The position numbers and the translations under genes are program-made. This document shows positions 1-64,000 of a stretch of 64,000 nucleotides of DNA, one piece after another. Under the pieces are notes generated by a model, which saw only the letters and a list, made by a program, of their open reading frames with translations, was not told the origin of the DNA and made no database searches. Origin of the DNA: Gemmatimonadota bacterium (GTDB lineage Bacteria; Gemmatimonadota; Gemmatimonadetes; Longimicrobiales; Gaopeijiaceae); contig JAPPNN010000018.1 of NCBI GenBank assembly GCA_028873815.1, positions 62,001 through 126,000 of the forward strand, given 5' to 3'. Within the stretch, counting starts at the first letter, position 1. The number at the start of each line of letters is the position of its first letter.

Positions 1-59
1 TCATCGCCTGCGAATCACCTCCCCCGCCCGGCGAGGACGCCCGGCAGGAAGACAGCGCA

Positions 60-458
60 ATGCCCGAACCCACACCCATCGAACACATCGTCCCCGAGGG
101 CGTCGCGCGGCTGCCCGTCTTCACGCCCGCCGTCCGCGTCGGCGACCTGGTCTTCCTCTCCGGCGCGATCGGTACTCCGCCCAGCGGCGAACTGCGCGTC
201 GTCGAGGGCGGCGTCGGCGCCGAGACGCGTGCCACCATGGACAACATCGGCCGCATCCTCGACGCGGCGGGGCTCGGCTTCGCGGACCTCGTGAAGTGCA
301 CGGTGTTCCTCGCCGACATGGCCGACTACGCGGAGATGAACGAGGCCTATGTCACGTACTTCGAGGGCATCGAACCGCCGGCACGCTCAGCGATGGCCGG
401 CAGCGGCCTGGCACTCGGAGCGAGGGTGGAGATCGAGTGTATCGCGCGGGCGAAGTGA
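60..458 (+). CDS. RidA/YjgF/UK114 family protein
   Basis: ORF; C-terminal ARSAMAGSGLALGARVEIECIA motif typical of RidA family. Confidence 0.9.
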   Translation: MPEPTPIEHIVPEGVARLPVFTPAVRVGDLVFLSGAIGTPPSGELRVVEGGVGAETRATMDNIGRILDAAGLGFADLVKCTVFLADMADYAEMNEAYVTYFEGIEPPARSAMAGSGLALGARVEIECIARAK

Positions 459-459
459 G

Positions 460-1731
460 GTGACCGGTCGGCCGGTCTTGCCGACGTTCGCGGGGATTCT
501 GGTCGTCGGCGCTACCGCAGGGTGTGACGAGGGCCCGGACCCCGCCGACTGGCCGGACGAGCTCGCCTACGGAGTCAGGGACAGCGCCGGGGTCACAATC
601 GTGGAGAGCGCGAGCCCGGCGCCCGATTCGCGTCTCGCGTGGCGGGTCGGACCGCAACCCCGGGTTTCCGTCGGCGTCCCGACGGCGGACGAGGATTACC
701 AGCTATACGAAGTCGGCGACGCGACCAGGCTGGCCGACGGCCGAATCGTGGTCGCGAACGGGGGTTCGAATCAGGTGCTGGTGTTTGACGACGCTGGCCG
801 CTACCTGAGCGCCTGGGCGGGCCCGGGCGAGGGCCCCGGTGAGTTTCGGTCGCTGGCGCTCGTGGAACCGTGGACCGCCGACTCCCTGATCGCCGCCGAT
901 TCGGAGCAAGGCCGGGTTTCCATCTTCGATCTGGAAGGCGAACCCGGCAGAACCATGACACTGATGGGTGAACCCGGTGTCCTGGGCAGGTCCATAAGCG
1001 CCGACGCGAGAGAACACCGGATGATGGGTCTCCTTCCGAACGGAGCGATCCTGACCAGGGACCCCGGTGGAGCCTTCACCGAGGGACTGTGGCGGTGGGA
1101 CCATGTCTACGGTCTCGCTAGTGCCGACGGCAGCGCGGCGGTGTCTCTCGGCGACTACCCCGGACCGGAGACCTACTCCGAGAGCATCTTCGTCGAAGAA
1201 GAAAGGATGGTCTATGTCACCCCTCTGAGGCACCCGTTCGGCAAGACGACATTCACGGCCGTGTGGGGCGATCTGGTCGCCTTTGGACGCAACGAGACGT
1301 ACGAGATCAATGCCTTAGCCAACGACGGTTCCCTCGCGCGTATCGTGCGCCGCGAGCATGTGGTTGGCAGTCCGACCGAGGCCCAACTGGATGCCGCCAT
1401 TCGCGAACGTCTTGCGGATCTTTCGGACGAAGACCGCAATCGCAGGCTGGAAGTCGCCGCCAACGTCCCGATGGTCGAGACCTTCCCGGCCTACTCCGGC
1501 CTGCAAGCGGACGCACTCGACCATCTCTGGGTCCGCGAGTTCAAGCTCCCCGGCGACGAGAGCGAGAATCCGGTCTGGACCGTCTTCGATCCTGAGGGCC
1601 GCGCTCTGGGATTCGTCGAGTCCCCGCCCGGCCTGACGATCTACGAGATCGGCGCGGATTACATCCTGGGAAAGCGCACCGACGAGCTGGATATCGAGTA
1701 CGTGGAGGTGTGGGCACTGAGTCGCCAGTAA
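460..1731 (+). CDS. 6-bladed beta-propeller (NHL-like) lipoprotein
   Basis: ORF 349..1731; in-frame GTG at 460 gives a signal peptide with lipobox (GATAGC); GPGEGPGEF propeller motif. Confidence 0.75.
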   Translation: MTGRPVLPTFAGILVVGATAGCDEGPDPADWPDELAYGVRDSAGVTIVESASPAPDSRLAWRVGPQPRVSVGVPTADEDYQLYEVGDATRLADGRIVVANGGSNQVLVFDDAGRYLSAWAGPGEGPGEFRSLALVEPWTADSLIAADSEQGRVSIFDLEGEPGRTMTLMGEPGVLGRSISADAREHRMMGLLPNGAILTRDPGGAFTEGLWRWDHVYGLASADGSAAVSLGDYPGPETYSESIFVEEERMVYVTPLRHPFGKTTFTAVWGDLVAFGRNETYEINALANDGSLARIVRREHVVGSPTEAQLDAAIRERLADLSDEDRNRRLEVAANVPMVETFPAYSGLQADALDHLWVREFKLPGDESENPVWTVFDPEGRALGFVESPPGLTIYEIGADYILGKRTDELDIEYVEVWALSRQ

Positions 1732-1822
1732 GCCCAACCGACCCTGCGGAGCCCCTGGAGACCATCGCGGGACGGTGCCGCGCCAGGTCCGGTGTGTGGA
1801 CCAACCCTCCCCTGGCTGTCGC

Positions 1823-1861
1823 GCTCTTAGTTTAGTTTAGGTCATAAACTAAACTAAGAGC
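1823..1861. repeat. Perfect 17-bp inverted repeat, 5-nt loop (gctcttagtttagttta-ggtca-taaactaaactaagagc)
   Basis: Direct reading; lies between convergent ORFs and overlaps the stop of the minus-strand ORF 1849..2295. Confidence 0.9.
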
Positions 1862-2295
1862 CGCACACTGCCGATCCTGCGGGTAGGTACAGGGAGGCTA
1901 GGCGCTGGCGGGGGCTGGTAGTTCGGCGCGTCCAGGACGCGCGCTTCGATCAGCAGGCTCCGGTCTCCGGTGCAAATGCCCCGAGAGATTTCGAGCAGCG
2001 CGGACCGCTCCGCACGGGTGAGGTTCGCCAAAACCGCGATCTTCTTCCGGGAGCGAGCGCCGTCCAGCACGCCTTGCGTGTCCAGACCGCCATCGGCCGC
2101 ATCCACCAGCACCACGTCCAGTCCAGTCTGCGACGGGATCAGGTCACAGAGCGCCGACCACCATCGCGGCTCGTGAGCAGGGTCTCCGCCCTCTGGCAGC
2201 TCGATCAGTGGCTGCTGGGCCAGTTCGCTCGGAGTCACCAGGACGAAGCCGCGCGTGATCCCGGCCCGGTGCTGCCGACGCAGCACGCGGGCCAT
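1849..2295 (-). CDS. Hypothetical protein, possibly a gene remnant
   Basis: ORF ends inside the inverted repeat; no recognised family; open frame extends upstream of the ATG to about 2350. Confidence 0.35.
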   Translation of the reverse strand: MARVLRRQHRAGITRGFVLVTPSELAQQPLIELPEGGDPAHEPRWWSALCDLIPSQTGLDVVLVDAADGGLDTQGVLDGARSRKKIAVLANLTRAERSALLEISRGICTGDRSLLIEARVLDAPNYQPPPAPSLPVPTRRIGSVRLLV

Positions 2296-2469
2296 CTCCG
2301 CTGGCGCGCAAGAGGGCCGACCGGCGACGCGCGGCCAGTAGCGGAATCACATTCGATGGCCGGATGGTTCGCGTACCTGATCCAGGTTCCGGGGCGTTGG
2401 TTGTGTCGTCCATGATGAACGCTCGCCCCTCCCGGGGGACGAAAAACCTCCGATTGTGTAACAATCAGG

Positions 2470-5400
2470 TCACGAACCGCCAATTCCGTCCACTCCCGCG
2501 CCTTCCAGTACCTCGTTCAGGTCCGGCACGACATCGCTGACGACCCCGTCCAACTGCTCTTCCGCCGTGCGGGCCTCCTCCCAGATCCTCGCCATGCGGC
2601 GGCGCTGGTCGTCCGACGGCCCGGTGAGCGAGCCGGTCGTGGACGGCCCACCGTCGAACTTGCCCAGCAGACCGGTCCACCAGTTGCGGATGTCGGCGTT
2701 GAGGCGGCGCCATTCGTCGGCGGCCTCTTCGATTCGGGCGGCCAGCTCTTCAGCCCGCTCGAGGTCGTCCTCGTCGACATCGTCGGCTTCTTCCAGCGAC
2801 TCAAGAGCCGCGTTCGCCTCGCGCTCCAGGTCGTAGGCGGCGACACCTTCGTCGTAGGCAAACCGCTTCAGTTCGTGCAGCTCGAGCGTGAACTCGTAGC
2901 GCGCGAGGCGCTCGGCTTCCGTAACGCGCAGCCGCTCGTCGGGCCGCACCGTGAGATCCTGCTGGCGGCGCTCGTCGCCGACCGTGAGAACCACCGTGAA
3001 CTCGCCCGGCAGCACGAACGGACCGTCGGGGCCCGAGTCCAGGTTGGGGACCTCGTAGCGGGTCGTATCGTGCGGGATGGGCTCGTGGCGCAGGTCCCAG
3101 GTCACCCGATTCGTGCCCGCCGTTCCGGGCCCGGTCAGGGTACGCACGACCGCGCCGGAGGCGTCACGCACCTCGATGCTCACCCCGCCTTCGACCGCTT
3201 CCGGCAGCCAGTAGTCGAAGTTCGCGCCGTAGGCCGGATTCTCGGCCCGATACACCCCCTGCCCCTGTGACGGGACATCGTTGCGGTAGAGGAACATCGT
3301 CGCGGGCCTGGGCGGCGTGAAGATCGGCTCGTCGACCTCGGTCAGGCGCCCGGTCGCGACGCCACTTTCGAACTCGATGTACAGATACGGCGTGATCAGC
3401 CCGATGTCGTCCAGGACGTAGATGCCGCGGCCGTGCGTCCCGGCGACCACGTCGTTGTCGCGCGGGTGGATCTCGATGTCGTCGACCGGCACGGCCGGCA
3501 TCCCCGAGCCGAGGTGGCCCCAGGTCGAGCCCCCGTCGATCGACGCGAAGGCGCCGTCCTCCGCGCCCACGATCAGCACGTTCGGGTTGGCGTGGTGCTC
3601 GCGGATCACGTTGACGGTGGCGCTCCCCAGCCCGGCCGCGACCGAGCGCCACGTCGCCCCCAGGTCCTCGGTCACGAGCACATACGGCGCGTAGTCGTCA
3701 TCCCAGTGGCCGTCGAGGCTCACGTAGGCGCGGTCCGCCTCGAAATGCGACGCCTCCACCCAGCTCACGTAGTACGGGAACGGTGGCCCGCCACCCGCAC
3801 CCACGATGTTCCCCGTGACGTCGGTCCAGGTCATGCCGTCGTCGCGGCTCACCTGGACGGTGCCATCGTCCGCGCCAGTCCACAGGACGCCCGCCGTCAC
3901 CGGTGATTCGGAAACGGCCGTGATCTCGCCGTACCCCGACACCCCGTCGTGCTTCGACAGAGTCGTAGAGTCCGGCATCATCCCCATGATCGGCAGGCTG
4001 TCGGGGTGGAGTCCCCGCGTCAGCTCGTCGGTGGCGCGCCAGCTGTCGCCCCGGTCGTCCGAGATGAACAGGCGGTTGCCGCCGAGGTAGACCCGGTTCG
4101 AGTTGTGCGGCGACACCAGGATCGGCGACTTCCAGTCGAAGCTGTACGTCTCGGTGGAGTCGCGCGGGAAGGGCTTCAAGGCCTTGCGGTCGCCTGTGGC
4201 CAGGTCCACGCGCACGATCCCGGCGTTCTGCGAAGTCACGTACACCGTGCCCGCGTCGGACCAGTCCGTCTCGGCGTACATCCCGTCGCCGTAGTCGATC
4301 ACCTGCCAGTCACGGTTCAGGATCCCGTGGTAGCGGGTGTTCCGGCTCGGTCCCCGGTACGAGTTGTTGTCCTGCAGGCCGCCGTAGACGAAGTACGGAT
4401 CCGCCATGTCGAGGTCGATGTCGTAGAACTGCTGGATCGGGATGTTGCCGATGAAGGTCCAGTTGTCGCCCCGGTCCCAGGTCGAATAGAGGCCGCCGTC
4501 GTTACCCAGGATCATGTGCGCCGAGTTCTCGGGGTCGATCCACAGGTCGTGGTGGTCCACGTGCACGCCGGTGTTGTACACGACCTCCTGTGCCACTGTG
4601 TTGAACGTCTCGCCCCCATCGGTGGTGCGGTGCAGCGAGCCGGCCACCAGGTACACGGTCTCGTCGTCGTTGGGATCGATCCTGAGCTGGCTGTAGTACA
4701 TGGGGCGCTGGTTGAGCTCGTTGACACGTGTCCACGATTCACCACGATCGGTCGACTTGAAGATTCCGCCTTCTTCAGCTTCGACCACCGCCATGACCAG
4801 CTGCGGATTGCGGCGAGACACCGCGAGGCCGATACGGCCCATGTCGCCCTCCGGCAAACCCTCGGTCAGCTCCCGCCAGGTATCGCCGCCGTCCGTGCTC
4901 TTGTAGATGCCGCTGCCGGGCCCGCCCCCGATGAACCCGTGCGCCCGCCGCTGGCGCTGGTACATGGCCGCGTAGAGAATGGCGGGATCGGACGGATCCA
5001 TGGCCAGGTCGGTCGCACCCGTGTGTTCATTTATGTAAAGGAGCTTCTGCCATGTGGCGCCCCGGTCGGTCGTGCGGAAGACGCCGCGCTCCTCGTTCGG
5101 GCCGAAGAGATGGCCCACCGCGGCCACCCAGACTCGATCCGGATCGGTGGGATGCACCACGATGCGGCCGACGTGCCGCGTGTCCTCGAGCCCGGTGAGC
5201 CGCCACGTCTTGCCGCCGTCCGACGAATGGTAGACGCCCTGCCCCCACGGCGAACTGTTGCGGTTGTTGGCCTCGCCCGTGCCGACCCACACTTCCAGCG
5301 GATCGGACGGGGCCAGCGCAATGTCTCCAACGGACAGATTGGGCTGGTCGTCAAAGATCGGTGTCCACGTGGTGCCGTGGTTGACGCTCTCCCAGACCCC

Positions 5401-5616
5401 GCCCGACGCGGCACCGACAAGGATGTGCGACTGGGTGCCCGGCACGATCTCGACGTCGCTGATGCGGCCGCCCGCGATGGCGGGGCCGATGTATCGCCAT
5501 GTCAGGCCGGCTGCGACGCGGTCGGGGGTTTGGGCGACCGCGGGAGTGGGAGCGAAATGCACTGCGGCGGCGCAGGTAAGGGACAGGAACAGGGCGGTCG
5601 TCGTGGAGCGCTGCAT
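2470..5616 (-). CDS. VPS10/sortilin-like BNR-repeat beta-propeller protein, secreted
   Basis: Signal peptide from MQRSTTTALFLSL..AVAQ; repeated SxDGGxTW Asp-box motifs; WRYIGPAIAGGRISD start. Confidence 0.85.
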   Translation of the reverse strand: MQRSTTTALFLSLTCAAAVHFAPTPAVAQTPDRVAAGLTWRYIGPAIAGGRISDVEIVPGTQSHILVGAASGGVWESVNHGTTWTPIFDDQPNLSVGDIALAPSDPLEVWVGTGEANNRNSSPWGQGVYHSSDGGKTWRLTGLEDTRHVGRIVVHPTDPDRVWVAAVGHLFGPNEERGVFRTTDRGATWQKLLYINEHTGATDLAMDPSDPAILYAAMYQRQRRAHGFIGGGPGSGIYKSTDGGDTWRELTEGLPEGDMGRIGLAVSRRNPQLVMAVVEAEEGGIFKSTDRGESWTRVNELNQRPMYYSQLRIDPNDDETVYLVAGSLHRTTDGGETFNTVAQEVVYNTGVHVDHHDLWIDPENSAHMILGNDGGLYSTWDRGDNWTFIGNIPIQQFYDIDLDMADPYFVYGGLQDNNSYRGPSRNTRYHGILNRDWQVIDYGDGMYAETDWSDAGTVYVTSQNAGIVRVDLATGDRKALKPFPRDSTETYSFDWKSPILVSPHNSNRVYLGGNRLFISDDRGDSWRATDELTRGLHPDSLPIMGMMPDSTTLSKHDGVSGYGEITAVSESPVTAGVLWTGADDGTVQVSRDDGMTWTDVTGNIVGAGGGPPFPYYVSWVEASHFEADRAYVSLDGHWDDDYAPYVLVTEDLGATWRSVAAGLGSATVNVIREHHANPNVLIVGAEDGAFASIDGGSTWGHLGSGMPAVPVDDIEIHPRDNDVVAGTHGRGIYVLDDIGLITPYLYIEFESGVATGRLTEVDEPIFTPPRPATMFLYRNDVPSQGQGVYRAENPAYGANFDYWLPEAVEGGVSIEVRDASGAVVRTLTGPGTAGTNRVTWDLRHEPIPHDTTRYEVPNLDSGPDGPFVLPGEFTVVLTVGDERRQQDLTVRPDERLRVTEAERLARYEFTLELHELKRFAYDEGVAAYDLEREANAALESLEEADDVDEDDLERAEELAARIEEAADEWRRLNADIRNWWTGLLGKFDGGPSTTGSLTGPSDDQRRRMARIWEEARTAEEQLDGVVSDVVPDLNEVLEGAGVDGIGGS

Positions 5617-5708
5617 TGGGGGCTTCTCCGGCTGGGGCGGTGGGTTACTCGCGGGCGCTTGGGTGTGCAACGTGGCGCGCGACGAGTCGTCGGGGCAACT
5701 TGGATCCC

Positions 5709-6674
5709 ATGAGCCAGGACGAACCCCGCATCTCCGAGGAGAAGGCACGCGCACTCTGGCGCCGTGCGGCCGAGCTGCAAGCCGAAGCCGCTCGCCGTCT
5801 CGAAGAGCGTTCGCGACAGTTGGCTCCACGGGGGCAGGCTGCCGATACGGGGGAGGTCGAAGGGTACCGACTGGCAGACGTGCGGGCCGCCGCCGAGGAA
5901 GCCGGGATTTCGCCCGAGTTCGTTGATCACGCGCTGGCGGAATCTCGCAGCCGGGGCCTGGCCGAAGTTGCTCAGGCCCGGCCATCGGCGATGGCGGCGC
6001 GTTTCCTGGGCCACCCGCCGCTTACGCTGGAGGTTTCCCGGGTGATCCACGCACCGGCGGAGGACGTCTACGCCGCCATGCAACGGATCCTCCCAGGAAG
6101 TCCGTTTCGTCTGAGTCTTACCGATCACTACGGAGCCGATCCCCTCGACGGAGGCGTGCTGGCGTTCAACGTTCCCGCCTACTCGTACACGGCAGCTCCG
6201 GCAGACCAGTCGTTCGCATACGAGATGGCCTGGGCGGACCTGAAGCAGCTGCTCTTCAGCCTTAGGCGTCTGGAAACCGATCCACCCGCGACCGAGTTGA
6301 CCGTTCAGGCCAGCCTGATCCGCAGCCAGAGACTCAGCATGTGGGTCGGAGGCGGCATTTCGGGGGTGGTCGCGTCGTTGAGCGGGGTCGTTGGCGGCTT
6401 CGCGGGCGGGGCCGCAGGGGCTGCCCTGGGTATCGGAGGTTTCGCAGCCGGTACGGCGGTGGCGGGGTTCCTGGCCGGTGCAGCAGCGGTCGGAGGGCTC
6501 GCGATGTTGGGCTGGCGCGGGATCTATCGTTACGCGTTGCGCCGTGGGGAGAAGGCCATCCGGAACCTGATCGGCTCGATCGCCGTCGACATCGAGACCG
6601 GCGGGGGCTTTTCGAGCCCAAAACCGCTTCCGAACCCCTTCAGGGGCTTCATTGGAGAAAGCCGGGGGGCGTAG
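5709..6674 (+). CDS. Hypothetical protein with Gly/Ala-rich hydrophobic C-terminal segment
   Basis: ORF; internal ATG at 5709 (MSQDEPRISEEKARALWRRAAELQAEAA); GVVGGFAGGAAGAALGIGGFAAG. Confidence 0.6.
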   Translation: MSQDEPRISEEKARALWRRAAELQAEAARRLEERSRQLAPRGQAADTGEVEGYRLADVRAAAEEAGISPEFVDHALAESRSRGLAEVAQARPSAMAARFLGHPPLTLEVSRVIHAPAEDVYAAMQRILPGSPFRLSLTDHYGADPLDGGVLAFNVPAYSYTAAPADQSFAYEMAWADLKQLLFSLRRLETDPPATELTVQASLIRSQRLSMWVGGGISGVVASLSGVVGGFAGGAAGAALGIGGFAAGTAVAGFLAGAAAVGGLAMLGWRGIYRYALRRGEKAIRNLIGSIAVDIETGGGFSSPKPLPNPFRGFIGESRGA

Positions 6675-6691
6675 CGGTCAGGGCGTGACAG

Positions 6692-8584
6692 TCAGGGCCT
6701 GGCCCCGGGGGCAAGGCCGCGGTGGTCGAAGCCGCGGCTGGTGTGGACGAGGAGCTCGAGGTTGCCGTTGACGATATCGTGCAGGAGTCTGGGGGACAGG
6801 TCTGCAACGCCATCGACATCCGATTCCTCCGGGCCGCCAAGGCGCAGGACTACGACGGGGCCGCCGTCGTTTTCGCCCTCCGCTTCGGGGGCGCGGCGGC
6901 GGAGCACCACGCCGTAGATGTCGGCGGGGTCGGTTGCGGAGACGGTGATGCGGTAGGACAGCGTGCCGGTCGGGAGGTCCACGGCCATGACGGCGTCGAC
7001 ACCATCGCCGCTGGGGGGATCGGTGGCGATTTGCACCGGGGGCGGTGCGGCGCCGTTGACCAGGGGCGGGGTGCGCAGCGGAGCGCGCCGTTTGGGATGC
7101 GCGGCCTCGTACGCGAACGCGAACGCGACGAGGCGGACGTCGTCGAGCGAGCGACCCAGCAGTTCCAGGCCGACCGGGAGGCCGCGCTCGGTGAAGCCGG
7201 CCGGGATGGTGAGCGCGGGCAACCCTGTGTGCGCGCTCAGGAAGCAGGTCGCGCCGGTGGGCGCCGCGCCGATGAGGGCGACCTCCTGCCGCATGGTCGA
7301 GTAGGCGAGCGCGTCGAGATCGTGCCGGGTGAGGAGGTCCACGACCGCCGCCGTCAGGGTCCGCCGGCGTTCCAGGGTCTCGTCGAGTTCGGGGGTGTCG
7401 CGGGCGGCGCGTTCGTTGCGGCGACGGAAGCTGCCGTCCAGCGCTTCGTGATGGAGGCCGGCTTCGAGGATCTCCTCCAGCGACGCGACGGGAGCGTTGG
7501 GGACGCCGGCCAGGTAGTCCATCAGGTCGAACTTGAAATCGAAGTCGATCAGGCCCGTGTTGGAGAGCAGGTCGTCCATGTCGGGGATTTCGACGTCCAG
7601 AACCGTTGCGCCGAGGGCTTCCATCTCGCCGAGCGCGTCGCGAATCACCCGGGTCACCGTGCCCGCGCTCCCCTGCTCCGGCACCCATGCTTCCAGCACA
7701 CCGATCCGGGCACCGTCCAGAGCGGCCGGATCGAGCGCAGCCTGGAAGTTCGGCGTTTCGCGCCCCTCGAGAATGGCGGTGGCGGGATCGGCAGGATCGG
7801 GCCCCACTGACGCGTCCAGCGCAATGGCCAGATCGGTCACGGTGCGCGCCAGCGGCCCGCCCGTGTCCTGCGAATGCGACAGTGGCAGAATCCCATCGAT
7901 GCTGGACAGCCCCTTGGTCGGCCGCAGCCCGAAGAGGTTGTGCACCGACGCGGGGATCCGGATCGAACCGCAGGTGTCGCTGCCCCAGGCCACGGCGGCG
8001 AAGCTGGCGGCGACAGCCGCGCCGGTCCCACCCGAACTGCCGCCAGGGTTGCGCGCCGGATCGTAGGGGTTTCGCGTCTGTCCGCCCAGCGAGCTGATCG
8101 TCGTGATCCCGGCTGCGAGTTCGTGCAGGTTCGTCTTGCCGAGAATGACCGCGCCGGCATCGAGCAGACGTTTCACCTGAAACGCGTTGTCGACCGGACG
8201 GAGGCCCGCCAGCGCCAGACTCGACCCGGTCGTGGGCATCCAGTCCATGTCGTAGTTGTCCTTCATGAGAACCGGGATGCCGTGCATGGGGCCACGCACC
8301 GTTCCCGCCGCCCGCTCTGCATCCAGCGCCGCGGCCTGCTCCCGCGCGAATGGATTCAGCCTGACGATGGTGTTGAGCGCCGGACCTGCACGATCGTAGG
8401 CCGCGATGCGGGCCTCGTAGGAATCGACCAGCTGCACCGAGGTGAACTGGCCCGCGGCCATCGCGGCCTGCAACTCTGGAATCGAGGCCTCGACGACCTC
8501 GAAGTCGATGTCGCTGGCGGACCTCGGGGGTCCGCACGCGGAGGCCATCGCGAGGAGGGCGACGAGAGTCAGGCGGGGAAGCAT
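6692..8584 (-). CDS. Amidase-signature lipoprotein with C-terminal CHRD-like domain
   Basis: Amidase motif NPGGSSGGTGAAVAA..GSDTCGSIRIPAS; lipobox MASAC; C-term GTLSYRITVSA...NGNLELLVHTSRG resembles CHRD. Confidence 0.85.
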   Translation of the reverse strand: MLPRLTLVALLAMASACGPPRSASDIDFEVVEASIPELQAAMAAGQFTSVQLVDSYEARIAAYDRAGPALNTIVRLNPFAREQAAALDAERAAGTVRGPMHGIPVLMKDNYDMDWMPTTGSSLALAGLRPVDNAFQVKRLLDAGAVILGKTNLHELAAGITTISSLGGQTRNPYDPARNPGGSSGGTGAAVAASFAAVAWGSDTCGSIRIPASVHNLFGLRPTKGLSSIDGILPLSHSQDTGGPLARTVTDLAIALDASVGPDPADPATAILEGRETPNFQAALDPAALDGARIGVLEAWVPEQGSAGTVTRVIRDALGEMEALGATVLDVEIPDMDDLLSNTGLIDFDFKFDLMDYLAGVPNAPVASLEEILEAGLHHEALDGSFRRRNERAARDTPELDETLERRRTLTAAVVDLLTRHDLDALAYSTMRQEVALIGAAPTGATCFLSAHTGLPALTIPAGFTERGLPVGLELLGRSLDDVRLVAFAFAYEAAHPKRRAPLRTPPLVNGAAPPPVQIATDPPSGDGVDAVMAVDLPTGTLSYRITVSATDPADIYGVVLRRRAPEAEGENDGGPVVVLRLGGPEESDVDGVADLSPRLLHDIVNGNLELLVHTSRGFDHRGLAPGARP

Positions 8585-8587
8585 GGG

Positions 8588-9835
8588 TCAGGCGGTCAGG
8601 AACAGGATGACCGTCGTCAGGGGACTTACGATCGTGAAGTACAGGACACCCAGCACGAACGCCTTGAGGAGGGTGAAGAACCAGCCGTTTCGGTAGAAGC
8701 GGCGCAGGGCAATGATCGGGTAGGCGAAGACCACTAGTCCGAAGATTCCCTGGATCAGCGCCTGCCCGGCCGCGCCCATGGGTGTGATCGACGCGATCAG
8801 CATAACGGTGACGATGATGAACAGGAACGAGTGGACATGCATGCCGAAGACGAGGTGCTCGATGTAGTACCGCTCGGGGCGCCAGTACAGCACGGCGAGC
8901 ATCAACGCGTAGACGGGCAGCAGGAAGAACATGGCAATCGACAGGTTGCCGATGATGCGTTCGACGAACGCGTCGCGGTCGTGCAGCAGGTCGACGAAGC
9001 TGTTCAGGACCATCCTCGCCAGGAAGCCGCGGAAACCCGGCAGTGCGACTGCTGCGCCAGGGGGCGGGGCGCCGGCGACCGTCCCGCCCGTCTGCGCCGT
9101 GCTGTCGGCACCCGGCGCTATGTTCTCCCCCGGCCCTGGATCCGCTTGCCGTCCGCCCACCGACGACGCCCGAGCTTCGGTATCGAAGGCCGCGGCCAGG
9201 AGCGCGAGGGCGATCTGGGTGCCCCTCGCCGACTCGCGTTTGAGCAGATCGTCCAGCTTGCCGTGCTGGGAAGGCTCCAGGTTCGCCCTGAGCGCTGCAA
9301 TCCCGGACTCGCTGATCTCCATCGACACCGGAACGTCCTCGCCCTCGATCTGCAACTGAAGTCCGGGCACCACGGCCTGCAGGGAATCCACCGCAGCCTG
9401 CAGGGAGTCCATCACCTCACCCGGGATCTCGGCGAGGGCTGAAGATGGATCCTGGTCCAGCTCCCCCTCGAGCGGGTTGGGAAGCCGCGACGTCACCAGC
9501 GACATCGTGAGGAAGAAGATCACGCTGGTGAAGAGGTAGAGCCGGACCGGCGTCATGTAGCGTGCGCGCCGGTTGCGGGAGAACTCGGTCGACAGGCTGC
9601 CAGGCCTGAAGAGCAGGAGCTTGAGCGTCTGCGCGAGGCGACCGTCGAACTCGAAGGACTCGCGCACCAACTCGCCCAGCACGGGGAAGAGGGACCGCGA
9701 GTAGGTCCGGTCGTTCTGGCCGCACTGCGAGCAGAAGCGCTCCGCGCGCGGGCGTCCGCAGTTCTCGCACAGGGCACCGGCAGCGTTGGCGGCGGACGTG
9801 GCCTCTGCGGGGGGTTCGTTGCTGGCGTCGGTCAT
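8588..9835 (-). CDS. DUF3667-like membrane protein with N-terminal zinc ribbon
   Basis: CENCGRPRAERFCSQCGQND zinc ribbon followed by LLFRPGSLSTEF and TM segments. Confidence 0.7.
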   Translation of the reverse strand: MTDASNEPPAEATSAANAAGALCENCGRPRAERFCSQCGQNDRTYSRSLFPVLGELVRESFEFDGRLAQTLKLLLFRPGSLSTEFSRNRRARYMTPVRLYLFTSVIFFLTMSLVTSRLPNPLEGELDQDPSSALAEIPGEVMDSLQAAVDSLQAVVPGLQLQIEGEDVPVSMEISESGIAALRANLEPSQHGKLDDLLKRESARGTQIALALLAAAFDTEARASSVGGRQADPGPGENIAPGADSTAQTGGTVAGAPPPGAAVALPGFRGFLARMVLNSFVDLLHDRDAFVERIIGNLSIAMFFLLPVYALMLAVLYWRPERYYIEHLVFGMHVHSFLFIIVTVMLIASITPMGAAGQALIQGIFGLVVFAYPIIALRRFYRNGWFFTLLKAFVLGVLYFTIVSPLTTVILFLTA

Positions 9836-9930
9836 GGGCGCAACCTAGAATGACGCCGGGCCGTGCGGCAATCCGCCCGGACCGTCCAGCGGCACCTTTC
9901 CTACAGCCTGCCGGATAGCAGGCCGCACCC

Positions 9931-12900
9931 ATGTCCCGCACCACGACGCGACCCATGTTCGACCACCTCCCCCGCGCGACCCGCGCCGCCCTCATTCCCG
10001 CCGCCGCGCTCGCGGCGCTCGCCGCCACCCCGCACGGCGTGACCGCCCAGGCCGCGCAGTCCGACATCGCCCTCATCACCCAGGCCACCCGGGGACTCGC
10101 GCTCCGGGGCATCGGTCCGGCGCTGATGGGCGGGCGCATTGCGGACATCGCGGTCCACCCCGACGACCCCACGACCTGGTACATCGCGGTCGGATCCGGC
10201 GGCGTCTGGAAGACCACGAATTCAGGCGTCACCTGGACGCCCGTCTTCGACGATCAGCCGTCGTACTCGATCGGGGCCGTGGCCATCGATCCGTCCGATC
10301 CGGACATTGTCTGGGCCGGCACCGGCGAAAACGTCAGCGGGCGGCACGTGGCGTGGGGCGACGGCGTCTACAGGAGCCGGGACGGCGGGCGCACCTGGGA
10401 GGAGGCGGGGCTGGCCGCGTCCGAGCACATCGGCAGAATCCTGGTCGACCCGCGTGACGGGAACATCGTGTTCGTCGCAGCCGAGGGTCCGCTCTGGTCG
10501 GCGGGGGGCGAGCGCGGGCTCTACCGGACCGGGGACGGCGGCGAGACCTGGGACGCCGTGCTGACCGTCGACGAGAACACCGGCGTGACCGACGTCGAGT
10601 TCGATCCCGCCGACCCGGACATCATGTACGCGGCCACCTACGAGCGCCGCCGCACCGTCTGGTCGCTGCTCGCGGGCGGTCCCGGCTCGGGCATTCACAA
10701 GTCGACCGATGGCGGCCGCACATGGCGTGAGGTCACGGCGGGACTGCCCAATGGCGACATGGGCAAGATCGGCATCGACGTGTCGGGCGCCAACCGCAAC
10801 ATTGTCTACGCTACCATCGAAGGCGGGCCCAACGACCGCGGCTTCTACCGTTCCACAGACCGGGGCGAAAGCTGGGAGCGCCGCAATTCCTACATCTCGG
10901 GCGGCACGGGGCCGCACTACTACCAGGAGATCGAGGCGTCGCCGCATGACCCCGACCTCGTCTACCAGATGGACGTCTTCATCCACGTCACCCGCGACGG
11001 CGGCGCCACCTTCACCGAGCTGGGGACCGGCCGCGAGAAGCACAGCGACAACCACGCGCTGTGGATCGACCCAGCCAACGGCCGGCACCTGCTCGCCGGC
11101 ACCGACGCGGGCCTCTACGAGACCTTCGACGAGGGCACGACCTGGCGCCACTTCCCCAACACGCCGATCTCGCAGTTCTACAAGCTCGCGCTCGACAATA
11201 CCGAGCCCTTCTACAACATCCTCGGCGGCGCGCAGGACCTGGGCACGCTCCACGGACCCTCGCGCACGATGAACATGGAGGGCGTGCGCAACCGCGACTG
11301 GTACGCTCCGCTGGGCGCCGACGGGTACGCGCTGGCCTTCGACCCGACCGATCCAGCCATTGCCTATATCCAGTCCCAGCAAGGGAATCTGCAGCGCGTC
11401 AACCTGCACAACCACGAACTCATCGGCATCCGCCCGCTGTCGGGCCCCGGCGACCCGCCCGAACGCTGGAACTGGGACAGCCCCGTTGTTGCGAGCCCCC
11501 ATGCGGAGGGCCGGATCTACTACGCGTCCCAGCGCGTGTGGCGGAGCGACGACCGCGGCAGCTCGTGGACGGCAGTGAGCGGCGACCTGACCCGCGACGA
11601 CAACCGCTACGAGCTGCCGGTGGCCGGGCGCGTCCGCAGTGTGAACGCGCTCTGGGGCAACACCGCAATGTCTTGGTACTCAACGATTTCGGCCATCTCG
11701 GAGTCGCCGCTCGACGAGGACGTCATCATCGCCGGCACCGACGACGGGCTGGTCCAGGTGACCGAGGACGGAGGCGCGAACTGGCGCCGGGCTGCCCCGT
11801 TGCCGGGCCTCCCAGAGCGCGCGTTCATGAACGACGTCAAGGCGTCGCAACACGACCGCGCATCATTTTTTGTTGCGCCGGACAACCACAAGGAGGGCGA
11901 CTACACCCCCTACCTCTTCGCGACCAGCGACGCCGGCCGCACCTGGCGCTCGATCGCCGGCGACCTGCCCGACGGCGTCATCATCTGGTCGGTCGAGCAG
12001 GACCACGTGCGTCCCGATCTGCTATTCCTTGGCGCCGAGAACGGCATCTATTTCACGCTCAACGGCGGCACCAACTGGATCAAGCTTGGCACGGGCGCAC
12101 CCACGATCTCGTTCCGCGACCTGGAGATTCAGCGCCGCGAAAACGATCTGGTGGGAGCAACCTTCGGCCGTGGCTTCTACGTCCTGGACGACTACGCGCC
12201 CCTGAGAGATATGGCCGACGGTGCGCTTGCCGCAGGAGCGGTTCTGTTCCCCGTGCGGGACGCCTGGTGGTACGTCCCCAACACCCCGTTGCAGGCACCG
12301 GGCCAGCCGACCCTCGGCACGACCTCGTTCGTCGCGCCCAACCCCGACTTCGGCGCCACCTTCACGTACTGGCTCGCCGACCTGCCCGGGACGGCGCGCA
12401 CGGAACGGCGCGTGGCGGAGAGCGCGGCCGCCGCACGCGGGGAGGACATCCCCTTCCCCGGCTACGACGCGCTCCGCGCCGAGGCGCTTGAGAGCGGGCC
12501 GCGCGTGGCAATGGTCGTACGGGACGCGGACGGAGCCCCCTTGCGGCGCGTCATGGGCCCCGCAACCGAGGGCCTCCACCGCGTCACGTGGGATCTCCGC
12601 CGCCCCGCCCCCGACCCCGTCAACCTCGCGACCCCGGGCTTCACGCCGCCGTGGGCGGGCACGCCGCGCGGCCCCCTGGCACCGCCGGGCGACTACACGG
12701 TCGAGATGGCGCTGATCACGGAAGCCGGTGTCGAACGGGTAGGCGACCCTCAGCCGTTCACCGTGAAGCCCGTCCCCAACATCGACGCGGCGACGGATTT
12801 CGCCGCCGCCATGGCCTTCGCGGAGGAGACCGCCGACCTGCAGCGCCGCGCCCGTGGCGCCGCCGCCGAGATCGGCCGCGCGCGCGACCGGCTCCGCCAC

Positions 12901-13260
12901 ATGCGCGCCGCCCTGGACGAGACCCCCGCCGCCGGCGACGACCTCTACACGCGCCTCGAAGCGATCGAGACCCGGCTCGCCGGCATCGCGGTCCGGCTAC
13001 AGGGCGACCCCGCCCGCGGCGCCCTCAACGAGCCGAGCGCGCCCTCGATCATGGGCCGCATCGGCCAGGTCGCCGGGGGGCACTGGGGTACGCGCCAGCC
13101 GCCTACCCAAACCCAGCGGGAGAGCCTCGACATCGCGCGGGGCGGCTTCCAGAGGGTGTCGATCGCCCTCCGGACGCTGCTGGAGGAGACGCTGGCCGAA
13201 TTGGAGGCGGACATGCAAGCGGCGGGCGCGCCGTGGACGCCGGGGCGGCGGGTGGGGTAG
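9931..13260 (+). CDS. VPS10/sortilin-like BNR-repeat beta-propeller protein (paralog of 2470..5616)
   Basis: Asp-box repeats; LRGIGPALMGGRIADIAV, matching domain order of the other paralog. Confidence 0.85.
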   Translation: MSRTTTRPMFDHLPRATRAALIPAAALAALAATPHGVTAQAAQSDIALITQATRGLALRGIGPALMGGRIADIAVHPDDPTTWYIAVGSGGVWKTTNSGVTWTPVFDDQPSYSIGAVAIDPSDPDIVWAGTGENVSGRHVAWGDGVYRSRDGGRTWEEAGLAASEHIGRILVDPRDGNIVFVAAEGPLWSAGGERGLYRTGDGGETWDAVLTVDENTGVTDVEFDPADPDIMYAATYERRRTVWSLLAGGPGSGIHKSTDGGRTWREVTAGLPNGDMGKIGIDVSGANRNIVYATIEGGPNDRGFYRSTDRGESWERRNSYISGGTGPHYYQEIEASPHDPDLVYQMDVFIHVTRDGGATFTELGTGREKHSDNHALWIDPANGRHLLAGTDAGLYETFDEGTTWRHFPNTPISQFYKLALDNTEPFYNILGGAQDLGTLHGPSRTMNMEGVRNRDWYAPLGADGYALAFDPTDPAIAYIQSQQGNLQRVNLHNHELIGIRPLSGPGDPPERWNWDSPVVASPHAEGRIYYASQRVWRSDDRGSSWTAVSGDLTRDDNRYELPVAGRVRSVNALWGNTAMSWYSTISAISESPLDEDVIIAGTDDGLVQVTEDGGANWRRAAPLPGLPERAFMNDVKASQHDRASFFVAPDNHKEGDYTPYLFATSDAGRTWRSIAGDLPDGVIIWSVEQDHVRPDLLFLGAENGIYFTLNGGTNWIKLGTGAPTISFRDLEIQRRENDLVGATFGRGFYVLDDYAPLRDMADGALAAGAVLFPVRDAWWYVPNTPLQAPGQPTLGTTSFVAPNPDFGATFTYWLADLPGTARTERRVAESAAAARGEDIPFPGYDALRAEALESGPRVAMVVRDADGAPLRRVMGPATEGLHRVTWDLRRPAPDPVNLATPGFTPPWAGTPRGPLAPPGDYTVEMALITEAGVERVGDPQPFTVKPVPNIDAATDFAAAMAFAEETADLQRRARGAAAEIGRARDRLRHMRAALDETPAAGDDLYTRLEAIETRLAGIAVRLQGDPARGALNEPSAPSIMGRIGQVAGGHWGTRQPPTQTQRESLDIARGGFQRVSIALRTLLEETLAELEADMQAAGAPWTPGRRVG

Positions 13261-13267
13261 GCAGCGG

Positions 13268-13720
13268 TCAGTCCCCGGGACGCCCGCCCTCGATCGCAGT
13301 GTCGGCCACGGCGAGGCCTTCGCGCTCGGCCGCCTCAACCAGGCGCTGATCAAGGCAGAGGAACACCAGCGGGTCCGCGAGCTGCTCGCTCACCAGCATG
13401 GCCGCGCCAAGCTGGCCGGCATCGGCGGCCCGGAGCGGGTACCGCGCCAGCACCGCGTTCGCCCGGGTGCGCACCGCAAGCACGTCGATCACTTCGTCCC
13501 AGCCGGCGGCGAACGTGCGAAGGCGGGCGAGCACCTCCCGCCGCTGCGCCCGGGTGAGTGCCCCTTCGCGCGTACGCCGCTCGATCGCGCTCGTGATCTC
13601 CGTCCGCGTCCAGGCCCAGGTGACGATGTGGTCGTCTTCCAACAGCCACGTTCGAGCCAGCCGGCTCCGGGGCTCGGAGACGATCAGCGGGACCAGCGCC
13701 GAAGCATCCCAATACCTCAC
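13268..13720 (-). CDS. vapC: PIN-domain ribonuclease toxin, VapC family
   Basis: MRYWDASALVPLIV N-terminus; overlaps upstream antitoxin ORF by 4 nt. Confidence 0.85.
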   Translation of the reverse strand: MRYWDASALVPLIVSEPRSRLARTWLLEDDHIVTWAWTRTEITSAIERRTREGALTRAQRREVLARLRTFAAGWDEVIDVLAVRTRANAVLARYPLRAADAGQLGAAMLVSEQLADPLVFLCLDQRLVEAAEREGLAVADTAIEGGRPGD

Positions 13721-13998
13721 AGCCGGTCGGTCCGGTCCTCCGCGAGGGCCTGCGAAATGCTCGTCGGCAGCTCAATGGGAGGGCTGTCGAGAATCGATAT
13801 GGCCGGGCCCGCGCGGGGCCGGAGCAGGCCATCCCCAACCAGCCGGTCGCGGACAGCGTCGTCGGCACCCGGCCCGGGAGCCATCAACCGGGCAACCGGA
13901 ACGCCACGGTCGAGGATCTGAACCTCGCCGCCCCGCCGGACATGGCGAAGGTAACGCGAGAGGTTGGCTTTGAGGGCGGAGATCGACACGGTAGTCAT
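13717..13998 (-). CDS. Phd/VapB-like antitoxin
   Basis: MTTVSISALKANLSRYLRHVRRGGEVQILDRGVPVARL, Phd-type fold. Confidence 0.85.
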   Translation of the reverse strand: MTTVSISALKANLSRYLRHVRRGGEVQILDRGVPVARLMAPGPGADDAVRDRLVGDGLLRPRAGPAISILDSPPIELPTSISQALAEDRTDRL

Positions 13999-14000
13999 AG

Positions 14001-14037
14001 GACCAATCTAGTCATGATAACATGACCAATCTAGTCA
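14001..14037. promoter_or_regulatory. Putative TA operator: direct repeat gaccaatctagtca x2 plus palindrome GTCATG-ATAA-CATGAC
   Basis: Copies at 14001-14014 and 14024-14037; palindrome arms 14011-14016/14021-14026; immediately upstream of the antitoxin start. Confidence 0.65.
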
Positions 14038-14325
14038 CAGATAGCTCGCGTCGTGGCACTTGCCCGATACCACGAAAAATGGCATCGACATTACCATGGA
14101 AACTACCATTGACAAGGCTGGGCGGCTGGTCGTGCCCAAAGCGGTTCGTGAAGCGAGCCATCTGGCCCCCGGAACCCGCGTCCGCTTCCGGTTTCTTGCC
14201 CCCCGGGGAAACGGATCTTCGGCCAAGAGCAGCATCCTGCGGGCAACGCGCTCCTGGTCGTCCCGAGGGAGTTTGCGCAACTGCTTCTCCGCCGTGCGCG
14301 AGATCTCGACCTCATAGGGTCCCAT
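14035..14325 (-). pseudogene. RelE/ParE toxin N-terminal remnant
   Basis: MGPYEVEISRTAEKQLRKLPRDDQERVARRMLLLAEDPFPRGAR is RelE-like; the rest is antisense of the AbrB remnant. Confidence 0.6.
14096..14317 (+). pseudogene. AbrB/MazE-type antitoxin N-terminal remnant
   Basis: METTIDKAGRLVVPKAVREASHLAPGTRVRFRF is AbrB-like; downstream frame is antisense of a RelE remnant. Confidence 0.6.
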
Positions 14326-15004
14326 CGAGCTGGAGCTCCCGGATCACATCGGCCAACGGCCGAGTGGGCTCATGTCTAATCCGCTTGAGATCGTCAATGT
14401 CCTCAAGCTCCTCGAGTCGCGCCTCGCACTCCTCCACGCCCGCCGTGACCCCGGCCACCCGGTAAAGCCGAGCCGCCTCGCCCCAGACGCCCACGGCCTC
14501 CTCCATGTCCCCGCGATCCTCCAGGAGCATGGCCATCGGGCGGAGCGCGTTGGCGTGGTCCAGCGGCGAGGCGCCGGCCGCCTGCCCATACAGATCCAGC
14601 GCTTCGCGGTAGCACGCTTCCGCCTGGTCCCATCGCCCCTGCCGGTGGTGAACCTGCCCCAGATGCCGCACGGCGTGCGCCACCCGCAGCGGGTCGCCTA
14701 CCGCCGTCGCGGCCGCGACCGCGTCTTCGAGCAGCGACCGGGCCTTGTCAGCCTGACTGCGGTCCAGCGCGACGTGCGCGAGCTTGCCCAACGCGATCGA
14801 CAGCTCCCTCCTCGCGCCGATCTGCTCACAGATTTCGCACGCCCGGACCAGGTCGGCCTCGACGCTGGCCGCGACGGAGGCCGTAGTCTCCACGGCGGCC
14901 GCGGCCTCCGCGCCACCCGCGTCGGAGGGCGGCGACTGCAGCGCCTCCCCCCGCGTGCGCCACGCTTTCTCGATGAGTGCCCGAGCTTCCGACCGCGTTG
15001 CCAT
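14312..15004 (-). CDS. TPR-repeat protein with antitoxin-like C-terminal tail
   Basis: MATRSEARALIEKAW...TPR motifs; ends LEELEDIDDLKRIRHEPTRPLADVIRELQLDGTL. Confidence 0.7.
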   Translation of the reverse strand: MATRSEARALIEKAWRTRGEALQSPPSDAGGAEAAAAVETTASVAASVEADLVRACEICEQIGARRELSIALGKLAHVALDRSQADKARSLLEDAVAAATAVGDPLRVAHAVRHLGQVHHRQGRWDQAEACYREALDLYGQAAGASPLDHANALRPMAMLLEDRGDMEEAVGVWGEAARLYRVAGVTAGVEECEARLEELEDIDDLKRIRHEPTRPLADVIRELQLDGTL

Positions 15005-15015
15005 GCCTGTCCCTC

Positions 15016-17547
15016 CTATGCCTTCATTCTGCTGCCACTCGGATCGAACAACCCCGCACCCACCGCCGCCACCGTCACTGGGAAACACTCGTTCATGTAC
15101 ATCACCTGCAGCCGCTCGCCGACCTGGGCAAACTCGACCGGCAGCCAGGCCATCAGCAGGTGTTTCCCCACGGACGGCCCCGTCCCGGCCGAAGTTACAC
15201 GGGACTCCCGGCCCAGCGCGTCCACGATACGATCCCCTCCCGGCGTCAGGATGGGCTCGTTTCCGCCCGTCGGGAAGCGCAGGGTGCCGGACGCGCCCAC
15301 GTGATCGTCCATGGTGAGCGTGCACACCCGCGCCGCCGGTCCCCGCTCGCGCGCCTTCAGGTACGCGGCCCTGCCGATGAAGTCCACCGGCTTCACGTGC
15401 CGCCGCGCCAACCCCGCTTCGACCGGTGAGTACTCGGAAGTGAGCTCGGCGCCCATCAGCAGGTAGCCCTTCTCCATGCGCGCGGTGGTGCCGTAGACAC
15501 CGACGCCGACGGGCCGCGCGTCGAACTCCCGGCCGGCGCCCCGGATCGCGTCCCAAAGCGCTTGGCCGTGCTCGGTGGCCGTGTAGATCTCCCAGCCGCT
15601 CTCTCCGACGTACGAAATGCGCAGCAGGGTGGCGGGAATCCCGTCGATGAGCGCTTCCCGCACTGTGCCGTAGGGGAACGCCTCCTGGCTCAGGCCGCAG
15701 TCCGCGACTTTCGAGACCAGGGCCCGCGCGTCCGGCCCCCATACCCCGAGCGTGGTGATCGCCGACGACCGGTCCTCGAAGTGCACCGAGCCGTCCAGGG
15801 GAAGATGTTTGCGGAACCAGAACGCGTCCCGGGCCCCGTCGAAAACGCCGGTGACGATGCGAAACCGGTCTACGGCGAGCCTCTGGATGGTCAGGTCGGC
15901 GCGGAAGCCCCCGTCGGGCGTCAGCAGAGGCGTGTAGATCGAGCTTCCGACCGGACGGTCGCACGCGTTGACCGTCATTCGCTCCAGGTACGGGAGCGCG
16001 CCGGGCCCGGAGACGTCGAAGATCTGGAACGCGCCCAGATCGACCACGCCGACGTTCTCGCGCAGGTGCAGGTGTTCCGCGTTGATGATCGGCGACCACC
16101 AGCGCCGGTCCCACTCGTGCGGGCGGTCCGGGACGTTGTAGCGCTCGACCAGGTCCCCGTTGGAGTCGTACCACTGCGGGCGCTCCCATCCCCGCGCTTC
16201 GTAGTATTCGGCGCCAAGCGCCTCCGTGCGGGGGTGAAATGGCGACCGGTTGACCCCGCGCGCGGATTCCCATTGCTCGCGCGGATGCACGATCCCGTAC
16301 GTCTTCCGGAAGTGCTCGTCGCAGCGCGTGCGGACGTGGCGCCCCGTACGTTCATGGGGCTGGAAGCGGGTGACATCCGACTCGTGCGGATCCAGGAGGC
16401 GCGGGTACCCGTGGGTCATCCACTCGGCGATCACGCGCGCCGAGCCGGGGCCCTCGCGGACCCACACGGCTGCCGCCGACCAGAGGTTCGCCACCTCGGC
16501 GGTCTCGCCGAGCAGCTGCTGCGTGTCGGGTGTGAGAGAGAGCAGGCCGTTGACGGCGTACTGCATCTCGGTGCCGGCGAGAAGTTCGCCCATGATCTCG
16601 CGTGCATGTTCGAGTTGGGGCGCGAAGTCGCCGGGCGTGAAGGGCAGCTCGGTGGGAGAGCGCTCCGCCTCCGTGACGGAGGGAATCTCCTCGGGCCGCA
16701 TCAGGATGGGGCGATGCGCGTAGGACCCGACCTCCATCGCTCCGTCGCTCTGCCTTTCATACATGAACGAATCCATGTCGCGCACAATGGGGTAGCCGAT
16801 CTCGTTGCCCGTTGCCAGCAGCAGTTCGATGGGGCCGAAGTCCGCCATCTGGTGCACCGCCGGGGTGAGCGGAATCGTGGCGCCGGCCATGGCGGCAATG
16901 CGCGGACTCCAGACTCCGCAGGCAATGGCCACGTGGTCGACCTCGATGGTGCCGCGGGTCGTGGCCACCGCCCGGATGCGGGGGCGGCCGAAGGGAGCGG
17001 GGTCGACCTCGATGCCGGTCACCTCGGTTTCGTCCAGCACGGTGAGCACGCCCCTGGCCAGCGCCCGCTCGCGCATGATCGTGCCCGCCTTCACCGAGTC
17101 CACGACCGACACGCTCGGGGTATGGAAGCCGCCGAGGATCACGTCCGGGTTGACGAACGGGACTCTTGCGATGACTTCCGCGGGCGTCAGCAACTCGCTC
17201 TCGATGCCCCACACACGCGCCGAGGTCATGCGTCGGCGAAGCTCCTCCATGCGCTCTTCGGTGCGCGCGACCTCGATTCCGCCGCAGGTCGTGTTGACGC
17301 CGAGCGCTTCGTACTGGCGCTGGCTCTCGAGGGTGATCAGCGCGATTTCGCGTCCGTGATCGACGGGGAAGATGAAGTTGGATGCGTGGCCGGTCGATCC
17401 GCCGGGGTTGGGGAGCGGGCCCTTGTCGATGAGCACAAGGTCGTCCCAGCCGAGCTCCGCCAGGTGCTCGACCAGGCAGTTGCCGACGATGCCGGCGCCG
17501 ATGACGGCGACCCTGGCTCGGGGCGGCGCGGTGCGTCGCTCACTCAT
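15016..17547 (-). CDS. FAD-dependent oxidoreductase with GcvT-like aminomethyltransferase domain (dimethylglycine/sarcosine dehydrogenase family)
   Basis: VAVIGAGIVGNCLVEHLAELGWDDLVLIDKG Rossmann motif; STGHASN; C-terminal GcvT domain. Confidence 0.85.
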   Translation of the reverse strand: MSERRTAPPRARVAVIGAGIVGNCLVEHLAELGWDDLVLIDKGPLPNPGGSTGHASNFIFPVDHGREIALITLESQRQYEALGVNTTCGGIEVARTEERMEELRRRMTSARVWGIESELLTPAEVIARVPFVNPDVILGGFHTPSVSVVDSVKAGTIMRERALARGVLTVLDETEVTGIEVDPAPFGRPRIRAVATTRGTIEVDHVAIACGVWSPRIAAMAGATIPLTPAVHQMADFGPIELLLATGNEIGYPIVRDMDSFMYERQSDGAMEVGSYAHRPILMRPEEIPSVTEAERSPTELPFTPGDFAPQLEHAREIMGELLAGTEMQYAVNGLLSLTPDTQQLLGETAEVANLWSAAAVWVREGPGSARVIAEWMTHGYPRLLDPHESDVTRFQPHERTGRHVRTRCDEHFRKTYGIVHPREQWESARGVNRSPFHPRTEALGAEYYEARGWERPQWYDSNGDLVERYNVPDRPHEWDRRWWSPIINAEHLHLRENVGVVDLGAFQIFDVSGPGALPYLERMTVNACDRPVGSSIYTPLLTPDGGFRADLTIQRLAVDRFRIVTGVFDGARDAFWFRKHLPLDGSVHFEDRSSAITTLGVWGPDARALVSKVADCGLSQEAFPYGTVREALIDGIPATLLRISYVGESGWEIYTATEHGQALWDAIRGAGREFDARPVGVGVYGTTARMEKGYLLMGAELTSEYSPVEAGLARRHVKPVDFIGRAAYLKARERGPAARVCTLTMDDHVGASGTLRFPTGGNEPILTPGGDRIVDALGRESRVTSAGTGPSVGKHLLMAWLPVEFAQVGERLQVMYMNECFPVTVAAVGAGLFDPSGSRMKA

Positions 17548-18130
17548 GCGTGAATGGTTCGCGCGCGAAGATCCGGCGCACCATCGGCTCGAAGAACTCC
17601 AGGGGCAGGGTATCGTAGTCGGGATCGAACGAACACTGGTCCCAGCGGTGACAGAAGTCCACGGCGTCCTGATACCAGGGGTGGTCGCGGAACTTGTCGC
17701 GCGCGTGGCGGTCGCCTCCCACGTGATGCGCGTAGTAGAAGAACTGGAACAGCCCATGGTGGCGCACGATCCAGTACGTGCGCTCGGTCACGTAGGGACG
17801 CAGGAGCAGGGCGGCCAGCTCCCCGTGGCTGTGCGGGGCCAGGAGGTCGTCGATGTCGTGAAGGAGCGCCGCCACCACCATCTCCTCGTCCGCGCCGTCC
17901 CGATACGCCCGGGTGGCCGACTGCAGGGAATGCTCCAGCCGGTCTACCTGGTAGCCGCCCACCGAACCGGACAGTTCACGGAGGTGCGCCAGCACCCGCT
18001 CGCCGGTGCCCGCCGCAAACTCGTCCTCGAGGCGCTCCAGCAGCTGGTAGTCCTCGCGGGTGCCGTCCGCCATGTGAATGAAGCTCACCTTCGGGCCGTT
18101 CGGCTGATTCCTGTCGTCCATGCGTGTCAA
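17540..18130 (-). CDS. HD-domain protein of the PhnZ/TmpB-like oxygenase type
   Basis: LEHSLQSATRAYRDGADEEMVVAALLHDIDD HD motif and C-terminal RWDQCSFDPDYDTLPLEFFEPMV; 8-nt overlap with the flavoprotein gene. Confidence 0.7.
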   Translation of the reverse strand: MTRMDDRNQPNGPKVSFIHMADGTREDYQLLERLEDEFAAGTGERVLAHLRELSGSVGGYQVDRLEHSLQSATRAYRDGADEEMVVAALLHDIDDLLAPHSHGELAALLLRPYVTERTYWIVRHHGLFQFFYYAHHVGGDRHARDKFRDHPWYQDAVDFCHRWDQCSFDPDYDTLPLEFFEPMVRRIFAREPFTHE

Positions 18131-18225
18131 CTCGCTCCGTGAGGACTATTGACCAGGGCTTCCCATGGGGCTTGCCGCTGGGAGCGTGGGCGCGGGCGGA
18201 AGGCCATGTCAAGGGACGCCGGCGC

Positions 18226-18256
18226 TTGACACTCGCGGGAAGCGCGCACTCTGATA
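18226..18256 (+). promoter_or_regulatory. Candidate sigma70-type promoter (TTGACA ... TCTGATA)
   Basis: TTGACA at 18226-18231, weak -10 at about 18250-18256, close to ATG 18262. Confidence 0.3.
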
Positions 18257-18261
18257 GAACC

Positions 18262-19377
18262 ATGCATGACTCGATTGGCAGCCTGACCCGGAGCGCCGAT
18301 GCCCTGACGGCAGTCTGGAGCAGCGGCGAGCAGACCGTTCTTCCATACCTCTGGCTGCGCGACAACTGCGGGTGCAGCGAGTGTTGCGTCGTGCAGACTT
18401 CCGAGAAGCGGTTCCACCTTTTCCGGGTCCCCGGCGACCTGCGGCCGCAGCAGATCGGCATCGAAAACGCCGGCTCCGGGGACGAGGCGATCTCCATCGC
18501 GTGGCCGGACGGGCACCACACCCGCTACCGGTCGAGCGAGATCCATGCCCGGATGAGGCTGCCCCGCGTCGAACTGCAGTACTGGGACGGCGGGTTCGAG
18601 CCGCGGCGGTTCGACTACCGGCGGTTCCTGGCGAGCGACCGCGCGGCGGCGGAGGTGATCGAGGAGTTTCTGCGCACGGGTGTGTGCGTGTTCGTCGACG
18701 CGCCCACCGAGCCGGAGTCATCGGAGCAGCTCGCGGCCCGTCTGGGCCCGATCCGTGAGGTGCTGTTCGAGCGCATCCACAACGTCAAGCTCGATCCGAA
18801 GGGATACAACATCGCGCACACGGGTCTGGCGGTCGCGCCGCACAACGATTTCACCAGCTATAGCTGGCCGCCGAACGTGCAGGCGCTGCACATGCTGGTC
18901 AACGAGTGCGAAGGAGGCGAGTCCGTCGTCGTGGACGGCTTCGGCCTGCTCAACGAACTCCGGGAAGATCATCCCGGCAAGTTCGACGCGCTGTGCGGCG
19001 TGCCGGTGCCGTTTCGCATCTTCAGCGCCGAGCACGAGTGCTACGCGGTCAACCCGATGGTCGAGCTGGACAACGACGGCAAGATCACGATGGTGCGCTT
19101 CAACACCGCTCAGATGCAGGCCCTGCCCCTCTCCGAACCGCGGCTCGCGGAGTTCTACGCCGCCTACCATGAGCTGTCGAGGCGCGTCAATGCGCCCAGC
19201 GCCCAGGTCACGTTCCGCCTGGAGGGCGGACAGATTCTGCTGTGCGCCGGACACCGGGTGCTGCACGGCCGCACGGCGCTGCGGTCGACGGCGGCGCGCC
19301 ACCTGCAGGACGCCTACTTCGAGCACGACAACGTGCGCAATCACCTCAGGTGGTTGCGCCTCAGCGGGCGGATCTGA
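18262..19377 (+). CDS. Fe(II)/2-oxoglutarate dioxygenase, gamma-butyrobetaine hydroxylase/TmpA-like
   Basis: LPYLWLRDNCGCSECC N-terminal Cys domain; TauD domain with HNDF..; DAYFEHDNVRNHLR tail. Confidence 0.8.
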   Translation: MHDSIGSLTRSADALTAVWSSGEQTVLPYLWLRDNCGCSECCVVQTSEKRFHLFRVPGDLRPQQIGIENAGSGDEAISIAWPDGHHTRYRSSEIHARMRLPRVELQYWDGGFEPRRFDYRRFLASDRAAAEVIEEFLRTGVCVFVDAPTEPESSEQLAARLGPIREVLFERIHNVKLDPKGYNIAHTGLAVAPHNDFTSYSWPPNVQALHMLVNECEGGESVVVDGFGLLNELREDHPGKFDALCGVPVPFRIFSAEHECYAVNPMVELDNDGKITMVRFNTAQMQALPLSEPRLAEFYAAYHELSRRVNAPSAQVTFRLEGGQILLCAGHRVLHGRTALRSTAARHLQDAYFEHDNVRNHLRWLRLSGRI

Positions 19378-19380
19378 GGC

Positions 19381-19425
19381 TACTCTGAAGATTACTCGGA
19401 AGCTACGCTGAAGTTACTCGGAAGC
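19381..19425. repeat. Imperfect tandem duplication, about 22 bp x2
   Basis: tactctgaagattactcggaagc / tacgctgaagttactcggaagc after the dioxygenase stop. Confidence 0.7.
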
Positions 19426-19453
19426 GAGACGGTCGCCTGCGCCAAGCGCCCCC

Positions 19454-20758
19454 TCAGACCGTCGCGTCGAGGCCCCGGGCCGCCGCCACCTCGCGGGCGC
19501 TGGGGTTCACGGAGGGACGGAAGGGAACCTTGCACACCCGCGCAGGGTCCGGCCGGCCCGGTTCGCTGGCGTATTCGTCGGGCAGCCACACCGCCAGTTC
19601 CGTGCCGACGGCCGACTTCCCGGCAGGTATGTACCCGAGCGCGATGTTGCAGCCCAGTTCGGGGGCGTGCCACGGCGATGTGAGATAGCCGATGGGGTCG
19701 CCGCCATCCGCGTCCGACACGAGCCAGAAGTCCGGGGCGTAGTCGTCGATGGGCTTTCCGCCCAGCGTCATCCCCGCCATGACCATCGCGAACGGGCAGC
19801 GCCCGGCGTCGAGTTCGGCGCGCTGACGCTCCAGCGCGGCCCGCCCGATGTAGTCCCCCTTCTTCTCGCGCGGCACCTGATAGCCGAGGTTGCACTGGAA
19901 CGGATTCGTCTCGTGGTCGATGTCCTGTCCCCAAGACAGAATTCCGGCCTGGATCCGGCGCTGGTGGCCCGGAGCAATGACCATCAGGCGGTGCGCTTCC
20001 CCGGCCGCGAGCACGGCGTGCCACAGCTTCTCGGCGTGCAGCGTGGCGTCGCGAAGATAGATCTCGTACCCCTTTTCGCCCGAGAACCCGGACTGGGAAA
20101 CCACCACGGAACAGCCGGCGATCTCCGCCTCCATGAGCCCGTAGTACAGGATGTCCCGCACGCCTTCACCCACCAGGTCGACCATGAGGTCGAGCGACTT
20201 CGGCCCCTGGATCTGCAGGGGACAGACGTCGATTTCGTCGATCTCCACTTCCATCCGGAGCCCGACGTTCACGCCTTGCAGCCAGAACAGAAGGTCGGAG
20301 TCGGCCAGCGAGAACCAGAACTCGTCCCTGGACAGCCGCAGCAGCACCGGGTCGTTGAGAATGCCGCCCTTCTCGTTGCAGCAGATGACGTATTTCCCGT
20401 GCATCGGCTCGATCCGGGTCGCGTCCCGGGTGATCACGTAGTCGGTGAACCGTTCGGCGTCCGGTCCCCTGACCCGGATCTGGCGCTCCACCGCGACATT
20501 CCAGACCGTGACGTCCCGGGTTAGCGCCTCGTGCTCCGCCGCCGCGCCGCCGTCCTCGGGCCGCACGTAGCCGCGGGGGTGGTAGATGCGGTTGTACACC
20601 GTGGCCCGCCAGCAACCAGCCTCATGCGACAGGTGCCAGTAGGGGGACTTGCGGACCCTGGTCGAAATGAGCATCTCGACCGGCGTCCGGCCGCTCTGGC
20701 GCAGGTTGATCGGTACGACCCTGTCGGACTGGTCCACGCTTGTCGGTTGATGGATCAT
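19454..20758 (-). CDS. GcvT-fold aminomethyltransferase/demethylase, DmdA-like
   Basis: VWNVAVERQIRVRGPDAERF, ILNDPVLLRL, LADSDLLFWLQG, GILSWGQDIDHETNPFQC motifs shared with the DmdA-like clade. Confidence 0.75.
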   Translation of the reverse strand: MIHQPTSVDQSDRVVPINLRQSGRTPVEMLISTRVRKSPYWHLSHEAGCWRATVYNRIYHPRGYVRPEDGGAAAEHEALTRDVTVWNVAVERQIRVRGPDAERFTDYVITRDATRIEPMHGKYVICCNEKGGILNDPVLLRLSRDEFWFSLADSDLLFWLQGVNVGLRMEVEIDEIDVCPLQIQGPKSLDLMVDLVGEGVRDILYYGLMEAEIAGCSVVVSQSGFSGEKGYEIYLRDATLHAEKLWHAVLAAGEAHRLMVIAPGHQRRIQAGILSWGQDIDHETNPFQCNLGYQVPREKKGDYIGRAALERQRAELDAGRCPFAMVMAGMTLGGKPIDDYAPDFWLVSDADGGDPIGYLTSPWHAPELGCNIALGYIPAGKSAVGTELAVWLPDEYASEPGRPDPARVCKVPFRPSVNPSAREVAAARGLDATV

Positions 20759-20972
20759 CGCCGGGGTTTCTCCGGTTGGGTGGTTGGAGTTTGGGGCGTC
20801 GCCGGCACCACTGCCGGGGTCGGCTCAGCATGTCGGTTGGAACCCGGGGGAGCAAGGTGGTTCAATGCGGGCCCATTGGGTTCGCGGACACTTGGCAATG
20901 GGACTATCGTAGGTCCATAGCCCAGCCCCACGGCTTATGCAGTCCCATAGCCCCCGAAGGGAGAAACGCCCT

Positions 20973-23585
20973 ATGAAAGGGGACCTCAGCCTTTTTCGCA
21001 CCATCTGTACCCGCGCCGCGCTCCTGTTGCTGCTGACCGCTGCGCCGGCGGCCGCGCAGTCCGGAGGCACCATCAGGGGCACGGTCGTGGACGTGTTCGA
21101 CAACGCCCTTGTCGGCGTCCGGGTGACGGCGACCGGTTTCGGCCTGGACGCGGAGACCGTCACGGATGCGGCCGGAGCCTACGAGTTCGCCGGCGTGGCA
21201 CCCGGCGACTACATCCTGACCGCCAGCCTGCCCGGCTATTCGGCGCGGGAGGTTCAGGTCAACGTCCGCGCGGATGCCGTCGCGGTCGTGCCGATCGTAC
21301 TGCAGCCCGTCTTCCAGCTCGACCCGATCAGCGTCGTGGCGGAGGAGCCCGCGGTCTTCGCGCGCAACTTCGTCGCGGAACCAATGATGAGGCAGCAGTC
21401 GAGCATCACGGCAGTGACGTCGGTGATCGACAACCTGCCCGGCGTTTCGGTCCAGGAGGGCGACGCGTACGCCTTCGACGACTGGTCGAGCAACGTGGTC
21501 ATGCGCGGGTTCCAGTCGACCATCAACGACGTGCAGATCGGCACGACCATCGACGGATTCCCCAACGGCACGTCGGACTACTGGAGCGGCGCGAAGGCGA
21601 ACCGGTTCGTCGACCCGATCAACCTGGGCGGCGTCGAGGTGTCGCAGGGGACCGCCGACATCGCTTCGCGGTCGGTCGAGGCGCTGGGCGGGACGCTCAA
21701 TTTCCTGACGGCCGACCCGGCCGAGGAGGCCAGCCAGACGGCCTCCGTCACGATCGGCGAGAACAGGGGCCAGCGATTCGCCGCGCGGGTCGAGACCGGA
21801 ACGCTGTTCGGCGGCACCATGCGGGCCTGGGTCGCCGCGATCCGGCAGGAGGCGACCGACTGGATGGAGGGCTCGGCGAGGAACGAGCGGGAGCACTTCG
21901 CCGCCAAGATCGTGTCTTCGCACGGCAGCCTCGATCTGACCGGCTACCTCTCGTACGACGACATCCACGAGGATGTCTACCAGCGGCTGTACAGCGATGC
22001 GGACTTCCGCGCCGACCCGCGGTGGGACCGGCTGATCGGCCACTGGCCTGGCGTGCCCTACCTGAACCAGTTCTACCGGCCCGGCTGGCAGACGCGGCGC
22101 AAGAACACTCTTACCTACGTCAAGGCCGACTGGTCGGTGAGCGAGTTGCTTTCGCTCAGCGCGGGCGTGTACCGCCATCGCAACTGGGGACGGGGCGACT
22201 GGCTGCCCCCCTACATCGTCGACGTGGTGGACGACGGCGGCGGACCCGAGTCGGAGCTGGCGGGCAACCCGCCGGTGCGGGGCGGCACCCAGCTCGGCGT
22301 GATCCGGTTTGTGGACAGCAACGGAGCGGCCGTCGGACCGGTGCCGGGGTGTACGTCGTCCTACATCTTCAACTACTACGGCTCGGGCGGACCGGAGGTC
22401 GATCCGGCGTGCCACCCGGGGGCGAGCGCGGTGCAGTCTTACCGCCACAGCCACTACGGGAAGAACCGTCTCGGCGCGAACATCGACGGGGAGTGGTCCG
22501 CGCTGTTCGGCGCGGGACGGGGCAGCGTGCTGCGCGCCGGCATCTGGTACGAGGATTCCAAGCGGGATCTCGGCCGCGACTGGCACCGCATTCTGGACCC
22601 TGCGATCAACTTCAAGTGGGACTATGAGCCCTACTGGCACCAGTACGAGTGGGACTTTCCGCAGAGCGTCTTCAAGTGGTACGCCGAGGAGACCCTGTAC
22701 TTCGGGTCGTTCGAGTTGACCGCCGGGGTCAAGCAGTACCTCATTTCCGTGTCGCGCGAGGATGAGTTCGGGGTCGACCGGCCCCTCGACGTCGATTCCG
22801 ACTCGGACGTCCTCCTCTCCGGCGGCGTCACGTGGGAGACGCCGGTCGAGGGCCTCGATCTGTTCGTGGGCTACGCCGAGAACTTCAGGGCGATCGGCAG
22901 CAACCTGCTCGAGGTTCCGGGCCGCAGCCTGGACCGCCTCGAGCCCGAGACGGCGTCCAACGTCGATGTCGGCGTCCAGTACGCCGGCGAGAGGGTCGCC
23001 CTGAGCGCCACCGCGTATTCGATCGACTTCGACAACCGGATCTTCTACCTCGGTCCGCAGACGCCCGCCGGCCCCAACTATCTCATCCCCGGAGGGGGGG
23101 CCTACTTCAACGCGGGCGGCATCGAGACCAGCGGCATCGAGTTGGCCACCACGGTGGCGTTGTCGGGTCGGACATCCCTCTACACCGCCCTCACGCTCAA
23201 CGACTCGAAGTACGCCGGGACCGACGATCCGCTCGTGGACGCCAGCCAGGGCATCGTGCCCGGCACCGACGTGGCCGGCGTGCCGCCCCGGCTGTGGGTC
23301 GTCTCCCTCGACCGCGACGGACCCCTGGGCGGCGGCCTGTCCGCGAAGTACACGGCAGCGCGCCGCGTCAGTCTGACGGCGGACTGGTACACCGACGCCT
23401 ACTGGACGGTGGACGCCTACGTCACCTTCCGCGGCGAGGCGCTGAGCGACCTGTTCCGGTCGACGGAGTTCTCGATCGTTGCGAACAACCTGCGCGACAC
23501 CCCCTATCTGTCCGCGATCACCGAGAACGCCGCCTGGCTCGGCGCGCCCCGAACCATATCCATGACCACGACCATCTCGTTCTGA
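20973..23585 (+). CDS. TonB-dependent receptor with CarboxypepD-regulatory-like N-terminus
   Basis: Signal peptide; GTIRGTVVDVFDNALVGVRVTAT; plug domain; C-terminal aromatic end TTISF. Confidence 0.85.
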   Translation: MKGDLSLFRTICTRAALLLLLTAAPAAAQSGGTIRGTVVDVFDNALVGVRVTATGFGLDAETVTDAAGAYEFAGVAPGDYILTASLPGYSAREVQVNVRADAVAVVPIVLQPVFQLDPISVVAEEPAVFARNFVAEPMMRQQSSITAVTSVIDNLPGVSVQEGDAYAFDDWSSNVVMRGFQSTINDVQIGTTIDGFPNGTSDYWSGAKANRFVDPINLGGVEVSQGTADIASRSVEALGGTLNFLTADPAEEASQTASVTIGENRGQRFAARVETGTLFGGTMRAWVAAIRQEATDWMEGSARNEREHFAAKIVSSHGSLDLTGYLSYDDIHEDVYQRLYSDADFRADPRWDRLIGHWPGVPYLNQFYRPGWQTRRKNTLTYVKADWSVSELLSLSAGVYRHRNWGRGDWLPPYIVDVVDDGGGPESELAGNPPVRGGTQLGVIRFVDSNGAAVGPVPGCTSSYIFNYYGSGGPEVDPACHPGASAVQSYRHSHYGKNRLGANIDGEWSALFGAGRGSVLRAGIWYEDSKRDLGRDWHRILDPAINFKWDYEPYWHQYEWDFPQSVFKWYAEETLYFGSFELTAGVKQYLISVSREDEFGVDRPLDVDSDSDVLLSGGVTWETPVEGLDLFVGYAENFRAIGSNLLEVPGRSLDRLEPETASNVDVGVQYAGERVALSATAYSIDFDNRIFYLGPQTPAGPNYLIPGGGAYFNAGGIETSGIELATTVALSGRTSLYTALTLNDSKYAGTDDPLVDASQGIVPGTDVAGVPPRLWVVSLDRDGPLGGGLSAKYTAARRVSLTADWYTDAYWTVDAYVTFRGEALSDLFRSTEFSIVANNLRDTPYLSAITENAAWLGAPRTISMTTTISF

Positions 23586-23634
23586 GGCTAGCGGGCGCAG
23601 CGTGGACGAAGTGCGTGTGCTGGCGTCGTAGCGG

Positions 23635-25260
23635 ATGGCCCGGCCGCCGGCCATGACGAGCGGGCGGCACCGGCGAACCACGGCGGACGCCGGGCCGTGG
23701 AAGGGGCTGAATCCCGCGATGGCGCTGGCCGCCAAGGGCGTCGTCCTGGCCTTCGTCCTCGCCACCGTCCGGGACGTGGACGCGGCGGGCGCCGTGTTCG
23801 GCCGCATTCGCGCCTGGATCGAGGGCACGCTCGACTGGTTCTACATCCTGGTCGTCGCCGCCGCCGTGATCACCTGCGTGTTTCTGATGTGCAGCCGGTT
23901 CGGCAGGATCCGGCTCGGCGACGACGCCTCGGCGCCCGAGTTCAAGACGTCCTCGTGGATCGCCATGCTGTTCTCGGCAGGCATTGGAATCGGAATGCTG
24001 TTCTTCTCCATCTCCGAACCCCTCTTCTACCTCGACAACCTCCAGTCCGCGGGCTACCCCAACAACCCGAGTGCCGACCTGGCCGGCGCCGTGCTGCTGG
24101 ACGATCAGCGCGCCGTGCACGCCATGCGCGTCACCTACTTCCACTGGGGCATCCACGGATGGTCCGTCTACGTCGTCGTCGGGCTGTGCCTGGCCTACTT
24201 CGGGTTCCGCAAAAAGCTGCCGCTGACGCTGCGCTCCGCCCTGTACCCCCTCATCGGCGAGCGGATCTACGGCCCGATCGGCGACCTGGTGGACCTGCTG
24301 GCCGTGTTCGGCGGGGTCTTCGGCATCGCGACGTCCCTGGGTCTCGGCGCAAGCCAGATGGCCACCGGACTCGACGTGCTGCTCGGCGTTGATCCGGGCG
24401 TTGTCACTCAGGTCGCGCTCATCGCCGCCATCTCGCTGGCAGCCACCTTGTCGGCGGTGTCGGGCGTGAGCCGCGGAATCCGCGTCCTGTCCGAATGGAA
24501 CATCCGCCTGAGCCTTGTCCTTCTGGGGTGTTTCCTGCTGCTGGGCCCGTTCAGCTGGCTCGCCGGGTTCGTGGCGTCCTCGCTCGGCGAATACCTGTGG
24601 CGTGTGGTGCCCATGTCATTCTGGATCGCCGATGATCCGGGGGAGGCCGCCTGGCAGAACAGCTGGACGATCTTCTATTGGGGATGGTGGATCTCCTGGG
24701 CGCCCTTCGTCGGCACGTTCATCGCTCGCATCTCCCGCGGGCGCACGCTGCGCGAGTTCATCCTGGGCGTGATGTTCGTCCCGACCGGCCTGGTGTTGCT
24801 GTGGTTCGGGGTCTTCGGCGGCAGCGCCATCCATCTGGAACTCGATGCCGCGGGGGGCGTTGGAACCGCCGGGATCATGGAACTGGTGCGGGCCGCGAAC
24901 TACGAAGCCGCGCTCTTCGCGACCATCGACCGAATGAGCGATATCGGCTGGCTCGTCTGGGCCATGTCCGCAATCGCCACCCTGTTGCTGGCGACGTGGT
25001 TCGTTACGTCATCGGACTCCGGCACGCTGGTCATCACCACGTTTCTCAGCATGGGCGACCCCCACCCCCCTCGGCGTTTTCGTGTCGTGTGGGGGCTCGG
25101 CGTGGGTGTGGTGGCCGCGGTGCTCCTGCTCGCGGACGGCCTCCAAGCCCTGCAGACCGCAGCCATAGCCGCCGCCCTGCCCGTGAGCGTCGTGCTGCTG
25201 TTCATGATCGCCGGGCTGCTCAGGTCCCTGGCGCGGGAGCGGAGTGATCCCTCAGCGTAG
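23635..25260 (+). CDS. BCCT (betaine/carnitine/choline) family transporter
   Basis: SAGIGIGMLFFSISEPLFYL and WTIFYWGWWISWAPFVGTFIARISRGRT signatures. Confidence 0.92.
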   Translation: MARPPAMTSGRHRRTTADAGPWKGLNPAMALAAKGVVLAFVLATVRDVDAAGAVFGRIRAWIEGTLDWFYILVVAAAVITCVFLMCSRFGRIRLGDDASAPEFKTSSWIAMLFSAGIGIGMLFFSISEPLFYLDNLQSAGYPNNPSADLAGAVLLDDQRAVHAMRVTYFHWGIHGWSVYVVVGLCLAYFGFRKKLPLTLRSALYPLIGERIYGPIGDLVDLLAVFGGVFGIATSLGLGASQMATGLDVLLGVDPGVVTQVALIAAISLAATLSAVSGVSRGIRVLSEWNIRLSLVLLGCFLLLGPFSWLAGFVASSLGEYLWRVVPMSFWIADDPGEAAWQNSWTIFYWGWWISWAPFVGTFIARISRGRTLREFILGVMFVPTGLVLLWFGVFGGSAIHLELDAAGGVGTAGIMELVRAANYEAALFATIDRMSDIGWLVWAMSAIATLLLATWFVTSSDSGTLVITTFLSMGDPHPPRRFRVVWGLGVGVVAAVLLLADGLQALQTAAIAAALPVSVVLLFMIAGLLRSLARERSDPSA

Positions 25261-25686
25261 CGGGTCGACCACGGTGAGGAACGGGAACCGGTGAAAACCG
25301 GTGTCACGCGTACAGATGCGGCTGACGCCGTGCTCGCGCATGAGGACTGCCGTGTGAAGGTCGTGCATCTGGTTGCCGCGCACATCGGGCAGCTCCGCGA
25401 CGGTCTGACCGAGTACGGCCGCGTGACGGCGGGTCGCCACCAGTAATGAGATTCCCGGAGAATCCAGGAGCATGCCGAGGAAACCCCGCGCCTCGCCGGG
25501 CGTCCAGGGGAACCGGAACACTCGCCGATGGGTGCTGACGCGCAGGAACTCGTAGCAGATGTTCCAGGTCAGGAAGGCGGGAGAGGGATCACGCCGCGCC
25601 TCCTCGACCGCGCGCACGCAAGGTTCGTGGAACTCCGAGTCCGCGTCCGCCGCATAGAGGAGCACGTTCGTGTCGAAGACGACCAA
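25252..25686 (-). CDS. vapC: PIN-domain toxin, VapC family
   Basis: MVVFDTNVLLYAADAD...; downstream of an antitoxin ORF. Confidence 0.85.
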   Translation of the reverse strand: MVVFDTNVLLYAADADSEFHEPCVRAVEEARRDPSPAFLTWNICYEFLRVSTHRRVFRFPWTPGEARGFLGMLLDSPGISLLVATRRHAAVLGQTVAELPDVRGNQMHDLHTAVLMREHGVSRICTRDTGFHRFPFLTVVDPLR

Positions 25687-25926
25687 CTACTCGCCCTCCA
25701 TGACCCTGTACAACACCTCGCGGTCGGCGATGTCCACCAGTTGCCCACCGCTGTTCCACGAGGGCAACGGACCCGATGAACTCGCTTCGACATCGCGAGC
25801 CCGATCGTCGGCGAGCACGACCCGCAGCCCCGACTCGACCAGGGCGGACATGGTCGTACCGCGTCGGGCCGCCTCTTCCCGCAGCCTTTCCATGACCGTG
25901 TCGGCGATGTTCAGGGTTGTCTTCAT
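25687..25926 (-). CDS. RHH-type VapB-like antitoxin
   Basis: MKTTLNIADTVMERLREEAARRGTTMSALVESGLRVVL; start set to internal ATG at 25926. Confidence 0.75.
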   Translation of the reverse strand: MKTTLNIADTVMERLREEAARRGTTMSALVESGLRVVLADDRARDVEASSSGPLPSWNSGGQLVDIADREVLYRVMEGE

Positions 25927-25959
25927 ATGGAATACCATATCAGTAATATGGTGATATGG
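25925..25959. promoter_or_regulatory. Putative antitoxin operator, array of ATATGG/CCATAT half-sites
   Basis: ATATGG 25925-25930, CCATAT 25935-25940, ATATGG 25946-25951 and 25954-25959. Confidence 0.6.
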
Positions 25960-26037
25960 CAAACTACCCTCCGGACATCACGACGCCGGCGCGTCAGCCC
26001 GACGCCCGCTCCAGTACCTCAAGCCGTAGTAGCATCG

Positions 26038-26061
26038 ATACTAAACCATTATGTTTAGTAT
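26038..26061. promoter_or_regulatory. Putative ArsR-family operator ATACTAAAC-cattat-GTTTAGTAT
   Basis: Perfect 9-bp inverted repeat 50 bp upstream of the likely regulator start. Confidence 0.7.
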
Positions 26062-26110
26062 TCGCCCTTTGCCTGAGTTGCCGACAGCCCTCGTCCGACC
26101 GGAGAACGCC

Positions 26111-26443
26111 ATGCCCGCCGTCCAGGAAGACACCCTTGACCGCACTTTCGCCGCGCTGGCCCACCCGGCCCGGCGCGCCATTCTCGGGCGCCTGGCCCGG
26201 GGCGAGGTCGCCTCGGTCACCGCGCTGGCCGAGCCCTTCGACATGTCGCTCGTGGCGGTGTCCCGACACGTGAAGATCCTCGAAGACGCCGGGCTGATAA
26301 GCCGGAAGAAGGAGGGGCGGTCGCGTCGTTGCCGCTATGAACCGGGAGCGATCGGTGAGGCGAAGGGCTGGCTCGAAGCCCACCAGCAGTACTGGACGGC
26401 GCAACTCGAAGCGCTGACGCGCTACCTGAAGGACGCGGAGTGA
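26111..26443 (+). CDS. ArsR-family transcriptional regulator
   Basis: FAALAHPARRAILGRLARGEVASVTALAEPFDMSLVAVSRHVKILEDAGLI wHTH. Confidence 0.88.
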   Translation: MPAVQEDTLDRTFAALAHPARRAILGRLARGEVASVTALAEPFDMSLVAVSRHVKILEDAGLISRKKEGRSRRCRYEPGAIGEAKGWLEAHQQYWTAQLEALTRYLKDAE

Positions 26444-26447
26444 CCCG

Positions 26448-26891
26448 ATGACCACAACGACCAGAGCCCTGCACATCGTTCGCACCGTAGCCGCGAGTCC
26501 CGAGCGGGTCTTCGAGGCGTGGACCGACCCGGAACAGGTGAAGCTCTGGACCTGTCCCGACCCGGGCGCGCGCGTGGACGTGGAGATCGACCTGCGGGTG
26601 GGCGGGCGCTACTCTATCCGCATGCACGTGGAGGGCGGGCCGTTCACCGCATACGGCACCTACCGCGAGGTCGATCCGCCGAGCCGGCTGGCGTACACCT
26701 GGGGCTGGAAGGAAGAGGCACACTCAATGAAGGCCGAGACGGTGGTGACGGTCGAATTCGTGCCGGTCGAAGGCGGGACGGAGATCCGGCTCACGCATGA
26801 CGGGTTCCCGACGACGGACGACCGCGACGGCCACGAGGAGGGGTGGACGATCTGCGTGGGGCGGATTGCCGCTCTGGTGGACGGACGATGA
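26448..26891 (+). CDS. SRPBCC/AHSA1-family protein
   Basis: HIVRTVAASPERVFEAWTDPEQVKLW; paired with ArsR. Confidence 0.88.
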   Translation: MTTTTRALHIVRTVAASPERVFEAWTDPEQVKLWTCPDPGARVDVEIDLRVGGRYSIRMHVEGGPFTAYGTYREVDPPSRLAYTWGWKEEAHSMKAETVVTVEFVPVEGGTEIRLTHDGFPTTDDRDGHEEGWTICVGRIAALVDGR

Positions 26892-27883
26892 GGGGCATGC
26901 CGATCCTGTCCGCGGGTCTCGCCCGGGCCGCCTCCACGGGCCTGGCTCTCGCCACATTCGCAGCACTCGCCCTGGCGGCCTGCGGGCCAGCCGCACAGCC
27001 AACGTCCAGGGTCCTGCTGATCGGGATCGACGGCGTACGCCCGGACGTGCTCACCGAGGTGCCGACGCCCAACATCGACGCGCTGGCCGCGAGCGGATGG
27101 TACACGGCCGAGGCGCGCACCACCACTCCGTCGGTGAGCGGTCCGTCGTGGTCCTCGATGCTGACCGGGGTGTGGCCCGAAAAGCACGGGGTCACCAACA
27201 ACAACTTCACGGGCCGCGACTACGACACCTGGCCCAGCTTCCTCATCCGGGCCGAAAGGGAGCGCCCCGAGCTGTCCACCTTCGCCGCGCTGGACTGGTT
27301 GCCGCTCGCGGAGCTTCCCGAAGGCGGCCCCGTTGTCCCGGCAACCGTCGACGAGCGCGCGGTGCTCGACGGCTACGAACACGGCTGGGCCGAAGGCGAC
27401 GGCCAGGTCACCGCGCAAGCCGTGCGTCACCTCGGCGAGGCCGACCCGGACGCCATGTTCGTCTACCTCGGCAATCCCGACGAGACCAGCCACCAGCACG
27501 GCTCGATCGGCGTCGAGTACCGGGCCGCGATCGCGCTCGCCGACCGGCACGTCGGCATGCTGATCGACGCCGTGCGAGCCCGCCCCGGGTACGCCAACGA
27601 GGACTGGCTCGTCCTGATCAGTACGGACCACGGACGGCGCGAGGACGGCGGCCACGGCGGGGACTCACCCGAGGAGATGACGATCTTCATCCTGGCGAGC
27701 GGGCTGGGCGCGGGCGGCCCAGGCGACGCTGGGGATCCCGGCGGCGCGGGCAACACCGCCGGCTGGCCACCCCCCGGTCCCGCCTACATCGTGGACATCG
27801 CCCCCACCGCGCTCGCCCACCTCGGCTTCGCGATCGATCCGGCCTGGGGGCTGGACGGGAGACCGCTGGGGGAGAGGCGGTAG
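26888..27883 (+). CDS. Alkaline phosphatase-superfamily phosphodiesterase, lipoprotein
   Basis: LLIGIDGVRPDVL, TTTPSVSGPSWSSMLTGVWPEKHGV, STDHGRREDGGHGG; lipobox LALAAC. Confidence 0.85.
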   Translation: MRGMPILSAGLARAASTGLALATFAALALAACGPAAQPTSRVLLIGIDGVRPDVLTEVPTPNIDALAASGWYTAEARTTTPSVSGPSWSSMLTGVWPEKHGVTNNNFTGRDYDTWPSFLIRAERERPELSTFAALDWLPLAELPEGGPVVPATVDERAVLDGYEHGWAEGDGQVTAQAVRHLGEADPDAMFVYLGNPDETSHQHGSIGVEYRAAIALADRHVGMLIDAVRARPGYANEDWLVLISTDHGRREDGGHGGDSPEEMTIFILASGLGAGGPGDAGDPGGAGNTAGWPPPGPAYIVDIAPTALAHLGFAIDPAWGLDGRPLGERR

Positions 27884-28060
27884 CCGCGCAGGCCCGCCGG
27901 GGCACGGACGGGAGCCACCTGACGTCCAGGGCGGCCGGGCGATGACCGCGGCCATCCCCTCACGGCGGGCGACCGAAACCGTCTTGTCCGCGAAACCGCG
28001 GGAGCCGTATGGTAACCGTCGCACCGCCACACCCAACTCTTCCGCGGAGGAACGACCACC

Positions 28061-28894
28061 ATGCGGATCGCGCAGACCACCTGGCCGCTGTCGCTTGCGA
28101 CGCCGATCCTGCTATTGCTCTGCCCACCCGCCTCTGCGCAGGAGCCCGCCAGCGAAGCCATCGAAGTCGAGGACCCCGAGCGCTCGGAGCGCCTCTATCG
28201 AGCACACTGCGGGCGCTGCCATGGCGTCCAGGGACTGGGCGGAGAGGGACCGGAGCTCGCGCAACTGGTCCTGCCCAGAGTCGCGGACAGGACACAGCTC
28301 GAGCGGATCATTCGCAACGGGATCCCGGGGACCGGCATGCCCGGCGCACGGGCCACGATCCTCGACGACGAGGCGGTGGCGCTGGTGGCCGGCTACGTGC
28401 TTTGGCTGGGAGCGCAGACCACGGCCGACGCATCGGGAGTGACGGGCGACGCCGACCGGGGGCACGACCTCTTCTGGGCCGAGGGCGACTGCGCCTCCTG
28501 TCATATCGTGGCCGCACAGGGCACGGCCGTCGGGCCGGAACTTACGATCATCGGGCTGCGTCGCGGAGCGGACTACCTGCGGGAGGCCCTGAGCGCACCC
28601 GCCGCCCGGCTGCCCGTCGCGCGGTCCGGCGCCAGGAGCGGCTTTTTCGAGTACCTGCCGGTGCGGATTGTCACACACGACGGCGACATCTACAACGGCA
28701 TGCGGATGAACGAGGACTCCTTCACGATTCAGCTGATGACCGTTTCAGGAGTCTTCGTGTCGCTCCGCAAGAGCGAGATCGCCGAGATGGAGAGGCGCGT
28801 GGGGCACTCGCTCATGCCGGTGGCGCAGGACCTCGACGAAGACGATGTCGAAGATCTGGTGGCGTACCTGACGACCCTCGGGAGGGGATCATGA
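28061..28894 (+). CDS. Diheme c-type cytochrome, periplasmic
   Basis: CGRCH and CASCH heme motifs; signal peptide. Confidence 0.88.
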   Translation: MRIAQTTWPLSLATPILLLLCPPASAQEPASEAIEVEDPERSERLYRAHCGRCHGVQGLGGEGPELAQLVLPRVADRTQLERIIRNGIPGTGMPGARATILDDEAVALVAGYVLWLGAQTTADASGVTGDADRGHDLFWAEGDCASCHIVAAQGTAVGPELTIIGLRRGADYLREALSAPAARLPVARSGARSGFFEYLPVRIVTHDGDIYNGMRMNEDSFTIQLMTVSGVFVSLRKSEIAEMERRVGHSLMPVAQDLDEDDVEDLVAYLTTLGRGS

Positions 28895-31800
28895 GGAGAC
28901 GGAGCAAGGAGGTGCCGAGCGGCTGCGGGCTCCCGGCCCGCAAGGGGTGGTCGGCTTCGGGAATGGCCTTCGCGGTCTTCGCGCTGGGCGTGTCAATGGC
29001 CCAACCGGCCACCGGCCAGGTCCCCTACGAGCGCATCGTCGCGGCCGACTCCGAGCCGGAAAGCTGGCTCACCTACTCGGGCAACTACGCGTCGCACCGG
29101 TTCTCCCGGCTGGACCAGATCAACGCGGGGAACGTGGCGGATCTGCGCGTCGTGTGGGCCTACCAGATGGACGAGGGGCTGATCGAGACGACGCCGATCG
29201 TGGCGGACGGGGTCATGTACGTAACCGAGCCGCCGAGCACGGTGACGGCGCTGGACGCGCGCACGGGCAAACGGCTGTGGAAGTGGACGCCGCAGATGGG
29301 GTCGAACGTGCTGAACATCGGATTTCCCGAGGTGAATCGGGGCGTCGCGATCCTGGACTCGACGCTGTATGTGGGGACGCTCGATGCGCACCTGGTCGCG
29401 CTCGACGCGCGGTCTGGCGCCGTGCGCTGGGATGTCGAGGTCGCCGACAATGCGATCGGCTTCTCGCTGACGCTGGCGCCGCTGGCGCTCGACGGGAAGA
29501 TCATCGTCGGCGTGTCGGGCGCCGAGGCGGGCGTGCGCGGCTTCATCGACGCGTACGACCCCGAGACCGGCGAGCTGATGTGGCGCACTTATACGATCCC
29601 GGCGCCGGGCGAGTTCGGCAGCGACACCTGGGGAGGCAACAGCTGGGAGACCGGCGGCGGCTCGACGTGGCTGACCGGCTCGTACGACCCCGAACTCGAC
29701 CTGCTCTACTGGCCGATCGGCAACCCGGCCCCCGACTGGAACGGCGACCTGCGCCCCGGCGACAATCTCTACACGGACTGCCTGCTCGCGCTCGATCCCG
29801 ATACCGGCGAGATCGTGTGGTGGTTCCAGTTCACGCCCCACGACACCCACGACTGGGACGCCAACCAGATCCAGGTCCTGGTCGACGCCGAGTGGGAGGG
29901 CGAGCCCCGCAGGCTCGTCGTCACCGCCAACCGCAACGCCTTCTACTACGTGCTCGACCGGGAAACCGGCGAATTCCTGCACGGAACGGAGTACTCGAAG
30001 CAAACCTGGGCCGAGGGGCTGGACGAAAACGGCCGACCGATCGTGATCCCCGGGACAGACCCCACCGAAGAGGGCAACCTGGTGTGGCCCAGCCTGCAGG
30101 GCGCGGCCAACTGGTTCAGCCCCAGCTACAGTCCCATGACGCGTCTGTTCTACCAGCCAACGCGGATCATGGGCGCGATCTACTACAAGGCCGAGGTCGA
30201 GTACGAGCCCGGTCAGCCGTTCTACGGCGGCGGCGAGCAGGCGCTGCGCGGCGAGGAGGCCGGGGGCGCGGTGAAGGCGCTCGATGTGCTGACCGGCGAG
30301 CTCAAGTGGGAATTCCCGTTGCAGTCGCCACCGTGGGCCGGGGTGATGGCGACGGCCGGCAATCTCGTGTTCGGCGGGAGCGAGGAGGGGAACATCTTCG
30401 CGCTGGATGCCCAGACCGGGGAGCCGCTGTGGAACTTCCAGGCGGGCGCGGCGGTGCGGAGCGGGCCGATGTCCTACGAGATCGACGGGCAGCAGCGGAT
30501 CGTGAACTCGGCGGGCGGGACGATGTTCGTGTTCGGGCTGCCGGACAGCGGCGGGGACGGGGCGGCCGGTGACAACGGCGCGGCGAGCGCGCCGCGTGGG
30601 GGTCCGGCCGCGAATCCGCCCGGCGACAGCGAACCCGCCCACCGCCCCGTGGACCTCGCCATGCTCGCGAAGATCCGCGAGGAAGGGCTGCAACGCTCCC
30701 GGCTTCCGAACACCCTGTCCTACATGACCGACGTGGTCGGCGCGCGGCTCACCAATTCGGTTGCAATGGAGCGGGCGCAACAATGGGCCCTCGGGGAGAT
30801 GCGCCGGATCGGTCTCGAGAACACCCACCGCGAGCCCTTCATGAACTACGGCGCGAGCTGGGACAATGAGTATGTCTCGGTGCACATGATGGCGCCGGAC
30901 TACCAGCCGCTGGTCGCGTACCCGATCGCGCACACGCCGGGGACGGACGGGAAGCAGCGCCTGGACGTGGTGCTCGCCGACGTTCGCACTCGCGATCAGC
31001 TGGAGCCGCTGCGCGGCAGGCTGCGCGGTCTCGCGGTCATGTCGACGCCGCCGCCGGTCATCGACCTGGAGCGCTTCGCCACCGGCACACCGCGCCGCAC
31101 CGACGAGGAGATGCGCGCGCTCGAAGAGGACGTGATCCCGCCGCCGAACGGTCCCGACCCGTACTTCTCGCGGCTCTACCCCGACCCGCCGGCAAACCCG
31201 CAGGTGCTCACCGCTGCCGAACGGCTGGCGTTCTACGTGGAGGAAGGGGTGGCGCTGGTCCTCGAATCCAACAGCGGCTGGCCCGGGGCGGTGCGCGGGT
31301 TCGCGCGGCCGGGAGCGAAGGTCGACCGCTGGGACCGGGACGCCACCCTGTCATCGGTCCCGATCGTCGCGGTCACGCCCGAGCACTACAACCGCATGTA
31401 CCGGATCCTGAGGCGCGGCATCCCCGTCACCGTCGAGGCCGAGGTACGCAACGTGCACGGCGCCGGGGCCAGCGAGGCCACCAACGTGCTCGGCGAGATC
31501 CCCGGCACCGACCTCGCCCACGAAGTGGTCATGCTGGGCGCGCACTTCGACACCTGGCACGCCAGCCCCAACGCCAGCGACAACACGTCGGGCACGGCGG
31601 TCATGCTGGAAGCGATGCGCATCCTCAAGGCGGTCGGCGCCCGCCCGCGCCGCACGGTCCGCATCGCGCTCTGGTCCGGCGAGGAGCAGGGCATCTTCGG
31701 GTCGACGGCGTATGTGGTGAAGCACTTCGGCAGCCCGGGCGGCGAAGTGGGGCCAGGCGGCGCCGACGGGCCCGGCGGCACCCCCGGCACCACGCCCGCC

Positions 31801-32172
31801 TACGATGACTTTTCCGTCTACTTCAACCAGGACTACGGCCCCGGGCAGTATCGTGGGATCTGGCTGCAGGGCAACGAGCACGCACGCTCGCTGTTCGCAT
31901 CCTGGATGGAGCCCCTGCGCGACCTCGGCATGACCACGATTTCACCACGCAGCGTCGGCTCGACGGACCACATTCCCTTCGATCGCGCAGGCTTGCCGGG
32001 CTTCCAGTTCCTGCAGGCGCGCGTGGGTGGCACGGGCGGGCACACCAACCTCGACTTCTATGACACCCTGCCCATTGACGACCTTGTCAAAAACGCCGTC
32101 ATTGTGGCGTCGTTCGTCTACAACGCGGCGATGGACGACATGAAGGTGCCGAGAAAGCACCCGCAACCCTAG
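28891..32172 (+). CDS. PQQ-dependent alcohol dehydrogenase fused to M28-family metallopeptidase
   Basis: Single frame: PQQ repeats (VTALDARTGKRLWKW, LDPDTGEIVWWFQFTPHDTHDWD), Gly/Pro linker near 30541-30645, then M28 (GAHFDTWHASPNASDNTSGTAVMLEAMRIL, WSGEEQGIFGS). Confidence 0.85.
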   Translation: MRRRSKEVPSGCGLPARKGWSASGMAFAVFALGVSMAQPATGQVPYERIVAADSEPESWLTYSGNYASHRFSRLDQINAGNVADLRVVWAYQMDEGLIETTPIVADGVMYVTEPPSTVTALDARTGKRLWKWTPQMGSNVLNIGFPEVNRGVAILDSTLYVGTLDAHLVALDARSGAVRWDVEVADNAIGFSLTLAPLALDGKIIVGVSGAEAGVRGFIDAYDPETGELMWRTYTIPAPGEFGSDTWGGNSWETGGGSTWLTGSYDPELDLLYWPIGNPAPDWNGDLRPGDNLYTDCLLALDPDTGEIVWWFQFTPHDTHDWDANQIQVLVDAEWEGEPRRLVVTANRNAFYYVLDRETGEFLHGTEYSKQTWAEGLDENGRPIVIPGTDPTEEGNLVWPSLQGAANWFSPSYSPMTRLFYQPTRIMGAIYYKAEVEYEPGQPFYGGGEQALRGEEAGGAVKALDVLTGELKWEFPLQSPPWAGVMATAGNLVFGGSEEGNIFALDAQTGEPLWNFQAGAAVRSGPMSYEIDGQQRIVNSAGGTMFVFGLPDSGGDGAAGDNGAASAPRGGPAANPPGDSEPAHRPVDLAMLAKIREEGLQRSRLPNTLSYMTDVVGARLTNSVAMERAQQWALGEMRRIGLENTHREPFMNYGASWDNEYVSVHMMAPDYQPLVAYPIAHTPGTDGKQRLDVVLADVRTRDQLEPLRGRLRGLAVMSTPPPVIDLERFATGTPRRTDEEMRALEEDVIPPPNGPDPYFSRLYPDPPANPQVLTAAERLAFYVEEGVALVLESNSGWPGAVRGFARPGAKVDRWDRDATLSSVPIVAVTPEHYNRMYRILRRGIPVTVEAEVRNVHGAGASEATNVLGEIPGTDLAHEVVMLGAHFDTWHASPNASDNTSGTAVMLEAMRILKAVGARPRRTVRIALWSGEEQGIFGSTAYVVKHFGSPGGEVGPGGADGPGGTPGTTPAYDDFSVYFNQDYGPGQYRGIWLQGNEHARSLFASWMEPLRDLGMTTISPRSVGSTDHIPFDRAGLPGFQFLQARVGGTGGHTNLDFYDTLPIDDLVKNAVIVASFVYNAAMDDMKVPRKHPQP

Positions 32173-32191
32173 AGTCCATGGACGGCCAGCC

Positions 32192-32518
32192 ATGCTATTC
32201 GGAATCTACGGAAGCCACACGCCGGAAACCTGCCCGATCTACGTACGCAAGTACGCCCGGGTGTTCGTCGACATCGCCGAACTCGACCCGGCGCATATCG
32301 CCGAGGCCTACGGCATCCGACGGGTCGATGTACAGTACCACTCGGCGCTGGAGCACACGTTCCTGTGGGTCGTCGAAGCGGATGACCCCACCGCGATCGA
32401 ACGATTCGCCATCGACACCGGCCTCGCCTCGTTCAATATGCTGGAGATCGTTCCGGTTCACACGTTCGCCGAGACGGTCGAGCGCTTGAAGGACAGGCAC
32501 GACCTCGGGCGGGGGTAG
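32192..32518 (+). CDS. Small hypothetical protein (ferredoxin-like fold guess)
   Basis: ORF with codon-consistent product; family uncertain. Confidence 0.5.
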   Translation: MLFGIYGSHTPETCPIYVRKYARVFVDIAELDPAHIAEAYGIRRVDVQYHSALEHTFLWVVEADDPTAIERFAIDTGLASFNMLEIVPVHTFAETVERLKDRHDLGRG

Positions 32519-32534
32519 CCCCGAGAGGACCCGA

Positions 32535-33044
32535 ATGAGCCATTTGCACCGGACCCGAATCGCCCGCACAATCGAAATCTTCGAGGCGGCGCGGCGGCCG
32601 CTGTTCATGGTGCTCGACGGGATCGCGCAGGAGGACTTCGACTGGAATCCGGCACCCGGATCGCGCGGGATCGGCAAGATGTGCCGCCACATGTACCGCG
32701 TGGACGTCTGGTTTCTGAAGCGGCTGGGGATCGAGCCCGTGATCAGCCACGACGCCCCGGGGCCGGTCGACGAGGTCGCAGGGCGAATGCGCCGGGTCCA
32801 GGAGCAGATTCTGGCAGAGGTGGAGGGGTGTGAGAGCGACGCGGACCTCATGGCCGAGCGGACCTCGCTCGACGGCGAGACGGGGGCGCGGCTGGGGGCA
32901 GATGTGGTCCACATCGCGCAGCACTATCTCTATCACCTGGCCCAGATGACGTACCTGCGGCGTATCCGCGACCGGGATTGGAGCGCACCCCTCGACGAGT
33001 GGGAGCACGCGACGCACCTGATCGGGGATTTGGTGCTGGAGTAG
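32535..33044 (+). CDS. DinB-family protein
   Basis: DinB-like four-helix pattern with HMYRVDVWFL and HIAQHYLYHLAQMTYLRR. Confidence 0.7.
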   Translation: MSHLHRTRIARTIEIFEAARRPLFMVLDGIAQEDFDWNPAPGSRGIGKMCRHMYRVDVWFLKRLGIEPVISHDAPGPVDEVAGRMRRVQEQILAEVEGCESDADLMAERTSLDGETGARLGADVVHIAQHYLYHLAQMTYLRRIRDRDWSAPLDEWEHATHLIGDLVLE

Positions 33045-33137
33045 GGGAGCTTATCCGATGACGGCCGTCAAGCGACGACCGCTTCGGATGATGTCGGAAT
33101 TCCTGCCGAAGGCGCACGGGCTGATGGCGCCGGGGGT

Positions 33138-34211
33138 GTGAGGGACGCGACGACTGTCAACTCTAGTTGTCATCATGTAAAGGCGCGTTTACGTTTTTTG
33201 CCGACTACGCCCCATGTGGAGACAGGAGATCGCCCACTGACCAAGCAAACCTACCAATTCCGGCTCTCCGGACTCGACGAAGCTGAAGGGCACATCAGGG
33301 TCGAGACTCTGATACGCGCGCTAAAAGCCTTGGTGAAGACTGCTGAATGCGCCACGCGGTTAGCAGCCACAGGGCGTAGCGGTGGGCGAGGGGCCAAGCC
33401 GCGCTGGCTCAGAGAAGCTCTCGACTTCACGTTCACAGGATTGGAGCCCGGATCCACTACGCTGGAAATAGAGGCTCCACGGCTTGGAGATGTCCCGGAT
33501 CTCGACCTCGCCCAGCAGGATCTGTGGCTTCAGCAACCGAGCGTCGAAGACACTTCGCTTGACCTGGGTGCACGCGCGACAGCAGAGGTCCAGGATTCCG
33601 GGGCCTCCGGGGAATACTTCGACGGCAATGTCCTGCAGGCCATTCTCGGGGTCGGAGACGCAGCGAAAGCCGCCGACGTGCGCTATGAGTTGATCGCGGC
33701 GAGCGGTTCTGGAACCGGTTTCGTCCTCGAAGCATCGGCCTGTCCAAAGATCAGGGAACGCCTACACCTGATCCCTGCGCCGCGTGCTTTCGTAGTGAGT
33801 GGTCGGCTCGACGAGATCGGGCACGGGTTGGGCCGTTTTCGACTCTTGATCGATGGACGTTCATTGCCTGGCCGGCTAGACCGGAACCAACTCGATGTAG
33901 AGATGCTACGCCCGCTCTGGGGCAAGCTGGCCACCGTGCAGGGCATCGTCCACTTCAAGTCGAACGGCCAGCCGCGTTTCATCGAGGCTCACCGAATCAG
34001 CCCCCGCGCCGAGGGCGACAAGATCTTTGAGAGTATGCCCCAAGCGGAGCTTAGCGGCGGAGAATCCGCGGATGTTCTGATGGAATCAGATCGTCGTTCG
34101 TCGGTTCCCAGGTCTTCGCTTCGGGAGTTGCGCCGAGTCGACCCAATGGTCCTTTGGGGCGCTTGGCCCGGCGACGAGCCGATAGAAAAACTGTTGGCTG
34201 AACTGGACTGA
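33138..34211 (+). CDS. Hypothetical protein, operonic with PIN-domain gene
   Basis: ORF 12 bp upstream of the PIN gene; true start may lie downstream of 33138. Confidence 0.6.
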   Translation: MRDATTVNSSCHHVKARLRFLPTTPHVETGDRPLTKQTYQFRLSGLDEAEGHIRVETLIRALKALVKTAECATRLAATGRSGGRGAKPRWLREALDFTFTGLEPGSTTLEIEAPRLGDVPDLDLAQQDLWLQQPSVEDTSLDLGARATAEVQDSGASGEYFDGNVLQAILGVGDAAKAADVRYELIAASGSGTGFVLEASACPKIRERLHLIPAPRAFVVSGRLDEIGHGLGRFRLLIDGRSLPGRLDRNQLDVEMLRPLWGKLATVQGIVHFKSNGQPRFIEAHRISPRAEGDKIFESMPQAELSGGESADVLMESDRRSSVPRSSLRELRRVDPMVLWGAWPGDEPIEKLLAELD

Positions 34212-34222
34212 TTTCCGGCCCT

Positions 34223-34684
34223 ATGCGACGCTTCCTCCTAGATACGAACATACTGCTGGGGCTTGCCAGGGAAGCAGAATGGGCACGACGGGTGTACCAC
34301 CGGTTCAATCTGGGTGACCGAGACGTGATCGTCTTCACGTCGGCTGCTTGCATAGGCGAGATACTCGCGATCGCGGAAAGAAACGGATGGGGTTTGAAGA
34401 AGAGAAACAAGCTCGATACCATGCTTCGGGGTTTCCCACACCTTGGCATCAAGGATCCTGACATTCTGCGCGCATACGCCCTGATCGACGCTTGGAGTCG
34501 TGGCAAGCAGGTCAGAGCTCCCGGAGGAGTTTCTCCCCCCAAGTCAGCCGTGACAATGGGGAAGAACGATCTCTGGATTGCGGCTACTGCTCACGTAATC
34601 GGGGCGGTCTTGCTGTCTACGGACGGGGATTTCGAGCACTTGGATGGAGTGTGGTTTCCGTACGAACACGTCGACCAAACGTGA
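34223..34684 (+). CDS. PIN-domain protein
   Basis: MRRFLLDTNILLGLA; KNDLWIAATAHVIGAVLLSTDGDFEHL. Confidence 0.82.
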   Translation: MRRFLLDTNILLGLAREAEWARRVYHRFNLGDRDVIVFTSAACIGEILAIAERNGWGLKKRNKLDTMLRGFPHLGIKDPDILRAYALIDAWSRGKQVRAPGGVSPPKSAVTMGKNDLWIAATAHVIGAVLLSTDGDFEHLDGVWFPYEHVDQT

Positions 34685-34726
34685 CACACTGAAAACCGAT
34701 TACCACAGGAGCCTCCACACACCCCT

Positions 34727-35458
34727 TCACGCCATCCGCTTTTCCAGCCGCTCCTTCCGCCCCGCCCAGTCCGGCATGACCAGGTCCAGCAGCCGGTAAA
34801 ACTCCGGCCCGTGGTGCGGCTCGGCCATGTGGCAGAGTTCGTGGGCAACCACGTAGTCGATCGTGTCGACCGGCGCTTCGATGAGGCGACGGTTGAGGAG
34901 CAGGCGTCCCGATGGCGATAAGGAGCCCCACCGCTTGTCCATCCGGCGTACGATGAGCCCCGCTGGGCGAAAAGCCTCCGGATCCGGAAACCGAGTCAGG
35001 CTCGCCTCGAGCCGCTCCACGAACTTCGCCCGCGCCTGTTTGCGGTACCAGCCTTCCACCAGTCGCCGGGTAACCTCCGGCCGGTCCGGCTCGCGTGTCC
35101 GGACCGTGATGAAGCCGCGTGTCATTTCAACCCCGGGCCGCCCGCTGCGCAACACCTTCAGCCGATACTGTCGTCCCAGGTAGAGATGCGTTTCCCCCGC
35201 CAGATACCGGCGCTCCGGGGTCCGAGGCATGAAGTGCGAAAAGAACCGCTGCTGCCGCCTCACCCAAGCGGCCCGCTTCCGCACCTTCTCCGTGATCGCC
35301 TCGATGGAGGCGTCCAAGGGCGCCGCGACCACCACCGACGCATCCGGCTCGACCGCGATCTCCAGCGTCTTCCGGCGGCGGCGAACCACCGCGAAGTCGA
35401 TCCGATGCGCACCGTACACGACTGTGTGACGCTCTGTAACATTACCTACAGCGCCCAT
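34727..35458 (-). CDS. YgjP/DUF45-type metallopeptidase
   Basis: RWGSLSPSGRLLLNRRLIEAPVDTIDYVVAHELCHMAEPHHGPEFY. Confidence 0.88.
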   Translation of the reverse strand: MGAVGNVTERHTVVYGAHRIDFAVVRRRRKTLEIAVEPDASVVVAAPLDASIEAITEKVRKRAAWVRRQQRFFSHFMPRTPERRYLAGETHLYLGRQYRLKVLRSGRPGVEMTRGFITVRTREPDRPEVTRRLVEGWYRKQARAKFVERLEASLTRFPDPEAFRPAGLIVRRMDKRWGSLSPSGRLLLNRRLIEAPVDTIDYVVAHELCHMAEPHHGPEFYRLLDLVMPDWAGRKERLEKRMA

Positions 35459-35459
35459 T

Positions 35460-38400
35460 CTAGGGAAGCCTCGCCTCAGCCAGCCTCATGATCTGCGCCA
35501 GCAGGTCGTCCATCTGCGCCTCGGTCAGCTCGATCCCCTTCTCGTCCCGTAGCACATCGTAGAAGTAGTCGTCGATCGCGTTGCGCATGCCGTTCTGGGC
35601 GGTCTCGTTCGACCACACGTCGACGATGTGGCGCTCGTGGATGATGTCCATGACAGCCAGCGCGACCTCGGCCGCTTCATCGTCTCCCAACGCTTCCTCG
35701 CAATCGTCCTTGAGCGTTCCCTTGAAGATCCCGTAGAACGCCATCCCGTGGTCGTTGCCACGGAGCGCGGCCGGCACGTCACGCTCCTCGTGCCCCCGCG
35801 CCACCTTCGACGCGATTTTGACCACGCCGTCCAAGTAGTCGCTCTCCGACTTCCGTTTCTGGCGGTACTCCTCGATGGTGTCCTCGAGCAGCTTGGAGAA
35901 CCGCTCGTAAAAGGCGGGGTCCAGGTCCATGCGTTCAGTGATGGCCCGGCGAGTGGCACTCGCGATCCGGTCGGCCTTGGACGCGGAAGTGATCCCGGTC
36001 TCCTCGACCACCGCCTTCAGGACGCCGGTGTCGTGGATGTCAACCAGCTTGATCACGGTCTCGGCGGGCTTCGCGGCCACATGACGGTCGAGGAGGCGCC
36101 TGATCTTCGGTTCGAATTCCTTGACGTCCACGGCCTCCTGGTAGCGGATCCGGACCGACTGGCGCAGATCGCTGAAGCCCCGCCAGTCGCGCTTCATTTC
36201 CGCGATCTGCCCCTCGTCGAACACGTCGAAGACCTTCTCCGACGAGAGCGAGATGTGTAGGCAGCGTGAGAAGGCGCGCAACCGCCCGTAGAAGTCCTGG
36301 CGGATGGCTTCGTCGGCCAGAAACTGCTCCATCGCCTCCATATCCTTCTTGTTCCGAACCGGCTGGAAGAGGTCCCACAACCGACCGCGGTAGTGACTCA
36401 GTTTCCCGACCTCCTCGCGCACATCGAGGACGGCACCGACTAGGTCGTCGGGGTCGTAGCCTTCCAGCGCGCTGTAGGTGTTAAGGGCACTGTCAAGTTC
36501 GCCGAGCAGACCCTGGTAGTCGATGATGAAGCCGAACTTCTTCTCCGACTCGCCTTCCTCGTGGAGCCTGTTCACCCGCGCGATCGCCTGCAGCAGGTTG
36601 TGCTCCTTCAGCGGCTTGCATACGTAGAGGACCGTGTTGCGGGGCGCGTCGAACCCGGTCAGCAGCTTGGAAACGACGATCAGGATCTCAGGTGTGCCGG
36701 GGCCCTTGAATGTGTCGATGACCCGCCGATTGTACTCGGTCTCCGAGCCGTGGCGCTCCATCGTCTTCGCCCAGAAGGCGCGCACCGTGTCCTTTGACGT
36801 CTCGTCGACCTCCTCGTTCCCCTCGCGGTCGTCCGGCGCGGAGATGACGATCTCGCTGGTCACGTCTCCGATCTCGTCAAGCGCCTCCTTGAAGCGGATG
36901 GCCGCGGCCTTCGACGGAGCCACCAGCTGCGCCTTGAAGCCGGTTCCCTGCCAGTGACGGTGAAAGTGCTCGGATATGTCGAGCGCCTTCGCGCGAATCG
37001 CCTGCTCGGTCTGCGACAGCGCGTCAAGACGCGAGAACTTGCGCTTCAGGTCCGCCCTCTGGTCCTCGTTCAGGGGTTCGCAGAGCTTGTCGAACCAGCT
37101 GTCGATGGTCTGGGCGCTGACCTGCTGGTCCACGAACCGCCCCTCGTAGAGCAGGGGCACGACGGCGCCGTCTTCGACCGCCTCGTCGATCGCGTACCGG
37201 TGGATCAGGCCGCCAAAAGTCGCGAAGGTGCTCTTCTCGCGGCTCAGTAGGGGGGTCCCGGTGAAGCCGAGGTAGCAGGCCCCCGGAAGGAGGCGGCGCA
37301 TCTTGAGGGCCATCTGCCCGTAGCCTTGGAACTTCCCCGCATGCGAGCGGTGGCTCTCATCGACCAGCACGAAGAGGTTGGGGTCGTCGTCCGGCTTGCC
37401 CGAGTACCTGAGCGCTGTGTCGAATTTGTTGACGAGCGTGGTGACGAGCGGCGTACGGTCGCGGATGAGACCGAACAAGTGGCGGCCGCTCCGCGCGCGG
37501 ACCGGTTCCAGTTCGCAGGACTTGAAGGTGTCGCGGATCTGCCGGTCCAAGTCGGTGCGGTCGGTGACGATGATGATGCGAGGGTTGACGATTTCGTTGT
37601 CGAGGGCGAGCGCGCGGCCGAGCATGACCATGGTGAGGGATTTGCCGGAGCCCTGGGTGTGCCAGACCACGCCGCCCTGCCGTTTGCCGGTGGGGTCGAT
37701 GTGCTTGATGCGCTGCATGGAGTGGTGGACGGCGAAGTACTGCTGGTGGCGGGCGATCTTGCGGACGCCGGCGTCGAAGACGGTAAAGCGGCGGACCAGG
37801 TCGAGGAGGCGGCTGGGACGGCAGAGGGCATGGATGGCGCGATCCTGGGGGGTGATGGCGCGGGCACCCTCGTCAGCAAGTGCCTCGAAGTACGGGCGGG
37901 CGGCGGCAAAGTCACCGGAGTAGATGGCGGCGGCTTCGTCGGCGGCTAGCGGACGGTTAATTGCCGATTGGAGATCGGCTGGAACTACGGTGGCCTGATA
38001 TCCCGTTGAGTCCGGTGCTGTGTCGGTAAGGATAGATGCGCCCGCGGCACGCTGAGGCCCGACACCGGTTGTAGTGTCCACGTCGTCCATCGTGGGCTCG
38101 GCAGCCATGGCCATCTCTCCCTGCATGCTGCCGCCGTTCTCCGGTTCCGGCTCTCGCCAACCCTGCCAGAACTTCTTGGCGGTACCGACCGTCGCGTAGC
38201 GTGCCTCCTTGCGGTTGAGCGCCAAGAGGAGGTGAGCGAAGTGGAAAAAGTGCGGGATGTTATCTTCGTGTTGGTAGCCGATCAACTGGCTCCCGGCCTT
38301 CTGGACGCTCTCGGTAGGCCGCTTGTTCTCGATGACGATGAAGGGGATGCCGTTCACGAAGGCGACGACATCGAGGCGTCGGGTCTTGAAGCTACCCGTG

Positions 38401-38837
38401 CGCTCCACCTCCATCTCGGCAGTGACGTGGTACACGTTGTTCGCGGGTTCCTCCCAGTCGACGTACCGGAACGAGTACGACTTCGAGTCACCGCCGATCT
38501 TCTGCGTGATGCTCGTCCCGAGCACGAGAAGGTCATAGATCTCCTGGTTGGTGCGACGGAGTCCCTGGACCTGATCCGGGCTGGGGTGGAGGCACCGGAT
38601 AGCCTCGTGGGCATCTTCCAGGTCGAAGCGGTAGCGGCGGCCGCGGTACGCGAACCGGTTGATCGCGAGGAGCCGGTCCGTGAGGATGTCGTCCAGGAGG
38701 ACGTTGCGGAGGCGGCCGCCGCGGCAGTGGAGGGCTTCGGCCTGGGAGAGTGGGGTGTACCCGAGCGCGACGAGGAGTTGCAGCGCGGGGAGCTGGGACT
38801 GGTGCTTCTCGGTGGGGTTGAAGGTCATGGGAGTCAA
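35460..38837 (-). CDS. hsdR: Type I restriction enzyme R subunit
   Basis: RLDVVAFVNGIPFIVIENKRP nuclease motif; GGVVWHTQGSGKSLTMVML, LVDESHRSHAGK, LTGFDAP helicase motifs. Confidence 0.93.
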   Translation of the reverse strand: MTPMTFNPTEKHQSQLPALQLLVALGYTPLSQAEALHCRGGRLRNVLLDDILTDRLLAINRFAYRGRRYRFDLEDAHEAIRCLHPSPDQVQGLRRTNQEIYDLLVLGTSITQKIGGDSKSYSFRYVDWEEPANNVYHVTAEMEVERTGSFKTRRLDVVAFVNGIPFIVIENKRPTESVQKAGSQLIGYQHEDNIPHFFHFAHLLLALNRKEARYATVGTAKKFWQGWREPEPENGGSMQGEMAMAAEPTMDDVDTTTGVGPQRAAGASILTDTAPDSTGYQATVVPADLQSAINRPLAADEAAAIYSGDFAAARPYFEALADEGARAITPQDRAIHALCRPSRLLDLVRRFTVFDAGVRKIARHQQYFAVHHSMQRIKHIDPTGKRQGGVVWHTQGSGKSLTMVMLGRALALDNEIVNPRIIIVTDRTDLDRQIRDTFKSCELEPVRARSGRHLFGLIRDRTPLVTTLVNKFDTALRYSGKPDDDPNLFVLVDESHRSHAGKFQGYGQMALKMRRLLPGACYLGFTGTPLLSREKSTFATFGGLIHRYAIDEAVEDGAVVPLLYEGRFVDQQVSAQTIDSWFDKLCEPLNEDQRADLKRKFSRLDALSQTEQAIRAKALDISEHFHRHWQGTGFKAQLVAPSKAAAIRFKEALDEIGDVTSEIVISAPDDREGNEEVDETSKDTVRAFWAKTMERHGSETEYNRRVIDTFKGPGTPEILIVVSKLLTGFDAPRNTVLYVCKPLKEHNLLQAIARVNRLHEEGESEKKFGFIIDYQGLLGELDSALNTYSALEGYDPDDLVGAVLDVREEVGKLSHYRGRLWDLFQPVRNKKDMEAMEQFLADEAIRQDFYGRLRAFSRCLHISLSSEKVFDVFDEGQIAEMKRDWRGFSDLRQSVRIRYQEAVDVKEFEPKIRRLLDRHVAAKPAETVIKLVDIHDTGVLKAVVEETGITSASKADRIASATRRAITERMDLDPAFYERFSKLLEDTIEEYRQKRKSESDYLDGVVKIASKVARGHEERDVPAALRGNDHGMAFYGIFKGTLKDDCEEALGDDEAAEVALAVMDIIHERHIVDVWSNETAQNGMRNAIDDYFYDVLRDEKGIELTEAQMDDLLAQIMRLAEARLP

Positions 38838-38930
38838 GATCGGCTGCCAAACAAGATCAGAGCAATCCCATCACAAGACAGCGCCCCAAGAAAGGCGCGA
38901 TCCCAACGTCGGGATCCCCCGGTTGCGATT

Positions 38931-40112
38931 TCAATCGCAGTAGTCGAACGGTACCGGTCTGCCGCTCCACCGCGAATAGTAGTTCGATCCATCGGTGTAG
39001 GCGCTCCCCAACTTTCGGGCCCTGCGAATCCTCTCCGGTGCCAACGTCACAAGCCTCGGCGATGACGTGAGATCTGGAACCTCTTCCCCTCTCTGCCCAA
39101 AACCGTCGTCGCTGGTGACCCTCCCCGTCAGCTCCAACAACAGCGCCGAGTAAGGAGTCTCCTTGAGCACCACCGCAAAGCTGTTCGTAATCATCCCATA
39201 TCCACCCGAGCTATGGAGCACTCGCTGCAAGTCGCCCCGAGCGGCATCCAATACGGACGCCACGAGCTCATCGCTCACCACTAAGCGCTTGTCTTCTACG
39301 ATTCCGTCATAGGCATCTGCACACCACTTTCGCACGTCCGTCGACACGTACAACTCCATACGCACATTGTCCCGTTCGGCAAACCTTTTGGCGCTTGGCA
39401 GATATCGGGACGTCGTTACAAGCATCGTCTTGGTCACATTGTCGGCCATCGCGGCACCGTATAGTGCTTGAACCGTTCCTAAACGCACAGGACGATCTTT
39501 TCGAAAACGCTTAACCTGCACATACGTCACAATGTCCCCAATCGGATCCCGTTGTAGCAGCTGGATGTCGACCCCGCCATCGCTCCTGCCGCTGCCCAAC
39601 TGAACATCGTATCCCTGAGATTCGAGCAGCGATGCCACGATCTTCTCAAACGCTCTCCAATCCAGTTTCGCCATGTCTCCAGGTCGCGACGAAAGGTGCT
39701 CATACAGTTCACTGTAAAGCAAATCAAACCCCGGCTGGATCAAGCTACAGATCCACTTCCATCGCATGTACGGACGATAGTCTTGGCGAAGCTCCTCGTC
39801 AAATGGATATATCCATAGGCTACCATAATCGTGATTCTCATACCAGAACCCGTGCTGCCTCAGTATATTCTCGAACTCTTCAGGTTGGTATGCGTATCCG
39901 CCACCGGACCCCATCACGACGTCCGCAAGCGGTCCGTCGGCAGCCAATACCAAGACGTACGCTGTATCGTCCCATTCCACGGGCTTGATCCGGTCCGTGT
40001 AGTCGAAGAAGTCGCAATCGAGCCATAGGTCGCGTCGTTGTGCCCACGACTCTACGTCATTACGCAACCGCACGATTCTATTCTGGAGTTGGGAATCTGC
40101 AATCTGCGTCAT
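38931..40112 (-). CDS. Mrr-like PD-(D/E)XK restriction endonuclease
   Basis: DWRAFEKIVASLLESQGYDVQLGSGRSDGGVDIQL...YVQVKRF. Confidence 0.8.
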   Translation of the reverse strand: MTQIADSQLQNRIVRLRNDVESWAQRRDLWLDCDFFDYTDRIKPVEWDDTAYVLVLAADGPLADVVMGSGGGYAYQPEEFENILRQHGFWYENHDYGSLWIYPFDEELRQDYRPYMRWKWICSLIQPGFDLLYSELYEHLSSRPGDMAKLDWRAFEKIVASLLESQGYDVQLGSGRSDGGVDIQLLQRDPIGDIVTYVQVKRFRKDRPVRLGTVQALYGAAMADNVTKTMLVTTSRYLPSAKRFAERDNVRMELYVSTDVRKWCADAYDGIVEDKRLVVSDELVASVLDAARGDLQRVLHSSGGYGMITNSFAVVLKETPYSALLLELTGRVTSDDGFGQRGEEVPDLTSSPRLVTLAPERIRRARKLGSAYTDGSNYYSRWSGRPVPFDYCD

Positions 40113-40168
40113 GCATATACCTCCACCCTCGATTGATCGCATCGAATCGCACAGAGTTCGACCACATA

Positions 40169-41338
40169 TCACGTCTGTGCCATTCCTATTAGTCGACTAG
40201 CCACTCCACGTGCTTGCTTTATCAACAACGCCCGGTAGTCATCGAACAGGGTGACCTCTCGTTCCAATTCCTTTAGCGACGCGACGTGTTGTAGCTGAAG
40301 GCGAGGCGCTGGAAGGAACACTCTGATCCCAGCCAACGACGCGTAGCGCAGATTCCATGTGTCCGACGTCAATCCTTGCGAATACCGTCTGAAATCAAAG
40401 ACCATGCGAGGACTCTTGAAGAGACGCGCAGCGTAGTCGGCACTCACCTGTGAGGCCTTTGGAGTGAGCACTGTGTACGCGGGGCTAACAATGCCACGCT
40501 GCGTCGCTAAGCCCGACACACCCTGCCACATGCGCATGGTATTATATCCAATATCACCAGGTAGTATAAGTCTATAGCCTAGCCTTCCGGGGCTCGAACT
40601 GTCCTTCCGACCCAGCAACTTGTGAGGCACGACACCATGGGTCATAGAAATGCCGAAGAGTGGATCCGATGATGTTCCGGATTGCTTGCGTTCTTGGAAC
40701 AGGTCACCTAGTCGGAATGCACGCCATGACGCAGGGCGGTTGCGATAGGTAGGATGGCAGGGTGCGAATACTCGCTGTTGTATACCGATATAGAGACGAC
40801 GCGCCTCCTTCGCGAGGCGCGAGAGCATGTCGATGGCAGCTTCCCAAGTACGCAGGATGTTCGCGATTCTGGCCTGCTCCAAAAGAGGGGGATGCGGCAC
40901 CAGCGTGGACATCAGAGAATCAGTAGTTAGACGACCAGTGCCGTGCCCGGCCTTTTCGACATAGTGGAGTATAGATGCCTTCCTCGCGACTAGAGCGAAA
41001 GCCAGAAACTCGCTGTCGATGTCGGCAGATGGTATGAGGGACTTGATGTCCTGATTGAAACAGACCGGTTCGGGACAGTGAGTGATAGGCAGATCTCGGA
41101 AGAGGCCCATCCCCCGAACTAGTACTAATACAGATCCTCCTGGAGAGACCGTCGCTTTGGTTGCCCCGAGCTCAGTGAGAGTATTCGTTGTGACAGACAG
41201 CCGCATCGCCTTCATGTCCTTGACGGTAACCCAGGGCACGTCACCGCCCCAATACTCGAGAATCGATTTGTTTGGTGTGCTTCCGGAGCGAACCTCTGCC
41301 AAGTCACCCAAGGGTCTTGACGACCACAATCTACGCAC
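40169..41338 (-). CDS. hsdS: Type I restriction specificity subunit
   Basis: Two TRD-like halves; PHPPLLEQARIANILRTWEAAIDML conserved region. Confidence 0.88.
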   Translation of the reverse strand: MRRLWSSRPLGDLAEVRSGSTPNKSILEYWGGDVPWVTVKDMKAMRLSVTTNTLTELGATKATVSPGGSVLVLVRGMGLFRDLPITHCPEPVCFNQDIKSLIPSADIDSEFLAFALVARKASILHYVEKAGHGTGRLTTDSLMSTLVPHPPLLEQARIANILRTWEAAIDMLSRLAKEARRLYIGIQQRVFAPCHPTYRNRPASWRAFRLGDLFQERKQSGTSSDPLFGISMTHGVVPHKLLGRKDSSSPGRLGYRLILPGDIGYNTMRMWQGVSGLATQRGIVSPAYTVLTPKASQVSADYAARLFKSPRMVFDFRRYSQGLTSDTWNLRYASLAGIRVFLPAPRLQLQHVASLKELEREVTLFDDYRALLIKQARGVASRLIGMAQT

Positions 41339-41398
41339 TAGCGGCCGACCTTCGTCTGTATTGAGGGGTTGTTACAGGTCCGCTCAGCGTCCGTGGGT

Positions 41399-41703
41399 TC
41401 ATCCCGTTTCCCCGTTCGCGTCTTGGGCCGCTATGCACCCAGCATCAGAGATCGAATAGCCGTCCCTCGCGGCTCCATTGGCTTCCGCGGCTGTCGCAGA
41501 TATCAATGAATTCTCGACAACCGACGGCCACAGTGCCCTTTCCGCTACAGAGTTCGTCATGTGAGACTGACCCTGTGCTTCGTGGTACCAAATGACTCCG
41601 TCACCTGGCCCGTATTGACCCGATCCGTCCCTTCTGTCGCCTAGAGTCGGATCTCCAATCCCTGCTCCCTGACGAGTCGCACCGCTTCCCTCACCTTGGG
41701 CAT
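41399..41703 (-). pseudogene. Degenerate small ORF, possibly a HicA-like remnant
   Basis: ATG at 41703 gives MPKVREAVRLVREQGLEIRL* then a frame-shifted GSGQYGPGDG. Confidence 0.25.
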
Positions 41704-41709
41704 CCCACC

Positions 41710-43224
41710 TCACACCTCCACCCCCAACTCCAGTAGATACCCCCGCATCTTCGCCCGCACCTCCACGAGCTCGGCCTCGACCTTGTCGATCTCCCGCTGG
41801 ACCTCCGCGATGTCGATCTCCTCCTCGGGCTCGAACGTGTCCACATAGCGCGGGATGTTCAGGTTGTAATCGTTCTCGATGATCTCCTCGGGCGAGGCCA
41901 CGTGGGAGTACTGCTCGATCGCCTCACGCTGCCGGTATGCCTCGACCACCATCGCAATGTGCTCCTCCTCCATCACGTTCTGTCTTTTGCCGGGCGTGAA
42001 CTCCGTGCTGGCGTCGATGAAGAGCACATCGAAGCGGTCCTCGTTCTCGCCGCCCTCTTCGCGAGACCGGTCGAGGACTAGGATCGCAACGGGGATCCCC
42101 GTGGTCGCGAAGAGCTTCGCGGGCAAGCCGATCACCGCGTCCAGGAGGTTCTCCTCCATCAGCGCTTTGCGGATGCGGGCCTCGCGATGGCCCCGAAAGA
42201 GCACGCCGTGGGGGACAATCACCGCAACCCGCCCGCTCCGCCGCTCGGCGATCTCGATCATGTGGGTGATGAAGGCGTAGTCACCCTTCGAGGGCGGGGG
42301 AACGCCGCGCCAGAAGCGGCCGTAGGGGTCGTTGTCCGCGTTCTCGGCGCCCCACTTCTTGAGCGAGAAGGGAGGGTTGGCGACCACGATGTTGAAGGTC
42401 TTGAGCCGATCGTCCTCGATCAGGGTGGGGCCGGTCAGCGTGTTGCACCAGTCGATGCGGGCCGCGTCCTTCGCGTGAAGGAACATGTTCATGCGGGCCA
42501 GCGCCCACGTCGCCCCATTCGCCTCCTGCCCGTAGAGCGAGAAGTTCTTCGACCCGACCTCTTCGGCCGCGCGGATCAGCAGCGAGCCCGAGCCGCACGC
42601 CGGATCGCAGATCGTGTCGCCGTCCTTCGGGGCGGCCAGCTTGGCCAGGAGACGGGAGACGGCGGATGGCGTGTAGAACTCTCCCGCCTTCTTTCCGGCA
42701 TCCGACGCGAAACGCGATATCAGGTAGATGTAGCACTCGCCGATGACATCGCCGGTCACCCTGGACGGACGCAGGTCCAGGGCGGGCTTGGCGAAGTCCT
42801 CCAGCAGGTTTTTGAGGCGGCGGTTGCGGTCCTTCGTCCGACCGAGGTTCGCCTCCGAATTGAAGTCGATGTTGCGAAAGACCCCCTCGAGTTTCGCGCG
42901 GTTCCTGTCCTCGATGTCCTCCAGCGCGATGTTGATCAGTTCGCCGATGTTCGGCTCGTTCCGCTGCTCGTAGAGCGTCTGGAAGCGGGCGCTTTCGGGG
43001 AGGACGAAGCGCTCGCGGTCCAAGCGGCGGCGGATGCGGGCCTCGTTGTCGCCGTAGCGCTTTCGGTAGGTCTCGACGTGCTCGTCCCAGAGATCCGAGA
43101 TGTACTTCAGGAACAGCATCACGAGGATGTAGTCCTTGTACTGGCCCGCGTCGACGACGCCCCGGAAGGTGTCGCAGGCAGCCCACGCGGTCTGGTTGAC
43201 CTGATCCTGGGTGGTTTGGGTCAT
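41710..43224 (-). CDS. hsdM: Type I DNA methyltransferase M subunit
   Basis: AKLAAPKDGDTICDPACGSGSLLIRAAE and VVANPPFSLKKWG (NPPF) motifs. Confidence 0.94.
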   Translation of the reverse strand: MTQTTQDQVNQTAWAACDTFRGVVDAGQYKDYILVMLFLKYISDLWDEHVETYRKRYGDNEARIRRRLDRERFVLPESARFQTLYEQRNEPNIGELINIALEDIEDRNRAKLEGVFRNIDFNSEANLGRTKDRNRRLKNLLEDFAKPALDLRPSRVTGDVIGECYIYLISRFASDAGKKAGEFYTPSAVSRLLAKLAAPKDGDTICDPACGSGSLLIRAAEEVGSKNFSLYGQEANGATWALARMNMFLHAKDAARIDWCNTLTGPTLIEDDRLKTFNIVVANPPFSLKKWGAENADNDPYGRFWRGVPPPSKGDYAFITHMIEIAERRSGRVAVIVPHGVLFRGHREARIRKALMEENLLDAVIGLPAKLFATTGIPVAILVLDRSREEGGENEDRFDVLFIDASTEFTPGKRQNVMEEEHIAMVVEAYRQREAIEQYSHVASPEEIIENDYNLNIPRYVDTFEPEEEIDIAEVQREIDKVEAELVEVRAKMRGYLLELGVEV

Positions 43225-44108
43225 CAATGGGCCTTCTTGCGTGACGGGGCGTTCTGAGAGCCGAACTTTCGCCACAGGTAGCTGCAGAATGCGGCGCAGG
43301 CTCCGATCATGAAGATGGCTTCGTCCCGCGTTACCTTCGACTCGTCTTCCAGCAACGCATGGCGGACGCCTGGCTCGTCGGACGCGTAGCCGTAGAGAGA
43401 TGAGAGTCCGCTCTTTAGGGCGCCGTGGAGATCCTGTTGCCGCTCCAGTGCCGCCAGTGCCTTCCCTAGGGTATCGGCGCTATCCGGTGTGACCTGTTTG
43501 GCCACTGACTCGATAGCGTCGATGCTGGCACGGACGCTACCGGCCCAGTCCTGTTCGCGGATGCGTTCACCAGCATGCCGGAGATGCTCTGCCGCGCCCC
43601 CCAGGCCAGCCCCTTCCAGGTCGTGAATGGCCCCGACTAAGGCATCGCCCTCTTGCTCGGTAGCCGCCGGGACAATCGTTGGGTTCGAGGTCGTGTCGAC
43701 CCGATAGGCCAACTGGTAGTGGAAGATCTCCTTGACCTCAGCAACCAATGAGCCAGGGCAAACAGGATGCCGCATCAACGTCTCTAGGAGATCAAAACAA
43801 TCGTAGTAGTCGCCATGGAGGAGCACGGACCGACACTCCGATCGCCAATGCGATATTGAAGGATCGAAATCATCGAGTGGTTGTACGAAAAGGTCTTGGT
43901 GTACGACCGCGAATACTCGCTGCCACTGCGGACCGAGCTTTGCGTATCTCCCGGTTGTCGCGTTGAGTTGCATGTACCTCCAGAGCGTACTCCAGAGATT
44001 GTTGCGCGCTCGCTCACTGATCTCCTCCAACTGCGGCGGTCCTGGTATCTCTCGAAGTCCGTATCGCTCAGAGAAGGTCGGTACATTCTGGTGTGGGTTG
44101 TGATGCAT
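43224..44108 (-). CDS. AbiJ_NTD4-like / HEPN-type abortive-infection candidate
   Basis: FSERYGLREIPGPPQLEEISERARNNLWSTLW N-terminus; C-terminal AEHLRHAGERIREQDWAGSVRASIDAIESVAKQ helical region. Confidence 0.65.
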   Translation of the reverse strand: MHHNPHQNVPTFSERYGLREIPGPPQLEEISERARNNLWSTLWRYMQLNATTGRYAKLGPQWQRVFAVVHQDLFVQPLDDFDPSISHWRSECRSVLLHGDYYDCFDLLETLMRHPVCPGSLVAEVKEIFHYQLAYRVDTTSNPTIVPAATEQEGDALVGAIHDLEGAGLGGAAEHLRHAGERIREQDWAGSVRASIDAIESVAKQVTPDSADTLGKALAALERQQDLHGALKSGLSSLYGYASDEPGVRHALLEDESKVTRDEAIFMIGACAAFCSYLWRKFGSQNAPSRKKAH

Positions 44109-44123
44109 AGCTCGCCTCAGTAC

Positions 44124-44930
44124 TCAATGCATGATGGGAGCGGTCGCCCACGACGATCCGACCACCCCCCGAATCTCATTCCACTCCCTCCCGTCCAACT
44201 CCCTCCCGCCTGCCTTCGGCGTTCTCCCGCCCCACTGTTTGAAGAAGAACGGCACCTTCGCCGCCACGCACTCGTCCCTCAGATCCTCCACCCATCTCCC
44301 CTCCATCGGCCTTCTACCCGGCCCGCTCTCACCCCCTACAATGACCCAGTGAATCCCCCCCGAACTCAGCACCTTGCACAGGCTCAGTGGCCCGATCAGC
44401 GGCTCGCAACTCAGAAACCGCACGGCCGCCGGGACCCTCTTTAGATGGCGGATCCTGTATGCCGTCTTCTGGTTCTCAGTCGACGTCCCGATCCAGATAT
44501 GCGGCGGCAGCCCTGCACCGCCAAACAGATCCCCATTCTGTCGCACAAAGCGTGCGGCCCGGCTGGGACGCTTGGTCAGCACCTGATAGGTGTGCCGGTC
44601 CACATCGCGCATGACTTCGAAGACGGCCCGCACGAAATCGGCGGGGATGTCACAGTGGAACAGGTCTGACATCGAGTTGACGAAGACGAGGCGCCGCCCC
44701 TTCCACGCCGCTGGCTGCCCCAAGCGCTCCGGCCAGATCCTAACGGCAAACGGATCGGCACGGTTGGCCGCGGTATTCACGACGGGCAAACGGCGACGGT
44801 AGATCCGGCTGAGCAGCCGGCGGGCGAGCGCATCCGCATAGCAGTTGTCACACCCCTCCGACACCTTCGTGCAGCCGGTCGTGGGGTTCCACGTGACTTC
44901 GGTCCACTCAATCGATGTCCGCTGGCCCAT
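44124..44930 (-). CDS. Phage Gp37/Gp68-like DUF5131 family protein
   Basis: TSIEWTEVTWNPTTGCTKVSEGCDNCYADALA...VIVGGESGPGRRPM. Confidence 0.88.
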   Translation of the reverse strand: MGQRTSIEWTEVTWNPTTGCTKVSEGCDNCYADALARRLLSRIYRRRLPVVNTAANRADPFAVRIWPERLGQPAAWKGRRLVFVNSMSDLFHCDIPADFVRAVFEVMRDVDRHTYQVLTKRPSRAARFVRQNGDLFGGAGLPPHIWIGTSTENQKTAYRIRHLKRVPAAVRFLSCEPLIGPLSLCKVLSSGGIHWVIVGGESGPGRRPMEGRWVEDLRDECVAAKVPFFFKQWGGRTPKAGGRELDGREWNEIRGVVGSSWATAPIMH

Positions 44931-45636
44931 GCGGCGTGCTCCGTGTTGCTGGTGTTCGCGCAGGATTCGGAATACCGAAACTAAGCCGAAGACTGTCGCA
45001 GAGGAAGGGGAATTCGACACCAGTCGAAATCGGCTTCGTTGCGAGGTACTCGAGGAATCGGGTGTACAACCGGCGGCGCTCCTCGGCCGCGCGGATGGAC
45101 AGGGTGCGCTCGCGTCGGGCAAGGCCGTCCAAGGCAACGACCGTCCGCTGGACATCCAGGCTGGGCAGGGTGACCTCGAGGTCCGTGAGAACGGCACGCG
45201 GAATCATCCGCATGTTGGTGCCCCTTGCGAAACGGTCGAAGTAACGTTGGGCCCGCGGCTGGTTGATCGCCCATGCGAGGAATTCCGGCAGGATCGCGGG
45301 GGAGTCCGGCCGCAGAACGAACAGTGGCAGCATGGCCAAAGCCGGTTCACGGAAGTGGTCGTCGAGAACTGCAGCCGTATTCGATTCACCCCTGGACCGG
45401 AAGAGAACATCGCCCGCGCCTACAAGGTATCTGGTCGGTGCGTTACCGACCTGCAGGCGCTCCAGACGCGCCGGATCCACGCTTCCGTTGGGCGCAACAT
45501 CGCGGAGCTGCACGGTCAGGACACCGCCTTGCTGCGCCCTCCTGATCCGTCTTCGAGCGCTGAACCCGATCTGGACCGTGCAAACGTCCCGGAGCTTGGC
45601 TGAGCGATGCAAGCTTTTTCCCCTGCCTGGAATCAT
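44908..45636 (-). CDS. Half-size HsdS-like specificity protein (single TRD)
   Basis: VQLRDVAPNGSVD...RYLVGAGDVLFRSRG..PEFLAWAINQPRAQRYFDRFARGTNMRMIPRAVLTDLEV. Confidence 0.7.
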   Translation of the reverse strand: MIPGRGKSLHRSAKLRDVCTVQIGFSARRRIRRAQQGGVLTVQLRDVAPNGSVDPARLERLQVGNAPTRYLVGAGDVLFRSRGESNTAAVLDDHFREPALAMLPLFVLRPDSPAILPEFLAWAINQPRAQRYFDRFARGTNMRMIPRAVLTDLEVTLPSLDVQRTVVALDGLARRERTLSIRAAEERRRLYTRFLEYLATKPISTGVEFPFLCDSLRLSFGIPNPARTPATRSTPHGPADID

Positions 45637-45666
45637 GGATGGCCAGCAGAAAATACGCTGTAAGTG

Positions 45667-45695
45667 ATATTACTACATTATTTCTGTACCGTCAA
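45667..45695 (-). promoter_or_regulatory. Candidate promoter of the defence-island operon (TTGACG-17 bp-TAATAT)
   Basis: AT-rich intergenic stretch upstream of ATG 45636. Confidence 0.45.
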
Positions 45696-45800
45696 GCAGC
45701 GAAGCAGTAGGACAACACCACGGCTGGCCCGGGATTCACCGACCTGGTCTTGAGCCACCCATTGGCCTCGTGCCGAGCCGAAACACCCCGCCCCCGCCCG

Positions 45801-46472
45801 TCAGCCCAGAACCCCAGCCACGATATCGACGATGGTCTCGAAGACCCCGGACGCCGCCTCGCCGACAGCCTCTCCCAACGCCGGTGCCGCCTCAACCGCG
45901 GCCGACGCGGCGTACCCAGGCGCGGCCAGGAGGTCCGGTGTCCAGAGCACGCTCTCGAACAGGAGTGCCCCGGCTTCCCCATCCGCAGCGTTTGCGAGCT
46001 TCCCTCGCCGCTTGTGCTTCGCGACGAGCTGATCGCGCTTGAGCTTCCAGATGGCCTCGAGTTCGTGATGGTCGAACCACACGCCCTTGCACTGCTTGCA
46101 GACGTCGAGGGTCAGCTCGGACCGGCGCGCCCACAGCATCCTGGTATCGCAGGCAGGGCAGTTCAGGCGGGCCTTCGCACCGCACGCGCCGCACTCGCGG
46201 TCGTCGCGGTCGAGAAACGCGCGGCAGGCGTGACACTGGGCCCGGTGCCGTTCGGTGCGGGTCGGCACATGCGTCCACAGTGACTCGGGCGGTTCCGAGC
46301 GCAGCCGCTGCACCTCGCCCAGTTCGAACCACATGCCGCCGCATCGGGGGCAGTGATCGAGAGTGAGTTCGCCGGCGCCATGGTCGCCGCCATCGTCGCC
46401 CCGCGTCGCCACGGTCGCCTTCTCCATCTTGACGCCGAGACAGACGGGGCACGGCCAGCGCGGTTCGGTCAC
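45801..46472 (-). CDS. zf-TFIIB-type zinc-ribbon protein
   Basis: CPVCLGVKMEK..LDHCPRCGGMWFELGE and CPACDTRMLWARRSELTLDVCKQCKGVWFDHHELE. Confidence 0.8.
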   Translation of the reverse strand: MTEPRWPCPVCLGVKMEKATVATRGDDGGDHGAGELTLDHCPRCGGMWFELGEVQRLRSEPPESLWTHVPTRTERHRAQCHACRAFLDRDDRECGACGAKARLNCPACDTRMLWARRSELTLDVCKQCKGVWFDHHELEAIWKLKRDQLVAKHKRRGKLANAADGEAGALLFESVLWTPDLLAAPGYAASAAVEAAPALGEAVGEAASGVFETIVDIVAGVLG

Positions 46473-46933
46473 GGTTCCGTCGAAGGTTCGAGGATCCCCC
46501 TCGCAGCACCCTTCTCGGACAGGTGCCGCACGTCGTGAAACGTGTACACGAGCAGGCCCGAATCGGTGATCTCGATTTCGGCCAGCTCCCTGGCCATCAG
46601 TCCGTTCAGCACCTCCTCGGCCGTGGCAGGCGCAACGGCCAACTCGCCCGACACCTCAACCGCGGTAAGCCGACCGTTGTGCCGCGCGGCCATCTTCAGG
46701 ACTTCCGCCTCGATCGTGTCGCGGCGGAGCTGTTCGCGACGGCGGCCGATACGGCGGCGACCCCCGAAATGGCGTGCCAACAGCCACATGCCCCCGCCGG
46801 CCGGCAGCCCGGCCCCGATGCCGAGCGCCACAATCGTGGTGAGCGCGCGCGGGTCGACATCCGAGCGCACGAATCCCAGCACCACGAAAAGTGCGATCGC
46901 GATCAGGGCTCCGCCGCCCCAAAGTCTGCCCAT
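46469..46933 (-). CDS. Membrane protein with winged-helix-like C-terminus
   Basis: Two TM segments then RLTAVEVSGELAVAPATAEEVLNGLMARELAEIE; 4-nt overlap with downstream gene. Confidence 0.55.
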   Translation of the reverse strand: MGRLWGGGALIAIALFVVLGFVRSDVDPRALTTIVALGIGAGLPAGGGMWLLARHFGGRRRIGRRREQLRRDTIEAEVLKMAARHNGRLTAVEVSGELAVAPATAEEVLNGLMARELAEIEITDSGLLVYTFHDVRHLSEKGAARGILEPSTEP

Positions 46934-46974
46934 CGGCCAGGTCTCCGGATTCCGGTCGTCCGACGGCTAGTGTA

Positions 46975-49326
46975 TCAGAAGAACGTATCCCCCAACAGAT
47001 GCACTCTGAGGACCGCATCCGGGCGCCCGACCCTGCCGAACCTGAAGCCCCTGGCCAGGTCCAGGCGGACGATCCCGTCCATGAAGACGAGGCCGACGCC
47101 AGCGGCGTAGAGATTGTCGTCCCCGGTGGACACCCAGTCCGCAAAAGCGGACGCGCGCAGGAAACGAACCGGCTGCTGCAGGTCCAGTCTTGCGCCCCAT
47201 ACCCGGTCCTCCCGTACCGAATTGCGATGGCCCCTAAGCCAGTTGGCACTGCTTCCCAGGTTCCACAGGTCCAGCCGCGCCGGGTCTCCCCACACCGCCG
47301 CCGCCCCACCCTGCATGCCGAGCGACCTGCCCCCGCCCAGGGGCACGACCAGTACGGCTTCGGCGATGGCCTTCACGTGCGGATTGTCGCCCATCGATCC
47401 CCGCACCAGCGTCCGGCCCCCTCCCGCCAGCGCCCCGTCGCGGCCTCCCCACCACGGCCGCCACCCGAGCGAGGCTCCGAAGCGGTCACGCTGCACGCCC
47501 GTCCCGATCTCGGTGTCGCGTTCACCGAAAATGGTCAGCGAAAGCCAGTTGCGCTGACCCCCTCCCGGCAGGATGCGCAGCGAAGCGCCCGTGGACCAGT
47601 GAAAGGCCGTGGAGTCGCCTTCGGTCAGGATGACATCGGGACTGCCACCGCCCCCTCCGGCGTCCAGTTCACCACTTCGCAGGTCCCGGTAGAAGGACAT
47701 CCACAGCCTGTGGCCCGGACGGTCGCGCTGGAAGGTCAGATCCATGTCGGGAATGTCCAGGTCGCGGGTCGCCACTCTCGTCGTGAACAGGACTCTGGAC
47801 CGTCCGAAGTCGCGGAGCACCCTGGTGCCGACCGAAACGCCCTCAACCGGGTTGTAGCGCAACAGCCGCAGCGTTTTGACGGGCGGCTCCAGTATCCACG
47901 GGCTCGCCTCGTGTGCCTCGGGTCCTCCCTCGCCCGTCCCGATCGCGGCCAGGTCGGAGGCGATCCCCGCCAGCAGCTCCGGGTCGACGGGGCCTCCACG
48001 TTCTTCCCAGATCGTCGGGGGCAGCAGCGTGCTCTCGGTCAGCGCCACCCGGTCCTCGGGCGTGATGGTGACCGCTTCGTCGGAATCGGCCGACTCCAGA
48101 TCGCCCCCGATGCTGTCACCAGGCTGCCCCCAGCGTTCGAGAGCCTCCACGGCGGTCGCCGGCATGCCCGCCGGCACCTCCGCTCCACGCTCGCGGATGT
48201 CCTCGACTTCGAGCGTCCAGTCGAAGGCCACCGGCATGGTGGGCACTACGTCCGCGTCTGCGCCGTCGTCCATCCGGACCGTCATGTGCGCCTCCAGCAC
48301 CACACTGCGTGGAAGCCAGTGCTTCAGCTCCCACAGTCCGTAGTCGACCACCATCGCGGAAATGTCCAGTTCCAGCGGAGCCATCAGCCCGTTGATCGCT
48401 CCGCTCACCACCCGCTCGAAGATGCCGGGCCGGGCACGCGCCGAATCCCGGTCGGCGCCGGGGTCGTCCGCCGTTATCGCCAGGCCCAGGCTCCACCCAT
48501 CGTCGTGCCGAAGCTGCCAGGACAGCTCGGAGTCGACCCGCTTGGCCGGCCGGGAAGCCACGCGCACCAGGTTGAAGGACTCGCGGTCGACCCACATGAT
48601 CGCGGAAACGAGCCGGATACTGCGGATGCGCGGAATCACGGTCACGGCAACGACATCGATCGAGCGGCCGTCGGCCAGCTGCACGGAGAGCGTGTCGCCC
48701 GAGCGGTACTGGTAGTAGCGCTCCGCATCGGTGGCGAGCGGGCTTCTTGTTACGGGGCCACCCCCACCCTCCTCTGCGTCGGTGGCGCCGAACACGAACG
48801 GATCCCACAGCGGATTGGACGCGTGACGGTCCAGCCCGAGCCCGGGGAAGAACTGGCGGCGATCGTTCGGCCCGATCCCGGGATGGCGAAGCCGGGACCC
48901 CAGGACGTGCACCACGGAGGGCTCGCTGCGCGACCAGCGGATCCGCGTCACGCGCTCGCCGTTCACCCAGGGCCGGTCGCGGCGAAGGGCGGGGGCCCGG
49001 AAGTCGACGCGCTCCCGCGTCAGGCCGGTGTACGAATCGATTCCGAGCCGCGCGGTGTCGCGGGCGGCCTTCACGCCCAGCACGAGGCGGCGGGCGGTCT
49101 CGTCGAGGTAGGCAGCAGTGTCGGCTTCCTGGGCCGCAACCGGGCCATATGCGGTCGCAGCCAGAAAGGACAGGAGGAGCAGGATAGCGCTCGAAGATCG
49201 CAGTTTCGGCTCCAGGGCTGGAAAAAGGTGAGTCCTCGCGGATGGATCGGCAGAGGCCCAGCCGACGAATAAGGCTAACAGCAAAAAGTGTACCGCTCTT
49301 GACGATCGACGGTCTCCCGACATCAA
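46975..49326 (-). CDS. Probable outer-membrane beta-barrel protein, exported
   Basis: Alternating amphipathic C-terminal half, LLGDTFF terminus; signal peptide region uncertain. Confidence 0.55.
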   Translation of the reverse strand: MMSGDRRSSRAVHFLLLALFVGWASADPSARTHLFPALEPKLRSSSAILLLLSFLAATAYGPVAAQEADTAAYLDETARRLVLGVKAARDTARLGIDSYTGLTRERVDFRAPALRRDRPWVNGERVTRIRWSRSEPSVVHVLGSRLRHPGIGPNDRRQFFPGLGLDRHASNPLWDPFVFGATDAEEGGGGPVTRSPLATDAERYYQYRSGDTLSVQLADGRSIDVVAVTVIPRIRSIRLVSAIMWVDRESFNLVRVASRPAKRVDSELSWQLRHDDGWSLGLAITADDPGADRDSARARPGIFERVVSGAINGLMAPLELDISAMVVDYGLWELKHWLPRSVVLEAHMTVRMDDGADADVVPTMPVAFDWTLEVEDIRERGAEVPAGMPATAVEALERWGQPGDSIGGDLESADSDEAVTITPEDRVALTESTLLPPTIWEERGGPVDPELLAGIASDLAAIGTGEGGPEAHEASPWILEPPVKTLRLLRYNPVEGVSVGTRVLRDFGRSRVLFTTRVATRDLDIPDMDLTFQRDRPGHRLWMSFYRDLRSGELDAGGGGGSPDVILTEGDSTAFHWSTGASLRILPGGGQRNWLSLTIFGERDTEIGTGVQRDRFGASLGWRPWWGGRDGALAGGGRTLVRGSMGDNPHVKAIAEAVLVVPLGGGRSLGMQGGAAAVWGDPARLDLWNLGSSANWLRGHRNSVREDRVWGARLDLQQPVRFLRASAFADWVSTGDDNLYAAGVGLVFMDGIVRLDLARGFRFGRVGRPDAVLRVHLLGDTFF

Positions 49327-49334
49327 ATGCCTTC

Positions 49335-50975
49335 ATGAAGCTGAACGGCAAAGCATACACCCTGGACATCCTCCGTGGTGACCTGTTCGGGGGCGTGACG
49401 TCGGCGGTCGTGGCGTTGCCCGTGGCCCTTGCGTTCGGTGTGGCCTCTGGCCTGGGCGCGGCCGCCGGTCTCTACAGCGTGATTGCGGTCGGGTTCTTCG
49501 CGTCGGTATTCGGGGGCACCCGTTCACAGATCTCCGGGCCGACGGGACCCATGACGGTCGCGATGGCGGTGGTGATCACGACGCACGCGTCCACGCTCGC
49601 CGAGGCGTTCACGATCGTGATACTGGGAGGAGTGCTGCAGATCCTGCTGGGGCTGCTGCGGATGGGGCGGTTCGTCGTCTACACGCCCTACGTAGTGATC
49701 TCCGGGTTCATGTCCGGAGTCGGACTGATCATCATGCTGATCCAGGCGCTGCCGTTCCTTGGCGCGGCACCCGCCAGCGGCGGACCCCTGGGGGCACTCC
49801 GCGCACTGCCCGACGCGCTTGGCGCACTCAACCCGGGTGCCCTCGCTCTCGCCGCCATCTCGCTGGCCATCGCCGTATCGTGGCCCCGGCGATTTGCGAA
49901 GTACCTGCCCGGCCTGCTGGTCGCACTGCTGGCGGGTACGGCTCTTTCCCTGATGTGGCTGGGCAACGTGCCGGTCATCGGAGAAATACCCTCGGGGCTG
50001 CCGCGAATGCAGTTGGAACTGCCAACCGCGGGCTTCCTGATCGGCGCTTTCCAGCCCGCCCTGATCCTGGCGCTTCTCGGCTCGGTGGACAGCCTGCTTA
50101 CATCGCTCGTCGCGGATTCGCTTACCGGAACGCGTCACAACCCGAATCGCGAACTCGTGGGCCAGGGCATCGGCAACATGGTGTCGGGGGTATTCGGGGG
50201 ACTGCCCGGCGCCGGCGCCACCATGGGCACGGTGACCAACATCCGCGCCGGCGGCACGACCCAGGTGTCCGGGGCGCTGCGCGCACTCCTCGTCCTGGCG
50301 CTTGTGCTGGGGCTCGGGCAGTATGTCGAACCGATTCCCCACGCCGTCCTCGCGGGGATCCTGATGAAGGTCGGCTGGGACATCATCGACTGGCCGCTGC
50401 TCACTCGCATCCATCGGATCCGTCGCGAACACCTCCTGGTGATGCTGCTCACCCTCGGGTTGACCGTATTCGTCGACCTGGTCACGGCGGTGGCCATAGG
50501 CCTGATCGCGGCCGGCATGGTGCACGCCCGGCAAATCGAGGGGCTGGAGCTGGACAGCGTGGTTTCCGTGCCCATGCTGGACCACGTGTTGTTCGCCGGT
50601 CTCGCGGGCGCCGAGGACCTCGATCTCTACGCCGCGCGCGTGGGCCTTGTGCGTCTCAACGGCAACTTCACGGTCGCCTCTTCACAGAAGCTCTACAGCG
50701 TGGTCGGGGAGGACATCAAGGACCACGAGGTCGTCATATTCGACTTCACCGGGGCGAAGCACATCGATGACAGTGCGGCCATGACCATCAGCCGGCTCAT
50801 CACCACCGCAAGGGCCCAGCACACCGAGTGCATCGCCATGGGTCTCGCCGGTTCGGTCGCGCGGACCCTGGGCACGCTCGACACCCTGCGCGAAGTACCC
50901 GAGAGCCACGTGGTGGACACGATGGACGAGGCCCGGGAGATCGCGTTCCAGCTGCTGACGGAAACGGTACACTGA
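49335..50975 (+). CDS. SulP-family anion transporter with STAS domain
   Basis: GDLFGGVTSAVVALPVALAFGVASGLGAAAGLYS; C-terminal STAS (VVIFDFTGAKHIDDSAAMTI). Confidence 0.92.
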   Translation: MKLNGKAYTLDILRGDLFGGVTSAVVALPVALAFGVASGLGAAAGLYSVIAVGFFASVFGGTRSQISGPTGPMTVAMAVVITTHASTLAEAFTIVILGGVLQILLGLLRMGRFVVYTPYVVISGFMSGVGLIIMLIQALPFLGAAPASGGPLGALRALPDALGALNPGALALAAISLAIAVSWPRRFAKYLPGLLVALLAGTALSLMWLGNVPVIGEIPSGLPRMQLELPTAGFLIGAFQPALILALLGSVDSLLTSLVADSLTGTRHNPNRELVGQGIGNMVSGVFGGLPGAGATMGTVTNIRAGGTTQVSGALRALLVLALVLGLGQYVEPIPHAVLAGILMKVGWDIIDWPLLTRIHRIRREHLLVMLLTLGLTVFVDLVTAVAIGLIAAGMVHARQIEGLELDSVVSVPMLDHVLFAGLAGAEDLDLYAARVGLVRLNGNFTVASSQKLYSVVGEDIKDHEVVIFDFTGAKHIDDSAAMTISRLITTARAQHTECIAMGLAGSVARTLGTLDTLREVPESHVVDTMDEAREIAFQLLTETVH

Positions 50976-51059
50976 CCCTGGCAGCCTGCCGACAAATCCC
51001 GCCGGCATTCGAACGGCGATGCACCCGGGGCGGGTCGCTCGACGCCGGGGATCCTGCCG

Positions 51060-52406
51060 CTACCCGGCTCCTCCCTGCATCACCTTCTGCGCCTGCGCCC
51101 TTCCGAGCGCCACCGACAGCATGATCCACATCGCCGCCAGCGGCCCCGTCGACACCGCAACCCACACGAGCGTCAGCCCGAGCAGCGCGAAGGCACCATC
51201 GATCCCGGCACCTGCGAGGTCCCCACCCCGATACAGGAACACGTCGACGACCGGCTTGGCCTTGTACTTTTCCGACGGCGTCACGACGCTGAAAAGCGTC
51301 TCGCGGGACGGTCGCGAAATGGCGTAGCGGGTCGCCCGGTGCACGGCCTGGAAGATCAGCATGACGCCGTAGACCGGCCACACCGCGAGCACAGCGAATC
51401 CCGCCAGGGTCACGAGCGGCAGGATCGCCAGCGTCCACCCCACGCCCAGCTTCCGGATCACGTGCGTGGTGATGAAGATCTGCGTGATCAGCGTCGCGGT
51501 CTGCGCCATCCAGTCGAACAGCGCGAAGTTGCCGAGCAGCTGGCTGAAAGTGTCCGAATCGCCCAGGATGATGTTGGCCTGGGTGAAGTAGATCAGCGTG
51601 TTGGACACGGCCATGAACACGACCCACAGGCCCACTCCGAGCAGATAAGGCGAGGTCACGACCGCGCGGGCGCCGTCCCAGAAGGTGCCCCCGATCACAT
51701 CGTCGCGGCCGGCGCCTTCTCCCCCCTTCGACCCGTCCCCGCCGGCCCCGCTGCTGAGCGCTTCCATCGCGGACGCGTCCGACTGCACCGCCATCCGCTC
51801 CAGCATGAGCATGACGACAATCGCCGCCGCGAAGAAGGCCGCCCCGATCAGCATGAGGCCGGCCGGAAGGTAGGGACTCTCCGTCCAATTGCTGATGACG
51901 GTGGTCCACCAGCTTCCGCATATCGCTCCCAGCGTGCCCCCAATCCCGATGAAGGCGAACATCCTCTTGCCCTGGTCGACGTTGAAGATGTCCACCATGA
52001 ACGCCCAGAACACGCTGGTGGTGAACAGATTGATGACCGTGAGCCAGATGTAGAAGGAGTAGCCCACGCCCCGTGAGAGCGCGGTCTGCGCATCCGTGCC
52101 GATCAGGCCACCCCCCGACCGCACATCCTGAATCAGCAGCGCGGCGAACCCGATCAGGCACACGATCACGAAGAGGTACGCAACCGGGATGAAGCGGCGC
52201 CGGTTCGTGCGTGCTACGACGCCGCCGAATGCGAGGACCGCGCCGAGCGATGCGAAGCAGTTGATCGCAAAAAGCCAGCGCAGTTCGTCCATGCCGCGCG
52301 CGACGCCCATCGCCTCGCGCACCGGGCGGAGGAAGAAGTACCCGCAGAGAATGACGAAGAAGAAGAGCGCGGACATGGCAGCCAGCGGAAGCTCGCCGCG
52401 CTTCAT
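51060..52406 (-). CDS. ATP/ADP-translocase-like (NTP exchange/MFS-like) membrane protein
   Basis: GYFFLRPVREAMGV..., 12-TM pattern, YKAKPVVDVFLYRGGD motif. Confidence 0.75.
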   Translation of the reverse strand: MKRGELPLAAMSALFFFVILCGYFFLRPVREAMGVARGMDELRWLFAINCFASLGAVLAFGGVVARTNRRRFIPVAYLFVIVCLIGFAALLIQDVRSGGGLIGTDAQTALSRGVGYSFYIWLTVINLFTTSVFWAFMVDIFNVDQGKRMFAFIGIGGTLGAICGSWWTTVISNWTESPYLPAGLMLIGAAFFAAAIVVMLMLERMAVQSDASAMEALSSGAGGDGSKGGEGAGRDDVIGGTFWDGARAVVTSPYLLGVGLWVVFMAVSNTLIYFTQANIILGDSDTFSQLLGNFALFDWMAQTATLITQIFITTHVIRKLGVGWTLAILPLVTLAGFAVLAVWPVYGVMLIFQAVHRATRYAISRPSRETLFSVVTPSEKYKAKPVVDVFLYRGGDLAGAGIDGAFALLGLTLVWVAVSTGPLAAMWIMLSVALGRAQAQKVMQGGAG

Positions 52407-52668
52407 GTTGATGATTCGGTTCACGGCGTCGCCCTGCGGAAGCGAGAGATACCCACCCGGCCATTGACGTACCCGAAAAGAAGCCCATCCTCCAACGGAG
52501 GCAAGTTGCGAACGTTTCCGCGACCGAGCTCCAGGAACACACCACAACAGCCATGACGATTTCGCCGCGTCCGGCCCGATTGCGACAGCCGGCCCGATTC
52601 CGCCGGCCCCCCCGATCGCCGCGGCCTGTCCGATTCCTGCTTCCGGCACAGCGCCCTCGGTACACCTG

Positions 52669-54003
52669 GTGAAGGCGTCCTCGCGAGACGTGGCGCGCGC
52701 AGTGGTATCGCGCCTCACCGGCACGCGCCCCGAGGAAGCGGGCATCGTCCTGCTTTCCGCAGCCTATTTCTTCTTCATCCTGTCGGCGTACTACGTGCTG
52801 CGTCCCATACGCGACGCGTTCGGAGTCGCCGGCGGCCCGGAGAACATTCCCTGGCTCTTTACGGCCACGCTGGGAGGGATGCTCGTCGCCCACCCGATCT
52901 TCGCCTCCATCGTCTCCCGCTGGCCGCGGAAGCGGTTTGTGACGGTCACGTATCGCTTTTTCATGCTAAACCTTTTGGTTTACTATCTCCTCCTGACCGG
53001 ATTGGGCGAGAGTCCGGCGGCCATCTGGGTGGGACGGACGTTCTTCGTCTGGATCAGTGTATTCAACCTCTTCGTGGTCTCTGTTTTCTGGTCCTTCATG
53101 ACGGACATCTACAGGGAGCGCCAGAGTCGGCGGCTGTTCGGCCTGATCGGTGTGGGAGGGACGATCGGCGGCATCGTCGGATCCTCGACCACCGCGTTCC
53201 TGGCAGAGACGATAAGTCCGCCCACGCTGTTCTGGTTGTCGATCCTGTTGCTCGAGTGCGCGGTCTTCTGCCTGAAAGGACTTGATCGACGGGTGGAAGT
53301 GCGACGGCATCGCGTGCCGGACCCCGGCCGGCCCCCTCTCGACAGACCACAACCCGCCGACCCCATCATCGGCGGCTCGGCCCTGGACGGGATCAAGAGG
53401 GTGGTCGCCTCTCCTTACCTGCTCGGCATCTGCGTGTTCATGCTCCTCTTCACGATCGGATCGACGTTCCTGTACAACATCCAGGCCGGTATCATCGCGC
53501 GAACGTTTGCCAGTCTCGAGGAGCAGACGTCGGTCTTTGCCCGCATCGACCTGGCGGTGAACACGCTGACGCTGCTGACCCAGCTGTTCCTGACGGGAAG
53601 ACTCATTCGGTGGCTCGGGGTCGGCCTGACGCTCGCCCTTCTGCCCCTGATCAGCATCGCCGGCTTCCTCGCCCTGGGCGCCGCGCCCGTCTTTGCGGTT
53701 TTCGTTGTCTTCCAGGTGCTGAGGCGCGCTGGCAACTTCGCGCTCGCGGTCCCGGCCCGTGAGGTTCTCTACACCGTCCTGCCCCGCCGCGACAAGTACA
53801 AGGCGAAGAACTTCAACGACACCTTCGTCTACCGTGCGGGCGACCAGGTCGGGGCGTGGTCCTTCGCGGGATTCGGGGCGTTGGGGCTGGGCACCGCCGC
53901 GATGGCCTGGTCGATGGCGCCGGTTGCGGCCGTGTGGCTGGGGGTTGCGTTGTGGCTGGGGAGGCGGCAGAAGGAGCTGGCGGGACGAGGGGGCAGCAAC
54001 TAG
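52669..54003 (+). CDS. ATP/ADP-translocase-like membrane protein (paralog)
   Basis: AYYVLRPIRDAFGVAGG..., YKAKNFNDTFVYRAGDQ; divergent from its paralog. Confidence 0.75.
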   Translation: MKASSRDVARAVVSRLTGTRPEEAGIVLLSAAYFFFILSAYYVLRPIRDAFGVAGGPENIPWLFTATLGGMLVAHPIFASIVSRWPRKRFVTVTYRFFMLNLLVYYLLLTGLGESPAAIWVGRTFFVWISVFNLFVVSVFWSFMTDIYRERQSRRLFGLIGVGGTIGGIVGSSTTAFLAETISPPTLFWLSILLLECAVFCLKGLDRRVEVRRHRVPDPGRPPLDRPQPADPIIGGSALDGIKRVVASPYLLGICVFMLLFTIGSTFLYNIQAGIIARTFASLEEQTSVFARIDLAVNTLTLLTQLFLTGRLIRWLGVGLTLALLPLISIAGFLALGAAPVFAVFVVFQVLRRAGNFALAVPAREVLYTVLPRRDKYKAKNFNDTFVYRAGDQVGAWSFAGFGALGLGTAAMAWSMAPVAAVWLGVALWLGRRQKELAGRGGSN

Positions 54004-54959
54004 TCGTTCCTTATCAGCCTATTGCGAACGATGTACTCGACATCCAGATCGTCACGCTCAATGCCCCAGACCGCGTCATCCGTGATGAGCTTCAACTCGA
54101 GATCAACAGGGGTCAGCGCCCGGGCCACAGGGTTGCCCTCGCCATTCAGCACCCACCACTCGTGGAGGCTTTCGCCGGTGTCCGATGCCACCGGATCGAA
54201 CCGCTCGGAAGCGTCCCCCTCTCCGGTCCACGCCCGGCGCTCGACGACGAGCAGGCCGCGCTTGCCGAAGCCCGACAGGTCCGCGTCGCCAAAGGGCTGG
54301 GAAAGGGACGAGCCTCCGAACACATCGCGCCGTTCCCAGCGCTGCGTCCAGATCAGGTCCAGACTGCGGCCCTCCGAATCCATGCGTACATAGGGCGTTT
54401 CCGTTAGCTCACCGCGGGCGATGGCAGTCGACATCGGTGGTGTAAGACCCAGGAACGTGCCGTCGCGCAATGGGGCGACGGGCCGCAAGAACCCCTCGTC
54501 ACCGCTGGACGGGCTGGGCCGAGAGGATGCCAAACCCAGGAATCGCCCCGCGAGGTCGAAATAGCTTGCGCGGCTGGCGAGCACGTCCCAGACCCACAGC
54601 GAGTCGCCATGAAATCCCAGTGTGTAGGGATACTGGAACTCACCGGGTCCCTCACCCCTCCGACCCAGCGACCCGGCCGGGACGCCACCCGCTGTCCATC
54701 GTCGGACCAAGCCCTCTCCCGGGTGTGTCGTATACAACAGTCCATCCGGGCCCAGGGCCATGTGGGCGATCGGGTCGAATACATGGTCGGGATCGTCGAT
54801 AGACCCGATGGTGGCCTCGCGGTCGGACAGCGTCCACGGGAGGGTGGCGAGGGGATCGGGCAGGGAAGCTGGATCGGGCTGGCACCCCGACGCGGTGATC
54901 ACGGCGGTCGAGGCCAGGGCCGCCAGCGCGGACAGGGACGTCGGATTGAGCTTCTTCAT
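54000..54959 (-). CDS. 6-bladed beta-propeller lipoprotein
   Basis: ASGC lipobox; LGRRGEGPGEFQYPYTLGF motif. Confidence 0.75.
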   Translation of the reverse strand: MKKLNPTSLSALAALASTAVITASGCQPDPASLPDPLATLPWTLSDREATIGSIDDPDHVFDPIAHMALGPDGLLYTTHPGEGLVRRWTAGGVPAGSLGRRGEGPGEFQYPYTLGFHGDSLWVWDVLASRASYFDLAGRFLGLASSRPSPSSGDEGFLRPVAPLRDGTFLGLTPPMSTAIARGELTETPYVRMDSEGRSLDLIWTQRWERRDVFGGSSLSQPFGDADLSGFGKRGLLVVERRAWTGEGDASERFDPVASDTGESLHEWWVLNGEGNPVARALTPVDLELKLITDDAVWGIERDDLDVEYIVRNRLIRND

Positions 54960-54985
54960 GACAACCCGCGCGCTGTTGACGCCCC

Positions 54986-56170
54986 TCAGAACGCTGAAAT
55001 CCCCGTGACCGTCTGACCCAGAATCAGCGAGTGGACGTCGTGGGTCCCCTCGTAGGTGTAGACCGACTCCAGGTTGGCCATGTGGCGCATGGCGGAGTAC
55101 TCGGCGAGGATCCCGTTGGCGCCGAGCAACCGCCGCGCCTCGCGCGCGATGTCACACGCCATGTTGACGTTCGCGCGCTTCGCCAGGCTGACCTGCTGCG
55201 GCGTCATCGTACCCTGGTCCTTCAGGCGCCCCAACCGCAGGCACAGCAACTGCCCCTGCGTGATCAAGGTCAGCATGTCCGCGATGCGAACCTGCTGGAT
55301 CTGCTTCCCCGCGATGACCCCCTCGAACATGATGCGCTGCCCCGCGTAGTCCACCGCTTCGTGGAAGCAGCCCATGGCGGCGCCCACCGCGCCCCAGGAG
55401 ATCCCGTAACGCGCCTGGGTCAGGCACATCAACGGGTTCTTGATCCCCGAGGTCTCCGGCATCAGGGCGTCGGCGGGCAGGTGCACGTCCTCCAGGACAA
55501 TTTCGCTTGTATCGGATGCGAGAAGCGACAGCTTCCCCTTCTGGTCGCGGGCGCTGAACCCGGGGGTATCGGTGGGGACCACGAAGCCGCGAATGCCCCG
55601 TGAGTCGCCAGGCTCGGCAATCTGGGCCCAGATCACCGCCACGTCGGCCATCGAACCGTTGGTGATCCACATCTTGGTTCCGTTCAGCACCCAACCGTCC
55701 GAGGTCTCGCGGGCCCGGGTAATCATTCCTGCGGGATTCGACCCGTAGTCGGGCTCGGTGAGGCCGAAACAGCCGATCTTCTCGCCGGACGCGAGCGCGG
55801 GCAGCCATGTTCGGCGGTGTTCCTCGCTACCGAACGCGTGAATCGGGTACATGACCAGCGCGCCCTGCACGGACACGAACGACCGAATGCCGGAATCGCC
55901 GCGCTCCAGCTCCTGCATGATGAGCCCGTAGCAGACGTTGTTGAGTTCGGCGCATCCGTACTCGGCGGGCAGGTTGGCGCCCAGCATGCCGAGTTCCCCG
56001 ATTTCGGGGATCAGCTCGGTGGGGAAACGCCGCTCGGTGTATGCGTCGCCGATGATCGGCATGACCCGGTCTTCCACCCAATCCCGGATCGTGTCGCGGA
56101 CCATGCGCTCCTCTTCGGACAGGAGCGAATCCACATCGTAGAAGTCAATGCCGTCGAACCTGGCTGCCAT
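54986..56170 (-). CDS. Acyl-CoA dehydrogenase, glutaryl-CoA dehydrogenase-like
   Basis: CFGLTEPDYGSNPAGMITRA..GTKMWITNGSMADVAVIWAQ; YEGTHDVHSLILGQTVTG. Confidence 0.92.
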   Translation of the reverse strand: MAARFDGIDFYDVDSLLSEEERMVRDTIRDWVEDRVMPIIGDAYTERRFPTELIPEIGELGMLGANLPAEYGCAELNNVCYGLIMQELERGDSGIRSFVSVQGALVMYPIHAFGSEEHRRTWLPALASGEKIGCFGLTEPDYGSNPAGMITRARETSDGWVLNGTKMWITNGSMADVAVIWAQIAEPGDSRGIRGFVVPTDTPGFSARDQKGKLSLLASDTSEIVLEDVHLPADALMPETSGIKNPLMCLTQARYGISWGAVGAAMGCFHEAVDYAGQRIMFEGVIAGKQIQQVRIADMLTLITQGQLLCLRLGRLKDQGTMTPQQVSLAKRANVNMACDIAREARRLLGANGILAEYSAMRHMANLESVYTYEGTHDVHSLILGQTVTGISAF

Positions 56171-56248
56171 TCAACTCGTCTCCGGAAAGTGAATCGGTCG
56201 GACCGGCATCGATCCGGCCGCTGACCGCGCTGGTCACGAAATCTCGAC

Positions 56249-56620
56249 TCAACGCGGCCTGTGACGGAAGCGCAGCACCCCGTAGGTCAGTTCCCTCCCC
56301 GCCCGGGCACCCAGCCAGAACGTCGCCAGCACGGCCCCGATCCAGCCCCCGAGCAACATGGCGGAGGGCTGCTGGACGAAGTAGATCCACGCGGCGAGCA
56401 GGACCGCCATGACCGCGCCGCACATCCACCCCACCCGCCCCGCCTCCCCCCGCGCGGCCACCACGCAGTCCGCGCACCAGAGATGGCGGTCCAGCACACG
56501 GGCACGGCATCCGCGTCCGCAGCGGCCGCAGATCAGGTCCGCCGCGCTGTCGGGGCCACCGCCCTCACCCGAGCCACCGCCCCCGCCCCGCCGGCCCCCA
56601 GCACCCGGCCCCGCGCTCAC
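56249..56620 (-). CDS. Small zinc-ribbon/2-TM membrane protein
   Basis: GTG start at 56620 (VSAGPGAGG...); CGRCGRGCRARVLDRHLWCADC; GTGA overlap with the upstream IDH stop. Confidence 0.55.
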   Translation of the reverse strand: MSAGPGAGGRRGGGGGSGEGGGPDSAADLICGRCGRGCRARVLDRHLWCADCVVAARGEAGRVGWMCGAVMAVLLAAWIYFVQQPSAMLLGGWIGAVLATFWLGARAGRELTYGVLRFRHRPR

Positions 56621-57633
56621 GCCAACGCCCCGATCACCGCATCGGAGAACGCCGCCGTGCCGTGCGTACCACCCATGTCGCGCGTACGGGCCGACCCGTC
56701 GCTGATCACCAGGGACAGCGCCGCCCGCACCCGCGCCGCCACCTCGCCCTGACCCACATGGTCCAGCAGCATGCACCCGGACAGAAGCAGGCCCGTCGGG
56801 TTGGCCACACCCTGCCCCGCGATGTCCGGCGCGGAGCCGTGCACGGCCTCGAAGACCGCGTGGCTCTCGCCGATATTGCCCGCCGGCGCAAAGCCCAGCC
56901 CGCCCACGAGGCCCGCCATGAGGTCGCTCAGGATGTCGCCGAACATGTTCTCCATGACCAGGACGTCGAACCGGTAGGGATCCAGCACGAGGTACATGGC
57001 CGTCGCGTCGATGATCCGGTCCTCGAACGCGACCCTGTCCGCGTAGCGTTCTGCCATGCGCTGGCCGACTTCCAGGAACAGCCCCTGCGTGTGCTTCAGG
57101 ATGTTGGCCTTGTGCGCCAGCGTCACCTTGCGGCGGCCGTTCGCAACCGCGTAGTCGAACGCGAAGCGGACGATCCTCTCGGACCCGTAGCGCGTGGTGA
57201 TCATCACGGATTCCGCCGCCGCCTTGGGGTCGCGGTCCATACCGATGAAGTGCTCGACGCCGACGTACAGCCCCTCGGTGTTCTCCCGGATCAGCACAAG
57301 ATCGATGTCCTCGTAGCGGCCGCCGGGCAACATGGTCCGAACCGGGCGCACGTTGGCGAAGAGGTCGAAGTGCTTGCGAATGGCTACGTTGATGGAGCGA
57401 AACCCCGACCCCGACGGCGTGGTGAGCGGGCCCTTCAGCGCTACCCCGTTGGCCTCGATCGAATCGACGGTCTCGTTGGGCAGGGGGTTGCCGTGTGACG
57501 CCAACGCCCCGATTCCCGCATCCCGCTCGTCGTAATCGAGGTCCGCGCCCGCGGCCTCGAATACCCGAAGCACCGCGCCGGTCACCTCCGGGCCGATCCC
57601 GTCACCGGGAATCACTGTGATCGTCCTACTCAT
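56617..57633 (-). CDS. Isocitrate/isopropylmalate dehydrogenase family, probably NAD-IDH
   Basis: [43 protein letters not shown]. Confidence 0.9.
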
Positions 57634-57651
57634 ATACTCATATACTCATGC

Positions 57652-58032
57652 TCACTCGGTGTCCGCGGACTCGAAGTCCAGCGAAGCCGAGTTGATGCAG
57701 TAACGCTGACCCCCGGGCCCCGGTCCGTCCGGGAAGACGTGCCCCAGATGCGCATCGCAACGGTTGCAGACGACCTCGGTTCGGCGCATGAAGAACTTGC
57801 GGTCCTCCTTCTCGCCGACGTTGGCCGCGTCCGCGGGCCGTGTGAAGCTCGGCCAACCCGTGCCGGAGTCGAACTTGTCGCATGATTCGAAGAGCGGCTG
57901 ACCACAGCACACGCACCGGTAGGTGCCGTCCTCTTTGTGGTCCCAGTATTCACCGGTGAACGCGCGTTCCGTCCCCCCCTTGCGTGTGACGCGGTACTGT
58001 TCCGGCGTCAACGCGGTTTTCCAGTCCTTCAT
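57652..58032 (-). CDS. msrB: Peptide-methionine (R)-S-oxide reductase
   Basis: [39 protein letters not shown]. Confidence 0.95.
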
Positions 58033-58859
58033 ATCAGATACCCTCCGTCGACGGGAATCACGGCCCCGGTAATATGGCGCGCCATCTCCGAACAGAGAAA
58101 CAGGATCACCGACACCACATCCTGCGGGTCGCCCAGCCGGCCGAGGACACTCGCCTCGCGCGCCCGGTCGAGGATCTCGGCGGGGACCCGTTCCGTCAGC
58201 CGGGTCGTGCGAATGTAACCCGGCGCCACGGCGTTCACGTTGACATTTGAATGCCCCAGTTCCACGGCCGTGCTGCGTGTGAGCCCGATCATCCCCGCCT
58301 TCGACGAGCAGTAGTTCGCGAGACCGAATTCGCTGGAGAGTCCGTGTACGGAAGAAACGTTGACGATCTTGCCGAACTCCTGTTCACGGAGGTAGGGCGC
58401 CACTTCGCGGGTGACGTAGAAGGCTCCCGTGAGGTTGGTGTCGATGACCGACGCCCATTCCTCGTCGCTCATGCGCCACAGCGCGCGGTCGCGGCCCACG
58501 CCGGCGTTGTTGACGAGAAAATGTAGTCCCCCGAGGCGCTCATGGGCCGAAGACACGAAGTCACGGACCCAGGCGGAATCACGCACGTCTCCGGAGCGCG
58601 CGAAGACCCTGACGCCGCTCTCCTTCAGCATTTCCTCCGTTTCGACCGCGGCCCGCCGACTGGCGGCACCCGTGTCCAGGTAGTTGAACGCGATGTGGAC
58701 GCCCCCGCGTGCGAATCCGATCGCCGTCGCCCTTCCGATTCCGCTCGAGCCCCCCGTGATGAGCGCCACCCTGCCCCGTTGCATGGGAAACTCGGCGGCG
58801 GGCTCGGGTCCCGGCTCGGCGGCAACCTGACTCAACAACTCCTTCACGGCATCGCTCAT
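58029..58859 (-). CDS. SDR-family oxidoreductase (FabG-like)
   Basis: [44 protein letters not shown]. Confidence 0.92.
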
Positions 58860-59548
58860 GCCGGGCCAACCGCCTTGCTGGCCGCATGCTTGATCGACGT
58901 CCCCTCGACCAGGAAGACCACGTCTTCGGCAATGTTGGTCGTCAGGTCGCCGATCCTCTCCAGGTTCTGAACCACCAGGATCAACTCGAGCCCGGGGCCG
59001 ATGTAGCGGGGTTGCTCCAGCATGTACGAGACGATGATCCGGAAGGCGGACCAGCGCAGGTCGTCCACCCGGTCATCCTCCGCGATGACTTCCCTGGCCG
59101 TCCCGGCGTCGCGGTTGACCATCGCGTCCAGGGCCTTGCGCATCATTTGCCGAACCTGGCCGCTGATCTCGGCGATTTCGAGGATATCCGGCATTGGAGG
59201 ATACCGCGTCATGCGCTCGCAGGCATTGGTGATGTTCACGGCGTGATCACCGATCCGTTCGATGTCGTTCGACGCCTTCAGCGCCACGAAGACCAGGCGC
59301 AGATCGCTGGCGATCGGCTGCTGCAGCGCGAGCAACTCCAGAACGCGCTCGTCGAGTTCGACCTCGAGGGCGTTCAGGCGATCGTCGGCGCGACGGACCC
59401 TCAGAGGGACCAGCGGGTCGCGCTCGGTCAGTCCGTCCATGGCCATCCGTACGAGTTCCTCCGCCCGGCCCGCCATGTCCAGCAGCATCTGCTGCAGGCG
59501 GTCGAGCTCGGTGTCGAAGGAGCCTCGGGGACGATGCGGTTCGTTCAT
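58856..59548 (-). CDS. phoU: Phosphate transport regulator PhoU
   Basis: KASNDIERIGDHAVNIT and VVQNLERIGDLTTNIAEDVVFL repeats. Confidence 0.93.
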   Translation of the reverse strand: MNEPHRPRGSFDTELDRLQQMLLDMAGRAEELVRMAMDGLTERDPLVPLRVRRADDRLNALEVELDERVLELLALQQPIASDLRLVFVALKASNDIERIGDHAVNITNACERMTRYPPMPDILEIAEISGQVRQMMRKALDAMVNRDAGTAREVIAEDDRVDDLRWSAFRIIVSYMLEQPRYIGPGLELILVVQNLERIGDLTTNIAEDVVFLVEGTSIKHAASKAVGPA

Positions 59549-60318
59549 TGGGTCCGGCCGGTCAGGTAGGACTCCGTGCGTGCCTCGCGCGGGTTGGTGA
59601 ACAGGGTCTCGGTGAGACCATACTCCAGCAGTTCGCCCCGGTCCAGAAACGCGGTCATATCCGACAGGCGAGCGGCCTGCCAGCGGTTGTACGTGGCAAT
59701 CACGATCGTGTATCGGGGGCTCAGCGCCCGGATAATCGACTCGATCCGCGCCGTCGCCTCGGGATCCAGAGCCGACGTGGGCTCGTCCAGCAGGAGGACA
59801 TCCGGCTTGAGCGCCAGCGTCCGGGCAATGCACAGGCGCTGCTTCTGTCCCGCCGACAACTCCAGTGCGGGCGTGTCCAGATCGTCGGCCACCTCCGACC
59901 AGAGACCGGCATCGGTGAGCGCTTCCTCCACCAGACCCTGGAGATCGCCGGCGAACCCGCTCGCACGCGGACCGAACGCGATGTTGTCGAAGACGGACTT
60001 GGGAAACGGGGTGGTTTTCTGGAAGACCATTCCGATGCGCCGGCGCACTTCCACCGGGTCGATGTCGGGACCGTACAGGTCCATCCCGGCGAAATGCACC
60101 GTCCCGCTGGTTCTGGCGCCGGATACGAGTTCGTTCATGCGGCTGAAACAACGCAGCAGCGTGGTCTTGCCGCAGCCCGACGGGCCGATGATCGAGACGA
60201 TTCGCCCGCGTGGGATGGAAAGGGACACGTCTCTCAGCGCGATGTGCCTGCCAAACCGCACGCCGAGCCGCTCGGCCGTCAGCACCGGCGCATCCGCAGG
60301 GGCAGCCGGACGGTTCAT
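59545..60318 (-). CDS. pstB: Phosphate ABC transporter ATPase
   Basis: IIGPSGCGKTTLLRCFSRMNEL; LLLDEPTSALDPEAT; H-loop position is Tyr. Confidence 0.9.
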   Translation of the reverse strand: MNRPAAPADAPVLTAERLGVRFGRHIALRDVSLSIPRGRIVSIIGPSGCGKTTLLRCFSRMNELVSGARTSGTVHFAGMDLYGPDIDPVEVRRRIGMVFQKTTPFPKSVFDNIAFGPRASGFAGDLQGLVEEALTDAGLWSEVADDLDTPALELSAGQKQRLCIARTLALKPDVLLLDEPTSALDPEATARIESIIRALSPRYTIVIATYNRWQAARLSDMTAFLDRGELLEYGLTETLFTNPREARTESYLTGRTQ

Positions 60319-61160
60319 CGGGAAGCCCCGTTCAGACGCCGCACGACCAGCGCGCCGACGAGATTCATCGCGAGCAGAAGCAGCAGCAGTAGGAGCGCCG
60401 CCCCGGCCGCCAGCGCGGCGAACTCCTCCTGCGACCGGGTTGCCCACGCGAAGATCTGCGTCGGCAGCGAGGTCAGCGGATGCGCCGGCGTCTGCGGGGC
60501 GAAGCTCATGAACGTTGCGGTCCCGAGGACGAGGAGTGGCGCGGCGGCCCCCGCCGTCCGCGTGAATGCCGCACAGCAGCCCGCCAGGATCCCTGGACCG
60601 GCCGCGGGCAGGATCTGGTTGCGAACGACCTGCCAGCGTGTAGCGCCAAGCCCGTAGGCGGCCAGCCGCAGGCCCTCCGGCACCCCGCGAATGGCGGTTC
60701 TGGAGGATACGATGACCACCGGAAGCGCCAGCACGGCGAGCGTGCAGCCACCAGCGAGTATGGACGGCCCCATTCCGAGTGCACGAACGAACAGAGCCAA
60801 CCCCACGATCCCGTAGATCACCGAGGGGATCCCGGCCAGATTGGCCGCCACGGACTCGATGACCGCGGTCACGCGCGTGCGGGGAGCGTACTCTTCCAGA
60901 TAGATCGCGGTTCCGATCCCGATCGGCAGCGCGAGGACAGCGGTCAGAAGCAGGAGCCAGATCGTGCCCGCCAGCGCGGGCCCGATGCCCGCGCTGACCG
61001 CCACGCCGGAGGAGGCTTCGCGAAGGAAGTCGATGTTGACGACCTGTGAAGCGGTGTACCCCAGGTACGCAGTGAATACAAGAAATACGACCAGCAATGC
61101 GATAGCGGCGACGCGGCAAGCGGTACCGACCGGGTCGCGCCGCGATGGGGGCCGAGTCAT
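60315..61160 (-). CDS. pstA: Phosphate ABC transporter permease
   Basis: NLAGIPSVIYGIVGLALFV; position in pst operon. Confidence 0.92.
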   Translation of the reverse strand: MTRPPSRRDPVGTACRVAAIALLVVFLVFTAYLGYTASQVVNIDFLREASSGVAVSAGIGPALAGTIWLLLLTAVLALPIGIGTAIYLEEYAPRTRVTAVIESVAANLAGIPSVIYGIVGLALFVRALGMGPSILAGGCTLAVLALPVVIVSSRTAIRGVPEGLRLAAYGLGATRWQVVRNQILPAAGPGILAGCCAAFTRTAGAAAPLLVLGTATFMSFAPQTPAHPLTSLPTQIFAWATRSQEEFAALAAGAALLLLLLLLAMNLVGALVVRRLNGASR

Positions 61161-62074
61161 GAGCCGGTCCTCCCCACACTGCGGGACACCAGCATCCTGC
61201 CGGCCATGTGTATTCCGTAGGTGCCCACGAACAGAACCGCCCCGACAGCGAAGAACGCCTGGAACTCACGGGTCCCGGTCGCGGCGTCTCCCATGCCGAG
61301 TTCGGTCAGGAAGGCTGTGAGCGTCTGGAGTCCTTCGAACGGGCTCCATGTCAATCGGGACTCGTTCCCCGCGGCGAGAGTGACGATCATCGTCTCACCG
61401 ACGGCCCGGGCCATCGCGATCAGCACGGCGGCGAGGACGCCCCCCGAGGCGGCCGGCAGGAGAACCCGGGTCACAACTCGTCCCTTTGGGGCGCCCAGGG
61501 CCAAGCCCGCGTCGAGAAGTGGCGCCGGCACGCTTTCCAGCGCTTCGCGCGACAGCACCACGACCGTCGGCAGAATCATCAGCCCCACCACCATGCACGC
61601 GGACAGAGCGTTGAACGCCTCGATCCCCGGCCACAGGACCCGAAGGGCAGGGGTGACGAAGTGAAGCGCGAACAGGCCGTACACCACCGTCGGAACGCCC
61701 GCCATCAGTGCCGTGACACCGCTCAGCAGCCGAGCCGTGCGACCGCCCGCGTACTGATCAAGGTACACCGCCGTCATCAATCCGGCCGGCAGCGCAAACA
61801 CCGCCGCGCCGGCGGCGATCTGGACGGTTCCCACAAGGAGCGGCAGCACGCCGAACCGGGGCTCCGCCGCTGCCGGCGCCCACGTGATCTCCGAGAGAAA
61901 CCGCCAGGGCGAGACATCGGCGAAGAAAAGCCCGGCCTCGCGCACAAGCACGGCCAACACCGCAGCCAGGGCAACGACCGCGACCGCCGTGCACGCCAGC
62001 AGTACGTGCGCCACGAGGCGCTCGCCCGCCGCGCGGGACGCCGTTCCGGCACCGGACACGCTCCGCGGCATCAT
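61157..62074 (-). CDS. pstC: Phosphate ABC transporter permease
   Basis: GVPTVVYGLFAL; ARAVGETMIVTLAAG. Confidence 0.92.
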   Translation of the reverse strand: MMPRSVSGAGTASRAAGERLVAHVLLACTAVAVVALAAVLAVLVREAGLFFADVSPWRFLSEITWAPAAAEPRFGVLPLLVGTVQIAAGAAVFALPAGLMTAVYLDQYAGGRTARLLSGVTALMAGVPTVVYGLFALHFVTPALRVLWPGIEAFNALSACMVVGLMILPTVVVLSREALESVPAPLLDAGLALGAPKGRVVTRVLLPAASGGVLAAVLIAMARAVGETMIVTLAAGNESRLTWSPFEGLQTLTAFLTELGMGDAATGTREFQAFFAVGAVLFVGTYGIHMAGRMLVSRSVGRTGS

Positions 62075-63117
62075 GACGGGTCCCGTCGCGGCACCCGGCC
62101 CGGATGCGTCGCCGTTCGAATGCCGGGGGGATTCTGTCCACGGCCTGCAAGGGCGCGGGGGTCGCCGGGATCCCCCGCCGACTGTCCGAGTGCGTCGCTG
62201 CGCGCCTCGCTCAAGAGCGCCCGGCTCCGCGAGTACTCCGCCGCGGGAAGGGGCGCGTAGCCCGTCTCCCGTGCCAGCAACTCGCTCGCCGACACAAAAT
62301 GCTCGATGAAGTCGAACACGTCCCGGTCGGCCAGCAGCGCGCGCTTGACGTAGAGGTACAGGTCTCTGGACAGCGGGCTGTAGCGGCCGTCCCGGATCGC
62401 GGCGGGAGTCGGCAGGACACAGCCGAAGCCCGTGTCCACCGCGAGCATCCGCAATCGATCGGCGTGCGCCGCGTGGTGGGCGGACCCGAAATACCCCAGG
62501 GACCAGAGGTCGCCTGCAACGCCCCGGACGATAAGGTGGTCGTCCTCGGTGCGGTAGTAGTCGGTGCGGCTGGCTCCGGGCCGGCCGACGACCACACGGG
62601 TGAAGAAGCGGAAGGTCCCCGAATCGATGCCGGGCCCGAAGAGGCGGACCTTTTCCGCGGGGAGTGCGGGCCTGAGGTCGCGCCACGTCGTCACGGCGGC
62701 GTCGGGTCCCCAGATCCGGCCCAGTTCGGCAAGGGTCAGGCACGCCACGGCTTCGTTCGCGGGGTGGACCACCATGGCCACGCCGTCGCGGGCAACGGGA
62801 AGGGCCAGGAACCGGCGACCCTTCCCGCGGCACCTCGCCATCTCCGCGGCGGTCATGAGCCTCGAAGCTGTCGCGATGTCCGCTTCGTCCTCACAGAACC
62901 GCCGCAGTCCCCCGCCCGAACCAGAAATACGGATGACGATCCGCGCTGCCGGGTGTTCGCGGGCGAAAGCCTCGGAGACCGCTTCGGCAAGCGGGTAGAG
63001 ACTGCTCGAACCGTCGACCACGACGACCCGGCCTCCGTCCGGCGCGCACCCGCACAGAAGGAATACTGCCATCGACCCGGCGATCGCATGCCACCCACGG
63101 ATACCGGGCGCCGTCAT
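62071..63117 (-). CDS. pstS: Phosphate-binding protein PstS, lipoprotein
   Basis: DGSSSLYPLAEAVSEAF..ISGSGGGLRRFCEDEADIATASR; lipobox LLCGC. Confidence 0.88.
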   Translation of the reverse strand: MTAPGIRGWHAIAGSMAVFLLCGCAPDGGRVVVVDGSSSLYPLAEAVSEAFAREHPAARIVIRISGSGGGLRRFCEDEADIATASRLMTAAEMARCRGKGRRFLALPVARDGVAMVVHPANEAVACLTLAELGRIWGPDAAVTTWRDLRPALPAEKVRLFGPGIDSGTFRFFTRVVVGRPGASRTDYYRTEDDHLIVRGVAGDLWSLGYFGSAHHAAHADRLRMLAVDTGFGCVLPTPAAIRDGRYSPLSRDLYLYVKRALLADRDVFDFIEHFVSASELLARETGYAPLPAAEYSRSRALLSEARSDALGQSAGDPGDPRALAGRGQNPPGIRTATHPGRVPRRDPS

Positions 63118-63986
63118 GCCGACGCTATCCGGGCGGGTACCGCCCCGTGCAGGGGCACGGTGAAGATAATCGTCGTGCCCGAGCCCCACGTGCTCTCGGC
63201 CCCGACAGTCCCCCCCATGCTCGAGACCAGATGCCGCACGATCGCCAGCCCGAGACCCGTGCCCCCCTCCTCCCTGGAACGGGCGGCATCCACCCGGTAG
63301 AATCGCTCGAAGATCCGGGGGAGCGACGCGGCCGGAATGCCGGTTCCGTTGTCCCTCACCGAGATTCGCAGGCTTTCGCCATCCGCGAGGAAGTCCACAA
63401 CGACCTGTCCCTCCTTTTCGGGAACGTACCTGAGCGCGTTCTCGAACAGGTTGCGAAAGATCTGATAGACGGCAGCCTCGTCGCCCAATCCCTCGCCGCT
63501 TCCCTCCACCCGGAAGGCGACATCGCCCCCCGCGCGCTTTGCTTCGAGTTCCTCCCACGCCGACCAGGCAACGCGCTCGGCGCTGAACGGCTGCCGCTCG
63601 GGGCGCCACGCGCCGGATTCGTACCGCGACAGATCGAGAAGGTCGTCCACGAGGCGTTGCAGCCTGACCGTGTTGCTTTCGATGGAGTGCAGGAACTGTT
63701 GGCGAAGGTCGTCGGGAAGTCCCTCGTCCAGCACGGTCTCGGCAGCGGCCCGAATGACGGTCAAAGGGGTCTTCAGCTCGTGCGAGGCGTTGGCCACGAA
63801 ATCGGAACGAACCGCCTCAAGACGGCGGATCTCGGTCATGTCCACCAGGAGAACCACCGACCCTCCCACCGTGCCCCGCTTGGTGCGAACCTCCAGCTCC
63901 CGGTCTCCCACCGTGAGTTCCAGCCGTGCCTCGCGGCGGACTACTGAGCTCTCGAGCAGGTCCCGGAGTTCCGGGTCCCTGACCAC
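63114..63986 (-). CDS. PhoR-like sensor histidine kinase (probably continues past the window)
   Basis: NASHELKTPLTVIRAAAETVL H-box; VRDNGTGIPAASLPRIFERFYR; GGTGLGLAIVRHL. Confidence 0.88.
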   Translation of the reverse strand: MVRDPELRDLLESSVVRREARLELTVGDRELEVRTKRGTVGGSVVLLVDMTEIRRLEAVRSDFVANASHELKTPLTVIRAAAETVLDEGLPDDLRQQFLHSIESNTVRLQRLVDDLLDLSRYESGAWRPERQPFSAERVAWSAWEELEAKRAGGDVAFRVEGSGEGLGDEAAVYQIFRNLFENALRYVPEKEGQVVVDFLADGESLRISVRDNGTGIPAASLPRIFERFYRVDAARSREEGGTGLGLAIVRHLVSSMGGTVGAESTWGSGTTIIFTVPLHGAVPARIASA

Positions 63987-64000
63987 GGAGCCAATCGGCG

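Follow-up and report, generated by a model that had tools for sequence, protein, structure and literature searches.

Can a quinoprotein alcohol dehydrogenase and a metallopeptidase be encoded by a single gene, and what would the resulting protein do? The question arises from a stretch of 64,000 nucleotides of a Gemmatimonadota genome (contig JAPPNN010000018.1, positions 62,001 to 126,000), termed the window in the following, for which an earlier note had proposed an in-frame fusion of a PQQ alcohol dehydrogenase with an M28 peptidase. Translation of positions 28891–32172 (plus strand) yielded one uninterrupted frame without a stop codon, as claimed, which encodes 1,093 amino acids. Pfam matched both families within this one protein, i.e., PF01011 (PQQ) at residues 59–367 and a second stretch (9.4e-83), and PF04389 (Peptidase_M28) at residues 865–1075 (2.3e-27; 96.4 bits versus a gathering score of 21.3 bits). 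The assignment of the coding sequence rests on the translation, the Pfam and NCBIfam matches, and five further intact orthologues. The signal peptide that had been proposed was found as a predicted export signal at residues 1–43 (28891–29019, plus strand), with a putative start and a putative cleavage site between AQPATGQ and VPYERI. The signal region was variable among relatives, and conservation set in with VPYERI. The ATG at 28891 overlaps the stop codon of the preceding cytochrome gene (28892–28894) in the ATGA arrangement described before, and this arrangement was kept in most relatives, which supports 28891 as the predicted start.

The orthologue search covered 59 genomes, namely, the window's own genome and relatives. 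Five other genomes of the genus (G001, G002, G006, G014, and G017) proved to encode intact fused orthologues with 88–95% identity. One of these, G001, is a single-contig chromosome of 4,091,820 bases (OX638356.1). In G016, the dehydrogenase frame reaches a contig edge at FGLP, and the peptidase frame lies at the beginning of another contig, where linker-like residues come first, so that G016 is almost certainly a seventh fused genome of the genus. A sequencing or assembly artefact that joined two genes might be suspected, as the region is rich in GC and the break in G016 falls into the linker. However, the six intact orthologues, the window included, come from different assemblies, among them the single-contig chromosome, and their linkers (33–48 residues by the cut used in this comparison) differed by whole codons only. 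Therefore, the artefact was rejected, and its probability is negligible. No frameshift was evident, and the relatives did not turn out to have separate genes only, which were the two outcomes that, according to the earlier note, would have refuted the fusion. The fusion of two enzymes in one gene is thus confirmed as genuine.

The dehydrogenase propeller comprises residues 44–550 (29020–30540, plus strand), as delimited with Pfam, alignments, and Foldseek. Its completeness was borne out by Pfam, by the methanol/ethanol family model TIGR03075 of NCBIfam (546 bits, above the cut-off of 480 bits), and by the ligand alignment. The metal ligands E212 and N278, the catalytic D321, R348, and the Trp floor (W260 and W408) were all present; the metal ligands and the catalytic Asp as well as the D-x-D motif (D321-W-D323) were conserved in 21 of 21 PQQ rows of the alignment. 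The extra Asp beside the catalytic Asp is treated as an indicator of lanthanide binding (PMC11996626). Judged from these residues, the metal of the propeller is probably a lanthanide. The same propeller is found in the lanthanide-dependent quinoprotein PedH (PDB 6zcw/6zcv; phmmer 1e-110), and 6zcw had Foldseek rank 1 for the predicted model (TM 0.81 by target). The Glu/Asn/Asp metal ligands and the D-x-D motif are shared with PedH and the TIGR03075 family, but in contrast to that family, the protein has a C-terminal peptidase and no adjacent-cysteine ring, and the genus seems incapable of PQQ synthesis. At the place aligned to the Cys-Cys ring over PQQ, F145-P146 were found. The ring is not considered universal across the superfamily, and its absence lowers the confidence in activity and leaves the homology unaffected. 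The sequence search also matched the propeller to the quinohemoprotein alcohol dehydrogenases 1kv9, 1kb0, and 1yiq, which carry a C-terminal extra domain behind a PQQ propeller within one chain. In those enzymes, the extra domain is an electron-taking cytochrome c, whereas a peptidase takes this place in the present protein, with the cytochrome encoded by a separate gene.

The propeller is followed by a Gly/Ala/Pro linker of 34 residues (551–584; 30541–30642, plus strand), which was predicted to be disordered and lies essentially where a low-complexity linker had been reported (about 30541–30645). The AlphaFold model (mean pLDDT 76, pTM 0.53) contained two folded domains and a disordered linker, with pLDDT values of about 28–44 at residues 521–580 and without confidence in the overall arrangement. 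Residues 585–1093 (30643–32172, plus strand) form a complete mature M28 peptidase without a signal peptide of its own, according to Pfam, alignments, and Foldseek. The catalytic motifs that had been recognized before were confirmed at the level of all six residues: The zinc ligands H/D/E/D/H and the catalytic Glu (H885, D897, E931, E932, D981, and H1051) were present and were conserved in 41 of 41 M28 rows. The Shewanella M28 protein 3iib agrees with this half in fold (Foldseek TM 0.73 by target) and in the metal and catalytic residues, but the identity is only about 18% over the fold match, and the M28 part described here is a C-terminal domain that lacks its own signal. Much higher identities of 57–78% over the whole M28 half were found for standalone orthologues from Gemmatimonadota, Acidobacteriota, Marinimicrobia, and Aminicenantes MAGs. 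The genes of these proteins stand alone, include a signal peptide of their own, and do not adjoin the PQQ orthologue. In the standalone proteins with printed N-termini, a stretch that was judged by eye to be signal-peptide-like directly precedes the conserved VDxxMIARIREEGL. In the fusion, this start comes after the linker, and the joint lies exactly where the standalone signal peptide would end. Thus, nothing but the signal is missing from the peptidase, and the export would have to proceed via the N-terminus of the dehydrogenase. Pairwise dN/dS values were 0.03–0.09 for the PQQ half and 0.09–0.18 for the M28 half, which indicates purifying selection on both halves and a slower evolution of the propeller.

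Directly upstream, an exported c-type cytochrome is encoded at 28061–28894 (plus strand), and its proposed diheme character was supported by two CxxCH motifs at 28208–28222 and 28490–28504. The pairing of cytochrome and PQQ gene was also found in unfused relatives and in genera without the fusion, and the cytochrome is likely to be the electron acceptor of the dehydrogenase. The locus order ArsR, SRPBCC, phosphodiesterase, cytochrome, PQQ, M28, DUF3303, and DinB was largely kept in the genus. In the window, the phosphodiesterase is a lipoprotein-like type I enzyme (PF01663, Pfam; 26843–27883, plus strand), and in G030, a genome from another genus, its homologue forms a fusion with the same peptidase. 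The DUF3303 gene (32192–32518, plus strand) is a variable neighbour downstream of the fusion, and the next gene (32535–33044, plus strand) belongs to the DinB superfamily; in G010 and G019, DinB comes immediately after the unfused PQQ gene. In G008, a divergent phosphodiesterase gene (L141, 6752–7771) lies between the unfused PQQ gene and DUF3303, directly before the latter. It occupies the place that the peptidase has in fused species, and it groups with the M28-fused phosphodiesterase of G030.

The distribution of the architecture turned out to be narrow. Among 23 genomes of the genus, seven contained the fusion (six intact, one contig-split), four contained the dehydrogenase alone (G004, G008, G010, and G019), and in 12 the orthologue was absent. 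In the four dehydrogenase-only congeners, the frame ends between a few and about twenty residues past the propeller, in most cases behind a short Gly-rich tail, and an orthologous peptidase was not found elsewhere in these four genomes. Outside the genus, no PQQ-M28 fusion was detected in 121 family genomes with the M28 half as query, nor in 154 order-level and 395 phylum-level genomes with the whole protein as query; there is overlap among these three samples. M28 relatives were listed at 80 named loci, of which four came from the fused genus (three intact, one truncated by a contig edge), and the remainder had no PQQ domain in frame. Two long standalone-M28 frames (L079 with 1,007 amino acids, and L128) were considered as further fusions and were rejected, because Pfam matched M28 only; their upstream part reads as an ordinary open frame that is followed by a signal peptide. 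In other genera, the PQQ and M28 halves are separate, unlinked genes on different contigs. The possibility raised earlier that relatives have separate genes therefore applies to most relatives outside the genus and not to the seven fused species within it. Hence, the domain pairing, for which a search across genomes had been advised, was confined to one genus in the samples searched. The earlier note knew of no described enzyme of this kind, and a contrary description was not found in the literature searched, the coverage of which was incomplete. The architecture appears to be new and is lineage-restricted, and both enzyme families are well known. An unfused PQQ orthologue with 89% identity to that of the window was found in a different genus (G098:C9:104804-106546), which looks like a transfer between genera.

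How the fusion arose can be approached from the trees. In the tree of the PQQ part, species with and without the fusion were intermixed; the fused ones do not form a clade, and at least four changes were needed. The history comprises either one gain and about four losses or several gains. An ancestral neighbouring pair of separate PQQ and M28 genes was sought in relatives, and none was found. The PQQ gene of the outgroup G033 has no Gly-rich tail. The Gly-rich tails in unfused species may therefore be remnants of the linker, and this would speak for a single early fusion with subsequent losses. In several species pairs, the dS of the M28 half was lower than that of the PQQ half, so that recombination is possible. 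G030 encodes an in-frame fusion of a phosphodiesterase with M28 (L013:362-2881, minus strand; 840 amino acids) with almost no linker, known from one MAG and located near a contig end. Its M28 part nests inside the PQQ-fused clade (p-AU 0.031, moderate support), and this placement suggests that the peptidase module changed its partner in the G030 lineage.

Which function could such a protein have? The reading that we consider rather probable, judged from sequence comparisons, is that of one exported polypeptide with two independent enzymes. A peptidase gene without its signal peptide would have become joined downstream of the dehydrogenase gene, several species would then have lost the fusion, and the peptidase would have moved behind a phosphodiesterase in one lineage. 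The whole polypeptide would be exported via the N-terminal signal of the dehydrogenase. In the periplasm, the propeller would contain scavenged PQQ and probably a lanthanide, oxidize an alcohol, and deliver the electrons to the diheme cytochrome of the preceding gene, and the C-terminal M28 domain on its flexible tether would trim peptides on its own. The link would thus provide joint export and equal amounts rather than a shared reaction. The independence of the halves is indicated by the facts that they occur apart elsewhere, that the peptidase comes and goes without a visible effect on the propeller, and that it has another partner in G030. A coupled two-step enzyme, in which M28 cleaves an amino-acid or peptide group off a conjugate and the PQQ half oxidizes the released alcohol, or the reverse, would be in agreement with the retention of the fusion in seven species under purifying selection on both halves, and with the export of both halves into the same compartment. 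This retention could reflect a shared substrate. Nevertheless, such an enzyme is rather unlikely, given that other genera have the two halves as unlinked genes, that the peptidase is absent from four congeners with the dehydrogenase, and that an unrelated phosphodiesterase is its partner in G030. A new bifunctional oxidoreductase-peptidase with halves that act sequentially on a single class of peptide-linked alcohols and donate electrons to the co-encoded diheme cytochrome, would be a little less likely still. The long, exposed, and disordered linker with its variable length and sequence might also be cut after export, and the fusion would then be the precursor of two ordinary separate enzymes. 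However, a conserved cleavage motif was not visible in the linkers of six orthologues, and we regard this processing as improbable.

The supply of PQQ leads to an alternative of a different kind. A profile search revealed no pqqE above the cut-off in 23 genomes of the genus, and pqqC was not found in the genus genomes searched, two single-contig ones included. In the family, pqqC exceeded the cut-off in one of 78 genomes, which belongs to another genus and from which the same search recovered the true pqqC. Therefore, the dehydrogenase either uses PQQ from outside or has an empty site, and the activity of this half is not assured. An empty quinoprotein whose main role is to carry the peptidase, as a scaffold or for export, would be in congruence with these results, with the absence of the Cys-Cys ring, and with the high score against TIGR04528 (acido-empty-quinoprotein group A), a group for which the score of 539 bits is nevertheless below the membership cut-off of 650. 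In contrast, the conservation of the metal ligands, the catalytic Asp, and the D-x-D motif in every PQQ row, the slower evolution of the propeller compared with the peptidase, and the conserved pairing with the cytochrome argue against this alternative; moreover, external PQQ can be imported. Taken together, an empty propeller appears unlikely, and the two-enzyme polypeptide is preferred. Irrespective of that choice, the locus represents a clean, recent, and naturally occurring fusion between a peptidase and a dehydrogenase linked to the respiratory chain, and the fused, unfused, and partner-switched states in its relatives make it testable why such fusions arise and vanish. It also draws attention to conserved PQQ dehydrogenases in a genus that is seemingly unable to make PQQ. 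Most members of the genus (G000–G022) encode several PQQ-type propeller proteins per genome, yet pqqC and pqqE were not found.

Two further observations were made elsewhere in the window. A Type I restriction system with HsdR, HsdS, and HsdM is encoded at 35460–43275 (minus strand), with a gene for an Mrr-like endonuclease (38931–40172) between HsdR and HsdS. At 6692–8584 (minus strand), an amidase with a weak C-terminal match to the CHRD domain, below the Pfam cut-off, is a possible further case of an unusual domain pairing.
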